Source: Bacteroidota bacterium (GTDB taxonomy: Bacteria > Bacteroidota > Bacteroidia > Bacteroidales > JAADJA01). Taken from it: a stretch of 64,000 nt of DNA. The position numbers and the translations under genes are program-made. Shown one piece after another: positions 1 to 64,000 of the stretch (position 1 is its first letter; every line of letters begins with the position of its first letter). Location: the NCBI GenBank assembly GCA_020444515.1, contig JAHLKX010000010.1, positions 1 through 64,000 on the forward strand, written 5' to 3'. Below the pieces are notes generated by a model. The model did no database searches. It was given only the letters and a program-made list of their open reading frames with translations, and was not told where the DNA came from.

Positions 1-27
1 TAAATCTTTCATCTTACCAATGCTTTT

Positions 28-127
28 CCTCTGTGAAACTCAGTGGTTCTCTGTGCACCTCCTCCGTGTAATAGCGAAAATTTGTTTCACAGAGCTTCAC
101 AAAGCTGGCACAGAGAGCCACAGAGGC
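28..127. repeat. Imperfect inverted repeat of CTCTGTG-type units
   Basis: The left half (about 28-57) carries CTCTGTG and GTGGTTCTCTGTG units and the right half (about 87-127) carries their reverse complements (CACAGAG, CACAGAGAGCCACAGAG); about 14 of 18 bases pair between 37-54 and 110-127. It lies past the 3' end of the last receiver gene. Degenerate CTCTGTG repeats of this style are familiar between genes in Bacteroidota. It could fold as a hairpin in the transcript; no function is shown. Confidence 0.5.
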
Positions 128-186
128 TGCTAGTATACTTTTGACAGATCTATTATTATCGTTCAACTGCATTTCTTTGCACGGTT

Positions 187-588
187 CTATATCTTCAAAA
201 GTTTATTGATCTCCCTTTGCAACTGATCCGGCCGGATCCCTTTCTCCAGGTATTGATCGGCTTTGATCCAGTTGCGTTCCTCTTCGGTGTCGAGGCCAAA
301 GATCATCCCGGTTTCGGCTGTCACCGCCGTGGCAATGATCACCGGTACGTCGGGATATTTTTTCTTCATTTTATAGCTGAGGATGAAGCCGCTGTCCTGG
401 TTTTCCATCATCAGATCGAAGATGGCCAGGTCGGGCTTCTCGGTTTCCAAAAGCGCTTCTCCTTCCTTCTGGCTTTCAGCTGTGATCGTTTCGAATCCGA
501 AACGTTCAACCTGCATCTTCATTTGCGTCAGGACATCAATGTCATCGTCCACGATCATGATTTTTTTTCTTGCTTCCATTGCTTTCAA
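187..588 (-). CDS. Receiver-only response regulator of the hydrogenase cluster
   Basis: A stand-alone CheY-like receiver domain of 133 residues with no output domain. The acidic pocket is the DDD at residues 14-16, the phospho-acceptor is D58 (IFDLMM), the Thr switch is in IIATAVT, and the conserved Lys is in YLEKGI. The stretch between the fourth and fifth strands is slightly long and holds a NWIKAD motif that resembles the receiver at 7039-7557. It starts 2 bp after the hydrogenase-kinase fusion gene, so it is very probably co-transcribed and the natural phosphorylation partner of that kinase. With no DNA-binding domain it would act by protein contact or as a phosphate relay. The ATG at 588 was chosen; an in-frame ATG three codons later is equally possible. 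Confidence 0.9.
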   Translation of the reverse strand: MKAMEARKKIMIVDDDIDVLTQMKMQVERFGFETITAESQKEGEALLETEKPDLAIFDLMMENQDSGFILSYKMKKKYPDVPVIIATAVTAETGMIFGLDTEEERNWIKADQYLEKGIRPDQLQREINKLLKI

Positions 589-590
589 AT

Positions 591-2579
591 TTATACTTGC
601 CGTTTTCGCGGTATTGTAAGTTTAAATGTTGTTCCTGTTTCTCCTTTTTCGGGATCAGCGTTGGATTGAACTGTTATCTGCCCTTTATGCATCTTTACGA
701 TGCCGTATATCAGTGGAAGTCCAAGGCCAGTGCCTTTCCCCATCTCTTTTGTAGTGAAAAAAGGTGTAAATAATTTTTCCATATTTTCTTCGGGAATACC
801 AATTCCGGAGTCTTTTACATTGATGAACACAGAATTTCCGTTACCGGAAAGATCTACTTGCAAAATCCCACCATTTGGCATTGCTTCCACGGCATTTTTT
901 TCGAGGTTGGTCAGCACCTGCATCATCTGATCCTGATCGATCTCAACCACCGCGTCGCTTAATTCCGAATTGAATTTGATCTCCACATTTCCTGGATTGA
1001 TCACCGAATCGAGGCTGTGTTTCACAAATTCTTCAATGTTGGTCTCCTGTAGCTTAACCTGATTTTTCCTGGCAAAATTGAGCAGTCCGCCCACGATTCC
1101 CTTGCATCGATCAGCCTGTTCAACGATCAGTTCCAGGTCTTTGCGGATCGGACTTTCCTCCGGTGCTTCATCTTTCAGGATATTTGAATACATGGTGATC
1201 ACACCCAGTGGATTGTTCAATTCATGAGCGATACCTGCTGAAAGCTGCCCCATACTCGCCAGTTTCTCCGATTGTTTGAGCGCCTGTTGTGTGGTTGCCA
1301 GTTTCTCGTTCGAAAGGTTGAGGTCTTCCACCGATTTGTGTAATTTTTCAATGGTAAAAGGCAGGCACATCTCCGTTTCAGCAAGTCCTTCAACAATGGC
1401 AATGGCATGATCAACACAGGTTTCATACCCACAGGCACCGCAATTCAAATGATCTTTCTGGGTGAATTTCCCCATCTTCAATAAGGCTTTTTCAATCTCT
1501 TTCTCCTGAGGCAAAGGGATCCGGCGATCTGCCGGCTCGAAATGCTGCTTGTAATCAACATTGCTAAATTCCTCAACCTGTTTCGCAAATTCTGCCGGAT
1601 CAACTTTATTCAACTTTTCCCTAACATAATTGCTGATCTGTGTGCGACGGGTATACCTTTTTCCTCCCTTCGACATGCCGGGTCCCATAATACACCCCTC
1701 GCAGCACAGCAGCTCCAGGTGATGGGAATTCAACAATCCACTTTCAAACTCCTTCACGGCATCCCTGAAATTGACCCTTCCTTCCGCGACCACAATATTT
1801 CCTTCGGCGATATCGTCCGACTTATTCACCGTTTGCAACAATCCCCGGCTCACCGGGAAAATGGCGCCTTTACCGGCCATCGGGGGATCAAATTCCGTCG
1901 CTTCAATCTCTTCCTCTTTGATCCCGTTGGCTGCCAGTAAATACCTCAGCTCGGTGAAGGTGATGGCCGCATTCACCTCGTCCGATTCGGCTTTTTTAGC
2001 GATACACGGACCGATGAAAACCACTTTGAGGTCATCGCCATGCATCTTGCGCAAGATCCTTGTCATCGCCACCATCGGCGAAGCAATCGGTGCCAGGTAG
2101 CTCACCAGTTGGGGATGATATTGCCGAATGTAATACACGATAGCAGGGCAATCGGAGGAGATATGGGGGCGATCCCCGTTCAAATCCATCAACTTCTCAT
2201 ATTCACGCGCCACCATATCCGCTCCAAAAGCCACTTCATTCACCAAATCAAACCCTAATGAGCGGATCATGCCCACTAGCTTTTTATAATCTTTTATATC
2301 CGAAAACTCAGCCGCAAAACTGGGCGCCACAATGGCCGCTACCTTCTGTTCCGACGCCAGCAATGCCTTCACTTCCGGATTTGAATTGTAATATACTTTC
2401 GCACCCTGACTGCACACCTTCACACAATTCCCACACCCGATGCAGCGCTCGATCATCACCTCGGCCTGACCGTTCATGATGCGGATTGCCTTCACCGGAC
2501 ACTCGCGCACACAGGTGTAGCAAACCTTACAGAGGTCTTTCTGCGTATAAACGAGGTTGGTATGTGGGGTTCCGGACAT
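591..2579 (-). CDS. Sensory [FeFe]-hydrogenase-like domain fused to a histidine kinase
   Basis: A 662-residue soluble protein. Domain order: two [4Fe-4S] ferredoxin motifs (C17, C20, C23, C27 and C46, C49, C52, C56); a hydrogenase H-cluster domain (about 75-320); a small Fe-S domain (C380, C383, C388, C405); a helical linker (about 410-437); a HisKA-type phospho-acceptor (H452 in AHELNNP); and an ATPase domain (N562, DSGIGIP at 590-596, GKGTGLGL at 614-621). The three H-cluster loops are SSDCP (141-145), GPCIAKKAE (190-198) and LCCEGC (291-296). The expected cluster-ligand cysteines C144, C192, C292 and C296 are kept, but the proton-relay Cys of catalytic enzymes is D143. This fits a sensor reporting H2 or redox state by phosphorylation. 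The partner is probably the receiver 2 bp downstream. Signal and output are inferred. Confidence 0.9.
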   Translation of the reverse strand: MSGTPHTNLVYTQKDLCKVCYTCVRECPVKAIRIMNGQAEVMIERCIGCGNCVKVCSQGAKVYYNSNPEVKALLASEQKVAAIVAPSFAAEFSDIKDYKKLVGMIRSLGFDLVNEVAFGADMVAREYEKLMDLNGDRPHISSDCPAIVYYIRQYHPQLVSYLAPIASPMVAMTRILRKMHGDDLKVVFIGPCIAKKAESDEVNAAITFTELRYLLAANGIKEEEIEATEFDPPMAGKGAIFPVSRGLLQTVNKSDDIAEGNIVVAEGRVNFRDAVKEFESGLLNSHHLELLCCEGCIMGPGMSKGGKRYTRRTQISNYVREKLNKVDPAEFAKQVEEFSNVDYKQHFEPADRRIPLPQEKEIEKALLKMGKFTQKDHLNCGACGYETCVDHAIAIVEGLAETEMCLPFTIEKLHKSVEDLNLSNEKLATTQQALKQSEKLASMGQLSAGIAHELNNPLGVITMYSNILKDEAPEESPIRKDLELIVEQADRCKGIVGGLLNFARKNQVKLQETNIEEFVKHSLDSVINPGNVEIKFNSELSDAVVEIDQDQMMQVLTNLEKNAVEAMPNGGILQVDLSGNGNSVFINVKDSGIGIPEENMEKLFTPFFTTKEMGKGTGLGLPLIYGIVKMHKGQITVQSNADPEKGETGTTFKLTIPRKRQV

Positions 2580-2722
2580 GTTTGTTCGTTCAATGTTTAA
2601 TGTTCAATGTTTAAAGTTTCAAGTTACAGGTTGCATGTTGCATGTTGCGGGTTTTCCCTTGATTAAAGTTTCCCGGTTTGCTGCTGCCAACTTGCAACCC
2701 GCATCCCGCAACCCGCAATGCA
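2580..2722. repeat. Short-tandem and inverted repeat spacer (TGTTTAA and GTTGC/GCAAC units)
   Basis: The spacer between the hydrogenase gene and the sensor-kinase gene is made almost wholly of short repeats: CAATGTTTAATGTTCAATGTTTAA near 2590-2613, GTTGCATGTTGCATGTTGCGGGTT at about 2630-2653, and an opposing GCAACCCGCATCCCGCAACCCGCAATGC run at about 2694-2721. The GTTGC and GCAAC tracts can pair into a long imperfect hairpin. It may reduce read-through or stabilise the upstream message; that role is inferred. Confidence 0.55.
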
Positions 2723-4447
2723 TTACAACGGCACCTCCCGCTTCTCATATTCCGTGTGCAACAACTCATGACTCATATGTCCCAGCGGTTCGCCGAGGAA
2801 TTTTTCATACAGTTCGATCACCTCAGGATTTTTGTGTGAAACTTTAATGGAGTCGCGGTCGTCGATGTCGTATAGTGAACTCAGTCTGGAGAGGATCGCT
2901 TTCTGATCGGCACCGATATGCTGTCCGCCACCGGCAATGCAGCCGCCCGGACAGGCCATGATCTCGATGAAATGGATATCATCCCTTCCATTCCTGATCT
3001 CGTCCAGCAAAACTTTTGCATTTTGCAATCCGCTGACCACTGCAACGCCCACTTCCAGGTCACCGATCTGTAATTTGGTCTCTTTTCTTCCGGTAAGTCC
3101 GCGAACAGCATTGATTTTAAATTCTTTTAATTCATTTCCGGTGAGTTTAAAATAAGCGGTCCTCAAAGCCGCTTCCATTACGCCACCCGATCCACCGAAT
3201 AATTTACCGGCTGAACTGCGAATGCCCAAAGGTGAATCGGTCAGCTCGGGATTGATGTTATACATATCCACGCCATACAAGCGGATCAACTGGGCCAGCT
3301 CGCGGGTGGTCATCACAGCGTCCACATCGGTGATGCCGTGGTGGGTCATATCTTCGCGTTGTGCCTCAAATTTTTTGGCCGTACAGGGCATGACCGACAC
3401 CGAATAAATATCCTCCGGTTTGGTTTTAATCTTATCGGCAAAATAGGTTTTGATCACAGCGCCGAGCATCTGTTGCGGCGATTTGCAACTCGAAACATTC
3501 GGCAGAAAATCCACGGCAAACTCTTCGGCGTATTTCACCCAGGCCGGACAACAACTGGTGATCAGGGGCAAGGTGCCCCCGTTGGCCACCCGGTCGATCA
3601 ATTCAGCCGATTCTTCCATGATGGTGAGGTCGGCGGAAAAACTCGTGTCGAACACAAAATCAAAACCGATCTTACGCAAAGCAGCGTTCATCAGTCCGTT
3701 GACGTCTGTTCCCGGTTGCATTCCAAATTCTTCAGCCAGTGAAACCGAAATTGCCGGGGCATATTGAACCACCACTTTTTTAGAGGGATCGCTTAATGCC
3801 ATCTGGATTTCATTCAGATGACCTTTTTCACTCAATGCACCTGTGGGGCAAACCATGATACATTGCCCGCAGTTCACACAACTTGATGTGTTCAATCCTT
3901 TATTGAATGAAGTGCCAATCAGTGTTTTACTTCCGCGATTGATATAATCGATGGCCGAAACCCCCATCACCTCTTCGCAAACCCGCACACAGCGGCCGCA
4001 CAATATGCACTTGTCAGGATCGCGGGTGATGCTCGGACTTGAAAGGTCTTTGCTGAAATTGTTTTTCAAACCGGAGATCCTTCTTTCGGTCACATGATGC
4101 TCAACGGCCAATTCCTGCAACTGGCAATTGCCGTTGCGAACACAGTACAAACAATCATCGGGGTGGTTCGAAAGCAGCAGTTCCACGATCATCTTGCGGG
4201 CTTCCACCACGCGGGATGTATGGGTTTTGATGCGCATGCCTTCTTCCACCGGGTATGAGCAGGATGTTACCAACCTTCCCGAATTTTCATGTTCCACCAC
4301 ACACATCCTGCAGGCACCCGACGGAAAATAGTCTTTCATGTGGCACAGGGTCGGCACCTTGATCCCGTTGCGCGTGAGCACATCAAGGATGGTTTCGCCC
4401 GGATTTGCCTTCATCGGCCTGTTATTTATTTCGATATTCATTTCCAT
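2723..4447 (-). CDS. hydA: [FeFe] hydrogenase catalytic subunit (HydA/HndD-like)
   Basis: Reduces protons to H2 or the reverse, taking electrons from the NuoE/NuoF-like subunits upstream. In the reading from the in-frame TTG at 4468 (numbering used here) it has an N-terminal [2Fe-2S] domain (C42, C53, C56, C70), a His-ligated [4Fe-4S] site (H102, C106, C109, C115), two [4Fe-4S] motifs (C154-C164, C197-C207) and an intact H-cluster domain: TSCCPAW (304-310), MPCTAKK (360-366) and MACPGGC (504-510). All catalytic residues are present, including the proton-relay Cys. The Thermotoga-type C-terminal [2Fe-2S] extension is absent. The TTG at 4468 overlaps the upstream stop by 4 bp; ATG at 4447 (residue 8) is preferred and ATG at 4441 is also possible. 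The HydEFG maturases it needs are not in this window. Confidence 0.95.
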   Translation of the reverse strand: MEMNIEINNRPMKANPGETILDVLTRNGIKVPTLCHMKDYFPSGACRMCVVEHENSGRLVTSCSYPVEEGMRIKTHTSRVVEARKMIVELLLSNHPDDCLYCVRNGNCQLQELAVEHHVTERRISGLKNNFSKDLSSPSITRDPDKCILCGRCVRVCEEVMGVSAIDYINRGSKTLIGTSFNKGLNTSSCVNCGQCIMVCPTGALSEKGHLNEIQMALSDPSKKVVVQYAPAISVSLAEEFGMQPGTDVNGLMNAALRKIGFDFVFDTSFSADLTIMEESAELIDRVANGGTLPLITSCCPAWVKYAEEFAVDFLPNVSSCKSPQQMLGAVIKTYFADKIKTKPEDIYSVSVMPCTAKKFEAQREDMTHHGITDVDAVMTTRELAQLIRLYGVDMYNINPELTDSPLGIRSSAGKLFGGSGGVMEAALRTAYFKLTGNELKEFKINAVRGLTGRKETKLQIGDLEVGVAVVSGLQNAKVLLDEIRNGRDDIHFIEIMACPGGCIAGGGQHIGADQKAILSRLSSLYDIDDRDSIKVSHKNPEVIELYEKFLGEPLGHMSHELLHTEYEKREVPL

Positions 4448-4464
4448 TGCTTCAAAATTTAAAC

Positions 4465-6414
4465 TCAAGAAATCGAGATGGCATTGAATTTACATGCGTC
4501 CACACAACTCCCACATCCGATGCACAGATCTTCCACGATGAAGTGGTGTGTTTTGCGGGCACCTACGATCGCATTCACCGGGCACTTCCGCACGCAGGCC
4601 ATGCAACCGGTACACAAGTCAATATCGATCTTATAGGTCCGCAACTCTGTGCACACGTTGGATTCGCATTTTCTCTCGTAGATGTGCGATTCGTATTCAT
4701 CACGGAACCACTTGAGGGTGCTGAGCACCGGGTTCGGTGCTGTTTGTCCCAGTCCGCAAAGCGAAGTTTCCTTGATCACCTTACCGAGTTTTTCCAACTG
4801 GATGATCCCCTTGAATCGTTGCAGCGCCTCTTTTTCGTTGTTTTTGTTGGGTTTGCTGGTGATACTTTCCAGGATCTCCAGCATCCGGCGGGTTCCTTCG
4901 CGGCAGGGAATACATTTGCCGCAGCTTTCGCGCTGGATGAAATCCATAAAGAATTTGGCCACATCCACCATGCAAGTATCTTCGTCCATCACAACCAGTC
5001 CGCCAGAGCCCATCATAGCACCCACGCTGATCAGCGATTCGTAATCGACCTGGATGTCGAGGTTTTCTTCGGTGATACAGCCACCCGACGGACCGCCAAT
5101 CTGTACCGATTTAAATTTTTTGTTGTTGGGAATACCGCCTGCAATGTCAAAGATGATCTCGCGAACGGTTGTTCCCATGGGGATTTCAACCAGTCCAGTC
5201 AGGGTGATGTTTCCTGAAAGGGCAAACACCTTGGTTCCCTTGCTTTTTTCGGTGCCGATGGATGCAAACCACTCCTCTCCCCGCGCCATGATCTCCGGAA
5301 GGTTAGAGAGGGTTTCCACGTTGTTGATGATGGTTGGTTTGCCAAACAACCCATTGACAGCCGGAAACGGCGGCCGGGGTCGTGGCATGCCGCGTTTGCC
5401 TTCGATGCTGTGGATCAGCGCGGTTTCCTCACCACAAACAAACGCACCGGCACCCATCTTTATGATGATGTCGAAATCGAAACCGCTGTCGAAAATATTT
5501 TTGCCGAGTAATCCATATTCCCTGGCTTGGGTTAAAGCTACTTTCAACCGTTCAATGGCGAGGGGATATTCGGCTCGGATATACACATAGCCTTTGGTTG
5601 CGCCGATACCGTAGGCGGCTATTGCCATCCCTTCGATCAGCCGGTGCGGATCACCCTCGATCACGGCGCGGTCCATAAATGCACCGGGGTCGCCTTCGTC
5701 GGCATTGCAGATCAGGTATTTCTGGTCGGCTTCGGTGCCGTTGGCAAATTTCCACTTTTTACCGGTCGGGAAGCCACCGCCACCACGACCGCGCAATCCG
5801 CTTTTTTCGATCTTATCGCAAACCTCAAAAGCAGTATATAATTTTACTGTATCCAGGAAACTTTTATATCCGCCCCTGGCAATGTATTCTTCGATATCGA
5901 TGGGATTGACGAGGCCACAATTTTTCAGGACGATCCTTTTCTGAGGTGCAAAAAAGGGATGTTCATCGATGAAAGGGACATTTTCCCAAACCTCGAGTTT
6001 CTCCGACCTGAATTGTCCCAGAATATTTTCATTGTGAGAATCGAAGGTGAAAGCACTTTCGAGAACATCGTTCACCTTATCGCCCGTGACATTTTTAAAA
6101 GAGATGCGGTTTTTACCGGGAAGCTGCACATCCACCAGGGGTTCGGCAGCACAAAACCCAATACAACCCACTTTGATCACTTCCACATCCAGTTCATGAT
6201 CTTCGATGTAGCGTTGTGTTTCAACCCAGGTTTTTTCAGCGCCGGCACCCAGTCCGCAGGTTCCTGTACCGATATAGATCACAGGTTTGGTCACCTCTTC
6301 ACGTCTGAGTTTGGCGAGTTTTGCGCTGACAAACGGATCAGTCCTGTCCGGCGTACCGGTTAGCAAATGATCGATCAGGAATTCCTTCATTTCTGTTTTG
6401 TTTGCCGTTTCCAT
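4465..6414 (-). CDS. hydB: NADH-linked hydrogenase flavoprotein subunit (NuoF/HydB/HndC-like)
   Basis: A 649-residue FMN- and NAD(H)-binding subunit that passes electrons between NADH or ferredoxin and the hydrogenase. It has a thioredoxin-like [2Fe-2S] N-terminal domain (C53, C84, C88), the FMN loop RGRGGGGFPTGKKW (208-221), the nucleotide-binding GEETALIHSIEG (328-339), the NuoF [4Fe-4S] site (C498, C501, C504, C553) and a C-terminal pair of [4Fe-4S] motifs (C601-C611, C631-C641). This is the layout of electron-bifurcating HydB and NADP-reducing HndC proteins. Its ATG shares one base with the stop of the NuoE-like gene (TAATG), so translation is probably coupled. NAD versus NADP preference cannot be read off. 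The symbol is by analogy. Confidence 0.93.
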   Translation of the reverse strand: METANKTEMKEFLIDHLLTGTPDRTDPFVSAKLAKLRREEVTKPVIYIGTGTCGLGAGAEKTWVETQRYIEDHELDVEVIKVGCIGFCAAEPLVDVQLPGKNRISFKNVTGDKVNDVLESAFTFDSHNENILGQFRSEKLEVWENVPFIDEHPFFAPQKRIVLKNCGLVNPIDIEEYIARGGYKSFLDTVKLYTAFEVCDKIEKSGLRGRGGGGFPTGKKWKFANGTEADQKYLICNADEGDPGAFMDRAVIEGDPHRLIEGMAIAAYGIGATKGYVYIRAEYPLAIERLKVALTQAREYGLLGKNIFDSGFDFDIIIKMGAGAFVCGEETALIHSIEGKRGMPRPRPPFPAVNGLFGKPTIINNVETLSNLPEIMARGEEWFASIGTEKSKGTKVFALSGNITLTGLVEIPMGTTVREIIFDIAGGIPNNKKFKSVQIGGPSGGCITEENLDIQVDYESLISVGAMMGSGGLVVMDEDTCMVDVAKFFMDFIQRESCGKCIPCREGTRRMLEILESITSKPNKNNEKEALQRFKGIIQLEKLGKVIKETSLCGLGQTAPNPVLSTLKWFRDEYESHIYERKCESNVCTELRTYKIDIDLCTGCMACVRKCPVNAIVGARKTHHFIVEDLCIGCGSCVDACKFNAISIS

Positions 6415-6878
6415 TATACTTCCTTGTTTTTCAGGTTTTCAATGATCTCCGTGAGCGATTGCTCGGTGACTTTGGCGTAAAAATTACCATTGATGTTCAC
6501 CACCGGAGCCAGTCCGCAAGCGCCGATGCAGGCCACCACTTCGATGCTGAATAGCCCGTCGCGGGTGGTTTGCCCCGCTTTCGCCTTGAGGATTTTTTCC
6601 AGTTTATCGAGTACCGTTGCCGAACCAAGCACGTGGCAGGCTGTTCCGCGACACACCTGGATATGGTATTTGCCTTTGGGCTCGAACCTGAACTGGTTGT
6701 AGAAGGTGGCAACACCATAGATCTTGCTGGTCGGGATACCCAGCCTGCTGCCCACTTCAGACACCGCTTCCTGAGAGAGAAACCCTTCACTTTCCTGTAT
6801 CTCCTGAAGAATGGGTATCAGGCTGTCGCGTTTTGCGCCTCCTCGTGCATCCAGTATTTCCGCTATCCCGTGTTTCAT
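6414..6878 (-). CDS. hydC: Hydrogenase [2Fe-2S] subunit (NuoE/HydC/HndA-like)
   Basis: A 154-residue thioredoxin-fold [2Fe-2S] protein, the usual NuoE length. The four ligands are C76 and C81 (CRGTAC) and C117 and C121 (ACIGAC), after an N-terminal helical region with the family motif YGVATFYNQF (54-63). It docks to the NuoF-like subunit and completes a three-subunit NAD-linked hydrogenase with the next two genes, each of which overlaps its neighbour or is close to it. It is the first gene of the hydrogenase unit proper; a 98-bp inverted-repeat element lies just upstream. No good TAnnTTTG promoter was seen directly before it, so transcription may come from the regulator genes upstream or from an unrecognised promoter. 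Confidence 0.94.
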   Translation of the reverse strand: MKHGIAEILDARGGAKRDSLIPILQEIQESEGFLSQEAVSEVGSRLGIPTSKIYGVATFYNQFRFEPKGKYHIQVCRGTACHVLGSATVLDKLEKILKAKAGQTTRDGLFSIEVVACIGACGLAPVVNINGNFYAKVTEQSLTEIIENLKNKEV

Positions 6879-6928
6879 GATGATGTGTTAGTATTAATTT
6901 GTATATTTCCGATTTTAGAATCTTAACT

Positions 6929-7026
6929 TTTCAAATCCAGAAAAATGAATGATATTTTTAGATTTACACACCCCTACACCCCTCTCAAGAGGAGATTTAG
7001 TGGTATTCATTTTCCTGAATCTGAAA
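6929..7026. repeat. 98-bp inverted-repeat (MITE-like) element
   Basis: Two 22-base arms (6929-6950 and 7005-7026) pair at 19 of 22 positions around a 54-bp centre. The centre holds ACACCCCTACACCCCTCTC and a small CTCTCAAGAGG hairpin. It lies between the receiver gene and the NuoE-like gene. The layout resembles a small non-autonomous mobile element or an attenuating hairpin; no transposase or target-site duplication was identified. Confidence 0.55.
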
Positions 7027-7038
7027 ATCATCTTTTAA

Positions 7039-7557
7039 TTAGTTGGCGTGAAAGCTCACCTTTTTCCCGAGCAATGCTTTGATCTCCGGTAACAGTTTTT
7101 TCGAATCGACCGGCTTTTTCAGGAAACCATCCACCGGTACCCAGGTGTTTTTACCTTCGTCGGTGCGATAATCAATACCAGCTTTGCCACTGACGATGTC
7201 TTTCATAAGAATCACCTGCAATTCCTTGTATTTTGGATCCTGACGGAACTCACGTGCCATTTCCCTGAAGCTCTCCTTGGTGGTGGTAAATACCTCAATG
7301 GAAGTCTGCATGAGAATGGGCATGTTTTTGAATTCCGGTTCGTTCACCAGCGCTTCGGCCAGTTCGAAACCTTCGTAATGGGTGGTCATCATCACATCGA
7401 GGATGGCGAGGTCGGGGTTGATCTCGCGGGCCAGCTTCAGCCCTTCATCTTTGTTATTAGCAGAGAAAACCTCATAACCTTCATTTTCCAAAATGGTGCT
7501 GATCACGTTGATGATATCAACGTCATCGTCAACGATTAAAATCTTTTGTGTGTTCAT
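7039..7557 (-). CDS. Receiver-only response regulator with an enlarged alpha4 region
   Basis: A CheY-like receiver (172 residues from ATG 7557; eight more from ATG 7581) with no output domain. In the longer numbering the acidic pocket is DDD (18-20) and the phospho-acceptor is D62 (AILDVMM). Between the Thr/Ser switch (LMQTSIEV) and the conserved Lys (FLKKPV) lies an extra 40-50 residues, where ordinary receivers have about 20. The end of the insert, TWVPVDGFLKKPV, resembles NWIKADQYLEKGI in the receiver at 187-588, so the two look related. ATG 7557 is preferred because the residues after it start the receiver fold at once. It sits directly upstream of the hydrogenase subunits. Confidence 0.88.
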   Translation of the reverse strand: MNTQKILIVDDDVDIINVISTILENEGYEVFSANNKDEGLKLAREINPDLAILDVMMTTHYEGFELAEALVNEPEFKNMPILMQTSIEVFTTTKESFREMAREFRQDPKYKELQVILMKDIVSGKAGIDYRTDEGKNTWVPVDGFLKKPVDSKKLLPEIKALLGKKVSFHAN

Positions 7558-7582
7558 GATGCTGTTGTTTCTAGGGTTCATA

Positions 7583-8020
7583 TTAATTTACCAATGAATG
7601 ATTGTCGAATTGTAAGTTGTGATTTTGCAGACCGGGCGAGAGGTAGAATGTTTGTTGTTTCTCCGTCACGATCTCGTGCAGCAGATCATAGTTGTCGCTC
7701 GATTTGGTGAGGTAGCCACTCACGCCCGCCGCAATCATCCGGTTTACGTAACGCGGATTTTCGAGGGATGAAAAAGCGATGAAACGTGTTTTCGGGAATT
7801 TCTGATGTCCGATCAGCACCGCTTCAAAACCACCCATTTCCGGCATGGCCACATCCAGAAAAACGATGTCGGCTTTCTGTATCTCCAGCAGATCGAGGAG
7901 TTGCAGGCCGTTTTCAGCTTCGCCTACAACCTTTACATTCCCGATGTTGAGAAGAATTCTTTTCAATCCTTCGCGGAAATATTTATTGTTGTCAGCGATT
8001 ATGATCTTCTGTTTTTTCAC
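7583..8020 (-). CDS. Receiver-only response regulator, NarL-type receiver, GTG start
   Basis: A receiver domain of 145 residues related to NarL/FixJ receivers (FREGLKRIL near the start, phospho-site in VFLDVAM, Lys in GYLTKSS) but ending without the LuxR helix-turn-helix. The frame stays open to an ATG at 8137, but that would add about 39 residues of unlikely sequence. GTG at 8020 gives VKKQKIIIADNN, the normal receiver start, and a full promoter match lies immediately upstream of it (8037-8068). In place of the usual DD pair it has ADNN, so the metal-binding pocket is weakened and phosphorylation may differ. It is followed closely by the next receiver gene and so probably forms a signalling unit with it. 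Confidence 0.82.
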   Translation of the reverse strand: MKKQKIIIADNNKYFREGLKRILLNIGNVKVVGEAENGLQLLDLLEIQKADIVFLDVAMPEMGGFEAVLIGHQKFPKTRFIAFSSLENPRYVNRMIAAGVSGYLTKSSDNYDLLHEIVTEKQQTFYLSPGLQNHNLQFDNHSLVN

Positions 8021-8036
8021 TGTATTAATTTTGATC

Positions 8037-8068
8037 CAAAAGTAGCACCTGAAACCACCTCCGCACAA
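8037..8068 (-). promoter_or_regulatory. Bacteroidota-type promoter for the receiver gene
   Basis: On the minus strand a TTG (8068-8066) and TACTTTTG (8044-8037) are separated by 21 nt, matching the TTG-N19-21-TAnnTTTG form. Predicted transcription would begin near 8030, about 10 nt before the GTG at 8020, which supports that start codon over the upstream ATG. Confidence 0.6.
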
Positions 8069-8387
8069 GAGCGAAAAGCGCAATAAAAAAACAGGTAAAA
8101 ACACCCTAAGTATAAATTTCAATACTATTGAAATCAATAAGTTATAATTGTTATTTGATTAACAAAAGGTTTCTAAAAGAACATTCTTTAAAATTCCAAA
8201 AACCAATGGAAGGCTGTTGTTATTCAATTAACAGAAAGCCTAAGAAATTGTCGTTTTCTTGAAAAAAGTGAAAAAAAATTTCGAGCAGGTGTTTTACACG
8301 GGTTGTGGGATGTGGGGGTTTTGCGAAACTGATGGGAAACCTGTTTGGCAAGCTTTTACTTAAACGGTCGTAAACCTGAAAGTATTT
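8069..8387. other. AT-rich spacer without recognised gene
   Basis: About 320 bases between the NarL-type regulator and the promoter of the receiver gene. Apart from poly-A and poly-T runs (for example near 8261-8280) nothing coding, no clear terminator hairpin and no RNA gene was recognised. The spacer separates the regulator pair (8388-11265) from the receiver-hydrogenase block, so the two are likely separate transcription units. Confidence 0.5.
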
Positions 8388-9023
8388 CTAATTTACCAAC
8401 CCATTCTTAATCGCAAACATCACTAAATTAGGTGCATTTTTAGCTCCTGTCTTTTCGAAAAGACGGGCACGGAAACCATCAACGGTACGGCTGCTAACAC
8501 CGAGGAAATTAGCGATCTCCACATTGGAATATCCTTTGCAGATCAGCTCCAGCACTTCCTGTTCACGGTCGGTGAGGGCGATGGTGGTATTCTTTTGTTT
8601 GGGTTTGAGGTGGACGTTCACCGAATTCATGAACTCTTCGGAAAAATAACTTTCATCCTCCAATACCAGGTTGATGGCTCGTTCGAGTTCTTCGGAGGTG
8701 GTTTTTTTGAGCAGAAACCCGGAGGCGCCCGCTTCGATCATTTTATTGAAATAACTGATCTCTTCGAACATGGTGAGGGCAATGACCTTGATGTCGGGAT
8801 ATCTGGCCGACACTTTTTTGGTCGCTTCAATACCATCCATCACTGGCATCTTGATGTCCATCAGGATCACATCGGCCGGTTGTTTTTTGAGGAGTTCGAG
8901 CAGTTCATTACCATTGGAAGCCTCCCCCACTACCTTAATAAAATCAATTTCATTCAGGATGGTGTAAAGTCCTTTTCTGAAAATGACGTGGTCGTCGACG
9001 ATGATCACTTTTGCTATTTCCAT
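8388..9023 (-). CDS. NarL/FixJ family response regulator with LuxR-type HTH
   Basis: A complete 211-residue two-domain DNA-binding response regulator. The receiver has D10/D11 in the pocket and D56 (ILMDIKMP) as phospho-acceptor; the C-terminal LuxR-type helix-turn-helix runs about 145-205 (LTDREQEVLELICKGYSN and later SRTVDGFRARL). The upstream gene on the same strand is a HisKA_3-type kinase, the class that normally phosphorylates NarL-type regulators, so the two are a likely cognate pair. The 130-bp gap between them holds a degenerate repeat. Targets are unknown; the neighbouring hydrogenase genes are plausible ones by position only. Confidence 0.93.
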   Translation of the reverse strand: MEIAKVIIVDDHVIFRKGLYTILNEIDFIKVVGEASNGNELLELLKKQPADVILMDIKMPVMDGIEATKKVSARYPDIKVIALTMFEEISYFNKMIEAGASGFLLKKTTSEELERAINLVLEDESYFSEEFMNSVNVHLKPKQKNTTIALTDREQEVLELICKGYSNVEIANFLGVSSRTVDGFRARLFEKTGAKNAPNLVMFAIKNGLVN

Positions 9024-9044
9024 ATTATAATTTCATGCGAATTT

Positions 9045-9150
9045 ACAAAATGTTTAACCACGAATATCCGCGAATTTTTTTCCGCTAATCTTCACGAATG
9101 CATTTTCACAATTAGTGTTCATTCATTTATCATTGGCGCACATTCGCTGT
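9045..9150. repeat. Degenerate CGAAT / ATTCG intergenic repeat
   Basis: Between the kinase and its regulator lies a run of CACGAAT, CGCGAAT, CACGAATGC, TTCATTCA and CACATTCGC units in alternating orientation (for example CCACGAATATCCGCGAAT at 9059-9076). Such palindromic CGAAT-rich spacers are common in Bacteroidota. No role can be shown; it may form an RNA hairpin that separates expression of the two genes. Confidence 0.45.
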
Positions 9151-9153
9151 AAA

Positions 9154-11265
9154 TTACGGTTTTTTCTTTTTCAACTTCAGCGACGCAATTAAAAACATCC
9201 CCTCCCCCGGTTTGGTGTTAATATCCACAGTACCCTTCACCGACTTGATCTTGTTGACGATGTTGTTCAGCCCAAGGCCCGTGTGTTGTTTCATAGCATC
9301 ATCAAGGTCGAACCCGACGCCATCGTCACGGTAATATAAAATTACCTGGTTTTCGAAACTCTTCAGTTCGATTTTAATGTTTTTGGCCGAAGCATGGCGG
9401 ATGGTGTTGTTGATCAACTCCTTTACAGCCTGGTATAAAACCGTTTCTTCAATACCCCGCTCTTCGATGGTATATTGATGTGTCAATACCTCAATGTTGA
9501 TCGATTCGGTTTTTTTAATAAAACTGCAAAAATCATTGACCGCAGCGGCCAATCCGAAATCCTGTAAAATGTTGGGGCGAATATTACGCGAAATGGTTCG
9601 GGTAGATGTGATAGCCATATCAACCAGTTCTTCGATGTTGCGCACAGCTTCTTCCTCATCGATCTTTTTGAAGTTCTTTTTTTTGAGCAGATCGGTATAT
9701 AACTTAACGGTAGAAAGGATTGGTGCCAGGTCGTCGTGAAGATCAGCGGCAAAACGCTTGCGCTCGTTTTCTTCGGTCTGGATGATAGTAGAGAGAATTC
9801 GGTCTTCCACCTCTTTGCGTTCTGAAATATCCCTTGAGATGGTGAGGATCATTTGTCTGCCTTGATAATCGATCAGCCGACTTTTCATCTCCACCGGGAT
9901 CACCCGGCCATCTTTCGCCACATTTTCCGATTCATAACGGTGCTGACCGAATTTCCTGATCATGGCAATGTTTTCATCCACGGTGGTTTTAAGGTGTTCA
10001 GGTTTTATGTGAAGGACATTCATGTTGCAGAATTCCTGCCGGGTATAACCAAGACTTTCACAGGCAACCTGGTTTACTTCCACAAAATGACCATCAAAGT
10101 CAATCACATAAATATCATCCGAACTGTTATTAAATAACGCCTGAAAATGCCGTTCCGTTTGCTCCAGTGCGTCCTGTGTCGACTTCAGTTTTTTAGAAGA
10201 CATCTCAAGTTGTCCGAGGAAGTTTCTTACATTTTCAGTGGTTATAAAATAAACAAAAATAGAAAGTGCCAGTATAATCACCAATGCAATAATGGCCGAA
10301 TTAAAGACCACCTCCCTGACCAGTGCTCCGGTTTCATCCTTCAAAGGCATGGCAGCGGCAATCGTTAATTTAAAATCAGGAAAGTATTGCCAGGCAACAA
10401 CTTTCTTGCGCCCATCCCGGTTGAGGGTATAGGTGGTAACACCGCTTCTATTTGCCAGCATGGTGTCGATGATGGGTTCATCGTTCCACAATTCTCCTGA
10501 GGCAAAGGGATGCACCAAAAAGCGGCCTTCTTCATCCATAACAAAGGGAAAACCACTTTTACCGATCGTCAGGGTAGCTATCTTCTGTTGCAGTTCATCA
10601 AGATCTTTTTCTTTATCACCTACATAGAGCATCCCTATAACGTTATCATCCACTGTGATTGGCTCATAGGCCGTGATATACCAGCTGTTCACCACATAAG
10701 CCCGTCCGAAATAAGTATCCCCCTGCTCCACTGTTTTGATCACCGGGGAATCATTGGGAATAAAGGTACCAATGGCACGTGAACTATCTTTTTTCAGCAC
10801 ATTGGTCGAAATCCTCACATAGCCGCTGTCGATTTTCTGGAAAATAGTAGCGGTTCCTCCTACCAGTTCCTTTACGCCATCAACAAAATCTGAACTTCTG
10901 TAAATAGACTCGCTGTTGTATTTCCAGTTTTTAATCACTGTATCAAATGAACGACCGGTAATTTGATTGGTCACCCGGATAGGGATCTCATTCTGATTCA
11001 CTGAGAGATCACCTGAATAAAACAGCCTGTGCGCCACTTTCAAGTCCGATTTCACCTTAGCCATTTTCAGATCGCGCTCCCGCTCAAACATTTTAGTGAT
11101 TGTTTGCACCTCCAGGGTAAGGTTTCGTTCTATGGAATGATAAATATTTTGCCGCAAATTATGCACCGAGTAGAGGGTTATAATCGTTATGGCCAAAATC
11201 ATACCCATGATGATCTGAAGAAACAACCTGAACTTGGGAGAGCGTTTGATTTCTCTATTTGCCAT
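9154..11265 (-). CDS. Cache-PAS sensor histidine kinase (HisKA_3, NreB/NarX-like)
   Basis: A 703-residue membrane sensor. Transmembrane segment 1 is about 14-34; an extracytoplasmic Cache-type sensing region runs about 40-315; segment 2 is about 320-342; a PAS domain lies at about 372-482 (ALFNNSSDDIYVID to SRDISERK); the HisKA_3 phospho-acceptor is H510 (ADLHDDLAP); and the ATPase domain has ELINNTIRHA (616-625), DDGVGFD (647-653) and GLGL (663-666). It would detect a small molecule outside the inner membrane and phosphorylate the NarL-type regulator encoded next. The ligand is unknown. A TAGTTTTG -7 element (minus strand, 11292-11285) gives a very short leader. The product is full length with no missing catalytic box. 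Confidence 0.92.
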   Translation of the reverse strand: MANREIKRSPKFRLFLQIIMGMILAITIITLYSVHNLRQNIYHSIERNLTLEVQTITKMFERERDLKMAKVKSDLKVAHRLFYSGDLSVNQNEIPIRVTNQITGRSFDTVIKNWKYNSESIYRSSDFVDGVKELVGGTATIFQKIDSGYVRISTNVLKKDSSRAIGTFIPNDSPVIKTVEQGDTYFGRAYVVNSWYITAYEPITVDDNVIGMLYVGDKEKDLDELQQKIATLTIGKSGFPFVMDEEGRFLVHPFASGELWNDEPIIDTMLANRSGVTTYTLNRDGRKKVVAWQYFPDFKLTIAAAMPLKDETGALVREVVFNSAIIALVIILALSIFVYFITTENVRNFLGQLEMSSKKLKSTQDALEQTERHFQALFNNSSDDIYVIDFDGHFVEVNQVACESLGYTRQEFCNMNVLHIKPEHLKTTVDENIAMIRKFGQHRYESENVAKDGRVIPVEMKSRLIDYQGRQMILTISRDISERKEVEDRILSTIIQTEENERKRFAADLHDDLAPILSTVKLYTDLLKKKNFKKIDEEEAVRNIEELVDMAITSTRTISRNIRPNILQDFGLAAAVNDFCSFIKKTESINIEVLTHQYTIEERGIEETVLYQAVKELINNTIRHASAKNIKIELKSFENQVILYYRDDGVGFDLDDAMKQHTGLGLNNIVNKIKSVKGTVDINTKPGEGMFLIASLKLKKKKP

Positions 11266-11284
11266 TGACCATGAAATTAAACCG

Positions 11285-11292
11285 CAAAACTA
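11285..11292 (-). promoter_or_regulatory. -7 element (TAGTTTTG) for the Cache-PAS kinase
   Basis: An exact TAnnTTTG match on the minus strand 20 bases before the kinase ATG. No TTG was found at the proper distance upstream, so only the -7 half is supported. Confidence 0.4.
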
Positions 11293-11367
11293 AATTAATT
11301 TCAGTAAAATTTAAATTGATAGGTAATTGAAGGCTTATTAAACTGAATATCCGATTTCGAATCAGCT

Positions 11368-12402
11368 TCAAAATGTGTATCCAAGGGATGTCACCACACT
11401 CCAGTCATTTTTTGCGACATTGCTATCCGTTGGATTATTATCGTAACTATCATATATTGTTATACCGAGAAAAAGGTCTCTAATAATTTCAAATTTTGCC
11501 TGAAGATTGTAATCAAGCCTTACGCGACGTGCAACAGAGAAACTTGGATACGCACTTAGAGAACTTGTAACGTCAATTTTAGGGCTGCGATACCTGAACC
11601 ATTTATATTGCACAGAAATCAATCCCTCTAAGTTGCTTGATTCAACCTGGGTATCCAGGGTTCTTTCCCTGTTGGCCAGCAAACCAGCAACTCCATAAAG
11701 CCTGTTGGAGTTTGTTCGCACAAAATCATATCCAGCACCAAGCCCTCCCTGGAAACGAAAATCCAGGTTCAATTCAGTATTTTGTTCTCTTTTAGTCTGA
11801 AGAATAGCAAATACAGGTCCTTTGAAAAACCGGCTTAAGGTAATACCAACATCGTTTTTTCTCGTAACCAAATCCTTTTGATCGGTTAAAATACTATTAA
11901 ATAGAAATTCAGTTTGATAATTTGTCGCCCGGTGCGACACCTTCGTATTGAGATTGTACTGAAACAAATCGCTGGCTTTCGTATAACTCAAACCCAGGTC
12001 AACCGATCCATCCAGTCTATTAAAAAACCGATTTTTAATGGTGGTCATTTGAACAATTTCAATCATTGGTGTAGGCAATGTATCATTGGTTATTACAATG
12101 TTAATGGTAGCCGGAGTAGATGATTTAGCAAGGGAACCAAAATACCGGTACTCAGAGGAAGTACGTATTTCAAAGAACTTGTTTGAGTAAATCGTGTTGA
12201 TCCTGTCATATTCAATGCTTACCGTATTCATTGCATCTGTTTTAAAGGTAAGCAAACCATATTCAAACTTTTTAAGTTCCCCGGTTATCCGGTCTCCATT
12301 AATAAGGTAAACAGTATCATTCTTTTGCGAAAATAAAGTGAGTTGCAAAAAAAGAAAACCAGTCAGGTATAAAGCTTTTATTCTGAGGGAAGCAACATTC
12401 AT
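11368..12402 (-). CDS. DUF481-like outer-membrane beta-barrel protein
   Basis: A secreted protein of 344 residues from ATG 12402 (MNVASLRIK), with a signal peptide ending near LTLFSQ; the frame is open to ATG 12426. The N-terminal part DTVYLINGDRITGELK, followed by an SIEYDRINTIYS pattern, is a small repeat often found before beta-barrels in this family. The rest has alternating polar and hydrophobic residues and ends in a typical C-terminal strand (VVTSLGYTF), as in salt-induced DUF481 outer-membrane proteins. Substrate and role are unknown. It is a single gene with its own promoter match (12451-12479). Confidence 0.72.
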   Translation of the reverse strand: MNVASLRIKALYLTGFLFLQLTLFSQKNDTVYLINGDRITGELKKFEYGLLTFKTDAMNTVSIEYDRINTIYSNKFFEIRTSSEYRYFGSLAKSSTPATINIVITNDTLPTPMIEIVQMTTIKNRFFNRLDGSVDLGLSYTKASDLFQYNLNTKVSHRATNYQTEFLFNSILTDQKDLVTRKNDVGITLSRFFKGPVFAILQTKREQNTELNLDFRFQGGLGAGYDFVRTNSNRLYGVAGLLANRERTLDTQVESSNLEGLISVQYKWFRYRSPKIDVTSSLSAYPSFSVARRVRLDYNLQAKFEIIRDLFLGITIYDSYDNNPTDSNVAKNDWSVVTSLGYTF

Positions 12403-12450
12403 GGTTTTAATATAAATCCACTGCATTCATTAGTTTAAAATAATTGCCTC

Positions 12451-12479
12451 CAAAGTTAAGGATTCCATCCATATTACAA
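12451..12479 (-). promoter_or_regulatory. Promoter match for the DUF481-like gene
   Basis: On the minus strand TTG (12479-12477), 18 nt, TAACTTTG (12458-12451). Predicted transcription begins near 12444, about 40 nt before ATG 12402. The remaining spacer to 12707 is AT-rich and otherwise featureless. Confidence 0.5.
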
Positions 12480-12707
12480 TGAAGCACAAAATTCATTTAA
12501 TTCAATTCGAACGAACTACAAATAGCTGAATTCATGCAAGGTCATCAAAACGCTGAGGGGATTAGACAACAAAGACTTAAAATGAAACTATCCTTAAATA
12601 AATAAATTATGCCCCCCTGTTTTATCATACTTTTACAAGCACAAAGTTCACTAGCCCAAATACTGTCATGATAGCATTCTGATTTAATATTATCTATATA
12701 ATATACT

Positions 12708-13457
12708 ATGAAAACAAAAACACTGGCAGCGATTATCGTTTCCTCCTTACTCCTAATAAGTTTCAAATCTAATTCTCAAATTTTGATATCCTTATTGCTT
12801 GGTGATAAACTCAACACCGGCAAAATCGAGTTTGGGCTGGATGGCGGTGTCAACTGGCTGAACCAGACCAATACACCTGAAACAAAAAGATTGTTCGACT
12901 GGAACCTGGGTTTCTATTTTGATATCAAAATGAAAAATCCACATTTGTTTGTGCATACAGGCGTAATCGTAAAATCCAAGATGGGAGCTTCCGGCATTTC
13001 ACCCTATGACCTCAATGACGACTTTCTGGACAGTATCTTTGTTGGAGGCACTGTCGATCGGAAAATCAACTATTTTAATGTTCCTGTAATGCTCCGCTAT
13101 CGATTTGGCAACTTCATTCATTTAGAAGGCGGAATTCAATTGGGACTCAGGTATACCGGCTTTGATGTATTTCAAAACGATGTATTCAAGAAAAATGACC
13201 TGCAATTCTTGAACGAAATTAAAAATGATTTTACCCGGCTCGATGCCGGTGGTTTGGCAGGAATAGGATACAAACTTAGAAAAGGCCAGGGGATGATCAT
13301 TTCGTTACGATATTATTATGGTTTTGTTGATGTGAACAAATTGCTGGCAGGCAACCAGCAGAATACGTCCTTATACCTCACAGCATCCATCCCGATAGGA
13401 AAAGGAAAAGCCGAAAGAAAAGCAAAGGAAGAAGCAGCAGAGCAGGGCAAACAATAA
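12708..13457 (+). CDS. PorT-like outer-membrane beta-barrel protein
   Basis: A 249-residue exported protein with a signal peptide (MKTKTLAAIIVSSLLLISF and the following SNSQ). The body shows the alternating strand pattern of the small 'outer membrane beta-barrel' group common in Bacteroidota: FGLDGGVNWLNQ, FDWNLGFYFDIK, YFNVPVMLRYRFG, HLEGGIQLGLRYTG and GLAGIGYKLRKG are likely strands. It ends with a charged Lys/Glu-rich tail (about 232-249) that is unusual for a barrel, where an aromatic final strand is expected. Function is unknown. It is a single plus-strand gene between minus-strand genes. Confidence 0.7.
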   Translation: MKTKTLAAIIVSSLLLISFKSNSQILISLLLGDKLNTGKIEFGLDGGVNWLNQTNTPETKRLFDWNLGFYFDIKMKNPHLFVHTGVIVKSKMGASGISPYDLNDDFLDSIFVGGTVDRKINYFNVPVMLRYRFGNFIHLEGGIQLGLRYTGFDVFQNDVFKKNDLQFLNEIKNDFTRLDAGGLAGIGYKLRKGQGMIISLRYYYGFVDVNKLLAGNQQNTSLYLTASIPIGKGKAERKAKEEAAEQGKQ

Positions 13458-13530
13458 CATATTTGATTTTGATTATTGAGTGGATCTCAAAGCAAAGCTT
13501 AATAAATGCTATCGCGCTAACTTATTGTTT

Positions 13531-15066
13531 TTAATCATCCCCGATTTTACCGCCAAAATTAAACGAAGCTCCGAAATAAATACTTATTGAATTATATTCA
13601 GTTTTTACATTATTTTGCCGTGTCCCTTGCAAAGGCTTATTTTCGATTGTATTGAATTCAACGGGATCAGAAAAATTTACCAACTGCGTTTGGTTGTTAT
13701 TTTGGCCCAGGGTGTATTCCAATCCAGTGATAATGTCCTGACCAAACACTCTCCAGGCAAGCCCACCTGAGAGATGATACAAATCAACATGACTTCCCCT
13801 CAATCTTGCCAAATCATCATATGAACCATAATCAAGCTCTTTTTGATGGTTAAAATCAGTTCTGAAACCACCCATTAAAAGCAGATCCTTTTTTAGGGTC
13901 CAACTGTATCCAATTGCAGCATTAAATATGGGATTGGCACCATTTACAAAGGTAAGCCATTCATTAAAAACAGAATTTCCGGGAAAAAGATATCCATTCA
14001 GATATGAACTTTCATTGGCTTCTACCATCCTGTAGGGTTCAATGGCAGAAAAATACTCAACTGAGGTGTACAGGGTTTGCCCTTCACCAGGAAATTTATA
14101 GGTTAATCCTGCCGATAGAGAAAAGGGTGTCTTTTGTAATACATTTACATTCTTTTTTTCCTGATAATCAGATATGGCATAGTTGGGCAGTGGGTCGCCC
14201 GACTCAGGATCTGTAATGTTATTTCTTCGCTCAGAGTGTGTCACCCTTTTTCCATCCGAATATACACCTATAGTGGGGGTGGTGAAACCAATACCCAAAC
14301 TGAGAGACTTTGCTTTATATAAAGCACCGGCTTTGAACAACAAGCTGTAATCATTGAATTTTAAATTCACATTCTCATTAAAAGTGGCTGTATAGCTGGG
14401 AATAATTTCATTGTTTTTATTCGTAGAGTCATAAACTGATACTGCCTCTATGTTTATCTGGTTGAAATAATTGAAACTCTTAACGGTTAAAAACAATCCA
14501 ACACCTAATGATAGTTTATTACTGAGATCAACAGAGCCTCCAAACCCGAACCAATCATCACGATAGTTGCTATTATACTGGTATATGGCAAAATATCTTT
14601 CTGATCCGGGAATTTGTTTCAGTATATCAATTTTATCATCTACAGAGTTTACCAGTTCTATTTTCGTATTTTCATTGTTCAGGAATGCAATTTCAAAACT
14701 CCATGATGGTAACTTTTTAAATTTGATCATATAGGAAATAAAACGTGGCTGTAATAGAAATGTCGATGATTTGAGTGGAATACCGTTTCCAATGGCATTT
14801 TTAATATTTAAAAAATCAAATGAAAAAAGGCTGGCATTCAAGGTAAACTTCGAATTGGTGATCTCCGAAATAATGGCCGGGTTATAATAAATGGCACTGG
14901 GTCCTGCTCCTCCTCCAACCACTGCACCCGAAAGTAATGAAGACTCTTCATTAAAGCTACGCTGCCAGTAATTATTTGATTGCGATACCAAATATAGCGG
15001 CAGTATCCATAACAAAGCGCCCAGTATCTGACATTTTAACTTTATCCCTATCGACATGTTTGCCAT
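13531..15066 (-). CDS. FadL/OmpP1-like outer-membrane protein
   Basis: A 511-residue exported protein with a hydrophobic signal segment (about 13-28, ending YLVSQS). Close after it is GGGAGPSAIYYNPA (52-65), resembling the N-terminal hatch of FadL-type transporters, where genes read 'G...A...NPA'. Many barrel-like strands follow, and the chain ends ISIYFGASFNFGGKIGDD. FadL proteins carry hydrophobic compounds across the outer membrane; here the substrate is unknown and membership is suggested by pattern only. It begins 21 bp after the large repeat protein gene (15088-17391), so the two probably share a transcript. Confidence 0.62.
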   Translation of the reverse strand: MANMSIGIKLKCQILGALLWILPLYLVSQSNNYWQRSFNEESSLLSGAVVGGGAGPSAIYYNPAIISEITNSKFTLNASLFSFDFLNIKNAIGNGIPLKSSTFLLQPRFISYMIKFKKLPSWSFEIAFLNNENTKIELVNSVDDKIDILKQIPGSERYFAIYQYNSNYRDDWFGFGGSVDLSNKLSLGVGLFLTVKSFNYFNQINIEAVSVYDSTNKNNEIIPSYTATFNENVNLKFNDYSLLFKAGALYKAKSLSLGIGFTTPTIGVYSDGKRVTHSERRNNITDPESGDPLPNYAISDYQEKKNVNVLQKTPFSLSAGLTYKFPGEGQTLYTSVEYFSAIEPYRMVEANESSYLNGYLFPGNSVFNEWLTFVNGANPIFNAAIGYSWTLKKDLLLMGGFRTDFNHQKELDYGSYDDLARLRGSHVDLYHLSGGLAWRVFGQDIITGLEYTLGQNNNQTQLVNFSDPVEFNTIENKPLQGTRQNNVKTEYNSISIYFGASFNFGGKIGDD

Positions 15067-15087
15067 TTAAATTAGAGCCAACTTCAT

Positions 15088-17391
15088 TTACCTTCTGCCA
15101 CCCGCCGGTCTTCCACCCCCGGGTCGTGATCCTGCTCCTGACCTGTTAACTCCCTGATTTGATCTGCTTTGATTATAATTCTGTGTGCGCTGTGAGCCAT
15201 AATTTCTCGCTTTGGCATCTCGGTTAAGCCCCTCCATTCTTGTCGATTGATTCTTGCTTGAACCTGCTCGATTAGAAGTTTGCTGAGCAGGCCGTGTTGC
15301 AGGTCTGTTGGAGGGTTGTTGAGATGGCCGTTGGGTAGGTTGTTGAGCCGGCTTCTGTGATGGTCCTTGAGACGCTCTACTCGGTGGCTTTTCTCTCGAA
15401 ACTTCATTCCATTTTCCATTTTCCTGTTTTTGCCAACCCGACTTATCCTGCCGATATACATTACCATCCCGATCGGTGTAAACATTGTTTTTTCCTTTTG
15501 CTTTGGTTGAAACATTGCGATTTTCAATTCGGGTACTTCTGTCTGGACCCTTTGGATTGGCAGGTCTGCTATTTACGCGATCACCTCCTGTTCGCTTAAC
15601 GCCATTTGTCCGGTTGCGGTAAATGTTGTTATTACCCCTATTTTGTCCGGCATAATAACCCGCCCGATAACCTGCTCTGGCCCCTTGCTGGTAACCCCGA
15701 TGGTAACCATGGTGATAACCAGGTCGATAACCTGCAGGACCCCAATATCCATAGGCATGAGAATGATAGCCAACCGTCATCCAACCATTGGAAACGGTCA
15801 TGGAAAATCCCCAACCTGTCCAGGGATTGTAGTGTACACCAAAACCATATGTAACCGGTCGCGGATAATAATAGGCACCATACCAGGGCCTGTAGTAATA
15901 CCCGGTGCCATAATAAACAGCTCCCCTGTACACATAAGAATGAACATAACCGGGTGTATAACCTACATAAACTACCTGAGGAGTATAATCATAAACATAA
16001 ACATACTTTACATTGTAAACCGGTGATTCAGGAGGGATATCCTGGACATCACTGGGGACTGAAACGCTCACCTGCCATGGGCCATTAGGATCATCAGCCT
16101 CAAACCAAACAGCATTGTCGCAACAATAATACTTTGCCCCAATCTGTAATACCGATTTATCGGTGTTTACTGCATATTTTATACTGGTTCCTTCGATGAC
16201 TTCGAATTTGGGTTTGCCATCATAATCTACTTCAAGCGTTGCTTCGGATATACTGACCTCAGCAGTTTGTGGTATCTGATTTTCAATAACAGCATCTTTG
16301 GCCTCCTGGGTCCCGGCTACACTTGCTTTTACACCAGCCATTTCCGAACCAGAGGGGATCCTGGCAAAATCATCCGGAACTTCATCCGGCTTGATAAATT
16401 TCCAGTCGTTTGCATCGAGTGAAGCAGACTGATACCATCTGCCTGCAATTAAAAGATAATAAAACTGGGAATTGATATCCATCAAAACATCCGAATCCGT
16501 ATTGGTCATATAAAGCAGGCTGGTTCCCTCAATGGGTGCATAGTCAGGATCGCCGTCAACCATCAACAATTCTGCAGGTGTTGTCCGGATAAATAATTCC
16601 GGCACTACAGGGTTTTCTTCCTTTTCATTTTCTGTGTCATCACCTTCTTCTTCTGTGATTGCTTTCTCGGCCAACGTCTTGATCTGTTTGGGTGGCTTTT
16701 CGATATTTTTCCAATCCTTTCTAATATCAACAGAAGTGTACCAGTAGTTACCCCCTTTGATGTAAAAGTTTTCCGCTTTCACATCTTTAACTATAAAAAA
16801 GGGTGTATTGACTACATATTGATAACCCGGCTCATCGGTATCCTCCATGATTGGCTCCCCATCAATATAAACAAGAACAGAAGGTTTCATGGTATAAATG
16901 ATCTCGGGTGGTTCATTGTTAAGACCTTCTGACTGCTTCAATGCCGTTTCATTGATTTCGAGACTGGCCAGCAATTGATCAAGCGACATTACCAGCTCCC
17001 ATTTCGGAACTTCGGTTTCTACAAAAGCATTCAGCTCATCGATATTTTCCTGGTCGATATCAGGGAATTTTGAGGCCGTTACCCTTATATCGATAAGGGT
17101 TACCAAACGTTCGTCCCGGTCAGTTGAAATCCTGCATGAAAACCACATAGCACCGAATAGTGGACTCTTTATTTCATTGGTTTTAACAGATACCGCAGCT
17201 CTTGCTTCAAGTATATCATTGGTCAGAGATTCCAATTGGGGCTGGTATATGGTCACTGTTCCATTATTGTTTTCAATTTTACGGGGCCATTCATTCTGGG
17301 CATGCACCTTAACCGCGAGAACACCTAAAAAACATGTCATAAACAGGAAAAAATTCAACCGCAAGATAACTGTTCTTAATATTTCTTTCAT
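15088..17391 (-). CDS. Large secreted repeat protein with Tyr/Gly-rich and Gln/Arg/Pro-rich tail
   Basis: A 767-residue exported protein not assigned to a characterised family. After a signal peptide (ending about AVKVHAQ) and a region of about 130 residues come three diverged repeats (about 162-232, 264-345, 377-453), each with a strand, a '(E)GT.. Y..NT' or 'YVVNT' core, a W-Y or W-F pair (NYWYTS, GRWYQS, AVWFEA) and a P-rich end. Residues 455-600 are very rich in Tyr, Gly and His; 600-767 is rich in Gln, Arg, Pro, Ser and Asn, probably disordered. Adhesive, cell-envelope or sugar-binding roles are possible; none can be shown. It lies just upstream of the FadL-like gene. Confidence 0.75.
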   Translation of the reverse strand: MKEILRTVILRLNFFLFMTCFLGVLAVKVHAQNEWPRKIENNNGTVTIYQPQLESLTNDILEARAAVSVKTNEIKSPLFGAMWFSCRISTDRDERLVTLIDIRVTASKFPDIDQENIDELNAFVETEVPKWELVMSLDQLLASLEINETALKQSEGLNNEPPEIIYTMKPSVLVYIDGEPIMEDTDEPGYQYVVNTPFFIVKDVKAENFYIKGGNYWYTSVDIRKDWKNIEKPPKQIKTLAEKAITEEEGDDTENEKEENPVVPELFIRTTPAELLMVDGDPDYAPIEGTSLLYMTNTDSDVLMDINSQFYYLLIAGRWYQSASLDANDWKFIKPDEVPDDFARIPSGSEMAGVKASVAGTQEAKDAVIENQIPQTAEVSISEATLEVDYDGKPKFEVIEGTSIKYAVNTDKSVLQIGAKYYCCDNAVWFEADDPNGPWQVSVSVPSDVQDIPPESPVYNVKYVYVYDYTPQVVYVGYTPGYVHSYVYRGAVYYGTGYYYRPWYGAYYYPRPVTYGFGVHYNPWTGWGFSMTVSNGWMTVGYHSHAYGYWGPAGYRPGYHHGYHRGYQQGARAGYRAGYYAGQNRGNNNIYRNRTNGVKRTGGDRVNSRPANPKGPDRSTRIENRNVSTKAKGKNNVYTDRDGNVYRQDKSGWQKQENGKWNEVSREKPPSRASQGPSQKPAQQPTQRPSQQPSNRPATRPAQQTSNRAGSSKNQSTRMEGLNRDAKARNYGSQRTQNYNQSRSNQGVNRSGAGSRPGGGRPAGGRR

Positions 17392-17416
17392 TTTTAAATA
17401 TTCAGTTTTATAAAAA

Positions 17417-17424
17417 CAAAGATA
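17417..17424 (-). promoter_or_regulatory. -7 element (TATCTTTG) for the repeat-protein operon
   Basis: An exact TAnnTTTG match on the minus strand, about 26 bases before the ATG at 17391. No TTG at the usual distance was found. The 17392-17751 spacer otherwise holds only the divergent efflux promoter and no recognisable gene. Confidence 0.4.
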
Positions 17425-17616
17425 GCCATTAATTCCTCAAAAGTTTTTATCAAACATTCTGGATCACTTCCTTAACCTGTGGTACATTTTTTCAGCTTTA
17501 ATTCAATCGAAAGTTAATGGCTCGAAAGGTCACCCGATCACAAATCAAGTTTTCGCACCAAACGTTTGATGAGCATCAATTTTAGCCACCAAATTCACTT
17601 CCACCATTCCAATTCT

Positions 17617-17648
17617 TTTGCATGTTTGGAATCAAAGAATTAGATTTG
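17617..17648 (+). promoter_or_regulatory. Promoter of the RND efflux operon
   Basis: TTTG (17617-17620), 20 nt, TAGATTTG (17641-17648): a full match to the Bacteroidota vegetative promoter. A second TAGATTTG lies at 17693-17700 without an upstream partner. The predicted leader before ATG 17752 is about 95 nt, long enough for regulation, but no operator was recognised. Confidence 0.65.
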
Positions 17649-17751
17649 CAGGTTTTTAGTATCATCACAAAATGAGATAAATAAATAAACCGTAGATTTG
17701 TCTAAATCTTCACCTTATTTTCAAAAAGTAAACTATAATATCATTTTAGCT

Positions 17752-18912
17752 ATGTTTAAAACAGGCCCATTCATGAGCAAGCAGGCGATGCTTTTCTTTG
17801 CGCTGCTAATGTTTATTTCATGCGGACAAAAAGAACAGCAACAGGCGCCACCACCGGGTGTAACAATTGTTGAGGTTAAACAAAAAGACGTCCCGATTAT
17901 TGATGAATTTGTTGGACAAACTTATGGGCAATCGGATATCGCCATACGAGCAAGGGTTGATGGGTTCCTTGAAGGAGTTCATTTTCAAGAAGGATCACAG
18001 GTTAAAAAAGGGCAATTGCTTTATTCCATTGATCCTGCCCCGCAAATGGCTCGGGTCACTGAAGCCATGAGCAAGGTAGCAGAAGCCAAAACCATACTTG
18101 CAAAAGCAGAAAGTGATGTAACCCGCTACAGACCTCTGGCAGAGATCAACGCTGTGGCCCAAAGTGATCTTGATGCGGCAGAAGCTCAGTATGGAGCAGC
18201 TAAAGCCTCCCTGGAAGCAGCCAACGCCTCCCTGGACTATGCCAATATTCAACTCAGCTACACAAAAATATACTCCCCGATCAATGGATTTATCGGAAAA
18301 ACTGAGGCCAAAGTGGGGGACTATGTTGGGAGGGAGCCCAATCCGGTTGTGCTGAACGAAGTTTCGAATATCGATACCATTCTTGTCCAGTTTTCTATTT
18401 CAGAAACAGAATATCTCAAGGTAATGCAACAGGTTGCAAAATTGATTGAAAAGGGAGAAAAATTGAAAAAAAATACTAAACAACCACTTGAGTTAATCCT
18501 GGCAGATGGTTCTATTTATAAATATGACGGATATGTAGATTTTGCCAATCGCCAGATTGATCCTACAACAGGAACCATGCTGATCCAGGCTTCGTTCCCT
18601 AACCCTGACAAAGTCCTGAGGCCCGGGCTTTACGGCAAAGTGAGAGCAACCATGAATGTGATTAAGGATGCTCTGCTGATCCCGCAAAAAGCCATCATGG
18701 AAATCCAGGGTATTTACAATATATATGTTGTAGATACGGCCAATACCATACAGATAAAACAGGTAAAGGTGGGTGAAAAATTCAAGGCAGACTGGATAAT
18801 CCTGGAAGGGCTGAATCCAAGCGACAGGGTGATTGTGGAAGGGTTACAAAAAGTGAGAACCGGCCAGAAGGTAAGTCCCACAATGATGAATCAAAACTCA
18901 GAAAGCAATTAA
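17752..18912 (+). CDS. RND efflux periplasmic adaptor lipoprotein (AcrA/MexA-like)
   Basis: Membrane fusion protein linking the inner-membrane pump to the outer-membrane channel. The product has a lipobox (LLMFISCGQ), a lipoyl/barrel-sandwich half (DIAIRARVDGFLEG and SPINGFIGKT), an alpha-helical hairpin rich in Ala and Glu (roughly from MARVTEAMSKV to DYANIQLSYT), a beta-barrel and a C-terminal membrane-proximal domain. It is about 386 residues, normal for the family. The frame opens at a TTG (17698), but ATG 17752 or 17773 places the signal peptide correctly; 17752 was chosen. It is 2 bp before the pump gene, so they form one operon. No local repressor gene was seen. Confidence 0.93.
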   Translation: MFKTGPFMSKQAMLFFALLMFISCGQKEQQQAPPPGVTIVEVKQKDVPIIDEFVGQTYGQSDIAIRARVDGFLEGVHFQEGSQVKKGQLLYSIDPAPQMARVTEAMSKVAEAKTILAKAESDVTRYRPLAEINAVAQSDLDAAEAQYGAAKASLEAANASLDYANIQLSYTKIYSPINGFIGKTEAKVGDYVGREPNPVVLNEVSNIDTILVQFSISETEYLKVMQQVAKLIEKGEKLKKNTKQPLELILADGSIYKYDGYVDFANRQIDPTTGTMLIQASFPNPDKVLRPGLYGKVRATMNVIKDALLIPQKAIMEIQGIYNIYVVDTANTIQIKQVKVGEKFKADWIILEGLNPSDRVIVEGLQKVRTGQKVSPTMMNQNSESN

Positions 18913-18914
18913 TC

Positions 18915-21900
18915 ATGGGAAATTTCTTTGTCAGAAGGCCCATTGTGGCCATGGTCATAGCCATTGTAATTGTCATTGTTGGTGCTGTTTCGATGATTGG
19001 ATTACCCATTGAGCAATACCCGAACCTCACCCCTCCCATCGTTCAGGTCAGAGCCAACTACACCGGGGCCAATGCCATCACTGTGGAAGAGTCGGTAGCC
19101 ACGCCTCTCGAGCAGCAGATCAATGGTGTGGATAATATGATCTACATGAAATCGACGAACGCCAATGACGGCAGTATGGTCATCGACATTTCTTTTGATG
19201 TCGGAACCGATCCGGATATGAACACTGTGCTGGCTCAGAACCGCGTTTCGGCGGCCAGTGCTAAACTACCGGAGCCGGTAAAAAAACTGGGGGTTACTAC
19301 TGAAAAATCATTGCCCAATACCCTGATGCTGATCACACTGACCTCCGACGGCAGGTATGATCAGAATTTCCTGGGAAATTATGCCCTGATCAATATCAAA
19401 GATCAACTCGCCAGGCTCAAAGGAATCGGACGGGTAAATGTGATGGGTGCCTCGGATTATTCCATGCGTATCTGGATCAAGCCCGACCGGCTGGCACATA
19501 TGGGCATCACAGTGCCTGAGATCCTCGCAGCCATCAATGAACAAAATGTGGTGGTTCCTGGTGGTAAATTCGGAGCCGAACCGGCACCTCCTGGTACAGA
19601 GTTCACCTATACTGTTAGGCTTCCCGAACGTTTTAATTCACCTGAAGAGTTTGGAGATATCGTCATCCGCACCCAGACCGACGGATCACAAGTGAAATTA
19701 AAAGATATTGCCTCCATTAACCTGGGTGTGGAAACTTATAATGCCTTTACCCGCCTGAATGGCGAAACAGCTGCAATCGTAGCCCTATACCAGGCTCCCG
19801 GATCCAATGCGGTGGAACTGGCACAGCAAGTGATCAAAGAGATGGAGACACTCAAAAACAGCTTCCCCGAAGGTGTTCAATATGAGGTTTCACTTGATAC
19901 TACTGAGCCTATCATAGCAGGAATCCGTGACATTGTTATCACGTTAATTATTGCACTGGTGCTTGTAATACTGGTGGTGTTCATTTTTATTCAGGACTGG
20001 CGGGCCACATTGATTCCAACCATTGCAATACCTGTTTCACTGGTAGGAGCTTTTATATTTTTTCCCCTGCTTGGGTTCACAATCAACGTATTATCATTGT
20101 TAGGACTGGTACTGGCCATTGGTATTGTGGTGGATGATGCGATCGTTGTTGTGGAAGCTGTGCAGGTCAACATAGAAAGAGGCATGAAAGCCAAAGAAGC
20201 GACCATTGAAGCCATGCGAAAAGTAACAGCGCCTATCATTGCAACCACACTGGTACTCGTTGCCGTATTTATCCCGGTCGCAGGAATGGCCGGGATCACC
20301 GGTTTGCTATATCAACAATTCGCCATTACGATCGTTGTTTCGGTCATCGTTTCTTCGGTTAATGCACTTACACTAAGTCCAGCATTAAGTTCAATGCTGC
20401 TGAAAGAACCCAAACCCTATAAAGGTCCTTTGGGCTGGTTCTTCGGCAAGTTCAATAAAGGAATGGACAGGTCCACAGAGTCTTACATGAGCTTTACCAA
20501 TGCCATAGCCAGAAAGGTGAAACGGGGTATCGTTTTTATTATCATTGTGACTGCTGCTGCCGGCATTTTCGGGAAAATGGTCCCTGGTGGATTTATCCCT
20601 GAGGAAGATATGGGCTATTTCTTTGTCAATATCCAATTGCCAAATGCTTCATCCCTTCAACGTTCAGATGTAATCGCCAAAGAAATTGAACAAATCGTGA
20701 TGCAATATCCTGAGGTGCAGTATGTGACTACAGCTACCGGTTTTAGTTTACTGACCGGGGCGATGTCGTCCAATAACGGATTTATGTTCCTTAAGCTGAT
20801 CAATTGGTCGGAAAGGGATCAAACAGCCAAAGAGATCTTTAACCGGCTCAACGTCGAACTTTCTCAAAAAATCACAGGAGCACAGGCATTCGCCTTTGGT
20901 CCGCCGGCCATACCGGGTTTAGGGAATGGATCTGGATTCAGTATCATGATCCAGGATAAAGGGGGCAACACACCGGAATACCTGGCGCAAAACACCATGA
21001 AATTTATCATGGAAGCGAATAAACGACCGGAAATCGGATCAGCATTTACAACATTTCAGGCCAACGTTCCACAGCGGTATATCAATATTGACAAGGAAAA
21101 AGCATTGAAACTCGGAGTTTCGCTGAACGACCTTTATACGACCATCGGAGCCTTTATGGGGGGCACCTATGTTAATGACTTCACCCGTTTTGGTCGTTTA
21201 TATAAAACTTACATCCAGGCAGAACCTGAATACCGGCAGAGTGAAAGCCAGATTGGTAATTTCTTCATCAAAAACAGAGATGGGAATATGGTTCCACTCA
21301 GTACGCTGGCATCGGTTATTCCCATTGCCGGCCCTGATTACACGAACCGCTTCAATCTTTTCAGAGCTGTTGAAGTTACCGGAGGACCCGCAAAAGGATT
21401 TACATCGACGCAGGCAATGAACGCCCTGAAAGAAGTAGCAGCTGAAACGCTTCCTTCTGATATGACCTATGCCTGGAACGCAATGTCATACCAGGAAAAT
21501 AAAGCATCAGGGTCGCTGGGAATTATCCTGACCTTTTCACTGTTGTTCGTTTTCCTCATCCTTGCTGCCCAATATGAGAGTTGGTCGCTACCATTCAGCA
21601 TCCTAATGGGCACCCCCTTCGCCATATTTGGTGCTCTATTTTTTCTGTGGATTGCCCGACTTTTCAGTCCTTCTTTTGAGAATAACATCTTTGCGCAGGT
21701 ATCCTTTGTAATGTTGATCGGTATGGCTGCTAAAAATGCGATCCTCATAGTAGAATTCGCCAATGATGAATTTCAAAACGGACAGAGTCTATTTGATGCA
21801 GCTGTCAAAGCAGCCAGATCGCGCTTCCGTCCGATCTTAATGACTGCATTCTCTTTTATCCTGGGTGTTTTTCCATTGGTCATTGCATCCGGATCGGGAG

Positions 21901-22082
21901 CAGAAGCCCGTAAAGTGATGGGAATGGCATTGCTTGGAGGAATGACTATTGCAACTTTCCTAGGCGTATTCATTTACCCGATGTTGTTTATTTTTATTGG
22001 AAAAATCGCAAAGTACGAGAAGAAACGAAGTTTGCAACCGGCTGTCGAAAAAGCATCAAAAAAGAAAGATCTGCCCAAATAA
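18915..22082 (+). CDS. RND multidrug efflux pump (AcrB/MexB-like, HAE1 family)
   Basis: A full-length 1055-residue proton-driven exporter. It shows the RND signature of a first transmembrane segment (about 10-28), a large periplasmic loop, a central block of six segments, a second loop and a last block. The proton-relay pair lies in GIVVDDAIVVVEAV and the partner Lys in GMAAKNAILIVEF. These residues and the NPLTGLY-like regions place it in the hydrophobe/amphiphile class that exports drugs, bile salts or dyes, not the metal-exporting CusA type. The C-terminal tail is Lys-rich (KKRSLQPAVEKASKKKDLPK). It is complete and undisturbed. The substrate is not predictable. It sits between the adaptor and channel genes. 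Confidence 0.95.
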   Translation: MGNFFVRRPIVAMVIAIVIVIVGAVSMIGLPIEQYPNLTPPIVQVRANYTGANAITVEESVATPLEQQINGVDNMIYMKSTNANDGSMVIDISFDVGTDPDMNTVLAQNRVSAASAKLPEPVKKLGVTTEKSLPNTLMLITLTSDGRYDQNFLGNYALINIKDQLARLKGIGRVNVMGASDYSMRIWIKPDRLAHMGITVPEILAAINEQNVVVPGGKFGAEPAPPGTEFTYTVRLPERFNSPEEFGDIVIRTQTDGSQVKLKDIASINLGVETYNAFTRLNGETAAIVALYQAPGSNAVELAQQVIKEMETLKNSFPEGVQYEVSLDTTEPIIAGIRDIVITLIIALVLVILVVFIFIQDWRATLIPTIAIPVSLVGAFIFFPLLGFTINVLSLLGLVLAIGIVVDDAIVVVEAVQVNIERGMKAKEATIEAMRKVTAPIIATTLVLVAVFIPVAGMAGITGLLYQQFAITIVVSVIVSSVNALTLSPALSSMLLKEPKPYKGPLGWFFGKFNKGMDRSTESYMSFTNAIARKVKRGIVFIIIVTAAAGIFGKMVPGGFIPEEDMGYFFVNIQLPNASSLQRSDVIAKEIEQIVMQYPEVQYVTTATGFSLLTGAMSSNNGFMFLKLINWSERDQTAKEIFNRLNVELSQKITGAQAFAFGPPAIPGLGNGSGFSIMIQDKGGNTPEYLAQNTMKFIMEANKRPEIGSAFTTFQANVPQRYINIDKEKALKLGVSLNDLYTTIGAFMGGTYVNDFTRFGRLYKTYIQAEPEYRQSESQIGNFFIKNRDGNMVPLSTLASVIPIAGPDYTNRFNLFRAVEVTGGPAKGFTSTQAMNALKEVAAETLPSDMTYAWNAMSYQENKASGSLGIILTFSLLFVFLILAAQYESWSLPFSILMGTPFAIFGALFFLWIARLFSPSFENNIFAQVSFVMLIGMAAKNAILIVEFANDEFQNGQSLFDAAVKAARSRFRPILMTAFSFILGVFPLVIASGSGAEARKVMGMALLGGMTIATFLGVFIYPMLFIFIGKIAKYEKKRSLQPAVEKASKKKDLPK

Positions 22083-22116
22083 ATGAGAAACCCAATATTT
22101 CAATCCAAAATATAAA

Positions 22117-23541
22117 ATGAAAAGAAACATATTATTCGCTATATCACTTTTAATAATTGTTAGCTCATGTAAAGTCGGTCCGAATTACGTGAAGCCAACA
22201 GTACAGATACCCGATTCATTCCGGTCGGTGGAAGGAACAGCCGATTCGGTCTTAAACCTTCAATGGTGGTCGCTTTTCAATGATGAGAACCTCAACACGC
22301 TGGTTCAATCAGCCCTGGCCAACAACCAGGATGTGCTGATTGCGGCATCACGCATTGAGCAAGCCCGTGCTGCTGTCGGTTACAATAAGGCGGACCAGTT
22401 TCCGGTGATCGGCTACGATGGAGCAGCTTCGAGATATACCGGCAACTTTCCTGGATCGGGTGTTCAGGGTCCTTACAATGATTTTTCAGGGGTTGCTACC
22501 CTTGCGTGGGAACTTGACTTCTGGGGAAAATATCGCAGGGCGACCGAGGCAGCCCGAGCCGAACTTTTGGCAACCCAATACAACCAGCGGGTCGTTCAAT
22601 TGAGTTTAATCTCAGAAGTAACCCGTACTTATTTTTTACTTCTTGATTATAAAACCCGTCTCGAAATCTCTGAAAAAACACTCGAATCCAGGCAGGAATC
22701 ACTTTGGATCATCCAGGAACGATTTGACAAAGGGATCGTTCCTGAGCTCGACCTAAACCAGGCCCAAATCCAGGAGGCCATAGCCGAAGCATCCATTCCC
22801 TTATATACCAGATTGGTCGCTCAAACAGAAAATGCTTTAAATGTATTACTCGGCAGAATGCCCGTTCAAATGGATATTCAAAACACCCTGAATAAAAACT
22901 TAACGCCACCGGAAATACCTGCTGGTATTCCTTCTGTCATTATGGAGCGCAGACCTGATGTGCTGCAAGCAGAACAAATTTTAGCTTCACAGAATGCACG
23001 CATCGGTGTAGCCCAGGCGCTCCGGTTCCCGTCCATCAGTTTAACAGGAATGTTTGGAACAGCCAGTAGTGAATTAAGCACCCTGGCAACTGGTGATGCT
23101 GTTGTCTGGTCTCTAGGAGGAAGTATTTTCGGGCCCATATTCAATTTTGGAAAAAACAAACGAAGAGTAGAGATCGAACGAGAAAGAATGCGCCAGGATA
23201 GCCTTTATTACGTTCAAACTGTTTTAAACGCTTTTCGTGAAGTGGAAGATGCACTCATTGCTGTTCAAACATTGAAGGATGAATCCAATGCGCGGCAAAA
23301 ACAAATGATCGCTGCAAAAAATGCAGCCCTATTGTCAGAGGCCCGTTATGATGGAGGTGTTACAAGTTACCTGGAAGTACTCGATTCGGAGCGGTCACAA
23401 TTCAATGCCCAGCTATCAGCCAGCGAAACTTACCAACAATATCTAACAGCATACATTAACCTCTACAAAGCACTTGGAGGAGGATGGATCACGGAGGAGG
23501 AAATGATCAAGGAAAACGATCAACAAAATCAAAACCAGTAA
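22117..23541 (+). CDS. RND outer-membrane channel lipoprotein (TolC/NodT family)
   Basis: A 474-residue outer-membrane efflux channel. A lipobox (IIVSSCKVGPNYVKP) gives a lipid-anchored N-terminus, and CKVGPNY is typical of NodT-type channels. Two copies of the outer-membrane efflux repeat follow, with long helices such as QEAIAEASIPLYTRL and a C-terminal AQLSASETYQQYLTAYINLY. Family length is normal. It begins 34 bp after the pump and completes a three-gene export system. Its stop lies only 4 bp from the stop of the convergent esterase gene, leaving no room for an ordinary terminator between them. Confidence 0.94.
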   Translation: MKRNILFAISLLIIVSSCKVGPNYVKPTVQIPDSFRSVEGTADSVLNLQWWSLFNDENLNTLVQSALANNQDVLIAASRIEQARAAVGYNKADQFPVIGYDGAASRYTGNFPGSGVQGPYNDFSGVATLAWELDFWGKYRRATEAARAELLATQYNQRVVQLSLISEVTRTYFLLLDYKTRLEISEKTLESRQESLWIIQERFDKGIVPELDLNQAQIQEAIAEASIPLYTRLVAQTENALNVLLGRMPVQMDIQNTLNKNLTPPEIPAGIPSVIMERRPDVLQAEQILASQNARIGVAQALRFPSISLTGMFGTASSELSTLATGDAVVWSLGGSIFGPIFNFGKNKRRVEIERERMRQDSLYYVQTVLNAFREVEDALIAVQTLKDESNARQKQMIAAKNAALLSEARYDGGVTSYLEVLDSERSQFNAQLSASETYQQYLTAYINLYKALGGGWITEEEMIKENDQQNQNQ

Positions 23542-23545
23542 GAAT

Positions 23546-24268
23546 TTATTGCTTTTTGCAATTTAAAAACCATTTGTAAAGTTCCTCATCTGCATAGGCC
23601 TCATCCCAGGCATTATGCGTGGTAAAAGGATAAACCGTAAATCGAACATCTGCATTCAATTCTTTTAACTTTTGAGCCATCCTGGCTGAATTATGAAAGG
23701 GGACCGTTTCATCCATGGCTCCATGGAAAATCCATATAGGCAGATCTTTCACTTTATGCGCCATCAATTTATGCTGGAAAGTTGTACCGCACACCGGTGC
23801 AATGGCAGCAAACCGGTCAGGATCAAACATGGCCAGATCCCAGGTTCCGTAACCACCCATGCTCAGACCTGTAAGGTAGATCCGGGTTGTATCAACCGGA
23901 TAATTGGCAACGATGTCATCAATCAAAAATCCAAGACTTCTCACGTCCCAGTATTCGTCAGTTTTACATTGCGGAGCCAGAATTATAAATCTGTACTCAG
24001 GATGGGTTTCAAGAAACGCCCACGGACCATGAACTTTCACGAGATCAATGCTGTCGCCACGCTCACCTGAGCCATGAAGAAATACCAACAATGGTAATTG
24101 CTCATCGTCAGCAATATTTTCAGGTAATTCGAGTATGTATTTGTAATCCATGTTTACAGTGATGTTGGTTTCCTTTTTTAATTCCGATTGAATGGTTTGT
24201 TGTTGCGCTCTTAATGCAATTGAAAGCATAAAAAAGCCGGCCATTGCAATCTTCAGTTTGTAATTCAT
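23546..24268 (-). CDS. Secreted alpha/beta-hydrolase (esterase/prolyl-oligopeptidase type)
   Basis: An exported alpha/beta-hydrolase of about 240 residues, similar to the secreted 'phospholipase/carboxylesterase' proteins often fused or adjacent to glycoside hydrolases in Bacteroidota. It has an oxyanion-side HGSGERGDS, the nucleophile elbow GLSMGGYG, an Asp in GAMDETVPF and the His in TTHNAWDEAY, so the triad looks complete. The signal peptide ends around ALRAQQQ. A GTG at 24301 overlaps the upstream stop (GTGA), but ATG 24268 gives a better signal peptide; ATG 24277 is also open. It closes the glycan operon. The substrate is unknown, possibly an ester on a sugar chain. Confidence 0.8.
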   Translation of the reverse strand: MNYKLKIAMAGFFMLSIALRAQQQTIQSELKKETNITVNMDYKYILELPENIADDEQLPLLVFLHGSGERGDSIDLVKVHGPWAFLETHPEYRFIILAPQCKTDEYWDVRSLGFLIDDIVANYPVDTTRIYLTGLSMGGYGTWDLAMFDPDRFAAIAPVCGTTFQHKLMAHKVKDLPIWIFHGAMDETVPFHNSARMAQKLKELNADVRFTVYPFTTHNAWDEAYADEELYKWFLNCKKQ

Positions 24269-24297
24269 TTTGCACATCGATTGAATACTATATTTGA

Positions 24298-24888
24298 TCA
24301 CAGCGGTAACACCTTTTTTCTGTTAAACAATTCCTCAATATCGGGTGAAGGACTGGTAAGCCGTTTTTTGAAATTATCCATTTCACCCAGGGTTTTTTCT
24401 GATAGTAATTCCATCACTTCATCCATCACCTCCCCGCTGATAAGGTAGGGAAGGTAATGATAGGCCATATAGGGGCCATCGCACTGGCAGGCAATCTGGT
24501 ATTCTTTCATTGATTTTACCGATTCTCCGCTTACAATGCATTCTTTCAGCCAGTCATCAATATTTTTATTGTTTTCAAATTTTTTCCTTCGCTCTTCAAG
24601 GTTCACATTTCTGGCAAAGTAAGCATTGATCTTTTCCATTGATTCTTTTGACAGCGATTTTTTGGTAATCTCCCAACAATCAAAACACATGGCATATTCA
24701 AATACGGTATTTTTTGTTTGGTGTGGTTGCGTTTGAATAAAGGCCTTTTCAATCATATAAGGTGTTCCGGGTAGAAGCAGGTTTTTCCCACAATTGATGC
24801 ATTCATGGAAAGGCTCCCCTGTGAGGTCGGAATAAAAAATTGGAGGGATCTCAATAAACTGTACGTTGCTTTGATCATTTTCAGCCAT
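24298..24888 (-). CDS. Conserved-looking Cys-rich hypothetical protein
   Basis: A 196-residue soluble protein not recognised as a known family. It carries CxxC-type pairs HECINCGKN (29-37 region) and MCFDCWEI plus ACQCDGP near the C-terminus, which suggest a zinc or other metal site. No signal peptide or membrane segment is seen. It lies in the middle of the GH31 operon (77 bp after the GH31 gene and overlapping the possible GTG start of the esterase), yet its cytoplasmic, metal-binding look differs from the exported neighbours, so it may belong to the operon by chance. It could instead be a small regulator or chaperone-like factor; the sequence does not decide. Confidence 0.6.
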   Translation of the reverse strand: MAENDQSNVQFIEIPPIFYSDLTGEPFHECINCGKNLLLPGTPYMIEKAFIQTQPHQTKNTVFEYAMCFDCWEITKKSLSKESMEKINAYFARNVNLEERRKKFENNKNIDDWLKECIVSGESVKSMKEYQIACQCDGPYMAYHYLPYLISGEVMDEVMELLSEKTLGEMDNFKKRLTSPSPDIEELFNRKKVLPL

Positions 24889-24965
24889 ATCCGCTTTTTT
24901 GACAAATTTAGTAAGAATAGAGGGAACAGGTTCGCCAATCTTTTTACAAAAATGGGAAAATTAAA

Positions 24966-27359
24966 CTAATGCAAAATTATTATTTCTGTCTCCTCACCGG
25001 CATTCCATGTGAATGTTATTATAAGTGTATGGGTCTCTTCTGAGTAAATGAACGGCAATTCAAATTTGTCCTGATTGACCATTTCAGGAACTTTGTGCAA
25101 ATTATGCACCATTAATTTTATTTCACGATCTGAGGCTGACCAGGAGGTTCCAATTTCATTGTGCAGTCTGATTAAAATCCTGTCATCTGTATTGTTGGAT
25201 TCAAATTTCATCAACTCATATTTCCCTTTTTGGTAGGCATGGGGCGTTTTACCATCATCATCATACAATTGTCCTCTACTGGATTTAACATCCGGATCAA
25301 AATAATAATGCATGTTCAGGTTCCTGGTTGAATATTCTTCAGTAGATTGAATCGGTTCAATCATCGGAATAAGTGCTCCTCCCCTCACAAAAACCGGTAT
25401 ATGATCTTCTACCAGTTTAACTTTATAGGATGCTCCACCTGCATATTTTTCTTTCGTATAAAAATCAAACCAATTGCTTCCGGCAGGAAAATATACTTTC
25501 ATTTTCTTTTGGCCCTGTTCTGTTACAGGAGAGATCAGGAAATCATTGCCCCAAAGGTATGCTTCATCCAGGGTCAACAGCGCATTATTTTCAGGCTCAT
25601 CAAAAAACAAAGGTCGCATAAAAGGCATACCGGTTCGGCTGTTTTCAAAGGCCAGGGTATAATTGTAGGGTAACAGGCTATAGCGTAGTTCGATCGCTTT
25701 TTTTGCCAGGGCTTTTGTTTTGTCATCATGAAAAACAGGTTCGGCAGCAATATGCTCCTGGGCGTGTGGCCGAAACAATGGCTGGAAAACACCATATTGC
25801 AACCAACGGGTATACAATTCAGGATCGAAAACCTCGCCATCAGCAAATCCGCCCAGGTCGGAATGCAGATAGGCTATCCCCTGCATGCCCATTTGCAGGG
25901 AAAGTTCGTTCTGTGGTTTCAGTCCACCCCAGCTGCGCGATACATCGCCGGTCCATGGAATCATGCCATAATGTTGCGACCCGGCAGCCCCTGAACGCAT
26001 CAGGATAAAAGGCCGTTCATCAGGAAAATCTTTTTGATAACCTTCATAGATCATTTTGGCCCATTCATGCCCATACACATTATGGACTTCATCGGCACTG
26101 CCGACCACATGCTGAAGTCCCGAAGGATGTACTTCCGGCTCTCCAAGGTCGCCCCACCAGCCAGCCACACCACGTTCAGTAAATGATTTGTAAATATTCC
26201 AGAACCATTCTTTGGCTTCCGGTTTAAAAATATCGATGAGACCGGTATTGCCAAAATAGAAATCATAGGTGTAAGGATTTCCTAAAGAATCCGTTCCAAG
26301 AATTCTGTTTTCAACGGCTTCATGCCAACGATCGGAAGTTGTGAGGATAAAAGGCTCTGTTACCAGTACGGTCTTGATACCCCGGGCTTTAAAATCTGCG
26401 ATCATTTTATCGGGTGTTGGAAAAGAATCCGTCCAGAATTTAAGGTTACCCATATAACCAAAGATATCGGGCCCAAACCAGTAAATATCAATTACAACGG
26501 CATCAAGGGGGATGGAATCTTCAAGGAATTTATTCACGGTCATACGGGTTTCTTCCTCCGAGTGATACCCAAACCTGCTACTGAAATTACCAAAAGTCCA
26601 GCGGGGCGGCAGAGGCTGTTTGCCGGTCAGGTAGGTGTATGCATCCACGATCTCAGGCCAGGTTTCCGCAGCAATCACCTGGTACACCATCCGGCCGTTG
26701 ATGGTCTCGTATTTCAGGGTGTTGTCGTGTTTGCTGTCGAGATCAATAAAGCCAATGGGCGCATTATCAAAATGAATGGCATAGCGTTCGGATGAGAGTA
26801 CCAGGGGTATGCAATAATTCATTAGCTCCGAATGGGTGGTGTATCCGTAATGCGCTTTATTGTAAAGCTCCAGGCGGTATCCCCGATGATCCATGCCCAA
26901 TACCCTTTCACCGGTACCATAAAGGACTTCATCCTCAGTGAGGTTAAACTCTAATTCGCTGGTGGTATCTGTTTTGATGTAGCCGGCTTTTTCAGATGTT
27001 AATTCGCGATTGTTATAGGCGTAAGTTACTTTGAATGGCGACTTCGAAATAATTACACTTATACCCGGAGTTTTATAAAAAATGGAATTATCAGATTCTT
27101 CAAGGATTGTCTCCACTTTGATTGGTTTCATTACGACCGACCAGGATTGTGTATTGAACACTTCATCCTTTGGCACAAAAGCCGTTTCCATGATGTTGGG
27201 AGAATAAGGCGTAAATTTATAAGTACCATCGCTGGTTATAATTTCAAGATGCGTGCCCTGATTCTTCATTCTTTCAAAAATCCTATCCGGATTTTGTCCG
27301 ATGATATGGATAATTGAAATAAAAAAGAAAATCAAAATACTGTTGGTATGTTTATTCAT
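24966..27359 (-). CDS. Secreted glycoside hydrolase family 31 enzyme
   Basis: An exported GH31 alpha-glycosidase of 797 residues. The signal segment is about 5-20 (ILIFFFISIIHIIGQ). The N-terminal beta-domain carries LYGTGERV; the catalytic barrel has WWGDLGEPE with nucleophile D404 and TGDVSRSWGG with the likely acid/base D472; a C-terminal beta-sandwich has PVTEQGQ and FVRGGALIPM. The DLGEPE form resembles GH31 members acting as alpha-xylosidases or transglucosylases rather than the WiDMNEP alpha-glucosidases. Specificity is inferred. Its neighbours are a six-hairpin glycosidase-like lipoprotein, a DUF202 protein and an esterase, which suggests periplasmic breakdown of a decorated alpha-glycan; no SusC/SusD pair is nearby. 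Confidence 0.9.
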   Translation of the reverse strand: MNKHTNSILIFFFISIIHIIGQNPDRIFERMKNQGTHLEIITSDGTYKFTPYSPNIMETAFVPKDEVFNTQSWSVVMKPIKVETILEESDNSIFYKTPGISVIISKSPFKVTYAYNNRELTSEKAGYIKTDTTSELEFNLTEDEVLYGTGERVLGMDHRGYRLELYNKAHYGYTTHSELMNYCIPLVLSSERYAIHFDNAPIGFIDLDSKHDNTLKYETINGRMVYQVIAAETWPEIVDAYTYLTGKQPLPPRWTFGNFSSRFGYHSEEETRMTVNKFLEDSIPLDAVVIDIYWFGPDIFGYMGNLKFWTDSFPTPDKMIADFKARGIKTVLVTEPFILTTSDRWHEAVENRILGTDSLGNPYTYDFYFGNTGLIDIFKPEAKEWFWNIYKSFTERGVAGWWGDLGEPEVHPSGLQHVVGSADEVHNVYGHEWAKMIYEGYQKDFPDERPFILMRSGAAGSQHYGMIPWTGDVSRSWGGLKPQNELSLQMGMQGIAYLHSDLGGFADGEVFDPELYTRWLQYGVFQPLFRPHAQEHIAAEPVFHDDKTKALAKKAIELRYSLLPYNYTLAFENSRTGMPFMRPLFFDEPENNALLTLDEAYLWGNDFLISPVTEQGQKKMKVYFPAGSNWFDFYTKEKYAGGASYKVKLVEDHIPVFVRGGALIPMIEPIQSTEEYSTRNLNMHYYFDPDVKSSRGQLYDDDGKTPHAYQKGKYELMKFESNNTDDRILIRLHNEIGTSWSASDREIKLMVHNLHKVPEMVNQDKFELPFIYSEETHTLIITFTWNAGEETEIIILH

Positions 27360-27395
27360 TGAGATTAAATTTGCATAAAAATAGTTCTTTTCGCA

Positions 27396-27650
27396 CTATT
27401 CAAAACTTCCAATCTTGCGTTTTACATGGAAATAGCGATAGGTTGCCAACGCCAATATCAAAGGGGCGAGAATGATCAGAGCGATGCCCAAAAAATCGAG
27501 CTGATGCAATATTTCCAGTTTCAAAATGGCCAGGCCAGAGCTGATCATGATAATAAAAGTGCGAAAATAAGCCAGGAAGGTTCTTTCATTTGCAAGTTTG
27601 GTGCGCTCAATGGCAAGAGCGTCATTCGGCTTTTTATTTGCTGTTTCCAT
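27396..27650 (-). CDS. DUF202 family small membrane protein
   Basis: An 84-residue protein with the DUF202 signature LAIERTKLANERTFLAYFRT (14-33 region, abridged) and two membrane segments (about 31-45 and 50-68) in the order typical of YidH-like proteins, ending with a short basic cytoplasmic tail. The family role is unknown. It sits 4 bp downstream of the six-hairpin gene and 36 bp before the GH31 gene, so it is probably translated from the same transcript, although DUF202 has no known tie to glycan metabolism. Confidence 0.85.
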   Translation of the reverse strand: METANKKPNDALAIERTKLANERTFLAYFRTFIIMISSGLAILKLEILHQLDFLGIALIILAPLILALATYRYFHVKRKIGSFE

Positions 27651-27654
27651 AATC

Positions 27655-29169
27655 TCAAGGAATATTTATTGTAATGGTTTCTTGTGGTTCAATTTCATAC
27701 AAAACATAGGATATCCGCCGTCCCATAATATCAGTGACATGTTTTGCAGGTTGATCTATATCGTCCACAATTAAATGCTGGAAATCGCCGTAAAAACAAG
27801 CTTTCCAAATGATATTTCCATTTATGTTATTGGTCAGCGTCGATCTCTTTCTTTTTTCGTGGGATACACTGATGCTGCCTGAAAATACCTTAACATGGTC
27901 CATATTTGCCCACTCCATCGATTCGGGCAAATTAGAAATGGTGGTTATCATATTTTTTGAAGCATCGGGCTCAACGCCCATCAATCCGGTAGCAATGGCA
28001 TCAACGACTGAAAATGAATTTTCGGGATAATCCCTTCTTAAGTTGCTTGTGTCGCATAATTTTTTAATCAATTCGCCAGCAGCTTCGGAGTATCCACAAC
28101 GATAAAAATATTTTGGCAGGTAACTCGCCAATTCAACAATCAGGCTATCTTTAAAAGCATCATAGCGATTGAGGATCATTGTGATCCTGTCGTGATCATC
28201 CAAAATACCGAAGTGCAAAAGGTACAACAGGAAAGCCTGATTATCCCCTACTTTGAAATAATCAAAGCTGCCATCATCATATGCAACAGATCGATACGAT
28301 TGATTATTGGCATCCCACCAATAGCTGTCCAAAAATGATTTCACTCCTTTGGCTTTCAAATCGTATGCAGCAGATAGGGTGTCATCACCCTTCATTTTAA
28401 GCATGTTTGCGTAGGAATTGTATCCTGCATAAAGTGACGCGGTCATATCAATTCCCAGCTGCGTCCTGGCTCGTCCACCTTCGTTATAGGTTGGAATTCC
28501 TCTCTTATCATAAAAAAAACTGCTATCCGGATTTTCGGGATGTTTGATATTGATCAGCCGATTACGGCTCAAAACATCATCAACGCCAAGCTGCCAGCGA
28601 CTTACATAATTACCAACTGATAATTGATAAAAATTTTGCAAATCCCGATCATCAATATAGGTCGAATCTCCGGTCCATAAATACTGCTGGTAGCAGGCTT
28701 GCATGATATCAAAATTGGCAGGAAGGTTATACCAGAAATCATCATCGTTTTTATAATCAACCGGAGCGGGTTGGTCGTAACGATTGATTTCCCAGTAAGA
28801 ACAATAATCTTTTGATTCAGTAATATTGGCAGCAAACTTTTTTAGCATATTCAGGTTATGTTCCCTTAAACCAAGAATTGCAGCACCTGTCGTTTGATGT
28901 GCCACATCGCGCATGCAGAATGCTTCCCGATTGGGCAAAGCCGCTTCATACCATTTCCCTACGGGATCACCTTCATGTGCAAAGGACAGGGCTTTGGATT
29001 GCGCCCACTCAAAAGATTGAGTAAGGGTAGTATCCGTACACGAAAAGCTTAACTTTTCATCCAGATGATCTGAACTGGGTTTGCTGGTGCATGAAGATAA
29101 AACAATGACCAGAATGCCTATGCTCAATTCACCCCGAAAAGGGATTCTTCTCAACCAATTGCTTATCAT
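27655..29169 (-). CDS. Six-hairpin glycosidase-like lipoprotein
   Basis: An exported protein of about 504 residues from ATG 29169, where a signal peptide with lipobox (IVLSSCTSK) begins; the ORF stays open to ATG 29289. It has the alternating helix pattern of an (alpha/alpha)6 toroid, with Trp/Asp/Glu-rich loops such as KWYEAALPNREAFC, MRDVAHQTTG, FWYNLPANFD, TYNEGGRART and the DYFKVGDNQAF loop. This is the fold of many sugar-cleaving enzymes, but the exact family and the catalytic acids are not identifiable by eye. It is the first gene of the GH31 operon. No duplicate or truncation is apparent. Confidence 0.65.
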   Translation of the reverse strand: MISNWLRRIPFRGELSIGILVIVLSSCTSKPSSDHLDEKLSFSCTDTTLTQSFEWAQSKALSFAHEGDPVGKWYEAALPNREAFCMRDVAHQTTGAAILGLREHNLNMLKKFAANITESKDYCSYWEINRYDQPAPVDYKNDDDFWYNLPANFDIMQACYQQYLWTGDSTYIDDRDLQNFYQLSVGNYVSRWQLGVDDVLSRNRLINIKHPENPDSSFFYDKRGIPTYNEGGRARTQLGIDMTASLYAGYNSYANMLKMKGDDTLSAAYDLKAKGVKSFLDSYWWDANNQSYRSVAYDDGSFDYFKVGDNQAFLLYLLHFGILDDHDRITMILNRYDAFKDSLIVELASYLPKYFYRCGYSEAAGELIKKLCDTSNLRRDYPENSFSVVDAIATGLMGVEPDASKNMITTISNLPESMEWANMDHVKVFSGSISVSHEKRKRSTLTNNINGNIIWKACFYGDFQHLIVDDIDQPAKHVTDIMGRRISYVLYEIEPQETITINIP

Positions 29170-29477
29170 GAATAAAGTATTAAAATAAACTTCAATATCA
29201 GGCCATAAAAATAGCCAAAGTTCTGGAAAAAGATAGTCTGGATTGGTAGTAGTATCATTCTGATAAATAATAAATTTACCGAATATCATAGCAGGTTTAA
29301 GAACCGTTTATGGCTTACTAAAATTTTTAGTTTATGCAAGATGAAACCCGATGATTAGCCAGTTATTTAATTTAAAAACTTGTCTTTTCTTTAGCAGCAT
29401 CATGCAAAGAACGAAATCGGAGGGTAGAAGATCCCCGGGACGAAAAAAAGAGATATCACTGAATCGAATGAATGGAG

Positions 29478-30671
29478 CTATTTCATTTCAGCAATACACT
29501 GTTTGATCTTTTGATAGGTTCGTTCAATATCATTATCAAGCCCGACAGAAAACCTAACCAAACCTTCAGACATGCCCATTTTTTTCTGCAATTCATCAGG
29601 AACTTCCGAAGAGGTACTTTTGCCTGAGCAACTAAACAATGTTTTGAAGTATCCTAAGCTTACCGCCAGATACCCAACACCTGCCAACTCCATTTTCTCC
29701 ATTAGCTCATTGGCCTTTTCAGTGGTTTTCATATCAATGGCAAGCATACCTCCATACCCGAAATCGGGATTCATCATTCGGCTCATAAGTTCATGATCGG
29801 GATGTTCTTCTAATCCTGGATAAATTACCTTAAGGTCCAGTTTTTTTAATTTTTGAGCCAGGTACATGGCATTGTAGCTATGCTGCTTCATTCGTATGTG
29901 CAGGGTATGCAAATTTTTGAGGATCTGTGATGATCGCAAAGGATCCAGCACAGGCCCCAACAACATGGATGTGCCATTGTTCACATCAATCAATGAACCA
30001 ATGAAGTCAACCGAACCGCAAATGGCGCCGGCTACACAATCATTTTTACCATTGATAAATTTGGTTAAACTATAAACAGTAATATCAGCTCCCAATGCAG
30101 ATGGAGCAATGATCATGGGGGTAAAAGTATTGTCAACGATGAGTTTGATATTTCGTTTATGTGCCATCGCCGCTAGCTTGGGAATATCAGAAATTACCAG
30201 TAAGGGATTGGTCATTGATTCTGTATAAATGATCTTTGTGTTGGGTTGTATGGCGTTTTCAACCGCCTCAATATCCGAAATATCAACAAATGAAGTTTCA
30301 ATATTGAATTTAGGAAGATAATTGGCCAGGAGGGCATAGGTTCCGCCATATGTAGTCATACTGGAAACAATATGATCTCCACTGTTACACAATTGCATGA
30401 TGGCATTGGAAATAGCCCCCATTCCAGAAGCGGTTACCCATGCTGCTTCAGTACCTTCCATCGCCGAAATGGCATCAGCCAGATATTTATTACTGGGATT
30501 CCAGTGACGCGAATATAAAAAGCATCCTTCAGCTTCACCATGAAAGGTCTCAAGCATGGTATTGGCCTGCATGAATGTAAATGTAGCCGAATCTGTGATA
30601 CTGGGATTAACATCCCCATATTCACCGAACTGCAATAAATCCTGAATGTTACTTGCCGGGTCAAATTTCAT
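29478..30671 (-). CDS. PLP-dependent sulfur amino acid lyase (methionine gamma-lyase-like)
   Basis: A 397-residue Cys/Met metabolism PLP enzyme. The cofactor Lys is K204 (SLTKFINGK) with D180 pairing the ring nitrogen; YSRHWNPS (53-60) supplies the phosphate contacts and TASGMGAI the cofactor cup. It would cleave methionine to methanethiol, ammonia and 2-oxobutyrate, or act on cystathionine or homocysteine. The position of the Cys that is typical of methionine gamma-lyases (YGCT) is Gly here (TYGGT, 107-111), so cystathionine gamma-lyase or an unusual lyase is an open alternative. It is divergent from an Lrp/AsnC regulator, an arrangement often seen for methionine gamma-lyases. Confidence 0.8.
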   Translation of the reverse strand: MKFDPASNIQDLLQFGEYGDVNPSITDSATFTFMQANTMLETFHGEAEGCFLYSRHWNPSNKYLADAISAMEGTEAAWVTASGMGAISNAIMQLCNSGDHIVSSMTTYGGTYALLANYLPKFNIETSFVDISDIEAVENAIQPNTKIIYTESMTNPLLVISDIPKLAAMAHKRNIKLIVDNTFTPMIIAPSALGADITVYSLTKFINGKNDCVAGAICGSVDFIGSLIDVNNGTSMLLGPVLDPLRSSQILKNLHTLHIRMKQHSYNAMYLAQKLKKLDLKVIYPGLEEHPDHELMSRMMNPDFGYGGMLAIDMKTTEKANELMEKMELAGVGYLAVSLGYFKTLFSCSGKSTSSEVPDELQKKMGMSEGLVRFSVGLDNDIERTYQKIKQCIAEMK

Positions 30672-30746
30672 AATGATCGAATTTTAAATTATGTCTCGAA
30701 ATTAAAAATTATAACAATAATGAAAGGATAATAGATAATATTTTTA

Positions 30747-30788
30747 AAATTTGTTATCAAATATTACTAATTTTATTAAATTTGTTAT
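30747..30788. promoter_or_regulatory. AAATTTGTTAT direct repeats and Lrp-gene promoter
   Basis: Two identical AAATTTGTTAT copies (30747-30757 and 30778-30788) lie 31 bp apart, close to three helical turns, in the divergent spacer. TTTG in the first copy (30750-30753) and TAAATTTG (30777-30784) fit a promoter with a 23-nt spacer for the regulator gene. Same-face spacing would also suit an autoregulating Lrp octamer. A weaker TAATTTCG (minus, 30704-30697) may serve the lyase. Confidence 0.5.
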
Positions 30789-30803
30789 TTAAACTATTCA
30801 ATT

Positions 30804-31280
30804 ATGGCAAAATACTTACAACTTGATAGTTTGGACAGGCGTATTCTCAATATCCTTACCCGGGATGCCCGCAAACCTTTTTTAAAAGTGGCTCGAAGGT
30901 GCGCAGTTTCCGGAGCTGCAGTGCACCAAAGGGTTCAAAAAATGTTGGAAGATGGTGTGATTACAGGATCTCAATTCAACCTGGATGTAAAGAAAATGGG
31001 ATATCAAACCTGTGCCTTTGTTGGAATTCAGGTAAACCTTACCAAAGCGACCACCCATCAGGAAGTTTTTCAGAAGATCAGTGAAATCCCTGAAATTGTT
31101 GAATGTCATCACATTACCGGTAAATATTCCTTATTGGTAAAAATTCATACCTACAGCAATGAACATCTGAAAAAGATCCTGGTTGAGAAAATCCAGTCGA
31201 TCCTTGAAATAACCGGCACGGAAACCTTTATATCATTGGAGGAAGGATTTGTCAGACAATTGCCTATCGAAAGTGATTAA
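30804..31280 (+). CDS. Lrp/AsnC family transcriptional regulator
   Basis: A 158-residue Lrp-type regulator. The N-terminal winged helix-turn-helix is about 7-60 (LDSLDRRILNILTRDA, followed by the recognition region ARRCAVSGAAVHQRVQK) and the C-terminal RAM effector domain runs about 72-150 (AFVGIQVNLTK, EIVECHHITGKYSLLVKI). Members sense amino acids and bind DNA as octamers. Its divergence from the sulfur amino acid lyase suggests that it controls that gene and itself, probably in response to methionine or a related amino acid. The spacer holds two direct repeats 31 bp apart (see that entry). Full length and no oddities. Confidence 0.93.
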   Translation: MAKYLQLDSLDRRILNILTRDARKPFLKVARRCAVSGAAVHQRVQKMLEDGVITGSQFNLDVKKMGYQTCAFVGIQVNLTKATTHQEVFQKISEIPEIVECHHITGKYSLLVKIHTYSNEHLKKILVEKIQSILEITGTETFISLEEGFVRQLPIESD

Positions 31281-31319
31281 TATCTACTTTTATTCCGTTA
31301 ATTAAAATCCTATTATATC

Positions 31320-32831
31320 ATGATGAAATCTTCGACGGTACTTTTTGTTTTCCTTGTGTGGATAAGCGCCTCCCTTGCTCAGGTAAATCCGGATTATAAA
31401 GACCTGGACAAGACTATCGCAGAGGGAGTTGAACTATTCGAAATGCCTGGACTTGCTATTGGCATCATCAAAAATGGTGAGGTCGTTTTCAGTAAAGCTT
31501 ATGGTTATAGCAACACAGACACGAAAAAATTAGTTGATGCAGAAACATTATTTGGAATTGCATCTTGCTCAAAAGCTTTTACAGCAGCCTGCCTGGGAAT
31601 TTTAGTGGATGAAGGAAAATTGAAATGGACAGACAGGGTTATCGATTACTATCCTGAACTCAAACTCTTCGATCCCTATATCACGCATGAAATGCAGATC
31701 CAGGATCTTTTATGTCACCGTTCGGGCCTTCAAACTTTTGATGGTGATCTTTTATGGTACGGAACCAATTATACACGTGAAGAAGTCGTAAACCGTATTC
31801 AATATCGTGAAAATACATACAGCTTCCGAAGCCGCTTCGGATATCAAAATGTCATGTATATTGCTGCCGGAGAAGTCATACGAAAGGTTAGTGGAATGAG
31901 TTGGGATGACTTCATAAAACAAAGGATTTTTGATCCGCTGGGTATGAGTCAATCCACGACTTCAAACGAGGGATTCAACCCAGATATGAATATTGCCATG
32001 CCTCACCTGGACGGAAAGCCAATGAATTTTATCAACTATGATAATTGTGGACCGGCTGCATCCATTAACTCCTCGGTTTCAGATCTGTTAAAATGGGTTG
32101 AATTGCTGCTGAATAAAGGCACCTATCAAAATGATGAAATATTATCCCGTGAACAATATTACAAACTGGTCACTCCCCTGACTATGCTTAATGCGGGACC
32201 GGGAGAAACCATCGGAGGGACTCACTTTTATGGTTATGGCATGGGTTGGTTCTTATATGATTACGAGGGACGGAAGGTCATTCAACATGGAGGCGGTTTG
32301 CCAGGTTTTCACAGCAAGGTGGTTTTGATACCGGAAGACAGTCTGGGTTATGTGATCATAGCCAACCAGTTAAGCGGTCTTGTAGAGGCTGTTTATAACA
32401 AAATACTGGATTATCACATTAAGGATAGCAATCGTGATTACATTCATGAATATTTTGATCAGGAGCAGAAACGCAACACCATCAAAGAATCAAAAGAAAA
32501 AGAAAAACTGGAGGCACGAATTACCGGGACACACCCTTCCCTGCCTCTTGAAAAATATATTGGAACCTATGTAGATCGTATGTATGGCAAGGCCAGTGTG
32601 ACTTTGACAGATGGGGTCCTCACACTCTCATTATTACCAACCAAAGAATTATTCACAGGTAAAATGGAACACTGGCATTACGATACTTTTCGGGTAGAAT
32701 TCAACGATCCCTTTTTGCCAGCGGGGTATGTTACTTTTAATATAAGTGGAGATGCTGAAGCTTCGGGTTTTACCATTGCTCTTGACAATCCCGATTTTCA
32801 CTTCTATAAATTAAATTTTGAAAAAGAGTGA
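31320..32831 (+). CDS. Secreted serine beta-lactamase-like hydrolase with DUF3471-type tail
   Basis: An exported class C-type serine hydrolase of 503 residues. The signal peptide is about 1-20 (VWISASLAQV). The catalytic SxxK is S82-K85 (ASCSKAFT), the Tyr box is Y175-N177 (GYQNVM) and the HGG box is 323-325 (QHGGGLPGFHS, the last triad region). A linker of Lys/Glu-rich sequence (about 380-410) leads to a C-terminal beta-domain (LEKYIGTYVDRMYGKA and on) typical of DUF3471 partners. Such proteins are peptidases or esterases on peptides, D-amino acids or amides; they are seldom true beta-lactamases. It may continue the Lrp transcript or have its own promoter; the spacing is 39 bp. Confidence 0.85.
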   Translation: MMKSSTVLFVFLVWISASLAQVNPDYKDLDKTIAEGVELFEMPGLAIGIIKNGEVVFSKAYGYSNTDTKKLVDAETLFGIASCSKAFTAACLGILVDEGKLKWTDRVIDYYPELKLFDPYITHEMQIQDLLCHRSGLQTFDGDLLWYGTNYTREEVVNRIQYRENTYSFRSRFGYQNVMYIAAGEVIRKVSGMSWDDFIKQRIFDPLGMSQSTTSNEGFNPDMNIAMPHLDGKPMNFINYDNCGPAASINSSVSDLLKWVELLLNKGTYQNDEILSREQYYKLVTPLTMLNAGPGETIGGTHFYGYGMGWFLYDYEGRKVIQHGGGLPGFHSKVVLIPEDSLGYVIIANQLSGLVEAVYNKILDYHIKDSNRDYIHEYFDQEQKRNTIKESKEKEKLEARITGTHPSLPLEKYIGTYVDRMYGKASVTLTDGVLTLSLLPTKELFTGKMEHWHYDTFRVEFNDPFLPAGYVTFNISGDAEASGFTIALDNPDFHFYKLNFEKE

Positions 32832-32915
32832 TTATTACATAATTTTACAATATTAATGCATACCAGAATTTTTCAGCTTTCTTTTAATGAATATGCCACA
32901 ATAATTTTTGAAAAC

Positions 32916-33734
32916 ATGAAATCAAAAGCATTTATCACACTGATCATCCTTTCAATGATATATCCTGTATATCTTATGAGCCAGGATCAAATAATCAAAA
33001 GAAACGATGATACAATCCAATGCAAGGTAAAGGAAATCGGTATGGATGAAATTAAATATGCCCTCCCCGACTATCCTGATGATGTAGCCTTCAGCATTGA
33101 TAAAGACCGCGTAAAAAAAGTTATTTTCAGTAATGGCAAGGAGCTGACCTTCATGCAAGATATGGTTGATCCTGAAAATTATGCAGAAAATAAAAAAAAT
33201 GCCTGGAAAATTGATTTTATTTCACCCCTGACCGGGAATTTAACCTTTGGCTATGAACATAGTCTCAAACCGGGCCGCAGTGTAGAGTTATCACTGGGGA
33301 TCATTGGTGCAGGAGTTAATGTGGATGAGAATGACGCAGCGGGAGTTTTTGTAAAATTTGGATATAAATTTATCAAATCACCCGACTATTATTTACGTGG
33401 GATGCGATATGCTCACATTCTCAAAGGAGGTTATGTAAGACCTGAATTTCAATTTGGCTTTTACAGCACAGATGAATATGTTTATGATTACGGATATGGT
33501 TATTCTGATAATGTTAAAAGAGTTGATGTATTTACCGGAGCATTTTTGTTGAATATAGGAAAACAGTGGGTATACGACAACTCCTTCCTGGTTGATTTTT
33601 ATGTAGGTGTGGGATACGGATTCGACACCAATAAATACAATTACGGGGATTACCATTATGGCTTTCTTCTGGCCGATGAAGATGTTCCGATCAGTTTTAG
33701 TGCAGGCTTAAAAATTGGATTGTTATCAAAGTAA
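32916..33734 (+). CDS. Hypothetical exported protein with N-terminal beta domain and barrel-like body
   Basis: A 272-residue protein from ATG 32916 (MKSKAFITLIIL, signal peptide ending around YLMSQDQ); the frame is open to ATG 32856, which would hide the signal. The first part after the signal (IIKRNDDTIQCKVKEIGMDE and DKDRVKKVIFSNGKEL) matches a small beta domain often seen before barrels in Bacteroidota. The remainder has strands rich in Tyr and Gly (for example VKFGYKFI, LLNIGKQWVYDN, FYVGVGYGFD). It is not further recognised. It is the last of the plus-strand genes before a shared terminator hairpin. Confidence 0.6.
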   Translation: MKSKAFITLIILSMIYPVYLMSQDQIIKRNDDTIQCKVKEIGMDEIKYALPDYPDDVAFSIDKDRVKKVIFSNGKELTFMQDMVDPENYAENKKNAWKIDFISPLTGNLTFGYEHSLKPGRSVELSLGIIGAGVNVDENDAAGVFVKFGYKFIKSPDYYLRGMRYAHILKGGYVRPEFQFGFYSTDEYVYDYGYGYSDNVKRVDVFTGAFLLNIGKQWVYDNSFLVDFYVGVGYGFDTNKYNYGDYHYGFLLADEDVPISFSAGLKIGLLSK

Positions 33735-33754
33735 AAAATAGTCACAGAATAGCG

Positions 33755-33785
33755 AAATGGCGGGCTGATACCCGCCATTTTTTTT
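33755..33785 (+). terminator. Hairpin terminator between convergent genes
   Basis: Stem AAATGGCGGG (33755-33764) and CCCGCCATTT (33771-33780) around CTGATA, followed by T's to 33785. A perfect 10-bp stem with a T tract is a typical rho-independent terminator for the plus strand. On the minus strand it would end the SDR operon less well because the T-run is short. Confidence 0.8.
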
Positions 33786-34551
33786 AAGTCCTCAGATATG
33801 ATGCCCCGTTGATATCCACTATGCATCCGGTCATATAATCGTGCCCTTCAGATGCCAGGAAACAAATCACCTGTGCTATTTCCTCCGGCGATGAAATGCG
33901 ATTAAGCGGGCTCTGATTCATTATTTCTGCTGCTCTGTCTCCGACCATTGCCGTTGCTGCCATATCCGTATCAACAAATCCAGGTGCAACAGTAAAAACA
34001 TAAATATTGTATGGGGCAAAAGCTTTGGCCATAGACTGACCCAGAGAATTCAATCCGGCTTTGGAAGCACCATAGGCAGGGGCATCCGGTTCGCCCCTGA
34101 AGGCTCCTCGCGATGACACATTCACGATGCGGCAACCTCCTTGATCCTTCATTGCCTTGGCGACCAAAAATGAAAGATTGGCCACTCCTGTGAGGTTCGT
34201 CTGAATCGTATTTTGCCAGGATGTCTGCCATTTTTCATAATCGAGTTCCAAAACCGTCAATTCTTCAAAAACGCCTGCATTATTGACCAGGATATCTATT
34301 CTCCCATATTTTTCAATACAAAAATCAACCAGCTTTTTGGTTTCATTTGGATCCGCCAGATTGGCCTTGAACATACTATGATGATCACCTTTTAGTTTAA
34401 TAAGACTATCACGTGCGGCTTCTTCATCAGCGTGATAATGAACAATGACTTCAGCATGGCCATTGGCAAACATAGAAGCAGCAGCCTTCCCAATTCCGCG
34501 GGATGAACCCGTCACAAGTACAATTTTTCCTTTAAAATCGAATGTAACCAT
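33784..34551 (-). CDS. Short-chain dehydrogenase/reductase (SDR, FabG-like)
   Basis: A 255-residue classical SDR. The nucleotide loop is TGSSRGIG (14-21), with NNAG at 90-93, catalytic S146 (VSSRGA), Y160 and K164 (YGASK). The pocket GFVDTDMA and the C-terminal GCIVDINGASYLRT match FabG-type enzymes. NADP(H) is suggested by the SR in the loop, which is only a hint. Its substrate is unknown: FabG-like 3-oxoacyl reductases and sugar dehydrogenases look alike. It is 2 bp after the homoserine kinase gene, so it is in that operon; an amino-acid-linked alcohol or aldehyde is a possible substrate. Confidence 0.88.
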   Translation of the reverse strand: MVTFDFKGKIVLVTGSSRGIGKAAASMFANGHAEVIVHYHADEEAARDSLIKLKGDHHSMFKANLADPNETKKLVDFCIEKYGRIDILVNNAGVFEELTVLELDYEKWQTSWQNTIQTNLTGVANLSFLVAKAMKDQGGCRIVNVSSRGAFRGEPDAPAYGASKAGLNSLGQSMAKAFAPYNIYVFTVAPGFVDTDMAATAMVGDRAAEIMNQSPLNRISSPEEIAQVICFLASEGHDYMTGCIVDINGASYLRT

Positions 34552-34553
34552 AA

Positions 34554-35477
34554 CTACTTATTTTCTAAAATTTGAACACCGGTATTGGACGTAAAGGTTT
34601 TATAGACCCTGGTAAAATTAGGATTATCGGAAAATGCAGCGGCCATATAATTTTCAATTTCATCGTGTTTTTCAGGAGGACAGAAGGCGATAACGGATGA
34701 CCCGCCCCCGCTGATGGTACAGCCCCATGCACCCATTTCAATAACTTTCTGTTTAATCTCCCAATAGCCGGGAATAGCTGCGCCACGAACAGGTTCATGG
34801 ATAAAATCCTTGCTGATGGCCCTTCCGAACTCCTCCATATCATGGGTGTGGATAGCATGAATTACCCTCGAACACCTTGCCATTTGAGCTTTTAGCTTTT
34901 CCTGGCCGATCTCATAGGTAATGAATCCACGGGTGGTTCGCTGACTCTTGCGAATGGCAGCCAGAACTACCGGGATTTCCGGAAGGTCTAATTTCAATAC
35001 ATCAATGGGATCATAATTCTTAACCAAAATAAATCCACCTAAAATGGCTGCAGCAACATTATCTGCATGAGGTGATCCACCGGAAGCCACTTCTCCCCTC
35101 CTTGCAAATTCGATCATTTGGTTATAATCCATGTTCAAGTTAAATAAACGATTAACCCCAAACACGGCAGCAGCTGCAGAAGCGCCCGTTGTACCCATTC
35201 CACCCCCTGAACACATGTTTTTAATAATGCGAATATGAACTCCCTGGGCTAAACCAAACGCCTTCATTACTTCCAATACAGCCAGACCAGCGGTGTTATC
35301 CTTTGGGGTGGTAGGAATATTTTGAACATCGTTAACGACCTCTATTTCAACACCTGATTTTTCGATCAGGCTGATTTCAATTTCATCATATGGATTTGCC
35401 AGGGCCAGGGCAAATATATCATAACCGGGCCCGACATTTGCACTGGTGGCCGGCCCTTTGATTCGCAATAAACTCAT
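34554..35477 (-). CDS. thrB: Homoserine kinase (GHMP family)
   Basis: Phosphorylates L-homoserine with ATP on the way to threonine. The 307-residue chain has the GHMP motif 1 (PATSANVGPGYD, 9-20), the ATP loop GGGMGTTGASAAA (91-103) and motif 3 near the C-terminus (GCTISGGGSSVIAF). The opening motif with 'SANVGPG' is the usual homoserine kinase form. It overlaps the DapA-like gene by 4 bp and precedes the SDR by 2 bp, giving a three-gene operon. The pathway partners thrA/thrC are not in this window. The product is full length with no irregularity. Confidence 0.88.
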   Translation of the reverse strand: MSLLRIKGPATSANVGPGYDIFALALANPYDEIEISLIEKSGVEIEVVNDVQNIPTTPKDNTAGLAVLEVMKAFGLAQGVHIRIIKNMCSGGGMGTTGASAAAAVFGVNRLFNLNMDYNQMIEFARRGEVASGGSPHADNVAAAILGGFILVKNYDPIDVLKLDLPEIPVVLAAIRKSQRTTRGFITYEIGQEKLKAQMARCSRVIHAIHTHDMEEFGRAISKDFIHEPVRGAAIPGYWEIKQKVIEMGAWGCTISGGGSSVIAFCPPEKHDEIENYMAAAFSDNPNFTRVYKTFTSNTGVQILENK

Positions 35478-36352
35478 ATTAGTTTTCTTTCTCGCAGAAT
35501 TTCTTCCAGTATTTTAGTTTTAGCTTCGCTGAGGGGAGTTAATGGTGGCCTTAGGTCTCCATTAATGATACCCATCAGTTCGAGGGCTTTTTTTGCTGCC
35601 ATAGGATTCGACTCAAATCGCAATGCTTCAAATAAGGGATAATACTCCAGGTGCATCGCATTGGCCTCAGCAAGGTTTCCTTCGATGGCCAGGTTTATCA
35701 TTTTACCCATCACATCAGGAATGACATTTCCGGCAACGCTGAAGGATCCGGCTCCTCCAAAAGCAACAGTTGGGAAAGCTGTTGTATCTTTTCCTGTAAA
35801 TACCAGGAAATCATCATTCCGTGTTAGATAAATAAGTTTGGCCAGGTGGTCCAGCTCTTTTTTACCATCTTTGGTAGCCGCAATGTTGGGATGTTTAGCC
35901 AGTTTTGCCGTTTGATCGGGACTGAGTTCCACACCGGTCCGACCTTTCGAGCTGTGCAACACAACCGGAACGGGAGATGCATCCGCCAGTTCAATATAAT
36001 ACCTTACTAGGCCGTCGGCTGATGGTAATACAAGATAAGGTGTAAAAGCCACTACATAATCCGCTCCCTGATCTGCATACATTTTGGCCCGTTCAATTGA
36101 TTCGCGCGTACCCATTTGGCATATATCAGGCAACACCAGTTTTTTCCCATTGGTTTCCTCCACAATGATCTGCACAACGCGTTTTACTTCTTCATTGGTC
36201 ATCAGGGTGTTCTCACCGGTTACACCCAATGGTGCAATACCGGCAACATCAGATTCAACCTGTATTCTGACCAGTTTTCTCAAAGCCTCTTCATCCAAAG
36301 AAAAATCTTTTTTAAAAGGCGTGATCAACAAGGTATAAGCTCCTTTTTTCAT
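35474..36352 (-). CDS. DapA-family aldolase with altered active-site triad
   Basis: A 292-residue class I aldolase of the dihydrodipicolinate synthase/N-acetylneuraminate lyase superfamily. Schiff-base Lys is K161 (ATKDGKKE), with GVTGEN at 43-48, PYLVLPS at 105-111, R138 (KGRTG) and ESNPMAAK at 247-254. E. coli DapA numbering lines up exactly, and here T44 is V44, the PYY second Tyr is Leu, and Y133 is H133 (VLHSSKG). Two of the three proton-relay residues (T44, T45, Y133) are therefore changed. It may not make tetrahydrodipicolinate; another 2-keto acid aldolase is possible. It starts the thrB-SDR operon, overlapping thrB by 4 bp. Confidence 0.8.
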   Translation of the reverse strand: MKKGAYTLLITPFKKDFSLDEEALRKLVRIQVESDVAGIAPLGVTGENTLMTNEEVKRVVQIIVEETNGKKLVLPDICQMGTRESIERAKMYADQGADYVVAFTPYLVLPSADGLVRYYIELADASPVPVVLHSSKGRTGVELSPDQTAKLAKHPNIAATKDGKKELDHLAKLIYLTRNDDFLVFTGKDTTAFPTVAFGGAGSFSVAGNVIPDVMGKMINLAIEGNLAEANAMHLEYYPLFEALRFESNPMAAKKALELMGIINGDLRPPLTPLSEAKTKILEEILRERKLI

Positions 36353-36486
36353 GATCTGTATTGTTATAAAAGTTTGGATTAATACATTAATTTTTTACAA
36401 AGTAAGGCATTTAACCATAGTAAGGCAAGAATAAAATCTAATCGATTTCCACATTATTCTGTACCTTCGACTTCAAAATAATACCC

Positions 36487-37509
36487 ATGAAAAAAGCATT
36501 GATCTTTTACGGATTGCTATTGCTGTTTTCCTGTGAAAACCGGATCGGTAAAAATATAACCGCTTCATCAAACACTCCCGATCTGTGGCCGGCAATTTCA
36601 CCTTATAACGTTGAATACCTGAAAGTTTCGGATATCCATGAACTATACCTTGAAGAAGTTGGAAATCCTAATGGTAAACCCGTAATTATGCTGCATGGAG
36701 GTCCAGGTGGTGGGTGCTCACCCATGATGCGTCAGTTCTTTAATCCCGAAGTATATCGGGTTATCCTTTTTGATCAACGGGGAGCAAACCGGTCAAAACC
36801 CTATGCTGAAATAAAGGAAAACAATACACTTGAATTGGTGGAGGATATTGAAAAAATAAGGAAACACCTGAACATCGAAAAGATGATGCTGGTAGGAGGT
36901 TCCTGGGGTTCCACCCTTGCCCTGGCCTATGCCGAATCCTATCCGGAGCGGGTAACGGAAATGGTTCTGAGGGGCATATGGATGGGTACACAGAAAGAAA
37001 TTGATCATTTTTATCACGGGGGCACTTATAAAATATTTCCTGATGCATACACCCAATTAATGCAGTCACTTCCTGACTCTGCCATCCGTCCTCTACCAGA
37101 TTATTTATTAAAGTTGCTCACCGGAGAGGATGAAAAACTCAGAACATCAACTGCAGAAGCATGGCTCAAATATGAATGGAGGATTTCCGATATCAATGTG
37201 GATACCATGGAAATTAATCTTTGGCTTGAACACAATGACCCCTATGCATTTAGTTTGATCGAAAATTATTACATGGCGCATCATTGTTTCCTGGATAAAA
37301 AACAACTCTGGGAGAACCTGGAAAGGATTAAAACCATTCCTACAATCCTTATCAATGGGCGTTTTGATATACCATGTTTACCAGAAACAGCATACGATCT
37401 GCACAAGGCCCTGCCCCAATCTGAACTGATTATTGTTGAAATGGCAGGACATGGTGGCCCCAGGATCATAAATGCGATGGCTCGTGCCATCAGGAAATTT
37501 GAACATTAA
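36487..37509 (+). CDS. Prolyl aminopeptidase-like lipoprotein (alpha/beta-hydrolase, S33)
   Basis: A 340-residue exported lipoprotein with lipobox (LLLLFSCENR). The body is a typical proline iminopeptidase: HGGPGGGCSPMM, GGSWGSTLALAYA with nucleophile Ser, NGRFDIPC with Asp, and AGHGGP with His, so the triad is intact; an alpha-helical cap fills the middle. It would remove N-terminal proline from peptides in the periplasm. Most prolyl aminopeptidases are cytoplasmic, so the lipobox is notable. Divergent from the thrB operon, with a near-consensus TACCTTCG at 36462-36469 as its possible -7 element. It may be co-transcribed with the following lipoprotein gene. Confidence 0.87.
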   Translation: MKKALIFYGLLLLFSCENRIGKNITASSNTPDLWPAISPYNVEYLKVSDIHELYLEEVGNPNGKPVIMLHGGPGGGCSPMMRQFFNPEVYRVILFDQRGANRSKPYAEIKENNTLELVEDIEKIRKHLNIEKMMLVGGSWGSTLALAYAESYPERVTEMVLRGIWMGTQKEIDHFYHGGTYKIFPDAYTQLMQSLPDSAIRPLPDYLLKLLTGEDEKLRTSTAEAWLKYEWRISDINVDTMEINLWLEHNDPYAFSLIENYYMAHHCFLDKKQLWENLERIKTIPTILINGRFDIPCLPETAYDLHKALPQSELIIVEMAGHGGPRIINAMARAIRKFEH

Positions 37510-37535
37510 AATGCATACAATAAACAATAGTGATC

Positions 37536-38021
37536 ATGAAAAAAACATTTAGCCATTTAATGATTATTTCGCTATTGCTCATACTTTGGACTTGCGGAAA
37601 CTCAACTCAAAACGATCAATCATTGTCTGATTTAATACAAAAACTCCCCGGCACATGGTATAATGCTAACTCAGGTAAATTTGAAGAATGGCATCAACAA
37701 GACGGCAACTTGTCCGGTAAATCTTATCAGCTTAATGAAATGGATACGATCATCCATGAGTTTTTAAAAATAGAAAGGAATAACGGGAGTTATATTTATG
37801 TGGCTACCGTTATTGGGCAAAATGATAACCAACCCATAGCCTTTAAGTTATCTGAAAAAACAGAAAATAAGTTGGTATTCGAAAATCCGGATCATGATTT
37901 TCCACAAAAAATCATTTATCATTTTATCAATGACAGTACCATGGAGGTGTTCGTTAATGAAATAGCAGAAGATCTTGAGAAAGGATTTATACTGAAGTTT
38001 AATAAAATCAATAATCTATAA
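37536..38021 (+). CDS. DUF6265-like lipoprotein
   Basis: A 161-residue lipoprotein (lipobox LLILWTCGNS). The start was set at ATG 37536; the GTG at 37530 adds two residues and a poorer signal. The chain has the pattern 'GTWYNANSGKFEEW...GNLSGKS' and NPDHDFPQKIIYHF (region 130-143), which match the DUF6265 family, a small lipocalin-like fold of unknown function. It is 26 bp downstream of the peptidase gene and probably co-transcribed. Its stop is one base from the stop of the convergent acyl-CoA reductase gene. Confidence 0.75.
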   Translation: MKKTFSHLMIISLLLILWTCGNSTQNDQSLSDLIQKLPGTWYNANSGKFEEWHQQDGNLSGKSYQLNEMDTIIHEFLKIERNNGSYIYVATVIGQNDNQPIAFKLSEKTENKLVFENPDHDFPQKIIYHFINDSTMEVFVNEIAEDLEKGFILKFNKINNL

Positions 38022-38022
38022 A

Positions 38023-39072
38023 TCACAGGGTAAGCAAAAAATCAAGGGTATCCACACCATCTGCATAATCCCAGAGTTCGGGCTGTTGTGACATCCCAAA
38101 AGAAACCCATCCATTTTCTGATTTTCCTATTACACATTGGATATTATCTTTTTCCTGCTTAAGTCTGTTTTTTAAATCATCCAACTGGTCATAGTGTTCA
38201 AAATACAATACAGATGGTGGAGATGAGTATGCTTGATTTTCGGTTAGGAGCAAAAACCCGTTGTCAAGATGCTGAACCTGATTGACCAGGTAAATAGATT
38301 TGTAATAATCATAGTTGTTATTGTATTTAGACAATTCAGAAACTGACTTGTACTCCTCAATGGTTTCAAAAAAGTGCTGAAATGAATAGTTTTTCGGTAC
38401 AAATAGTTTGGAGACATTTCGGCATCCTAATCCAAAATAGTCAAAGATATCCCGACCCAGTGCTTTCAGTTCAGCAGTTGATTCCTTGCCGGTCAATACA
38501 GCTACCCCATTTCTGTTTCGGCGGATAATATGGGGATATTTACCAAAATAATACTCAAAATACCGGGAAGTATTATTGCTTCCGGTTGCGATGATCGCGT
38601 CAAAGCCTTCCATCTTTTCAGTTGTAAATTTGAATCGATCATTAAATCCCGGGTCTATATCAATAAGCAGCGATCCCAGTGCTGGTAAAACATATTGATC
38701 ATCAGAAGATAATTTCCCAATGTAATATTGGTTTGTTATTAAAACACACAAAAAATCATGGAAACCTACAGCAGGAATATTTCCTGCATTCACGACTCCT
38801 ACTTTTAAAAAAGCTTTCTGGTTTTCAATTTTTGATTCATAGGGGGTCAACCACTTTTTTAGCTTCACCTCTGTCAGGCTATGGCCGATGCTTATTAAAG
38901 CACGCTTTACATTTATTGGCGTAAACCAGGGATTATGCCTATGGGAGGTTTCTATCATCCGATTGAGTTGATCCACTCCGGGAAGAGCCTTCTGAATTTC
39001 AGTTTCCCCTAAATTTCTCAAGATTTCTCCTAGCTGTGAAAAGGCTTTAATTTTCTTCTGTTTCTGCAACAT
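38023..39072 (-). CDS. LuxC-like acyl-CoA reductase
   Basis: A 349-residue member of the acyl-CoA reductase (LuxC) family, which turns acyl-CoA or acyl-ACP to aldehyde with NADPH. It shows the family's NAGNIPAVGFHD (115-126 region), ATGSNNTSRYFE and, with the likely catalytic Cys, FGLGCRNVSKLF. It has no luciferase or transferase neighbours, so it is not a light-production operon. It is divergent from serC with about 170 bp between, the position such a gene has next to serine operons in other Bacteroidota as I recall. Substrate is unknown; an acyl aldehyde for lipid or a specialised metabolite is a guess. Confidence 0.8.
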   Translation of the reverse strand: MLQKQKKIKAFSQLGEILRNLGETEIQKALPGVDQLNRMIETSHRHNPWFTPINVKRALISIGHSLTEVKLKKWLTPYESKIENQKAFLKVGVVNAGNIPAVGFHDFLCVLITNQYYIGKLSSDDQYVLPALGSLLIDIDPGFNDRFKFTTEKMEGFDAIIATGSNNTSRYFEYYFGKYPHIIRRNRNGVAVLTGKESTAELKALGRDIFDYFGLGCRNVSKLFVPKNYSFQHFFETIEEYKSVSELSKYNNNYDYYKSIYLVNQVQHLDNGFLLLTENQAYSSPPSVLYFEHYDQLDDLKNRLKQEKDNIQCVIGKSENGWVSFGMSQQPELWDYADGVDTLDFLLTL

Positions 39073-39154
39073 AATGTGTTTTTTGAAACTTCAAATAACG
39101 GGTTTTCTTTTAGATTGTTTTCAAATAGTTATCACCACAAAAATAATATTCTGT

Positions 39155-39189
39155 TTTGTTATATTATTAACAAGAAAATTTTACTTTTG
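39155..39189 (+). promoter_or_regulatory. Promoter of the serine operon
   Basis: TTTG (39155-39158), 23 nt, TACTTTTG (39182-39189). The spacer is at the long end of the known range; predicted transcription starts near 39196, leaving a 46-nt leader before serC. Confidence 0.5.
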
Positions 39190-39241
39190 CCCAATATCAC
39201 TTTAAAATAAACGGTTGTTATAACCCATAATCCGAATAAAA

Positions 39242-40312
39242 ATGAAGAAACATAATTTTTATGCAGGCCCCTCCATTCTGCCTCAGTTCACCATTGAAAA
39301 TACTGCCAAAGCTGTTATGGATTTTGCAGGAACCGGGCTTTCTGTCATGGAAGTATCGCACCGAAGTAAAGAATTTGTAGCTGTCATGGATCAGGCCCAA
39401 GCATTATTCAAAGAGCTGCTGCACATTCCGGATGGATACAGCGTCATATTCCTGGGTGGGGGTGCCAGCACTCAATTCGCAATGGTTCCCTATAATCTGT
39501 TAAATAAAAAAGCAGCTTACTTAAATACAGGAGCCTGGGCAAAAAAAGCAATAAAAGAAGCTAAACTTTTTGGAGAAGTAGAGGTGGTTGCTTCATCAGA
39601 AGAAACAACATTTAATTACATTCCTAAAGGCTATAAGATACCCGAAGATGCTGACTATTTCCACATTACAACCAACAATACCATCTACGGGACTGAAATT
39701 AAAACCGATATAGATTGCCCTGTGCCGCTGGTAGCTGACATGTCCTCCGATATTTTCAGTCGGCCCATTGACATATCTAAATATGCCCTCATTTATGGTG
39801 GCGCTCAAAAAAACCTTGCTCCCGCAGGCGTGACTTTTGTTATTGTCAAGCACGATGCCCTCGGTAAAGTTGAAAGAAACATCCCCACGATGCTCAATTA
39901 TCAGACACATATTGATAAGGAGTCGATGTTCAATACACCTCCTGTTCTGCCTGTTTATGCAGCACTTCAAACTTTGATTTGGTTAAAAGATAATGGCGGT
40001 GTTGAAGCAATGGAGAAGAAAAATATTGAAAAAGCTCAGTTGCTATATGATGAAATAGACCGCAATAAACTTTTTGTTGGGACAGTGGCTAAAGAAGATC
40101 GCTCCTTGATGAATATTTGTTTTGTAATGAATGATGAATTCAAAAACCTTGAAGCGGAGTTTTATCAATTTGCCTCCGAAAGGGGTATGATCGGGATCAA
40201 AGGTCATAGATCTGTTGGGGGGTTCAGGGCTTCAACCTATAATGCCCTGCCGAAAGAGAGTGTGTTGGCACTGATTGAAACCATGCAGGAATTTGAAAAA
40301 ATGAAAGCCTGA
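39242..40312 (+). CDS. serC: Phosphoserine aminotransferase
   Basis: Converts 3-phosphohydroxypyruvate to phosphoserine with glutamate. The 356-residue chain starts with [11 protein letters not shown] and shows the SerC-type VSHRSKEF (38-45), GGGASTQFA, and the PLP lysine K190 in [12 protein letters not shown]. The C-terminal segment [11 protein letters not shown] ends like known SerC proteins. It also serves pyridoxal phosphate synthesis in some bacteria. It begins the serine operon; serA follows at 36 bp. It is complete, without odd residues. Confidence 0.95.
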
Positions 40313-40348
40313 AAATTCAAATAGTCACAAACCTAAAAAATTAAACTT

Positions 40349-41269
40349 ATGACCAAAGTACTAGTAGCTACAGTTAAGCCTTTCGCAGCTCAAGCTGTGA
40401 ATGGAATCCGCCAGGTTTGCGAAAAGGCTGGTTTTGAAATGACTTTACTTGAAAAATACGGGAACCAGGAAGATCTTGAAAAAGCAGTTGCTGATGCAGA
40501 TGCCCTGATCATTAGAAGTGATAAAGTTACCCGGGAAGTTATTGAAGCCGGAAAAAATCTTAAGATCGTTGTGAGGGCTGGTGCAGGATATGATAATGTT
40601 GATCTTGAAGCAGCTACTGCTTACAATGTGGTTGTTATGAATACTCCTGGTCAAAACTCCAATGCCGTTGCTGAACTAGCCCTGGGGATGATGGTCTATC
40701 TCGCACGCAATGGTTTTAACGGAACAGCTGGCACTGAATTAAGGGGAAAGAAGATTGGGATTCATGCCTTTGGACATGTGGGTCAGCTTGTCGGAAAAAT
40801 TGCCAGAGGATTTGGTATGCTGGTTTATGCTTTTGATCCTTTTATCGCGGATGAAAAGATCAAAGACCATGGCGTAGTTCCAATGAATTCAGCGGAAGAG
40901 CTCTATAAAGAATGTCAATTTATTTCGTTGCATATTCCTGCCAATGAAAAAACGAAGGAAAGTATCAATTATGAACTACTTTCTTCCATGCCTGAAGGTG
41001 CAACCCTGGTTAATACTGCCCGCAAAGAAGTAATCAATGAAGAAGATTTGAAACGGATTTTTCAGGATCGTGAAGATTTCAAATACATTTCTGATATCGC
41101 ACCTGATTATGCACCGGAAATAGAATCAAATTACAGAGGAAGATTCTTCTTCACACCAAAAAAGATGGGTGCACAAACTGCCGAAGCCAATATAAATGCA
41201 GGAATCGCCGCAGCTGAGCAAATTGTTGCTTTCCTAAATGACAACGATACTACATTTAAAGTGAATTAA
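40349..41269 (+). CDS. serA: D-3-phosphoglycerate dehydrogenase, lysine-type (IIIK)
   Basis: Oxidises 3-phosphoglycerate, the first step of serine synthesis, and lacks the C-terminal ACT domain of longer enzymes (306 residues). The NAD-binding loop is HAFGHVGQLVG (139-149), substrate Arg is in VRAGAGYDNVD (75-85), and catalytic Arg is R225 (NTARKE). Where most enzymes have the catalytic His (TPHxG) this one has TPKKMGAQT with K271, the feature of the short 'type IIIK' enzymes known from Bacteroides and Entamoeba. It is followed by a four-helix-bundle gene and a DUF1015 gene. Allosteric inhibition by serine is not expected without an ACT domain. Confidence 0.93.
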   Translation: MTKVLVATVKPFAAQAVNGIRQVCEKAGFEMTLLEKYGNQEDLEKAVADADALIIRSDKVTREVIEAGKNLKIVVRAGAGYDNVDLEAATAYNVVVMNTPGQNSNAVAELALGMMVYLARNGFNGTAGTELRGKKIGIHAFGHVGQLVGKIARGFGMLVYAFDPFIADEKIKDHGVVPMNSAEELYKECQFISLHIPANEKTKESINYELLSSMPEGATLVNTARKEVINEEDLKRIFQDREDFKYISDIAPDYAPEIESNYRGRFFFTPKKMGAQTAEANINAGIAAAEQIVAFLNDNDTTFKVN

Positions 41270-41382
41270 ATAAATATTTAAACGACAATCTTTTTATGGA
41301 TCCGGGAATATTGCGAACCGACCCTTTAAAAATTTGATTGTCACTGAAATAATAGAGGTTATTAATTACTAAAAAAAAAACT

Positions 41383-41859
41383 ATGGAACGGGATCATACC
41401 AACAATGGCACTTTTTTTAGATTTGAAGATTTAAGGGTGTATCACAAAGCACTGGATTACATTGATTGGGTATATAATACCACCAAATTGTTTCCTGAAA
41501 ACGCTTCAATTTTAGCCGAAAGATTTATTAATTCGGCACAGGCAATTGCTTTTTATATCGCAGAGGGATCTGCAAGAAATAAAAGTCAGTTCATTTACTA
41601 TTTAAAGATGGCTAAGAGTTCAGTCAGAGAATGTGTTGTAATTACAACGCTGGCTGATAAGCAAGGATTGTTAACTGATCTTTTAATCGACGAATCGAGA
41701 AACGAACTCATGGAGATGACCAAAATGATAGGAGCTTTGATTGGTTCCCTTCAAAAGCCAGGAAGAAATAAATCCCGCAATAATGGTAAAGATGATGATT
41801 TCGGAAACGATTATGATGATGCGGTCCCACAAGAATCAATGGATATTAAAAAGTACTAA
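41383..41859 (+). CDS. Four-helix-bundle protein (23S rRNA intervening-sequence type)
   Basis: A 158-residue protein of the family found first in intervening sequences of 23S rRNA genes. The opening RFEDLRVYHKALDYIDW, then SILAERFINSAQAIAFYIAEGSAR and QFIYYLKMAKSSVRECV (each in the corresponding positions 10-100), match the usual 'F..L..W..a' and 'I..NIAEGS..' pattern. The C-terminal 30 residues are acidic and likely disordered. Such proteins form pentamer-like bundles, and their role is unknown. It is embedded in the serine operon (113 bp after serA, 11 bp before DUF1015). A weak GACAATC/GATTGTC inverted pair (41284-41290, 41336-41342) precedes it. Confidence 0.85.
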   Translation: MERDHTNNGTFFRFEDLRVYHKALDYIDWVYNTTKLFPENASILAERFINSAQAIAFYIAEGSARNKSQFIYYLKMAKSSVRECVVITTLADKQGLLTDLLIDESRNELMEMTKMIGALIGSLQKPGRNKSRNNGKDDDFGNDYDDAVPQESMDIKKY

Positions 41860-41870
41860 ATTTTGATTGA

Positions 41871-43118
41871 ATGGCTGTTTTAAAAGCATTTAAAGGTCTA
41901 AGACCTCCGTCAGACCTGGTTGAGAAAGTTGCATCAAGACCCTATGATGTTTTAAATTCTGAAGAAGCACGAGAAGAAGCAAAAGACAATCAGTACTCTT
42001 TGCTTCATATTATTAAACCTGAGATCGATCTGGATCCTACCATAGATGTTCACTCTGGACCGGTTTATGAAAAAGCACGTGAAAATTTCCTGATGTTCCA
42101 GGAAAAAGAATGGCTTATTGGGGATGAGGAGGAGTACCTCTACATTTATGGTCAAACCATGTGGGGTAAAACACAATACGGACTTGTAGGTTGCGCATCG
42201 GTAGACGATTACCTGAATAACGTGATCAAGAAACATGAATTGACTCGTCCTGATAAGGAAGAAGATCGAATGAAGCACGTTAGAATCAATAATGCCAATC
42301 TCGAACCCGTTTTTTTCTCCTATCCGGCAGTACAGGATATAGACGATATTATTAAAGCCTATATTCTGAATAATATTCCGGAATATGATTTTGTAGCTGA
42401 CGACGGAATAGGTCATCACTTTTGGGTGATCAGGGATAAAGGAATAATCAGTAGCTTAATTGAACTTTTTGATGATATCCCAAGCACTTATGTTGCTGAC
42501 GGCCATCATCGTACAGCAGCAGCAGCCCTGGTTGGTAAAGAAAAACGTGACCATAACCCAAATCATACCGGACAGGAGGAATATAATTACTTCCTTGCTG
42601 TTCATTTCCCTGACAATCAGCTGACTATTATCGATTATAATCGAGTAGTGAAGGACTTGAATGGCCTAACACCTGCTGAATTTCTATCCAAACTAAAAAA
42701 TGGTTTTACAATTGAGGAAAAAGGTTCTGATATTTATAAACCTGATCAGTTGCATAATTTCAGCATGTATCTTGAGGGTAAATGGTATTCATTATCTGCC
42801 AGGGATAATACCTATAACGACAATGATCCCATTGGCGTACTGGATGTCACCATCCTCACAAAGCAGGTGCTGGAACCCATCCTGGGAATTGAGGACCTGA
42901 GAAGATCGCAGCGCATTGATTTCGTGGGAGGTATTCGTGGATTAGAAGAACTGCAGAAGCGGGTAGATAGCGGGGAAATGAAAGTTGCATTTGCATTGTA
43001 TCCGGTTTCCATGAAACAATTAATTGATATTGCGGATAGCGGTAATATAATGCCCCCGAAAACGACCTGGTTCGAACCCAAGCTTAGAAGCGGCCTGGTC
43101 GTGCATAAATTAGATTAA
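41871..43118 (+). CDS. DUF1015 family protein of the serine operon
   Basis: A 415-residue protein of DUF1015, a family often encoded with serA and serC. It has the early FKGLRPP (7-13), the region KHELTRPDKEEDR (121-133) and the motif DGHHR (210-214), which is reminiscent of ParB-like and serine-kinase folds. No signal or membrane segment. The operon has no recognisable phosphoserine phosphatase, so this protein may fill or assist that step; that is an inference from position. It starts 11 bp after the four-helix-bundle gene and ends before a strong terminator. Confidence 0.85.
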   Translation: MAVLKAFKGLRPPSDLVEKVASRPYDVLNSEEAREEAKDNQYSLLHIIKPEIDLDPTIDVHSGPVYEKARENFLMFQEKEWLIGDEEEYLYIYGQTMWGKTQYGLVGCASVDDYLNNVIKKHELTRPDKEEDRMKHVRINNANLEPVFFSYPAVQDIDDIIKAYILNNIPEYDFVADDGIGHHFWVIRDKGIISSLIELFDDIPSTYVADGHHRTAAAALVGKEKRDHNPNHTGQEEYNYFLAVHFPDNQLTIIDYNRVVKDLNGLTPAEFLSKLKNGFTIEEKGSDIYKPDQLHNFSMYLEGKWYSLSARDNTYNDNDPIGVLDVTILTKQVLEPILGIEDLRRSQRIDFVGGIRGLEELQKRVDSGEMKVAFALYPVSMKQLIDIADSGNIMPPKTTWFEPKLRSGLVVHKLD

Positions 43119-43140
43119 ATGAATTCTAAAATACATTTTT

Positions 43141-43173
43141 AAGCTGTAACAAAATTTTGTTACAGCTTTTTTT
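43141..43173 (+). terminator. Terminator of the serine operon
   Basis: AAGCTGTAACAAAA and TTTTGTTACAGCTT form a 14-bp perfect stem with no unpaired loop in the primary sequence (43141-43168), followed by T's to 43173. A classical rho-independent terminator just after DUF1015. Confidence 0.85.
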
Positions 43174-43690
43174 ATGACTCATGCCATTTCAATGATTCAA
43201 TCACGCTCAAAATTTTTTTCAGTTGAGCATATAAATTTTACCGCTCAAAAACAAAATCCTTCTTCCAATTATACTATTCTGTTTGGCTCGAAATGACAAA
43301 TAATTGTTTGGTTATTAATACAATTATAATTTAAAATTCTGCTATTTGTATGAATTGCTACAATAATACTCAATTAATTCATAATATCCTGATATTATTA
43401 TCTTTAGAACTAAATCCTTAAAAACCAAGTTTACGTTAAAAACATATTATTCTATAATATATGACTTTTCAACCGAATTTTCATGATTATTTATATTTTC
43501 AATACTGTATATTTCTATTTTTCTGCACTTTAAAAGGTTTACCTAAAGTTATATTTAAATTAAATAGACAAACTTATAAAAACAAACAACAGACAAATCC
43601 AGCATATTTTATTCATTGAATTTCAGTTATATATATTCATAAATTAAGATAATCATGAAATACTCTAAATTTTCAAACAAGTGTAGACAT
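43174..43690. other. AT-rich spacer without recognised gene
   Basis: About 500 very AT-rich bases following the terminator. No ORF with coding character, tRNA-like fold or hairpin was recognised; the stretch is more AT-rich than its surroundings and may be a relic of a lost gene or a foreign segment. The end of it leads into the repeat cluster at 43708-43773. Confidence 0.5.
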
Positions 43691-43707
43691 GTACATTGAT
43701 CGTAGTA

Positions 43708-43773
43708 TACATTTGTAACTTACATTTGTAATTTAAATGAGCATTTGAATCGTACTATTTTGTACATTTGTAA
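43708..43773 (+). promoter_or_regulatory. Three TACATTTGTAA repeats before the HTH gene
   Basis: Identical 11-base copies at 43708-43718, 43721-43731 and 43763-43773, followed after 42 bases by the HTH gene. TACATTTG is also an exact TAnnTTTG -7 element, so each copy could be a promoter. Spacings of 13 and 42 bp do not fit one clean phase. Both tandem promoters and operator sites for the following regulator are possible. Confidence 0.55.
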
Positions 43774-43815
43774 GTGTTGATTTATTTTTTTTGAACACCA
43801 TTTATACGATATAAT

Positions 43816-44241
43816 ATGGTTGAACGCCTGGAACTTTTATTAAAAACAAAGAGCCTCTCCCCTGCTCAACTGGCTGACGAAATTCAAGTTCAGCGATCGG
43901 GTATCTATCACATCATGAAAGGCCGCAACAAACCGGGTTTGGATTTTATCACAAAACTTCTTGAACATTTTCCAGATATAAGTTCGGAGTGGTTAATCCT
44001 TGGGAAAGGCCCCATGATTAAGAGATCTGACATTTCAATGGTAGAAGAACCAACCATTAACGCTCCGGGCAAAGGCAGTAGGCAAGATACAGAAAAAACC
44101 AATGAAAGAGAGTTTATGCGTCACACGGCTGAAAAACTGCAGAAAAGCAATAAGGGGATAAAAAAAGATGCAGAAAAACAGGTTGATAAGATTGTTATAT
44201 TTTACACTGACAGTACCTTCCAGGAATATTTACCCAAATAG
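43816..44241 (+). CDS. Small XRE-like helix-turn-helix protein
   Basis: A 141-residue protein whose first 70 residues form a Cro/CI-type HTH (VERLELLLKTKSLSPAQLAD and VQRSGIYHIMKGRNKPGLDF, about 2-45) followed by LEHFPDISSEWLILGKGP, the common 'phage repressor-like' ending seen in Bacteroidota. The rest (about 70-141) is polar, rich in Lys, Glu and Thr, and not recognised. It would bind DNA as a dimer and may control itself through the TACATTTGTAA repeats just upstream. It is a single gene surrounded by AT-rich DNA; targets unknown. Confidence 0.78.
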   Translation: MVERLELLLKTKSLSPAQLADEIQVQRSGIYHIMKGRNKPGLDFITKLLEHFPDISSEWLILGKGPMIKRSDISMVEEPTINAPGKGSRQDTEKTNEREFMRHTAEKLQKSNKGIKKDAEKQVDKIVIFYTDSTFQEYLPK

Positions 44242-44244
44242 ATA

Positions 44245-44271
44245 AGCCTGTCTGATCAGGTCAAACAGGCT
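44245..44271. terminator. Possible bidirectional hairpin between HTH and ndk genes
   Basis: AGCCTGT (44245-44251) pairs with ACAGGCT (44265-44271), with an inner CTGATCAG palindrome in the loop. No clear T tract on either side, so termination is uncertain. Confidence 0.35.
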
Positions 44272-44295
44272 CATTCAGTTTATATCATTTCTTTA

Positions 44296-44715
44296 TTAGA
44301 AACGTTCCAAACTCGAAAAGAAAAAATCAGCCTCAACTTTGGCATTATCATCACTATCAGAACCATGAACCGCATTCATGCCCAGGTTTGTTCCATAGAG
44401 TGCCCGGATTGTTCCTGCTTCTGATTTTGCCGGGTCAGTGGCACCAATATAATCCCTGTATGCCTGTACCGCATTTTCTTTTTCCAGAATAGCTGCAATG
44501 ATCGGCCCGGAGGACATAAACTCTGTTAATTCCTGATAAAAGGGCCGCTCCCTGTGCACTTCATAAAATTTTTCTGCTTGTTCAAGGGTTAACTTCATAT
44601 ATTTCATTGCTACAATGCGGAATCCTCCTTCAGCAATTTTATGAAGAATTGGCCCGATGAATCCTTTTTTCACAGCCATGGGCTTGATCATTGTCAAGGT
44701 TATGTTTCCTGTCAT
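44296..44715 (-). CDS. ndk: Nucleoside diphosphate kinase
   Basis: Transfers the gamma-phosphate between nucleoside triphosphates and diphosphates through a phospho-His. The 139-residue chain is of normal length, with K11 (TMIKPMAV), the substrate region [15 protein letters not shown] (57-71) and the active-site H117 in NAVHGSDS. It is divergent from the DHH phosphoesterase gene and has its own exact -7 element (44766-44759, minus). No oddity. Confidence 0.97.
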
Positions 44716-44758
44716 AATATTTATTTGTTTTAATATTTTCGTTTTGTATTCAAAGCCG

Positions 44759-44785
44759 CAAAATTAAGGATATTTTATATTTTTG
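44759..44785. promoter_or_regulatory. Divergent -7 elements for ndk and the DHH phosphoesterase
   Basis: TAATTTTG on the minus strand (44766-44759) faces ndk and TATTTTTG on the plus strand (44778-44785) faces the phosphoesterase. The two are only 11 bp apart, so their upstream parts overlap and the polymerases may compete. No clear TTG -33 elements were found for either. Confidence 0.4.
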
Positions 44786-44813
44786 CCTCCTAATCATCAA
44801 ATCTTTTCCGGCA

Positions 44814-45821
44814 TTGACAACTTTTGATTTTAATTCCATTGAACCTTTGTTCCACAGTGAAAAAAAAATATTCCTCACCTCCCACTCTAATCCGGACGGA
44901 GATGCCTTGGGAGCATTGCTTGCACTTTTTCACTTTTTCACCCGAAAAGGCCATGAGGTGAATATGATGGTGCCCAACAACTTCCCTGGCTTTTTGCAGT
45001 GGATGCCTGGTAGTGATCAAATTCTCATATACAAAAAAGATACTGAGGTCTGTGATCAACTTTTTAGAACAACAGATCTTTTGTTTTCTCTTGATTATAA
45101 CAGTCCCTCAAGGATCAATGGAGCCGAAAAGGCCTTCAGGCAATCGCAAGCAATTAAAATATTGATAGATCATCACATTGACCCCGAAAAAAATGCATAT
45201 AACCATTGTTTTTCAACAACCTTAACTTCCTCTACTTCTGAACTTGTTTTCCAAATGATGAATGAAATGAATGGATCATTGATCGATAAAAAAATTGCAG
45301 ACTGCATTTTCACCGGCATCATGACGGACACAGGTTCTTTCAGCTACAACTGTAACTATAAAAGCACATTTCAAATCGTTTCTGAACTCATTGGTAAAGG
45401 ACTTCAAACTGATGAAATAAACCGGCTGGTATATGCCACCAATACCGAAAACAGAATTCGGCTTTTGGGTTTTTCATTGAGTGAAAAGCTGGTGGTGTTA
45501 GCGGAACAGAAAACAGCCTATATTGCACTTTCAAGGGAAGAGCTGAATCGCTATAATTACCAAACAGGAGACACAGAAGGGCTCGTAAATTACGCCTTAA
45601 GTGTTGTGGGAATTCGTTTTGCAGCGCTTTTCACAGAACGCGGCAATAAAATTAGGATTTCATTTAGGTCGACCGGAAATTTTTCAGTAAATGAATTTGC
45701 CCGGGATCATTTTTTAGGAGGAGGGCACCGGAATGCAGCCGGTGGCGATTCGTTTGATGATCTGAAAACAACCATCGCAAAATTTGAGGCCCTTCTTCCT
45801 CGTTATGCTGACAAAATCTGA
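44814..45821 (+). CDS. DHH/DHHA1 phosphoesterase (NrnA-like), TTG start
   Basis: A 335-residue phosphoesterase of the NrnA type, which cleaves short RNA (nanoRNA) and 3'-phosphoadenosine 5'-phosphate. Motifs: HSNPDGDALGA (24-34) with metal-binding H24, D28 and D30; DYNSPSRI; the DHH motif in LIDHHIDPE; and the C-terminal GGGHRNAAGG of DHHA1. No ATG lies in frame near the start; TTG 44814 is used and puts the first strand at residue 18, as expected for the family. Its stop lies 4 bp before the first FKBP gene, so the three genes 44814-47064 look like one operon. The metal is probably Mn2+. Confidence 0.9.
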   Translation: MTTFDFNSIEPLFHSEKKIFLTSHSNPDGDALGALLALFHFFTRKGHEVNMMVPNNFPGFLQWMPGSDQILIYKKDTEVCDQLFRTTDLLFSLDYNSPSRINGAEKAFRQSQAIKILIDHHIDPEKNAYNHCFSTTLTSSTSELVFQMMNEMNGSLIDKKIADCIFTGIMTDTGSFSYNCNYKSTFQIVSELIGKGLQTDEINRLVYATNTENRIRLLGFSLSEKLVVLAEQKTAYIALSREELNRYNYQTGDTEGLVNYALSVVGIRFAALFTERGNKIRISFRSTGNFSVNEFARDHFLGGGHRNAAGGDSFDDLKTTIAKFEALLPRYADKI

Positions 45822-45825
45822 GAAA

Positions 45826-46356
45826 ATGCGAAGGGTTAGTAAGTTGATATATCTTATGTTTTTTATTTCCTGCATCCAAGTATCCTGTAATCAAGGCGAG
45901 AAGACACAATCCGGACAGTCCGAAAAGAACATAAAAGAACCATTAATTAAAATCAATAAAAAACTGGTCAAGTCTGAAGATGAGCGAATCCAGGAATTTC
46001 TGGATCGCTATGGCTGGAACATGTCCCAGACCGGTTCGGGATTAAGATACCTGGTATATCATAAAGGAAATGGGAAAGCCGCAACCATCGACAAAATAGC
46101 CGTCATGAATTTCAGTGTAACATTATTGAATGGAGACACCCTTTATACATCCAGGGACGATGGGCCGAAAGAATTTCAGATCGGAAAAGGGGGTGTGGAA
46201 TCGGGCCTGGAAGAAGGAATTTTATTATTAAAAGAGGGCGATCGAGCAAAATTTATTATACCTTCGCACCTCGCTTTTGGACTGGTGGGTGACGGGGAAA
46301 AAATACCCGCAAAAGCCACACTGGTCTATGATGTTGAACTAATTCATATTAAATAA
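45826..46356 (+). CDS. FKBP-type prolyl isomerase lipoprotein
   Basis: A 176-residue exported lipoprotein (lipobox near CIQVSCNQ) with an FKBP domain in its C-terminal half: KIAVMNFSVTLLNGDTLYTS, GGVESGLEEGILLLKEGD and IPSHLAFGLVG (abridged). The order and the spacing to a DHH phosphoesterase resemble GldI, a gliding-motility lipoprotein of Bacteroidota; identity with GldI is not certain because other gld genes are absent here. ATG 45826, just after the DHH stop, is preferred over the longer frame from 45784 because it gives a clean signal peptide. Likely to speed proline isomerisation in the periplasm. Confidence 0.8.
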   Translation: MRRVSKLIYLMFFISCIQVSCNQGEKTQSGQSEKNIKEPLIKINKKLVKSEDERIQEFLDRYGWNMSQTGSGLRYLVYHKGNGKAATIDKIAVMNFSVTLLNGDTLYTSRDDGPKEFQIGKGGVESGLEEGILLLKEGDRAKFIIPSHLAFGLVGDGEKIPAKATLVYDVELIHIK

Positions 46357-46374
46357 TCTTTTAAAAAAAACGTG

Positions 46375-47064
46375 ATGTTAAAAAACCTTATTGGATTTAT
46401 TCCAGCCTTCACAGTGATCATTTTGCTCAGTGCTTGCAACCAACAAAAAACTGCTTCAACTGTAGTGATTAATAACCAGGTAGACAGCGTTAGTTATGCC
46501 ATCGGAATGGATATTGGAAAAAGTTTACAGAAAAATGAGTTTGGTGATATCAATGCCGATGCCCTGGCCAAGGGCTTATCTGATTCCTATTCTGAAAACG
46601 AAGGCATGATGAGTCATGAAGATGCAACAGCTTACATCAATGGTTACATTCAAAAAAAACAACAAAAAGTTGCTAATGAAAACCTGAAAAAAGGAGAGGA
46701 ATTTCTTGCTGAAAACAAGGAAAAAGAGGGTGTAATTACGACTGAAAGTGGTTTGCAATATAAAATCCTTAAAGAGGGGAACGGACCCATTCCAACAAAA
46801 GAAGACAGGGTTTCAGTTTATTATAAAGGGACCCGCCTTGATGGAACTGAATTTGACAGCACCAAAGAGGGTAAACCAGTTGAGTTTGCCGTTACTGGTG
46901 TTATCCGTGGATGGACTGAAGCACTGCAATTAATGCCGGTTGGTTCCAAATGGGAACTGTATATTCATCCAAATCTGGCCTATGGTGCCCAGGATAGAGG
47001 AACCATTAAGGCCAATGATGTTCTCATATTTGAAATCGAATTACTGGATATTGTTAATAAATAA
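46375..47064 (+). CDS. FKBP-type prolyl isomerase lipoprotein (FkpA/Mip-like)
   Basis: A 229-residue lipoprotein (lipobox ILLSACNQQ) with an N-terminal helical dimerisation domain (about 30-110, with Lys/Glu-rich coiled sequence) and a C-terminal FKBP domain (EDRVSVYYKGTRLDGTEFDS, GVIRGWTEALQLMPVGSKW, abridged; LAYGAQ near the end). Such proteins fold outer-membrane or periplasmic proteins. It follows the first FKBP gene by 18 bp and precedes sucC by 20 bp. GTG 46372 lies one codon before ATG 46375; the ATG was chosen. Two FKBP genes in a row suggest gene duplication, but their domain layouts differ. Confidence 0.88.
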   Translation: MLKNLIGFIPAFTVIILLSACNQQKTASTVVINNQVDSVSYAIGMDIGKSLQKNEFGDINADALAKGLSDSYSENEGMMSHEDATAYINGYIQKKQQKVANENLKKGEEFLAENKEKEGVITTESGLQYKILKEGNGPIPTKEDRVSVYYKGTRLDGTEFDSTKEGKPVEFAVTGVIRGWTEALQLMPVGSKWELYIHPNLAYGAQDRGTIKANDVLIFEIELLDIVNK

Positions 47065-47084
47065 TACTTAAAAAACCGTTATCC

Positions 47085-48275
47085 ATGAATTTGCATGAAT
47101 ACCAGGGTAAATCCCTATTGAAAAAATTCGGTGTTTCAGTACCTGAAGGTATTGTTGCTCTGTCTCCTGAAGAGGCAGTGGATGCAGCCAAACAACTTCA
47201 AAAAACGACCGGAACTGATAAATGGGCAGTAAAAGCCCAGATACATGCCGGAGGCCGTGGTAAAGGAGGTGGCGTTAAAATAGCCAAAAACACGGAAGAG
47301 GTCCTTGAATTTGCTGATCAGATAATAGGCATGCAATTGGTTACACCCCAAACTGGTCCTGAAGGGAAAAAAGTGCGTAAAATACTGATTGAACAAAACA
47401 TTTATTACCCGGGTGAATCAGAAACACTGGAATTTTATTTATCCGTGCTGCTCAATCGGCAATCGGGTCGCAACATGATCATGTATTCTCCACGAGGAGG
47501 AATGGATATTGAGAAGGTAGCTGAAGAAACACCTGACCAGATATACACAGAAGAGATTGATCCAGCTATGGGATTGCAGGGATTTCAGGCCCGGCGCATC
47601 GCATTCAATCTTGGTCTTTCTGGACAGGCATTCAAAGAGATGGTCAAATTTACGCAAGCAATCTTCAAGGCCTATATAGGTGTAGATGCGTCTTTGTTTG
47701 AGATCAATCCAGTAATTAAGGCAGCCGATAATCGAATATTTGCTGCTGATGCAAAAGTTGTGATCGACAACAATGCCCTTATCAGACACTCTGATATTGT
47801 CGAGCTTCGTGATTTTGATGAAGAGGACCCCACCGAGGTGGAGGCCAGCCGATATAACCTCAGTTATGTTAAACTGACAGGAAATGTTGGATGCATGGTA
47901 AATGGTGCAGGCCTCGCCATGGCTACCATGGATATCATCAAACATTCGGGTGGTGAACCGGCCAATTTTCTGGATGTTGGTGGGTCTGCAGATTCCAAGC
48001 GTGTTGAAGAAGCTTTCCGGATCATCCTGAAAGATGAAAATGTCAAAGCCATTCTGGTCAATATTTTCGGAGGTATAGTTCGTTGCGACCTTGTTGCCAC
48101 CGGCGTAGTTGATGCTTGCAAGAGGATCGGAGAAATTGATATTCCAATCATTGTCCGTTTGCAGGGAACCAATGCTGAAGAAGGCAAACTCATCATAGAT
48201 GAATCCGGTCTGCAGGTTCATTCGGCTATTGCCTTGCAAGAGGCTGCTGAAAAGGTAAAGGAAGTATTAAGTTAA
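47085..48275 (+). CDS. sucC: Succinyl-CoA synthetase (ADP-forming) beta subunit
   Basis: The ATP-grasp subunit of succinyl-CoA synthetase, which makes ATP from succinyl-CoA in the citric acid cycle. The chain of 396 residues has NLHEYQGKSLL at the start, AQIHAGGRGKGGGVK (the ATP-binding loop), LFEINPV and the CoA-linked NIFGGIVRCDLVA. Its usual partner sucD, which carries the phospho-His, is not next to it: the following gene is on the other strand. It may be co-transcribed with the FKBP genes, a non-standard setting. A strong terminator follows at 48300-48325. Confidence 0.96.
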   Translation: MNLHEYQGKSLLKKFGVSVPEGIVALSPEEAVDAAKQLQKTTGTDKWAVKAQIHAGGRGKGGGVKIAKNTEEVLEFADQIIGMQLVTPQTGPEGKKVRKILIEQNIYYPGESETLEFYLSVLLNRQSGRNMIMYSPRGGMDIEKVAEETPDQIYTEEIDPAMGLQGFQARRIAFNLGLSGQAFKEMVKFTQAIFKAYIGVDASLFEINPVIKAADNRIFAADAKVVIDNNALIRHSDIVELRDFDEEDPTEVEASRYNLSYVKLTGNVGCMVNGAGLAMATMDIIKHSGGEPANFLDVGGSADSKRVEEAFRIILKDENVKAILVNIFGGIVRCDLVATGVVDACKRIGEIDIPIIVRLQGTNAEEGKLIIDESGLQVHSAIALQEAAEKVKEVLS

Positions 48276-48299
48276 TACCAGATAAAGTTTCTATTTGCG

Positions 48300-48325
48300 A
48301 GCTGTCCGATTGGACAGCTTTTTTT
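48300..48325 (+). terminator. Terminator after sucC
   Basis: AGCTGTCC (48300-48307) pairs with GGACAGCT (48312-48319) around GATT, followed by six T's. A short rho-independent terminator between convergent genes. Confidence 0.8.
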
Positions 48326-49196
48326 ATGGTATGATAACCTTCAACGAACTCGGGTTTACCTTGATTCTGATCTTTTTACCGGGTTTTATAGGTTCTCCGT
48401 CAAGATTTACCCAGCGGTTGCGTTTGGTTTTAACCATAACCTCTTGCGTGCGGTACAATTGAATGTATTTTGACTTATCAATCTTTCGCCAGTAAAGCAA
48501 ACCTGCCAGAAATGGAATCTCAATTAGGGGTGGTTTTTGCATGATGATCACATCCAGTAATCCGTCATCTATCCGGGCATCGGGAGCAATGGCTGTTTGA
48601 AAACCAAATTGATCGGAATTGGCAAAGGCAATGAAAAGGGCTTTGGTTCGAATCTCCTTTCCATCTAAAAATAAAGTATATTTTTTAGGTCGATATTTTG
48701 GATACAATTCAGTTACAACCTTTAAATAGGCCACAAAACCCCTAAACCCTTCTTTAGAAAACCGGCGAGCAACCAGCCCATCAAAACCAATTCCTGCTAT
48801 ACTCACAAATAGTTGATCATTCAGAGTTGCTGTATCGATCAGTTTTATCGCGCCATTTTGGACTAATTCAATGGCTTTTTTACGCGCCAAGGGAATTCCC
48901 AGATGATGTGCCAGCCCATTTCCTGATCCTGCAGGAACGATAGCCAAAGCAGTAGAAGAGCCTATTAAACCTTTGGCAACTTCATTTACCGTACCATCCC
49001 CTCCTACTGCAACCACAATATCATCACCTGCATCTGCAGCGTTTCTGCTTAACTCGGATGCATGTCCCGGTCCTTTAGTGATTTTAACTTCAAAATGCGC
49101 ATGTTCCCGATTCAGATGATTTTCAATCACCTCATCGATGTTATCTTTTTTGAAGACTCCAGATTTTGGATTAACGATAAAAACGATCCGTCTCAC
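48324..49196 (-). CDS. YegS/DgkB-like lipid kinase
   Basis: A 290-residue diacylglycerol kinase-fold enzyme. It has NPKSG (9-13), the catalytic loop VGGDGTVNEVAKGL (64-77), GSGNGLAHHLGIP and the late DGLLDVIIM segment. Members phosphorylate phosphatidylglycerol, diacylglycerol or sphingoid lipids; the last are common in Bacteroidota, which makes a sphingolipid substrate possible but unproven. It has its own -7 element (TAGTTTTG, minus, 49247-49240). It is convergent with sucC, with the terminator overlapping its last bases. Confidence 0.87.
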   Translation of the reverse strand: MRRIVFIVNPKSGVFKKDNIDEVIENHLNREHAHFEVKITKGPGHASELSRNAADAGDDIVVAVGGDGTVNEVAKGLIGSSTALAIVPAGSGNGLAHHLGIPLARKKAIELVQNGAIKLIDTATLNDQLFVSIAGIGFDGLVARRFSKEGFRGFVAYLKVVTELYPKYRPKKYTLFLDGKEIRTKALFIAFANSDQFGFQTAIAPDARIDDGLLDVIIMQKPPLIEIPFLAGLLYWRKIDKSKYIQLYRTQEVMVKTKRNRWVNLDGEPIKPGKKIRIKVNPSSLKVIIP

Positions 49197-49239
49197 AATT
49201 GTTAAAGTTCATTCGCATCATTGGTGACATTCATTTGGG

Positions 49240-49247
49240 CAAAACTA
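49240..49247 (-). promoter_or_regulatory. -7 element (TAGTTTTG) for the lipid kinase
   Basis: Exact TAnnTTTG match on the minus strand 44 bases before the ATG. No TTG at the right distance was found. Confidence 0.4.
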
Positions 49248-49383
49248 CGGATTTCACAGGAACATTCCAGTTAATTTATAATTAATAAAAATAGCAGGCT
49301 AAGGTTTAAGAATTGTACCAAATATTCACTATACCAACAAACTGGCTCAATTGTTATCGCAATAACAAATTTGCATAAACCAC

Positions 49384-49413
49384 TTGCTGGATTTGGCAAA
49401 TATGCTAATTTTG
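49384..49413 (+). promoter_or_regulatory. Promoter of the citrate lyase operon
   Basis: TTG (49384-49386), 19 nt, TAATTTTG (49406-49413), placing transcription near 49420 and giving a leader of only about 17 nt before the gamma-beta fusion gene. Confidence 0.6.
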
Positions 49414-49436
49414 ATCGCTTCAAATAATGAAAGAAC

Positions 49437-50663
49437 ATGGATAAAACAAGAGATCAAATGGTCAGTGCCGGGAACCGTGGTGATGGTGTACGTTCCGATT
49501 GTTTTGTAAGCCTCCGAAAAACCGACAGAGGAGGGCTTAAAATCGAATTAAAAAGTAAAGTGGAGTCGATGTTTGGTAACTCCATACGGTCGCATGCTGC
49601 TGAGATTTTAGATTTTTTTGAAATCAAGCATGCTCATTTAACCATTGAGGATTCCGGGGCGCTTCCATTTGTTTTAGCTGCGCGCATTGAAGCCGCAGTC
49701 AAGCAACTGATGGATACGAACAAAGATTATTCAACCCCGCTTCTCAATGATAATAAATCCATTACCAAAAAAGACATTTTTCGGTTTTCACGACTTTACC
49801 TTCCAGGAAACACCCCACGACTGATGATCAATGCAGGAATCCATAAGCCCAACGGACTGATTCTTGACCTGGAGGATGCGGTGTCCCCTGAAAAAAAATT
49901 CGAAGCACGGTTTATTGTCAGGAATGCATTGCGAAGCCTCAATTTTTATGGTGCTGAAAGAATGGTTCGGATCAATCAGGCACCCTTGGGTCTTGATGAC
50001 CTCGATTACATTGTTCCCAATCATGTAAACCTTATACTGGTCCCCAAATGTGAAGGTAAAGAACAAATTGATCAGGTTAATGAGCGAATAGAAAATCTTA
50101 AACGCAAGCATAATATAGATCATGATATTTGGTTAATGCCCATCATTGAGAGTGCCCTGGGAGTGATGAAAGCTTATGAGATTGCAAGTGCGGCAAATAA
50201 TATTGTAAGTCTTGCCATTGGCCTTGAAGACTATACAGCCGATCTGGGTACCCGTCGCACCAATGAAGGAACGGAATCATTCTTTGCCCGATCGATGGTT
50301 GTCAATGCAGCTAAGGCTGCCGGCATACAACCCATCGACTCGGTATTTTCCGATATTTCAGATATGGATGCCCTAAAGGAAAATGTAAAACAATCCAAAG
50401 CACTTGGTTTTGAGGGAATGGGATGCATTCATCCCAGACAAATCAAAGTTATCCATGAGAATTTTGCACCGGATCAGACTGAAATCGAAAAGGCCAGGAA
50501 AATTGTTAATGCATTTTATGTAGCCAAAGAACAAGGCCTGGGTGTTGTTTCACTGGGATCTAAAATGATTGACGCACCGGTAGTTAAAAGGGCACAAAAA
50601 ATAGTAAACCTGGCCATCTCCTTAGGTTTACTAAAGGAAAACTGGCGGGAAGAAATGGGATAG
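49437..50663 (+). CDS. citDE: Citrate lyase gamma-beta fusion (CitD-CitE)
   Basis: A 408-residue fusion of an acyl-carrier gamma domain (about 10-95) and a beta-subunit citryl-ACP lyase (about 115-405). The gamma part has a Ser-Asp (S20-D21 in GVRSDCFVS) that lines up with the prosthetic-group serine of CitD, and the usual IEDSGALPFVLAARIEAAV. The beta part is a CitE-type TIM barrel with SRLYLPGNTPRLM, LDLEDAV, GLEDYTADLG and GFEGMGCIHPRQ. It releases oxaloacetate and acetyl-ACP from citryl-ACP. Most organisms have these as separate genes. No citC, citX, citG or citrate transporter is nearby. The alpha subunit gene follows at 66 bp. Confidence 0.9.
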   Translation: MDKTRDQMVSAGNRGDGVRSDCFVSLRKTDRGGLKIELKSKVESMFGNSIRSHAAEILDFFEIKHAHLTIEDSGALPFVLAARIEAAVKQLMDTNKDYSTPLLNDNKSITKKDIFRFSRLYLPGNTPRLMINAGIHKPNGLILDLEDAVSPEKKFEARFIVRNALRSLNFYGAERMVRINQAPLGLDDLDYIVPNHVNLILVPKCEGKEQIDQVNERIENLKRKHNIDHDIWLMPIIESALGVMKAYEIASAANNIVSLAIGLEDYTADLGTRRTNEGTESFFARSMVVNAAKAAGIQPIDSVFSDISDMDALKENVKQSKALGFEGMGCIHPRQIKVIHENFAPDQTEIEKARKIVNAFYVAKEQGLGVVSLGSKMIDAPVVKRAQKIVNLAISLGLLKENWREEMG

Positions 50664-50729
50664 TCAACAATATTTGGATTAAGCTAATAATACAAAGGGA
50701 TAACAACCGGAATAATATTTTAATCCGGT

Positions 50730-52316
50730 ATGACAGACAAAAAACAATGTTTCATGAAAAAATTCGATAAACTGGTTAAGAATGCAGCTGGAAGAATGGT
50801 TCCAACAATCATCAATGGTGAAGAACATATACCCTTCCAGGGGGTCGGGAAATTCAAACCTACCGGACGAAAATATGCACCCAGAATTTCATCCTGTTCT
50901 GATTTTCCCGATGATGGCAATAAAACAGTATCATCCCTTAAGGATGCTCTTTTAAAGGCCGGGTTGAAGGATGGGATGACCATATCCACCCATCACCACT
51001 TTAGAAATGGAGATCTGATCGCCAATCAGGTATTCGACATTGCTCATGAACTTGGCATTAAAAACCTGCGATGGTTTCCTTCAGCATCTTTCCCCTGTCA
51101 TGAGCATTTGATCCCTTATCTCGAAGATGGAACCATCAACCGCATAGAGGGGAGCATGAATGGTCCACTCGGGAAATTTGCATCCGAAGGGAAAATGCAG
51201 GGTCTGGGTGTATTGCGTTCTCATGGCGGACGATATCAATCCATTCAGGATGGGGAAGTACAAATCGATATCGCTGTAATTGCAGCCCCAACGGCAGATC
51301 CCTTCGGAAATGCTACAGGTGACAGAGGACCTGCTGCCTGCGGTCTTTTAGGATTTGCTCTGGGTGATTCACAATATGCCGATAAAGTCATAGTTGTAAC
51401 AGATAACATTGTTCCATTTCCTTGCATTCCCTGGCAAATCCATGGGAATTATGTTGATTATGTGGTTGAAGTGGAAAAAGTTGGACTTCCCGAAAAGATT
51501 GTTTCAGGTACAACCCAGATCACCAAAAGCCCTGACCGGTTGCTCATTGCAGAAATGACCGCAAAATTCTGTGATGAAGCAGGTATAATTCATGATGGAT
51601 TTTCTTACCAGGCAGGAGCAGGAGGCACAGCCCTGAGTATTGGAATCTATTTTGGTGAAATCCTTAAAAATCGTGGATGGAAGGCCCGTTTTATCAGGGC
51701 TGGCAGCAATCAATACCCGGTAAAAATGCTTGAGAATGGCCTGGTGGACTATATTCTCGACGGACAAACATTCGATCTTGAAGGGGTCCGCTCCATGCGT
51801 GAAAATCCAGGCCATGTCAACACCAGTCCATTTACAAGTTATAACTATCACGGAAAGGGCAATTTTGCATCCATGGTCGATGTAGTGATCCTTGGTGCAA
51901 CTGAGGTTGATGTTAACTTTAATGCCAATGTAGTGACTCACTCTGACGGCTATTTATTGCATGGTATTGGAGGTTGGCAAAACTGCCTCTTTTCAAAGTG
52001 TACCATCCTTCCCATACCGCTATTTCGTGACAGGATGCCGGTCATTCTGGAGGAAGTGACCACCCTTTGCGGACCCGGTGAACTGATCGATGTCATTGTT
52101 ACAGAAAGGGGTATTGCCATCAATCCAAGACGAACCGACCTTATTGAAAAGTTAAAAGATTCGGCCTTGCCCATTAAAACCATCCAGGAATTAAAAGATG
52201 AAGCTGAACAAATCTGCGGCAAACCTCAAAAACCTGATCTTGATGATGAGATTATTGCAGTGATCAAGTGGGTGGATGGAACGGTGATTGATGCAGTAAG
52301 AAAAGTGAAAACATAA
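50730..52316 (+). CDS. citF: Citrate lyase alpha subunit (citrate:acetyl-ACP transferase)
   Basis: A 528-residue citrate-ACP transferase that moves the ACP from acetyl to citryl. Family features include RKYAPRISSCSDFPDDG-type start, THHHFRNGDL, GPLGKFASEGKMQGLGVLRSHGGR (region 150-170, abridged), PTADPFGNATG and QAGAGGTALSIGIYF. Length and order are normal for CitF, and it completes a citrate lyase with the gamma-beta fusion. In an anaerobe it would split imported or cellular citrate to acetate and oxaloacetate, although no regulator or transporter lies nearby. It could also run reversed only with another citrate enzyme; no support for that here. Confidence 0.93.
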   Translation: MTDKKQCFMKKFDKLVKNAAGRMVPTIINGEEHIPFQGVGKFKPTGRKYAPRISSCSDFPDDGNKTVSSLKDALLKAGLKDGMTISTHHHFRNGDLIANQVFDIAHELGIKNLRWFPSASFPCHEHLIPYLEDGTINRIEGSMNGPLGKFASEGKMQGLGVLRSHGGRYQSIQDGEVQIDIAVIAAPTADPFGNATGDRGPAACGLLGFALGDSQYADKVIVVTDNIVPFPCIPWQIHGNYVDYVVEVEKVGLPEKIVSGTTQITKSPDRLLIAEMTAKFCDEAGIIHDGFSYQAGAGGTALSIGIYFGEILKNRGWKARFIRAGSNQYPVKMLENGLVDYILDGQTFDLEGVRSMRENPGHVNTSPFTSYNYHGKGNFASMVDVVILGATEVDVNFNANVVTHSDGYLLHGIGGWQNCLFSKCTILPIPLFRDRMPVILEEVTTLCGPGELIDVIVTERGIAINPRRTDLIEKLKDSALPIKTIQELKDEAEQICGKPQKPDLDDEIIAVIKWVDGTVIDAVRKVKT

Positions 52317-52336
52317 ATTGCAATATAACGAATACA

Positions 52337-52364
52337 GGCGCAGCCGGATATATCCGGCTGCGCC
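52337..52364. repeat. 28-bp perfect palindrome after citF
   Basis: The 14 bases at 52337-52350 (GGCGCAGCCGGATA) are exactly repeated as their reverse complement at 52351-52364. GC-rich stem in an AT-rich context with no T tract directly after it; a terminator-like hairpin or a regulator-binding palindrome are both possible. Confidence 0.6.
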
Positions 52365-52434
52365 ATGCTTTTGAAAATCATCTGATTGATTTGAAAAAAT
52401 TCTATTAAATTAACCTCAATCCAATAGCGGATCT

Positions 52435-53166
52435 CTAATTATTCACCTTAATAACACTTCCTGAGCCGCTGATATTGGCTTGAATCTGTGGATTTCCCTT
52501 GTAATATACATGACCGCTACCCGAAATGATCACATCCAGATAATTTTCAACGGTCACTTCACTGTTACCCGAACCACTGATCTTTACATAAGTCTGCTGG
52601 GTTATTAAAGGAAAGGCTCTGACATTTCCCGAACCACTGATATTAATCGCATGTTCATAGGCACTCCCTGTTAGATAAATTTGTCCTGATCCGGATATTT
52701 CACTTTCAATTATATGGGCAATAACATCCATGACGATGGTACCCGAACCACTGATATTAAGGTTAACATTGCTACTGTCGCTGTACAAACCATTGGTTTC
52801 TATTCGACCACTTCCACTCACAGCAGCATAGTCAAAATGGGGTGTGGTAATTCTTATCCATAGACCGTCGTGTTGTTTAACCGGATCATAATAACCAATA
52901 CGCCAGATGCCATCTGATGAAATATATTTTTTCACATTGTTGATGATATTTTGCTGGCCTTCGATAACCACCGTTTGAGTATCGCCCTTGGTAATGATCA
53001 CATTGGCATCGACACTGAGCGAAACACCACTTATTGCTGGCAAGTCAAACGTTTGTTGAACAACCGGTCCCTGACCTTTTATTCTTCTCCCATCAACATA
53101 ACAGGAGTTGAGTGTGATACCAAAAAGCATTATTAAAATCGGTAAGATAAAAATAGTACGTTTCAT
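52435..53166 (-). CDS. Head-GIN (DUF2807) lipoprotein with SGSG repeats
   Basis: A 243-residue lipoprotein (lipobox ITLNSCYVDG) followed by the head-GIN domain (QTFDLPAISGVSLSVDANV and on). The body is a right-handed beta-helix-like repeat in which SGSG turns occur seven times (VSGSG once, ISGSG six times) at about 15-20 residue steps, ending IQANISGSGSVIKVNN. DUF2807 proteins are widespread outer-membrane-associated proteins in Bacteroidota with unknown function; an auto-transport or adhesive role is only speculative. A single gene, convergent with citF, with its own unrecognised promoter. Confidence 0.9.
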   Translation of the reverse strand: MKRTIFILPILIMLFGITLNSCYVDGRRIKGQGPVVQQTFDLPAISGVSLSVDANVIITKGDTQTVVIEGQQNIINNVKKYISSDGIWRIGYYDPVKQHDGLWIRITTPHFDYAAVSGSGRIETNGLYSDSSNVNLNISGSGTIVMDVIAHIIESEISGSGQIYLTGSAYEHAINISGSGNVRAFPLITQQTYVKISGSGNSEVTVENYLDVIISGSGHVYYKGNPQIQANISGSGSVIKVNN

Positions 53167-53231
53167 TGTTTAAATGGATTTTTGTTTATTCTATTGACAA
53201 CAAAAAACATGCAGGGTTGCAAAAAATTTCA

Positions 53232-54503
53232 TTATTCCTCTGAAAAAAAATAAGCTTTTATACACAAGTTAAACTGTAAAGCAGGATATTCACTCGTTTC
53301 ACCACATTTATACCAGGTTTCAGGCCATCTCTTTTCGTCAGGATTGATCCAACAGCGATCCAGGGCCAGCGTGGGTATAGCATATTTTTTCACAAACCTT
53401 TCTACTGGTACTAAGTTTGTATCTGATATACTGCTATAGCGGATGCGAATGAAAAAATCTTCTCCTTTATTCATCAAAACAGGTTCCTTCAGACTGGCTG
53501 AATAAAAACCTTTAAAACGAGCTTTAACTACCCCGGTTTGACTTATTGTTGCTGATAGCCTACCTTTTACATCATTAAAAAACTGATGCACCGTTGCTTG
53601 CCATTCCATGTGCTCCGAGGTAGACCATGTTCCTACATCCTTCAGAAATCCTTTTGCAGGAGCTGTAAATTTAACCAGTGCATAACATACTGTATCATCA
53701 AAACCATAAGTGGCCGTTTGTCCGAGAGTATCAAAATACAGAACCTTAAGATTTTCCGGATAGGTTTCCCATTCTGGCCAAATGGCATTGTATTCCAGAA
53801 TTTTTTCATCCTGGAACGGAATATAAAAAAACCCACTGTCCCCCGATTTGATTCCCAGACTATTTTGGGCAATCCATGCCCCTTTCCCTGATTGGGTTCG
53901 AATTGTATCATTCCATCCCGCTAAGTTGATCACATGATTGATCCTGGCATTGCTCGAATAGTGGATGTGGGTTATACTATCCAGTTTTTCCGGGCGAAAA
54001 TGAAGCATGGCATTCACACCTCCGAAACGATAAATGGTGCGCTTGATGAGATTTGGATCCGACGGTAAAAATCGGGCTTCCCGGATCAAGAAGTCAGGGT
54101 TTTGATCACCTCCAAAAGTAGTATCAATATATGGGTTCTGAATAAAAGGACCGGATCCTCGAACAAAATAGGAGGTTGCCATTACATGATTGCCATACGT
54201 GGTTCGAGTAGAGTCAAATCCATGAAAATAAAACAAGTTTTTATCGGAAAGATTAGCAGGTGCTGCTCCGGAGGATCGCATAAAAGATTCAATGGAACTC
54301 ATTGCAGCAGAAGCCCAACATCCACCCGAAGTTTGCACCTTGATCGGGCTCAGGCGATGGGTTGAACGGAGATCGAAAACCTGAGGCAAATCAATTTGTA
54401 TTTCAACGAGTGAATCGAACATGGGATATTGACCCAGGCACTGCCTTTCGGAAACAAATAAAGAAATAGAAATAAATACGGCAATTCTCAATAGATCCAA
54501 CAT
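53232..54503 (-). CDS. Secreted papain-like (C1A) cysteine peptidase
   Basis: A 423-residue exported C1A-family peptidase. After a signal segment (about 5-24) comes VFDLRSTHRLSPIKVQ, then the active-site Q57, C62 (GGCWASA), H190 (NHVINLAGW) and N214 (AQNSLG), a full papain triad with oxyanion Gln. A large region between Cys and His carries insertions. The C-terminal 180 residues form a beta-rich module (about 240-420) with a lectin-like look, as in surface-bound C1 proteins of anaerobes. Probable extracellular protein digestion or surface remodelling. It lies 65 bp upstream of the head-GIN gene on the same strand and may share its transcript. Confidence 0.87.
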   Translation of the reverse strand: MLDLLRIAVFISISLFVSERQCLGQYPMFDSLVEIQIDLPQVFDLRSTHRLSPIKVQTSGGCWASAAMSSIESFMRSSGAAPANLSDKNLFYFHGFDSTRTTYGNHVMATSYFVRGSGPFIQNPYIDTTFGGDQNPDFLIREARFLPSDPNLIKRTIYRFGGVNAMLHFRPEKLDSITHIHYSSNARINHVINLAGWNDTIRTQSGKGAWIAQNSLGIKSGDSGFFYIPFQDEKILEYNAIWPEWETYPENLKVLYFDTLGQTATYGFDDTVCYALVKFTAPAKGFLKDVGTWSTSEHMEWQATVHQFFNDVKGRLSATISQTGVVKARFKGFYSASLKEPVLMNKGEDFFIRIRYSSISDTNLVPVERFVKKYAIPTLALDRCWINPDEKRWPETWYKCGETSEYPALQFNLCIKAYFFSEE

Positions 54504-54630
54504 TTTTCAAAAATACATAAATTAACAATCCCTATACAGTCGAAAAATAACAAACAAAACTTTAATATTCAATACCTTATACAGTTTTCCATATTTTATC
54601 AACACTTCCTAAAACACCTCTCATTTTATA

Positions 54631-54638
54631 TAATTTTG
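54631..54638 (+). promoter_or_regulatory. -7 element (TAATTTTG) for dnaE
   Basis: Exact TAnnTTTG match 54 bases before the dnaE ATG, no matching TTG at the usual distance. The AT-rich spacer 54504-54691 is otherwise unremarkable. Confidence 0.4.
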
Positions 54639-54691
54639 TTGACCTCAAATAAGTTCACTTGTAGAAAACTTCGAACATCAAATTACAATTT

Positions 54692-57600
54692 ATGCCTCAG
54701 TTTACTCACTTACACGTTCATACACAGTACTCAATTCTTGATGGAGCCGCTAACATTTCACTGCTGGTTCAGAAAGCAAAAGAGCTGGGCATGAACTCAC
54801 TGGCTATCACTGACCATGGGAATATGTATGGTGTTCTGAAATTTTTTAACGAATCAAAGAAAATAGGAATAAAACCCATTATAGGCTGTGAAGTTTATAT
54901 TGCCATTGAAAGCAGGACCAAAAAAGAAAAAACCCGGGGTAAACAGTATTACCATTTAATCTTACTGGCAAAAAACAAAACCGGTTATCATAATCTTGCA
55001 AAATTAACCTCGTTGGGATACCTTGAGGGTTTTTATTACCGACCCCGGATTGATAAGGAAATTCTTGAAAAATATAGCGAGGGTATCATCGTGAGTACAG
55101 CCTGCCTGGGGGGTGAAATTCCACAAAGCATCATGAATCATGGTGAAGATAAAGCACAGGAAGCCATTGACTGGTTCAAGCGGGTATTTAAGGACGACTT
55201 TTATTTGGAACTACAAAATCATGGTATACCGGATCAAAAATCTGTGAATGAAACCATCCTTAAACTGGCTGAAAAAAATAACATTAAGGTTATCGCAACC
55301 AATGATGTGCACTATATCAACAAAGAAGATTACGATGCCCACGATATCCTTGTAAGACTCAATACGGGTGCTGACATCAACGATTCCAAGGATGATCTTC
55401 ATTATACCGGACAGGAATATCTTAAATCTCCTGAGGAAATGCTGGCGCTGTTCCCTGAAGTTCCTGAAGCAATTGATAACACTCAGGAGATCGTCGACAA
55501 AATTGAGGACTACGACATTTACAACCAAATCCTGCTCCCCAAGTTCCCAATCCCGGATGATTTTAAGGATGAAAATGAATACCTGCGTCACCTGACATAT
55601 GAAGGAGCTAAAAAGTTTTATCCTGAAATAACTGATGAAATCAGAGAAAGACTTGATTTTGAGTTAAAGGTCATCGCAGAAATGGGATTCCCGGGATACT
55701 TTCTCATTGTTCAGGACTTTATCAACAAAGCCCGGGAGATGGACGTTACGGTTGGCCCGGGAAGGGGTTCCGCTGCCGGATCAGCCGTAGCCTTTTGTAC
55801 GGGGATCACCAGCATTGATCCCATCGGTTACAATTTACTCTTCGAACGGTTCCTCAATCCTGAAAGGGTATCCATGCCGGATATTGATGTGGATTTTGAT
55901 GATGCCGGTCGGGATAAAGTCCTGAAATATGTAGTGGATAAATATGGTAAGGAAAAGGTTGCCCAGATCGTTACTTTTGGAACCATGGCTGCCAAGCTGG
56001 CCATACGCGATGTAGCCCGGGTTTTAAGACTACCCCTCCCTGATGCTGATCGGCTGGCCAAGATGGTACCCGAACGCCCGGGAATGACCCTTAAGCAAGC
56101 CTACCGCGATGTTCCCGAATTGAATAACATCAAAACAAAAGGAGAAGAATTGGAGCGCAAAACCCTTCAATTTGCAGAAACACTGGAAGGATCAGCCAGA
56201 CATACCGGAACCCATGCGTGTGGTGTGATCATCGGGCCGGATGACCTCATTAATTATGTACCTCTGGCTACAGCTAAGGATTCAGAACTGATGGTCACCC
56301 AATATGAAGGGAAACTGGTTGAATCGGTCGGCATGCTGAAAATGGACTTTCTGGGCCTGAAAACCCTCTCGATTATCAATGATGCCATAAAAAATATACA
56401 AAAACGACATGGTATCAAAATAGAGATAGAAAAGATCCCCCTGGATGACCAGAAAACCTATGAATTATATCAGCGTGGTGATACCATCGGAACATTTCAG
56501 TTTGAATCTGAGGGGATGCGCAGCTATCTCAAAGAATTGAAGCCCACCAATATTGAGGATCTGATCGCCATGAATGCCCTTTACCGGCCAGGCCCTATGG
56601 AGTTTATTCCCACTTTTATCCGTCGGAAACATGGAAAAGAGAAGGTGGAGTACCCCCATCCCATGCTGGAAGAGATTTTGAAGCCTACCTTTGGGATTAT
56701 GGTTTACCAGGAACAGATAATGCAAGCAGCGCAGATCATGGGAGGTTTTTCCCTTGGAAAGGCAGATATTCTGCGCCGGGCCATGGGTAAAAAGAAAATG
56801 GATGTGATGGCAGCCATGAAAAAAGAATTTGTTGATGGTGCAGAAGCCAAAGGCATCGATAAAAAAAATGCGGAAAATGTATTTGCCACAATGCAGGAAT
56901 TTGCCAAATATGGTTTTAACCGCTCACATTCGGCTGCTTATTCGGTTATCGCCTACCAGACGTCCTATTTAAAAGCACATTATCCGGCGGAATATATGGC
57001 TGCCGTTCTGACCCATAACCTTCATGACATTAAAAAAATTACCTTTTTTATTGACGAAAGCAAACGAAGGGATATCCCGGTTTTAGGGCCTGATGTAAAC
57101 GAAAGTCACCTGAATTTTATGGTCAATGAAAAAGGAGAAATCCGGTTTGGATTGGCTGCCATTAAAAATGTAGGAGAAAGTGCGGCCATCAATATTATCG
57201 CCGAAAGAGAATCAAATGGCCCTTATCAAACCATATTTGATTTTGCCAAACGGGTAAACCTGAAATCGGTAAATAAACGAAGTATGGAAGCCCTCGCCAT
57301 GGCCGGAGCTTTTGATCTATTTGAAAACACCCACAGGGCACAATATTTTTTCAGGGAAAATACCGAAGATTCGATTTTTCTGGAAAAAATAGTCAAGTAT
57401 GCCAATGAATACCAGATTCAACAAAACTCATCACAGGTAAGCCTGTTTGGTGATGCTGAAGATGTTCAGATGATAGATCCGCCTTTACCGGAATGCGCGC
57501 CCTGGACCAAACTGGAACAGCTGAAAAATGAAAAAGATGTTACCGGGTTTTATATGTCGGGTCATCCACTTGAGGACTTTACAACAGAAATTGATAACTT

Positions 57601-58153
57601 TTGTAATGTAAGCATTACCGATCTGAAGAATAACAAAGAGCAATATAAAAATAAACAGGTCGCATTTGCAGGCATATTAACAGCAGTTAATCATCGAACA
57701 TCCAAATCGGGTAATCCCTTTGCAACATTTACCATGGAAGATTTCAGTGATTTTGATAATTATATTTTATTTTCAGAGGACTATTTAAAAATGAAACATT
57801 TCCTGGTAGAAGGGGCTTCGCTTCTCGTAAAAGCCAAAGTGACCGAACGAAACTTCAAAAATGGTCAACTTGATATCAGGATCAGCAGCATGATGTTGCT
57901 TTCTGAGGCGATGGAGCGGAATACAAAAGAAATACTCTTGAAATTGAACCTTGATCTGATCAATGATGAATTTATTACCGCTTTGGAAAAACTTGTCAAA
58001 GAATCTCCAGGGAATTGTAAACTCCGATTCCAGGTAACAGATCCGGAAGATCAGATTGATATAAATTTACCCGCTGCTAAACAATCTGTTGGTGCATCAG
58101 CATTTCTTAGAGGATTAAAATCTATTCCCGAAATTGATTACGCCTTGACCTAA
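54692..58153 (+). CDS. dnaE: DNA polymerase III alpha subunit
   Basis: The replicative polymerase of 1153 residues. An N-terminal PHP domain starts with THLHVHTQYSILDGA and TDHGNMYG; the palm catalytic Asp pair is D397 and D399 (PDIDVDF), with the third at D552 (KMDFLGLK). The fingers region has FQFESEGMRSYL and ALYRPGPMEF, and the later HSAAYSVIAYQTSYLKAHYP is a family hallmark. An OB-fold (about 980-1060, FAGILTAVNHRTSK) and a tau-binding tail complete it. Normal length for the DnaE1 type. It is a single gene. No intein or insertion is seen. Confidence 0.97.
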   Translation: MPQFTHLHVHTQYSILDGAANISLLVQKAKELGMNSLAITDHGNMYGVLKFFNESKKIGIKPIIGCEVYIAIESRTKKEKTRGKQYYHLILLAKNKTGYHNLAKLTSLGYLEGFYYRPRIDKEILEKYSEGIIVSTACLGGEIPQSIMNHGEDKAQEAIDWFKRVFKDDFYLELQNHGIPDQKSVNETILKLAEKNNIKVIATNDVHYINKEDYDAHDILVRLNTGADINDSKDDLHYTGQEYLKSPEEMLALFPEVPEAIDNTQEIVDKIEDYDIYNQILLPKFPIPDDFKDENEYLRHLTYEGAKKFYPEITDEIRERLDFELKVIAEMGFPGYFLIVQDFINKAREMDVTVGPGRGSAAGSAVAFCTGITSIDPIGYNLLFERFLNPERVSMPDIDVDFDDAGRDKVLKYVVDKYGKEKVAQIVTFGTMAAKLAIRDVARVLRLPLPDADRLAKMVPERPGMTLKQAYRDVPELNNIKTKGEELERKTLQFAETLEGSARHTGTHACGVIIGPDDLINYVPLATAKDSELMVTQYEGKLVESVGMLKMDFLGLKTLSIINDAIKNIQKRHGIKIEIEKIPLDDQKTYELYQRGDTIGTFQFESEGMRSYLKELKPTNIEDLIAMNALYRPGPMEFIPTFIRRKHGKEKVEYPHPMLEEILKPTFGIMVYQEQIMQAAQIMGGFSLGKADILRRAMGKKKMDVMAAMKKEFVDGAEAKGIDKKNAENVFATMQEFAKYGFNRSHSAAYSVIAYQTSYLKAHYPAEYMAAVLTHNLHDIKKITFFIDESKRRDIPVLGPDVNESHLNFMVNEKGEIRFGLAAIKNVGESAAINIIAERESNGPYQTIFDFAKRVNLKSVNKRSMEALAMAGAFDLFENTHRAQYFFRENTEDSIFLEKIVKYANEYQIQQNSSQVSLFGDAEDVQMIDPPLPECAPWTKLEQLKNEKDVTGFYMSGHPLEDFTTEIDNFCNVSITDLKNNKEQYKNKQVAFAGILTAVNHRTSKSGNPFATFTMEDFSDFDNYILFSEDYLKMKHFLVEGASLLVKAKVTERNFKNGQLDIRISSMMLLSEAMERNTKEILLKLNLDLINDEFITALEKLVKESPGNCKLRFQVTDPEDQIDINLPAAKQSVGASAFLRGLKSIPEIDYALT

Positions 58154-58264
58154 TGATAGCAAAAGATAGATTGGTAAATATGATCAGTAATGCCCATAAC
58201 AGTTGGGTTTATAATTTCATTCATTAAAAACCGTTAAAAAGCGAGTAGGATTTAAAAAAAAATA

Positions 58265-58272
58265 TATTTTTG
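58265..58272 (+). promoter_or_regulatory. -7 element (TATTTTTG) for thioredoxin
   Basis: Exact TAnnTTTG match ending 33 bases before ATG 58306; it overlaps the TTG at 58270 that would open a longer ORF, which argues that the TTG is not the start. Confidence 0.4.
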
Positions 58273-58305
58273 TCCAAATTGTTAAACCACATAAAAAAGC
58301 ATAAG

Positions 58306-58626
58306 ATGGCATTAGAAATAACCGATGCGAATTTCGACGAAATTGTACTCCAGGAAAAAGAAAAACCCGTAATCGTAGATTTTTGGGCAGAATGGTGCGG
58401 ACCCTGCCGCATGGTAGGTCCCATTGTCCAGGAAATCGGACAGGACTATGAAGGCAAGGTCGTTGTTGGCAAACTTGATGTCGATAGCAATCCGGGAGTA
58501 TCTGTTAAATTCGGTATTAGAAATATTCCTACCATTCTTTTCTTCAAAGGCGGTCAGGTAGTTGACAAACAAGTTGGAGCTGTACCAAAACAGATTCTTG
58601 TAAACAAGCTGGAAGCTTTGATGTAG
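58306..58626 (+). CDS. trxA: Thioredoxin
   Basis: A 106-residue classical thioredoxin that reduces protein disulfides. The active site is WCGPC (C31, C34), preceded by the buried Asp at D25 in VIVDFWAEW, with the cis-Pro in IPTILFF. The start was set at ATG 58306 (MALEITDANF), not at the TTG 58270, because the promoter element lies between them. No neighbouring reductase. A hairpin terminator follows at 58682-58726, so it is probably a single-gene unit. No signal peptide: cytoplasmic. Confidence 0.96.
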   Translation: MALEITDANFDEIVLQEKEKPVIVDFWAEWCGPCRMVGPIVQEIGQDYEGKVVVGKLDVDSNPGVSVKFGIRNIPTILFFKGGQVVDKQVGAVPKQILVNKLEALM

Positions 58627-58681
58627 TCAAGGACGATCGGAATTTTTGAATCCGGTTGACGTTTACGATTAAAATTTAAAC

Positions 58682-58726
58682 GGAAGGGTGCTTCGGTTGC
58701 AATATGTGACACCCTTCCTTTGTTTT
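58682..58726 (+). terminator. Terminator after thioredoxin
   Basis: GGAAGGGTG (58682-58690) pairs with CACCCTTCC (58710-58718) around a 19-base loop, followed by a T-rich run. Probable rho-independent terminator; the long loop lowers confidence. Confidence 0.6.
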
Positions 58727-58750
58727 ATTGGGAACAAACATTGATATCCG

Positions 58751-59686
58751 TTGAACCATTCGATTGACGCAAATAGAATCCAGCAGTTTGGAGCTCTTGA
58801 TTTCATTGCCAAACAGGTTGTGGAGGGGTTTATTGTTGGTCTTCACAAGTCCCCTTTTCATGGCTTTTCTGTGGAATTTGCAGAACACCGACTGTATAAC
58901 AATGGGGAATCCATCAAGCACATCGACTGGAAACTGTATGGAAGGACCGATAAAATGTTTGTTAAACGGTATGAGGAGGAAACCAACCTGCGTTGCCAGT
59001 TGATCCTCGACATCTCCTCTTCAATGTATTTTCCGGTCAAAGAGAACATTTCCATCGACAACCCCAATAAAATAACCTTTTCGGTTTACGCTGCCGCCGC
59101 TTTGATTCATCTTTTCAAAAAACAGCGTGATGCTTTTGGTTTAAGTCTTTTCAGTGAAAACATTGATCTTTTTACCCAAACCAAATCAAGTAGTATTCAT
59201 CAAAAATTTCTTTATGGAGAGCTGGAAAAATTACTGGCTCCAAGATCAGCTGATGACATGAGAAAGACTTCAACCACGGCTGCCCTTCACGAAATTGCAG
59301 AAAAAATCCATAAACGATCATTGATTGTCATTTTCAGCGACATGCTTGATTCATCAGCAACAGCAGATGAATTGTTTTCAGCCCTCCAGCACCTCAAGCA
59401 CAATAAACACGAAGTGATTCTCTTTCATGTTGTAGATAAACTTAAAGAAATCGATTTTGAGTATGATAACAGGCCCTATAAATTTATCGACATGGAAGGA
59501 GGTACAGAAATTAAGCTCACACCATCCGAAGTGCGCGAATTATACATTAAAAAAACAACCGCTTTCAAGAAAGAATTAAAACTTCGCTGTGGTCAGTATC
59601 GTATTGAATTTGTTGAGGCTGATATCAACCAGGGATTTGAGCAGATACTCCTTCCCTACTTACTTAAAAGGGAAAAACTTTTTTAA
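58751..59686 (+). CDS. DUF58 protein (von Willebrand-like), TTG start
   Basis: A 311-residue cytoplasmic protein with the DUF58 core: YNNGESIKHIDWKLYGRTDK (abridged) and RYEEETN, then a von Willebrand A-like region whose metal motif is LDISSSM, and a later Asp-rich FSDMLDSS. It lacks the two N-terminal membrane segments of MoxR-linked DUF58 proteins. The only start in frame is TTG 58751, since TGA lies two codons upstream. Its usual partner, a MoxR ATPase, is not beside it; the diadenylate cyclase gene follows at 84 bp. Role unknown; a chaperone or complex-assembly function is assumed for the family. Confidence 0.85.
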   Translation: MNHSIDANRIQQFGALDFIAKQVVEGFIVGLHKSPFHGFSVEFAEHRLYNNGESIKHIDWKLYGRTDKMFVKRYEEETNLRCQLILDISSSMYFPVKENISIDNPNKITFSVYAAAALIHLFKKQRDAFGLSLFSENIDLFTQTKSSSIHQKFLYGELEKLLAPRSADDMRKTSTTAALHEIAEKIHKRSLIVIFSDMLDSSATADELFSALQHLKHNKHEVILFHVVDKLKEIDFEYDNRPYKFIDMEGGTEIKLTPSEVRELYIKKTTAFKKELKLRCGQYRIEFVEADINQGFEQILLPYLLKREKLF

Positions 59687-59743
59687 CCTGTGTGATTTTG
59701 ATTAAACAAAAAGAAAAGAAAATCCTGAAATCAAAATCTTTTA

Positions 59744-59751
59744 TACTTTTG
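59744..59751 (+). promoter_or_regulatory. -7 element (TACTTTTG) for the diadenylate cyclase
   Basis: Exact TAnnTTTG match 19 bases before the ATG at 59771, no clear TTG upstream at the usual distance. It would give a leader of about 13 nt. Confidence 0.4.
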
Positions 59752-59770
59752 ACTTTCCAAATACAGAAGC

Positions 59771-60559
59771 ATGATTCCTGAGGCACTGGTTTTTATTGAA
59801 ATTAAATTCCTCGACATCCTGGATATTCTACTGGTTGCTTTTTTATTGTATGAGTTATACAATTTGCTAAAGGGGACCGTGGCCATCAATATCTTTTTTG
59901 GGATCGTTGCATTTTACCTGCTCTGGAAATTGGTTACGGCCCTGGAGATGAAACTCCTAAGCGAAATTTTCGGAGCTTTTATCAGTGTGGGGTTCATTGC
60001 ACTGATCGTCGTATTCCAGCCCGAAATCCGAAAATTCCTGCTCATGCTCGGAACGCCCGGCTTCATGCAGAAAAAAAGAAGCCGGTTCCTGTTCTGGAAA
60101 CTGGATATGACCAGTGAAATTGATCTTAACATCGACCAAATTGTGATTGCTTGCAGAAACATGGCTGAAAAAAGAACAGGTGCCTTGATCATTATAGCCA
60201 ACAAAAGTGGTTTGGAACAATACGTCCAGTCGGGTGAATACATCAATGCTGAAATATCAGAAGCTCTGATTGAAAACGTTTTTTTTAAAAACAGCCCGTT
60301 GCATGATGGGGCCATGATCATTCATCAAAATAAAATCAAGGCGGCTCGCTGTATTCTTCCGGTATCCAGCAGCAAGAACATTCCAGCGATTTATGGATTG
60401 CGTCACCGCGCTGCAGTTGGCATTACGGAACAATCGGATGCCCTCGCCATTATCATTTCAGAAGAAACAGGCAGCATTTCTTTTGCGAGTCACGGCAAAT
60501 TAAAAACCAAAGTCCAGCCCACTCAATTGAAAAATATCATCATGGAAAACCTGGATTGA
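59771..60559 (+). CDS. cdaA: Diadenylate cyclase (CdaA-like)
   Basis: Makes the second messenger c-di-AMP from two ATP. A 262-residue membrane protein: three membrane segments (about 13-33, 38-56, 65-83) followed by the DAC domain with DGA (179-181, LHDGAM) and RHR (211-213, LRHRAA), the two motifs of the active site. This is the CdaA/DacA layout used for cell-wall and osmotic regulation. It has an exact -7 element in front. In many organisms ybbR-like cdaR follows; here purB follows at 181 bp, so the usual regulator is absent. Complete. Confidence 0.94.
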   Translation: MIPEALVFIEIKFLDILDILLVAFLLYELYNLLKGTVAINIFFGIVAFYLLWKLVTALEMKLLSEIFGAFISVGFIALIVVFQPEIRKFLLMLGTPGFMQKKRSRFLFWKLDMTSEIDLNIDQIVIACRNMAEKRTGALIIIANKSGLEQYVQSGEYINAEISEALIENVFFKNSPLHDGAMIIHQNKIKAARCILPVSSSKNIPAIYGLRHRAAVGITEQSDALAIIISEETGSISFASHGKLKTKVQPTQLKNIIMENLD

Positions 60560-60713
60560 TCAAATTCCAGTTCTAAATTATTTCATGAAAATAATGCGCG
60601 TTTAACATATGCTTGATTAGCCACTAGCAGTCCTTTTAAAAGTTTCTATTTCAGAATTTTCCTTTTGGATTCAATCTTTTTTTCTTAAAAACCCTTTGAT
60701 ATTAATTATTTTC

Positions 60714-60721
60714 TATTTTTG
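60714..60721 (+). promoter_or_regulatory. -7 element (TATTTTTG) for purB
   Basis: Exact TAnnTTTG match 20 bases before the purB ATG; the nearest TTTG (60695-60698) is only 15 nt upstream, shorter than typical, so only the -7 half is supported. Confidence 0.4.
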
Positions 60722-60740
60722 ACTCATAAAAGCTACGACT

Positions 60741-62087
60741 ATGGAACTTACAACTGTAAACGCAATTTCGCCAATCGACGGTCGCTATCGCAAGCTGGTA
60801 GAGGGTTTGTCGTTTTACTTCTCAGAAGGGGCACTGATCAATTATCGTTTATATGTTGAAGTCGAGTATTTCATTGCATTGGTTGAGCTGGGTCTTCCGC
60901 AACTAAAAGATTTTGATCGTTCAAAATTCGATGACCTGCATGCCATTTGCCGGGATTTTGGCTTCAAAGACGCAGAAGAGGTTAAACGCATTGAAAAAAC
61001 GACCAACCATGATGTAAAAGCGGTGGAGTATTACCTTAAAAAAGAGTTTGATAAACTTGGACTGGGCAAATACAAAGAGTTCATTCATTTTGGTCTCACT
61101 TCACAAGATGTAACCAATACAGCCCAACCTTATGCTATGCAGCTGGCTTGTGAAGAGAGTTTGTTTCCGCAACTCGACAAAATCCTCAACAAGCTTACTA
61201 AATTATCCAAAGAGTGGAAAAATGTGACGATGCTGGCGCATACCCATGGGCAACCTGCCTCTCCAACTAAATTGGGAAAAGAGATCGGTGTATTTGCTGA
61301 GCGCATGCGGCAACAGGTCAAAACCCTGAAGGCGATACCCTTCACCGGAAAATTCGGGGGTGCCACCGGGAATTTCAATGCTCATTATGCCGCTTATCCC
61401 GATATTGAATGGCATGAATTCGGCAATGAGTTTCTGAAAAAATTTGGATTAATCCGTCAGAAGGCTACGACGCAAATTGAAAACTATGATTTCATGGCTG
61501 CCTTTTTCGACAACTTGAAACGAATCAATACCATTCTGATCGATCTGAACAGGGATGTGTGGACCTATATTTCAATGGACTATTTTAAACAAAAAATTAA
61601 AGCCTCCGAAACAGGTTCATCAACCATGCCGCATAAAGTGAATCCCATTGACTTTGAAAATTCAGAAGGCAATCTCGGCGTTGCCAATTCCTTTCTTGAA
61701 TATCTCTCAGCTAAACTACCAATTTCAAGAATGCAACGCGACCTGACCGATTCAACTGTCACCCGCAATATTGGTGTTCCCATTGCTCACGCACTGCTGG
61801 CCTATAAGATGTTGCTAAAAGGGCTGGATAAGCTTTTACTCAATGTGGATAAGATCAATGCCGACCTGAGTGATAACTGGGCAGTTGTTTCTGAAGCGAT
61901 TCAAACCATTTTAAGGCGTGAGGGATTTCCTAAACCTTATGAAAAGTTAAAAGAACTTACCCGGAAAAATGAACGCATTGATGAAAGAGCCATTAAAGCA
62001 TTTATTGAAAAATTGAAAGTTTCAAAAGAAGTTAAAACTGAAATCCTGAAAATCACGCCGTTCAATTATACCGGAAAAACGGTTTAA
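60741..62087 (+). CDS. purB: Adenylosuccinate lyase
   Basis: Splits fumarate from adenylosuccinate and from SAICAR in purine synthesis. A 448-residue protein with the fumarase/aspartase superfamily signature SSTMPHKVNPIDFE, plus HFGLTSQDV, HTHGQPASPTKLGKE and RNIGVPIAH. The length and the pattern fit the PurB class like that of E. coli. It is followed by an ABC exporter gene at 10 bp, which may share its transcript although there is no functional link. No oddities. Confidence 0.97.
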   Translation: MELTTVNAISPIDGRYRKLVEGLSFYFSEGALINYRLYVEVEYFIALVELGLPQLKDFDRSKFDDLHAICRDFGFKDAEEVKRIEKTTNHDVKAVEYYLKKEFDKLGLGKYKEFIHFGLTSQDVTNTAQPYAMQLACEESLFPQLDKILNKLTKLSKEWKNVTMLAHTHGQPASPTKLGKEIGVFAERMRQQVKTLKAIPFTGKFGGATGNFNAHYAAYPDIEWHEFGNEFLKKFGLIRQKATTQIENYDFMAAFFDNLKRINTILIDLNRDVWTYISMDYFKQKIKASETGSSTMPHKVNPIDFENSEGNLGVANSFLEYLSAKLPISRMQRDLTDSTVTRNIGVPIAHALLAYKMLLKGLDKLLLNVDKINADLSDNWAVVSEAIQTILRREGFPKPYEKLKELTRKNERIDERAIKAFIEKLKVSKEVKTEILKITPFNYTGKTV

Positions 62088-62097
62088 CGCATAGTAT

Positions 62098-63924
62098 ATG
62101 TTCCGGAAATACCTTCGTGTTCTTGCTTACATGAAACCATATTGGGGTTCAGCGGCACTCAATGTGTTGTTTAATCTACTGGTTATTGCGTTCAGCCTGG
62201 TATCTTTCGTTATGCTGGTCCCTTTTCTGAACCTCTTATTTGGTATTGAAAAGCTGGTTGTAGAGAAGCCGGAACTTACCTTAAGCGCTGAAAGCGTGCT
62301 CGACTACATTAACTATTATATCAGTCAGATCATCATTACCTCAGGCAAAACACAGGCCCTTGTTTTTATCTGCTTATTTCTATTGAGCACCTTCTTTTTT
62401 AGGAATCTTTTCCGGTTTCTGGCCATGTATTTCCTGGCTACGGTCAGAATCGGCTCTGTAAAAGACATCCGCAATGATTTATACCAAAAACTCTTAATCC
62501 TCCCCCTCTCCTTTTATTCAGCCCGAAAAAAGGGTGATATCATTTCCCGGATCACTTCTGATGTTCAGGAAGTTGAAATTTCGATCATGACTTATATAGA
62601 GATGATTTTTCGCGATCCGATAACCATTCTGGCTTATTTTATCACTTTATTTGTGATCAGTCCACAACTAACTTTTTTTGTTATCATCATTTTGCCGGTA
62701 ACGGGATTTATTATTGGCCGCATCGGCAGGTCACTCAGGAAAGAATCAAAGATCGGGCAGGCTCAATATGCTGGATTGTTAACCATTGTTGAAGAGACCA
62801 TCTCCGGTTTGCGGATTATTAAAGCTTTTACGGCCATCGATTTTAGCCGGGAACGCTTTATTTCGATGAATAATAAATACACCAGGGTTTTAACATGGAT
62901 TTACCGTACAAGAGACTTATCCTCACCACTGAGTGAATTCCTGTCGTCAGTAGTGATCATTATTGTGCTATGGTTTGGAGGGCAATTGGTACTGGATGAA
63001 GATCCGTCCATAACAGCAGCCATGTTCATCACCTACATTGTCATTTTCTCCCAAATTATCCCTCCGGCCAAGACTTTTGCTACAGGTTTTTATAGCATAC
63101 AGAAAGGGCTGGCTTCGGCCGAGCGGATTTTTGAAATTATGGATGCTGAAGAAGTTATCATCGAAAAAGAGAATGCCATTGTAAAACAAGGATTTGATAA
63201 ATCAATTGAATACAAAAATGTGTCGTTCAGATATGAAACCGAAGAGGTACTGAAAAACATCCATGTCAATATTGAAAAAGGCAAGATCATTGCGCTTGTT
63301 GGACCTTCAGGCGGAGGGAAATCAACTTTTGTCGATTTGTTACCCCGTTTTTATGATACGACCGGTGGAAGCATCCTGATTGATGGGGTGAGCTTAACAG
63401 AATACAATATCAACAGTATTCGCAACCTCATGGGGATTGTTACACAGGAAGCGATCCTGTTTAACGATTCGGTTTTTAATAACATCGCTTTCGGAAAAGA
63501 AGATATAACCGAAAAAGATGTGATCAAAGCTGCGAAAATAGCCAATGCCCATGAGTTCATCGAACAGATGGACGAGGGTTATGAGACCAATATAGGTGAT
63601 CGGGGAACGAAGCTTTCAGGAGGCCAGCGTCAGCGGATCAGCATTGCCCGCGCCATTTTGAAAAATCCACCCATCCTGATCCTGGATGAAGCTACTTCTG
63701 CATTGGATACTGAATCGGAGCGATTGGTTCAGGACGCATTGGCACGGGTCATGAGCAATCGAACAACCATTGCCATTGCTCACCGACTCTCCACCATTAT
63801 CCATGCTGATGAAATTATTGTCCTGCAGAAAGGCGAAATTGTTGAACGAGGAACACATCAGAATCTTTTGGCAAAAAATGGCGTGTATAAAAAACTTTAT
63901 GATCTTCAATCTTTTGAGTCCTGA
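62098..63924 (+). CDS. ABC exporter half-transporter (MsbA-like)
   Basis: A 608-residue protein with an N-terminal six-helix transmembrane domain (about 14-325) and a C-terminal ATPase. Walker A is GPSGGGKST, the signature is LSGGQRQR, Walker B is ILILDEATSALD and the switch His is in IAHRLSTI. It works as a homodimer flipping lipid or exporting drugs; MsbA-type lipid A transport is the likeliest role for a Gram-negative but cannot be proven. The frame is complete and ends 76 bp before the window end. It begins 10 bp after purB. Confidence 0.9.
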   Translation: MFRKYLRVLAYMKPYWGSAALNVLFNLLVIAFSLVSFVMLVPFLNLLFGIEKLVVEKPELTLSAESVLDYINYYISQIIITSGKTQALVFICLFLLSTFFFRNLFRFLAMYFLATVRIGSVKDIRNDLYQKLLILPLSFYSARKKGDIISRITSDVQEVEISIMTYIEMIFRDPITILAYFITLFVISPQLTFFVIIILPVTGFIIGRIGRSLRKESKIGQAQYAGLLTIVEETISGLRIIKAFTAIDFSRERFISMNNKYTRVLTWIYRTRDLSSPLSEFLSSVVIIIVLWFGGQLVLDEDPSITAAMFITYIVIFSQIIPPAKTFATGFYSIQKGLASAERIFEIMDAEEVIIEKENAIVKQGFDKSIEYKNVSFRYETEEVLKNIHVNIEKGKIIALVGPSGGGKSTFVDLLPRFYDTTGGSILIDGVSLTEYNINSIRNLMGIVTQEAILFNDSVFNNIAFGKEDITEKDVIKAAKIANAHEFIEQMDEGYETNIGDRGTKLSGGQRQRISIARAILKNPPILILDEATSALDTESERLVQDALARVMSNRTTIAIAHRLSTIIHADEIIVLQKGEIVERGTHQNLLAKNGVYKKLYDLQSFES

Positions 63925-64000
63925 TTTCAATGCAGCATAATATGCTCAGACAACTTGCTTTTTAGGGCATTGTTGATAGCATGGTTTAAAAGTTGCGTAA

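Follow-up and report, generated by a model that had tools for sequence, protein, structure and literature searches.

Kinase-fused [FeFe]-hydrogenase-like proteins encoded beside bifurcating hydrogenases have already been described, as BfuT sub-type V (PMC11406978). In the part of that paper devoted to BfuT, a group C3 [FeFe]-hydrogenase of the BfuABC cluster, sub-type IV has a PAS domain and sub-type V a histidine kinase domain; the latter occurs in Hydrogenedentota and Calditrichota with relatives in Bacteroidota, and three named Bacteroidota have two bfuT genes, the first upstream of bfuC, the second downstream of bfuA (PMC11406978). For Hydrogenedentota, the same passages report group C1 proteins with HATPase_c detected and H-cluster motifs hardly found, and HydDB lists group C1 as putative "histidine kinase-linked" enzymes (PMC5037454). 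Both sources, as far as these sections go, contradict the original prediction for the locus studied here, which took the known sensory [FeFe]-hydrogenases to be separate or PAS-linked proteins. Because kinase-domain BfuT is placed in C3 by one source (PMC11406978) and kinase-linked proteins are C1 in HydDB, the naming of the groups is still in flux. For Ruminococcus albus it has been proposed that a sensory hydrogenase carrying a PAS domain and a phosphatase subunit regulates hydrogenase genes with H2 level (PMC6776011). In the accessible passages of the open literature we found neither experiments on a kinase-type sensory [FeFe]-hydrogenase nor any sensory [FeFe]-hydrogenase shown to control a kinase. 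The prediction of a poorly described system is thus fair in that the kinase type is little characterised, but not with regard to the direct fusion, which is in print (PMC11406978).

The locus lies in the window, that is, the whole 64,000-nucleotide stretch of Bacteroidota DNA that was analysed. A single frame on the minus strand (591..2579) encodes a 662-residue sensor kinase in which two [4Fe-4S] motifs, an H-cluster domain, an FeS domain, HisKA and HATPase_c follow one another, as judged from the open reading frame, Pfam, 79 full-length relatives and a structural model. The coordinates and length first given for this protein were right, and the proposed domain order is borne out by Pfam matches above cut-off (Fe_hyd_lg_C E=1.8e-45, HATPase_c 4e-24, HisKA 1.7e-13, FeS 1.2e-8, Fer4_10 5.4e-9; the query lacked residue 1, which shifts its numbering down by one). 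A plus-strand gene is ruled out, since that reading of 591-2579 has many stops throughout. All parts lie on the minus strand: the N-terminal ferredoxin part, matched by Pfam Fer4 families (2400..2552; C17/20/23/27 and C46/49/52/56, all eight kept in 80/80 aligned proteins); the H-cluster domain PF02906 (1680..2348), for which Pfam, alignment with CpI and comparison with HydA indicate C144, C192, C293 and C296 as ligand candidates and D143 at the position of CpI C299; the Pfam FeS domain PF04060 (1359..1448), whose invariant cysteines C380-x2-C383-x4-C388-x16-C405 (80/80) are spaced as in groups C and D (as given in PMC8163306); and the Pfam HisKA dimerisation and phospho-acceptor domain (1062..1253; H452 in 80/80) and HATPase_c domain (603..938). 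The last two supply the features of a histidine kinase, with H452 as phospho-acceptor in the motif HELNNP. No PAS domain was matched by Pfam anywhere in the protein; HisKA comes after a helix. Scores against the NCBIfam models FeFe_hydrog_B1 (177.9 bits) and FeFe_hydrog_A (93.5) fall far under the model cut-offs. The AlphaFold2 model (mean pLDDT 81.9, pTM 0.63; alignment of 55 sequences including the window protein) connects the FeS domain to the kinase by helices 402-437 and 442-471, with a linker at 437-441 below pLDDT 50, and places C405, the last ligand of the C-terminal cluster, near the start of the helix running to the kinase. Foldseek matched this model to [FeFe]-hydrogenases (best 8zqd, E=3.7e-19) and to the kinase ZraS (9jfj, E=6.2e-18). 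A PF02906 search of the protein's own genome returned two proteins, HydA and the fused kinase.

A fusion of this kind could in principle be an artefact, sequencing or assembly having merged two separate genes, as the original prediction had allowed. Among the best 80 of 270 encoding loci, nearly all of them from MAGs labelled Bacteroidales or Bacteroidetes, an unbroken fused frame of 653-674 aa was present in 79, including two close relatives 93% (L001) and 87% identical to the window protein; a spurious join is therefore so improbable as to be negligible, and we regard it as ruled out by the continuous frame. The one broken locus (L035, a 118-aa piece) was excluded from the conservation alignment, so that counts of 80 refer to the 79 full-length relatives plus the window protein. 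One relative, L050, is a 62%-identical fusion on a contig of a MAG labelled Spirochaetia, with no HydABC in the fetched upstream DNA; its presence there may be due to transfer or to mis-binning. A quick tree of the H-domain (FastTree) recovered the HydA proteins and the divergent sensors found upstream of similar operons (below) as clades, each with support 1.0, but no clade of the kinase proteins.

The genomic context is that of a bifurcating-type hydrogenase. NuoE, NuoF, HydA, kinase and receiver genes follow one another in the same direction with short gaps, all on the minus strand: a NuoE-like HydC subunit with a thioredoxin-like [2Fe-2S] domain (6414..6878, Pfam), a NuoF-like HydB subunit with an FMN/NADH domain (4465..6414, Pfam), the catalytic subunit HydA with canonical H-cluster residues (2723..4468, alternative ATG start at 4447; 808.5 bits against NCBIfam FeFe_hydrog_A6, cut-off 765), the kinase 143 bases further on and, after 2 bases (TTG start) or 11 (next ATG), a stand-alone receiver of 133 aa (187..588; Pfam Response_reg 1.1e-15). 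The catalytic hydrogenase and the receiver had been correctly foreseen as neighbours. The receiver is the presumed phosphotransfer partner (D58, T93 and K116 in 75/75); it has no output domain and so does not of itself establish control of transcription. In L001 the series continues as NuoE-NuoF-HydA-kinase-receiver-receiver/kinase-HydG-HydF-HydE. The window's contig (C8) starts at window base 1, and the HydEFG genes sit at the end of another contig (C3, length 873278), where an L001-like receiver-kinase is followed by HydG, HydF and HydE in the order expected if the two contigs adjoin; the assembly therefore probably broke inside the operon. HydE, HydF and HydG are thus all present in the window's genome. 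Neighbour matches were counted above 60 bits (100-200 for some) anywhere on the relevant side. Of the 64 loci with 7.5 kb or more of DNA upstream of the kinase, 61 have HydABC there (about 4.6 kb away in L033), and three (L050, L064 and L066) have none in the fetched upstream DNA. Wherever the downstream side spans 8.5 kb or more (53 loci), it contains receiver and receiver-kinase matches, accompanied by matches to HydG in 32/53, HydE in 30/53 (HydE and HydG cross-match) and HydF in 19/53. The receiver-kinase keeps D65, T93 and K115 in 74/74 and H159 in 73/74. Upstream of NuoE, window positions 7039-11265 hold, according to Pfam, two receiver-only genes, a LuxR-type response regulator and a Cache-PAS-HisKA_3 kinase; similar genes are found in L102 and L103. 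These receivers, the LuxR-type regulator and the Cache-PAS-HisKA_3 kinase are candidates for the output.

The pocket of the H-domain was compared on long frames only (79 kinases plus the window, 35 paralogous sensors, 74 HydA proteins plus the window), with HydA positions given in CpI numbering. All 18 cysteines of the kinase protein, D143 and H452 are invariant in the 80 aligned sequences; the cysteines include the 12 of the three accessory clusters and the four H-cluster ligand candidates. C293 is a likelier ligand than the adjacent C292, because the latter is Ser in a further relative (G330). Equivalents of CpI A230, P231, S232, C300, P301, S323, P324, P354, C355, K358, F417, C499, G502 and C503 are kept in 80/80 kinases, and A230, P231, S232, S323, P324, P354, K358 and F417 are residues around the H-cluster in CpI. 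Other positions have changed uniformly: M353 to Gly (Gly190), M497 to Leu and A498 to Cys in 80/80, the E279 column to Tyr in 80/80, and S319 to Ala in 71/80. The kinase has SSDCPAI, GPCIAKK and CCEGC in place of the canonical P1 (TSCxPxW), P2 (MPCxAKK) and P3 (ExMxCPGGC) motifs (listed in PMC11406978), a departure that counts against an H-cluster. CpI C299 is replaced by Asp (D143) in all 80 aligned fusions, and the CpI entry that scores best against the kinase by sequence is the C299D mutant 6glz. In group A enzymes any replacement of C299 except Asp is reported to cause complete loss or severe impairment, and in sensory enzymes the position is given as Cys in 17%, Ala in about 43%, and Pro and Ser in about 10% each (PMC10055695). 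As far as sequence can tell, the invariant Asp may thus reflect selection for a working proton relay. It is, moreover, a natural counterpart of a studied mutant.

We propose that the kinase is, probably though by no means certainly, the cytoplasmic BfuT-type sensor of a bifurcating-type HydABC operon, sensing H2 or redox state through its H-cluster. A hydrogenase-type Fe-S sensor joined to a kinase within the gene cluster of an H2 enzyme probably reports hydrogen or electron pressure to the cell, and the predicted sensor-to-phosphate role is supported by the sequence, together with domain order and operon; H2 itself may be what the kinase senses. HydEFG would fit the H-domain with an H-cluster, whose state could then be altered by H2, or by the ferredoxin pool, whose redox state would act via the two N-terminal [4Fe-4S] clusters, with D143 possibly taking the proton-relay place of Cys299. 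A conformational shift might pass via the C-terminal FeS domain to the helix that runs from C405 and on to the dimerisation helix with H452, with no PAS domain between them; the helices are seen in the model, and the signal would be carried along them. In TamHydS the C-terminal cluster is described as staying oxidised under H2, while H2 changes the secondary structure (PMC13104023). Since that cluster is not reduced by H2 and C405 lies near the kinase helix, a conformational link, and not an electron relay, is the simplest proposal. Autophosphorylation would follow, after which the phosphate would be handed to the receiver encoded just downstream and possibly also to the receiver-kinase, as the gene order suggests, and the output may tune expression or activity of the hydrogenase. 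Several points weigh against this scheme besides the altered P1 to P3 motifs: the low pLDDT of the linker at 437-441, the failure of H2 to reduce the C-terminal cluster of TamHydS (PMC13104023), the near-absence of H-cluster motifs from the Hydrogenedentota C1 proteins with HATPase_c (PMC11406978) and the receiver's lack of an output domain. With the sensor, the kinase and the likely receiver contained in two adjacent genes, the system lends itself to an in vitro assay of H2-dependent phosphorylation that uses two purified proteins and chemical maturation.

The main competing view is that the protein is an Fe-S redox sensor without a diiron site, its H-domain carrying at most a [4Fe-4S] cubane and reading ferredoxin or NADH redox state, not H2. 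One observation in its favour comes from a second, divergent sensor that is found with a SpoIIE-type phosphatase upstream in 36 of 64 loci, where the window has instead the receivers, the LuxR-type regulator and the Cache-PAS kinase. We refer to these sensors as PAS-type, a label taken from one scanned protein of L007 (L007:2311-4170; 34 further paralogues were found in the fetched loci). This protein is arranged as Fer4-H-FeS and matches PAS below the Pfam cut-off; its SpoIIE partner scores above it. Their H-site is often decayed: of the 35 full-length paralogues, 21 have Asp, Asn or Arg instead of the C499 ligand, and 28 have Asn at position 299. Most have a Lys one residue beyond the K358 column, so that K358 may be either lost or merely shifted. 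An incomplete ligand set is therefore compatible with the survival of H-domains near these same operons. What tells against a diiron-free sensor is that the tested residues lining the diiron site are kept in 80/80 proteins of the kinase type, in contrast to the PAS type.

The distribution of the kinase bears on the same question. In a sample of 392 genomes from the window's order, at least 121 were taken as kinase-type because they had listed matches with at least 48% identity to residues 66-420; the query thus excluded the kinase part, and the frames are 643-723 aa long except in G105 (467), the kinase motif having been seen directly only in the window and in eight that were fetched. With presence called at strict limits (1e-80 for HydF), HydA is found in 121/121 of these genomes among the matches listed, against a base rate of 251/392, and HydF in 112/121, against 247/392. 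This invariable company of HydA speaks against the diiron-free sensor. Co-occurrence fails as proof that the kinase needs HydEFG: once HydA is present there is no dependence on HydF (among the matches listed, the kinase occurs in 112 of 228 HydA-positive genomes with HydF and 9 of 23 without, p=0.39).

The nine listed kinase-type genomes without a HydF match at this limit are of several sorts. One (G135) has HydF in two pieces together with HydG, two (G330 and G391) have HydG and HydE, and G287 has HydE only. In the remaining five (G205, G267, G321 and G367 of family f19, and G039) no HydE, HydF or HydG was found above cut-off, HydF reaching at most 94 bits (cut-off 325.55), with no HydG at 1e-5 and no HydE at 1e-10. 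Their kinases nevertheless keep all 31 tested positions, which argues for the diiron-free sensor: the pocket is conserved whether or not the maturases are found, and so is no proof of an H-cluster built by HydEFG. For four of these genomes (G267, G367, G205 and G039) the HydA gene next upstream of the kinase was readable; this HydA keeps the four cysteines and differs at C299, M353, K358 and F417 (L094:11593-13287, L097:4070-5809, L095:11272-13026 and L098:9026-10780). Each of the five also has a further HydA copy that is canonical at all tested positions. These copies pose the same puzzle as the kept kinase pocket, and hint at a maturation that escapes detection and not at a lost H-cluster.

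In family f19 HydG is missing from all 12 genomes, seven of which reach a completeness of 90% or more with contamination of 5% or less; among the six analysed further (G018, G123, G205, G267, G321 and G367) neither HydE (0/6) nor HydF above cut-off (0/6) was found. Five of the six carry a HydA copy canonical at all tested positions, and Ser occupies the C300 column in the second copies and in the single copy of G018; the loci listed for this family are L094, L095, L107, L116, L127, L134, L135, L137 and L138. Family f95 (G095, G180 and G248) likewise combines a canonical HydA with no HydG, no HydF at 1e-80 and HydE matches of only 51-60 bits. Some anaerobic protists have [FeFe]-hydrogenases without HydEFG; a narrow literature search for [FeFe]-hydrogenases lacking these maturases found no paper. 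We consider it doubtful, as things stand, that lineages without recognisable HydEFG keep the full pocket and Asp relay either by an unfamiliar route to the H-cluster or with the pocket turned to some other sensing, wired into a kinase. Such genomes do offer a comparative test of whether a pocket of this kind needs HydEFG. Weighing the pocket and the company of HydA against pocket conservation in maturase-less genomes, we retain H2 or redox sensing through an H-cluster as the probable function, and give the diiron-free redox sensor a real but minor chance.

A further proposal is that the kinase binds HydABC or exchanges electrons with it, and thereby reports enzyme load or ferredoxin reduction, not free H2. 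The constant association with HydA among the listed genomes, the upstream HydABC of most loci and the N-terminal ferredoxin-type clusters would all suit such a docked arrangement, yet the three loci that carry the kinase with no HydABC in their fetched upstream DNA do not, and we hold it to be quite unlikely.

How, then, does the H-cluster sensor proposed here compare with described systems? It resembles sub-type V BfuT in having an H-domain and a histidine kinase in one chain and a gene downstream of bfuA in a bfuABC cluster, and the PAS-type sensor upstream in 36 of 64 loci recalls the Bacteroidota with a second bfuT upstream (PMC11406978). It differs by description, in that the Asp at C299, the receiver, the receiver-kinase and HydEFG within the cluster are not mentioned in the passages on sub-type V (PMC11406978); nor did we meet, in the literature passages on such sensors, an invariant Asp at this position or a pocket kept without HydEFG. 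A HydDB C1 protein, ING2E5A_0849 of Petrimonas mucosa, is similar in being a Bacteroidales [FeFe] hydrogenase near hnd genes that is called histidine kinase-linked, in the account available (PMC7768429). TamHydS (group D, M2e) has the same Fe-S layout with a C-terminal cluster, Leu at M497 and a place near a bifurcating hydrogenase, with a separate kinase-like gene nearby; it is described as having no kinase fusion, and Ser at M353 where the kinase has Gly (PMC8163306). Membership of group D was rejected on this last ground, M353 being Gly190 and not Ser or Thr. The traits of group C (M2f) that are present are the two N-terminal [4Fe-4S] motifs and Cx2Cx4Cx16C (80/80) and a residue other than Cys at C299 (80/80); assignment to the PAS-type M2f was rejected, as no PAS match follows the C-terminal cluster. 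TmHydS of Thermotoga maritima (group C, M2f) shares with the kinase two N-terminal [4Fe-4S] clusters, the H-domain, the C-terminal Cx2Cx4Cx16C, the loss of Cys at C299 and the change of M353 to Gly, according to the sections that describe it (PMC8163306). After the C-terminal cluster TmHydS continues with a PAS domain and has Ser at M497 (PMC8163306) and Ala at C299 (PMC10055695), whereas the protein studied here continues with HisKA-HATPase_c and has Leu and Asp at these positions.
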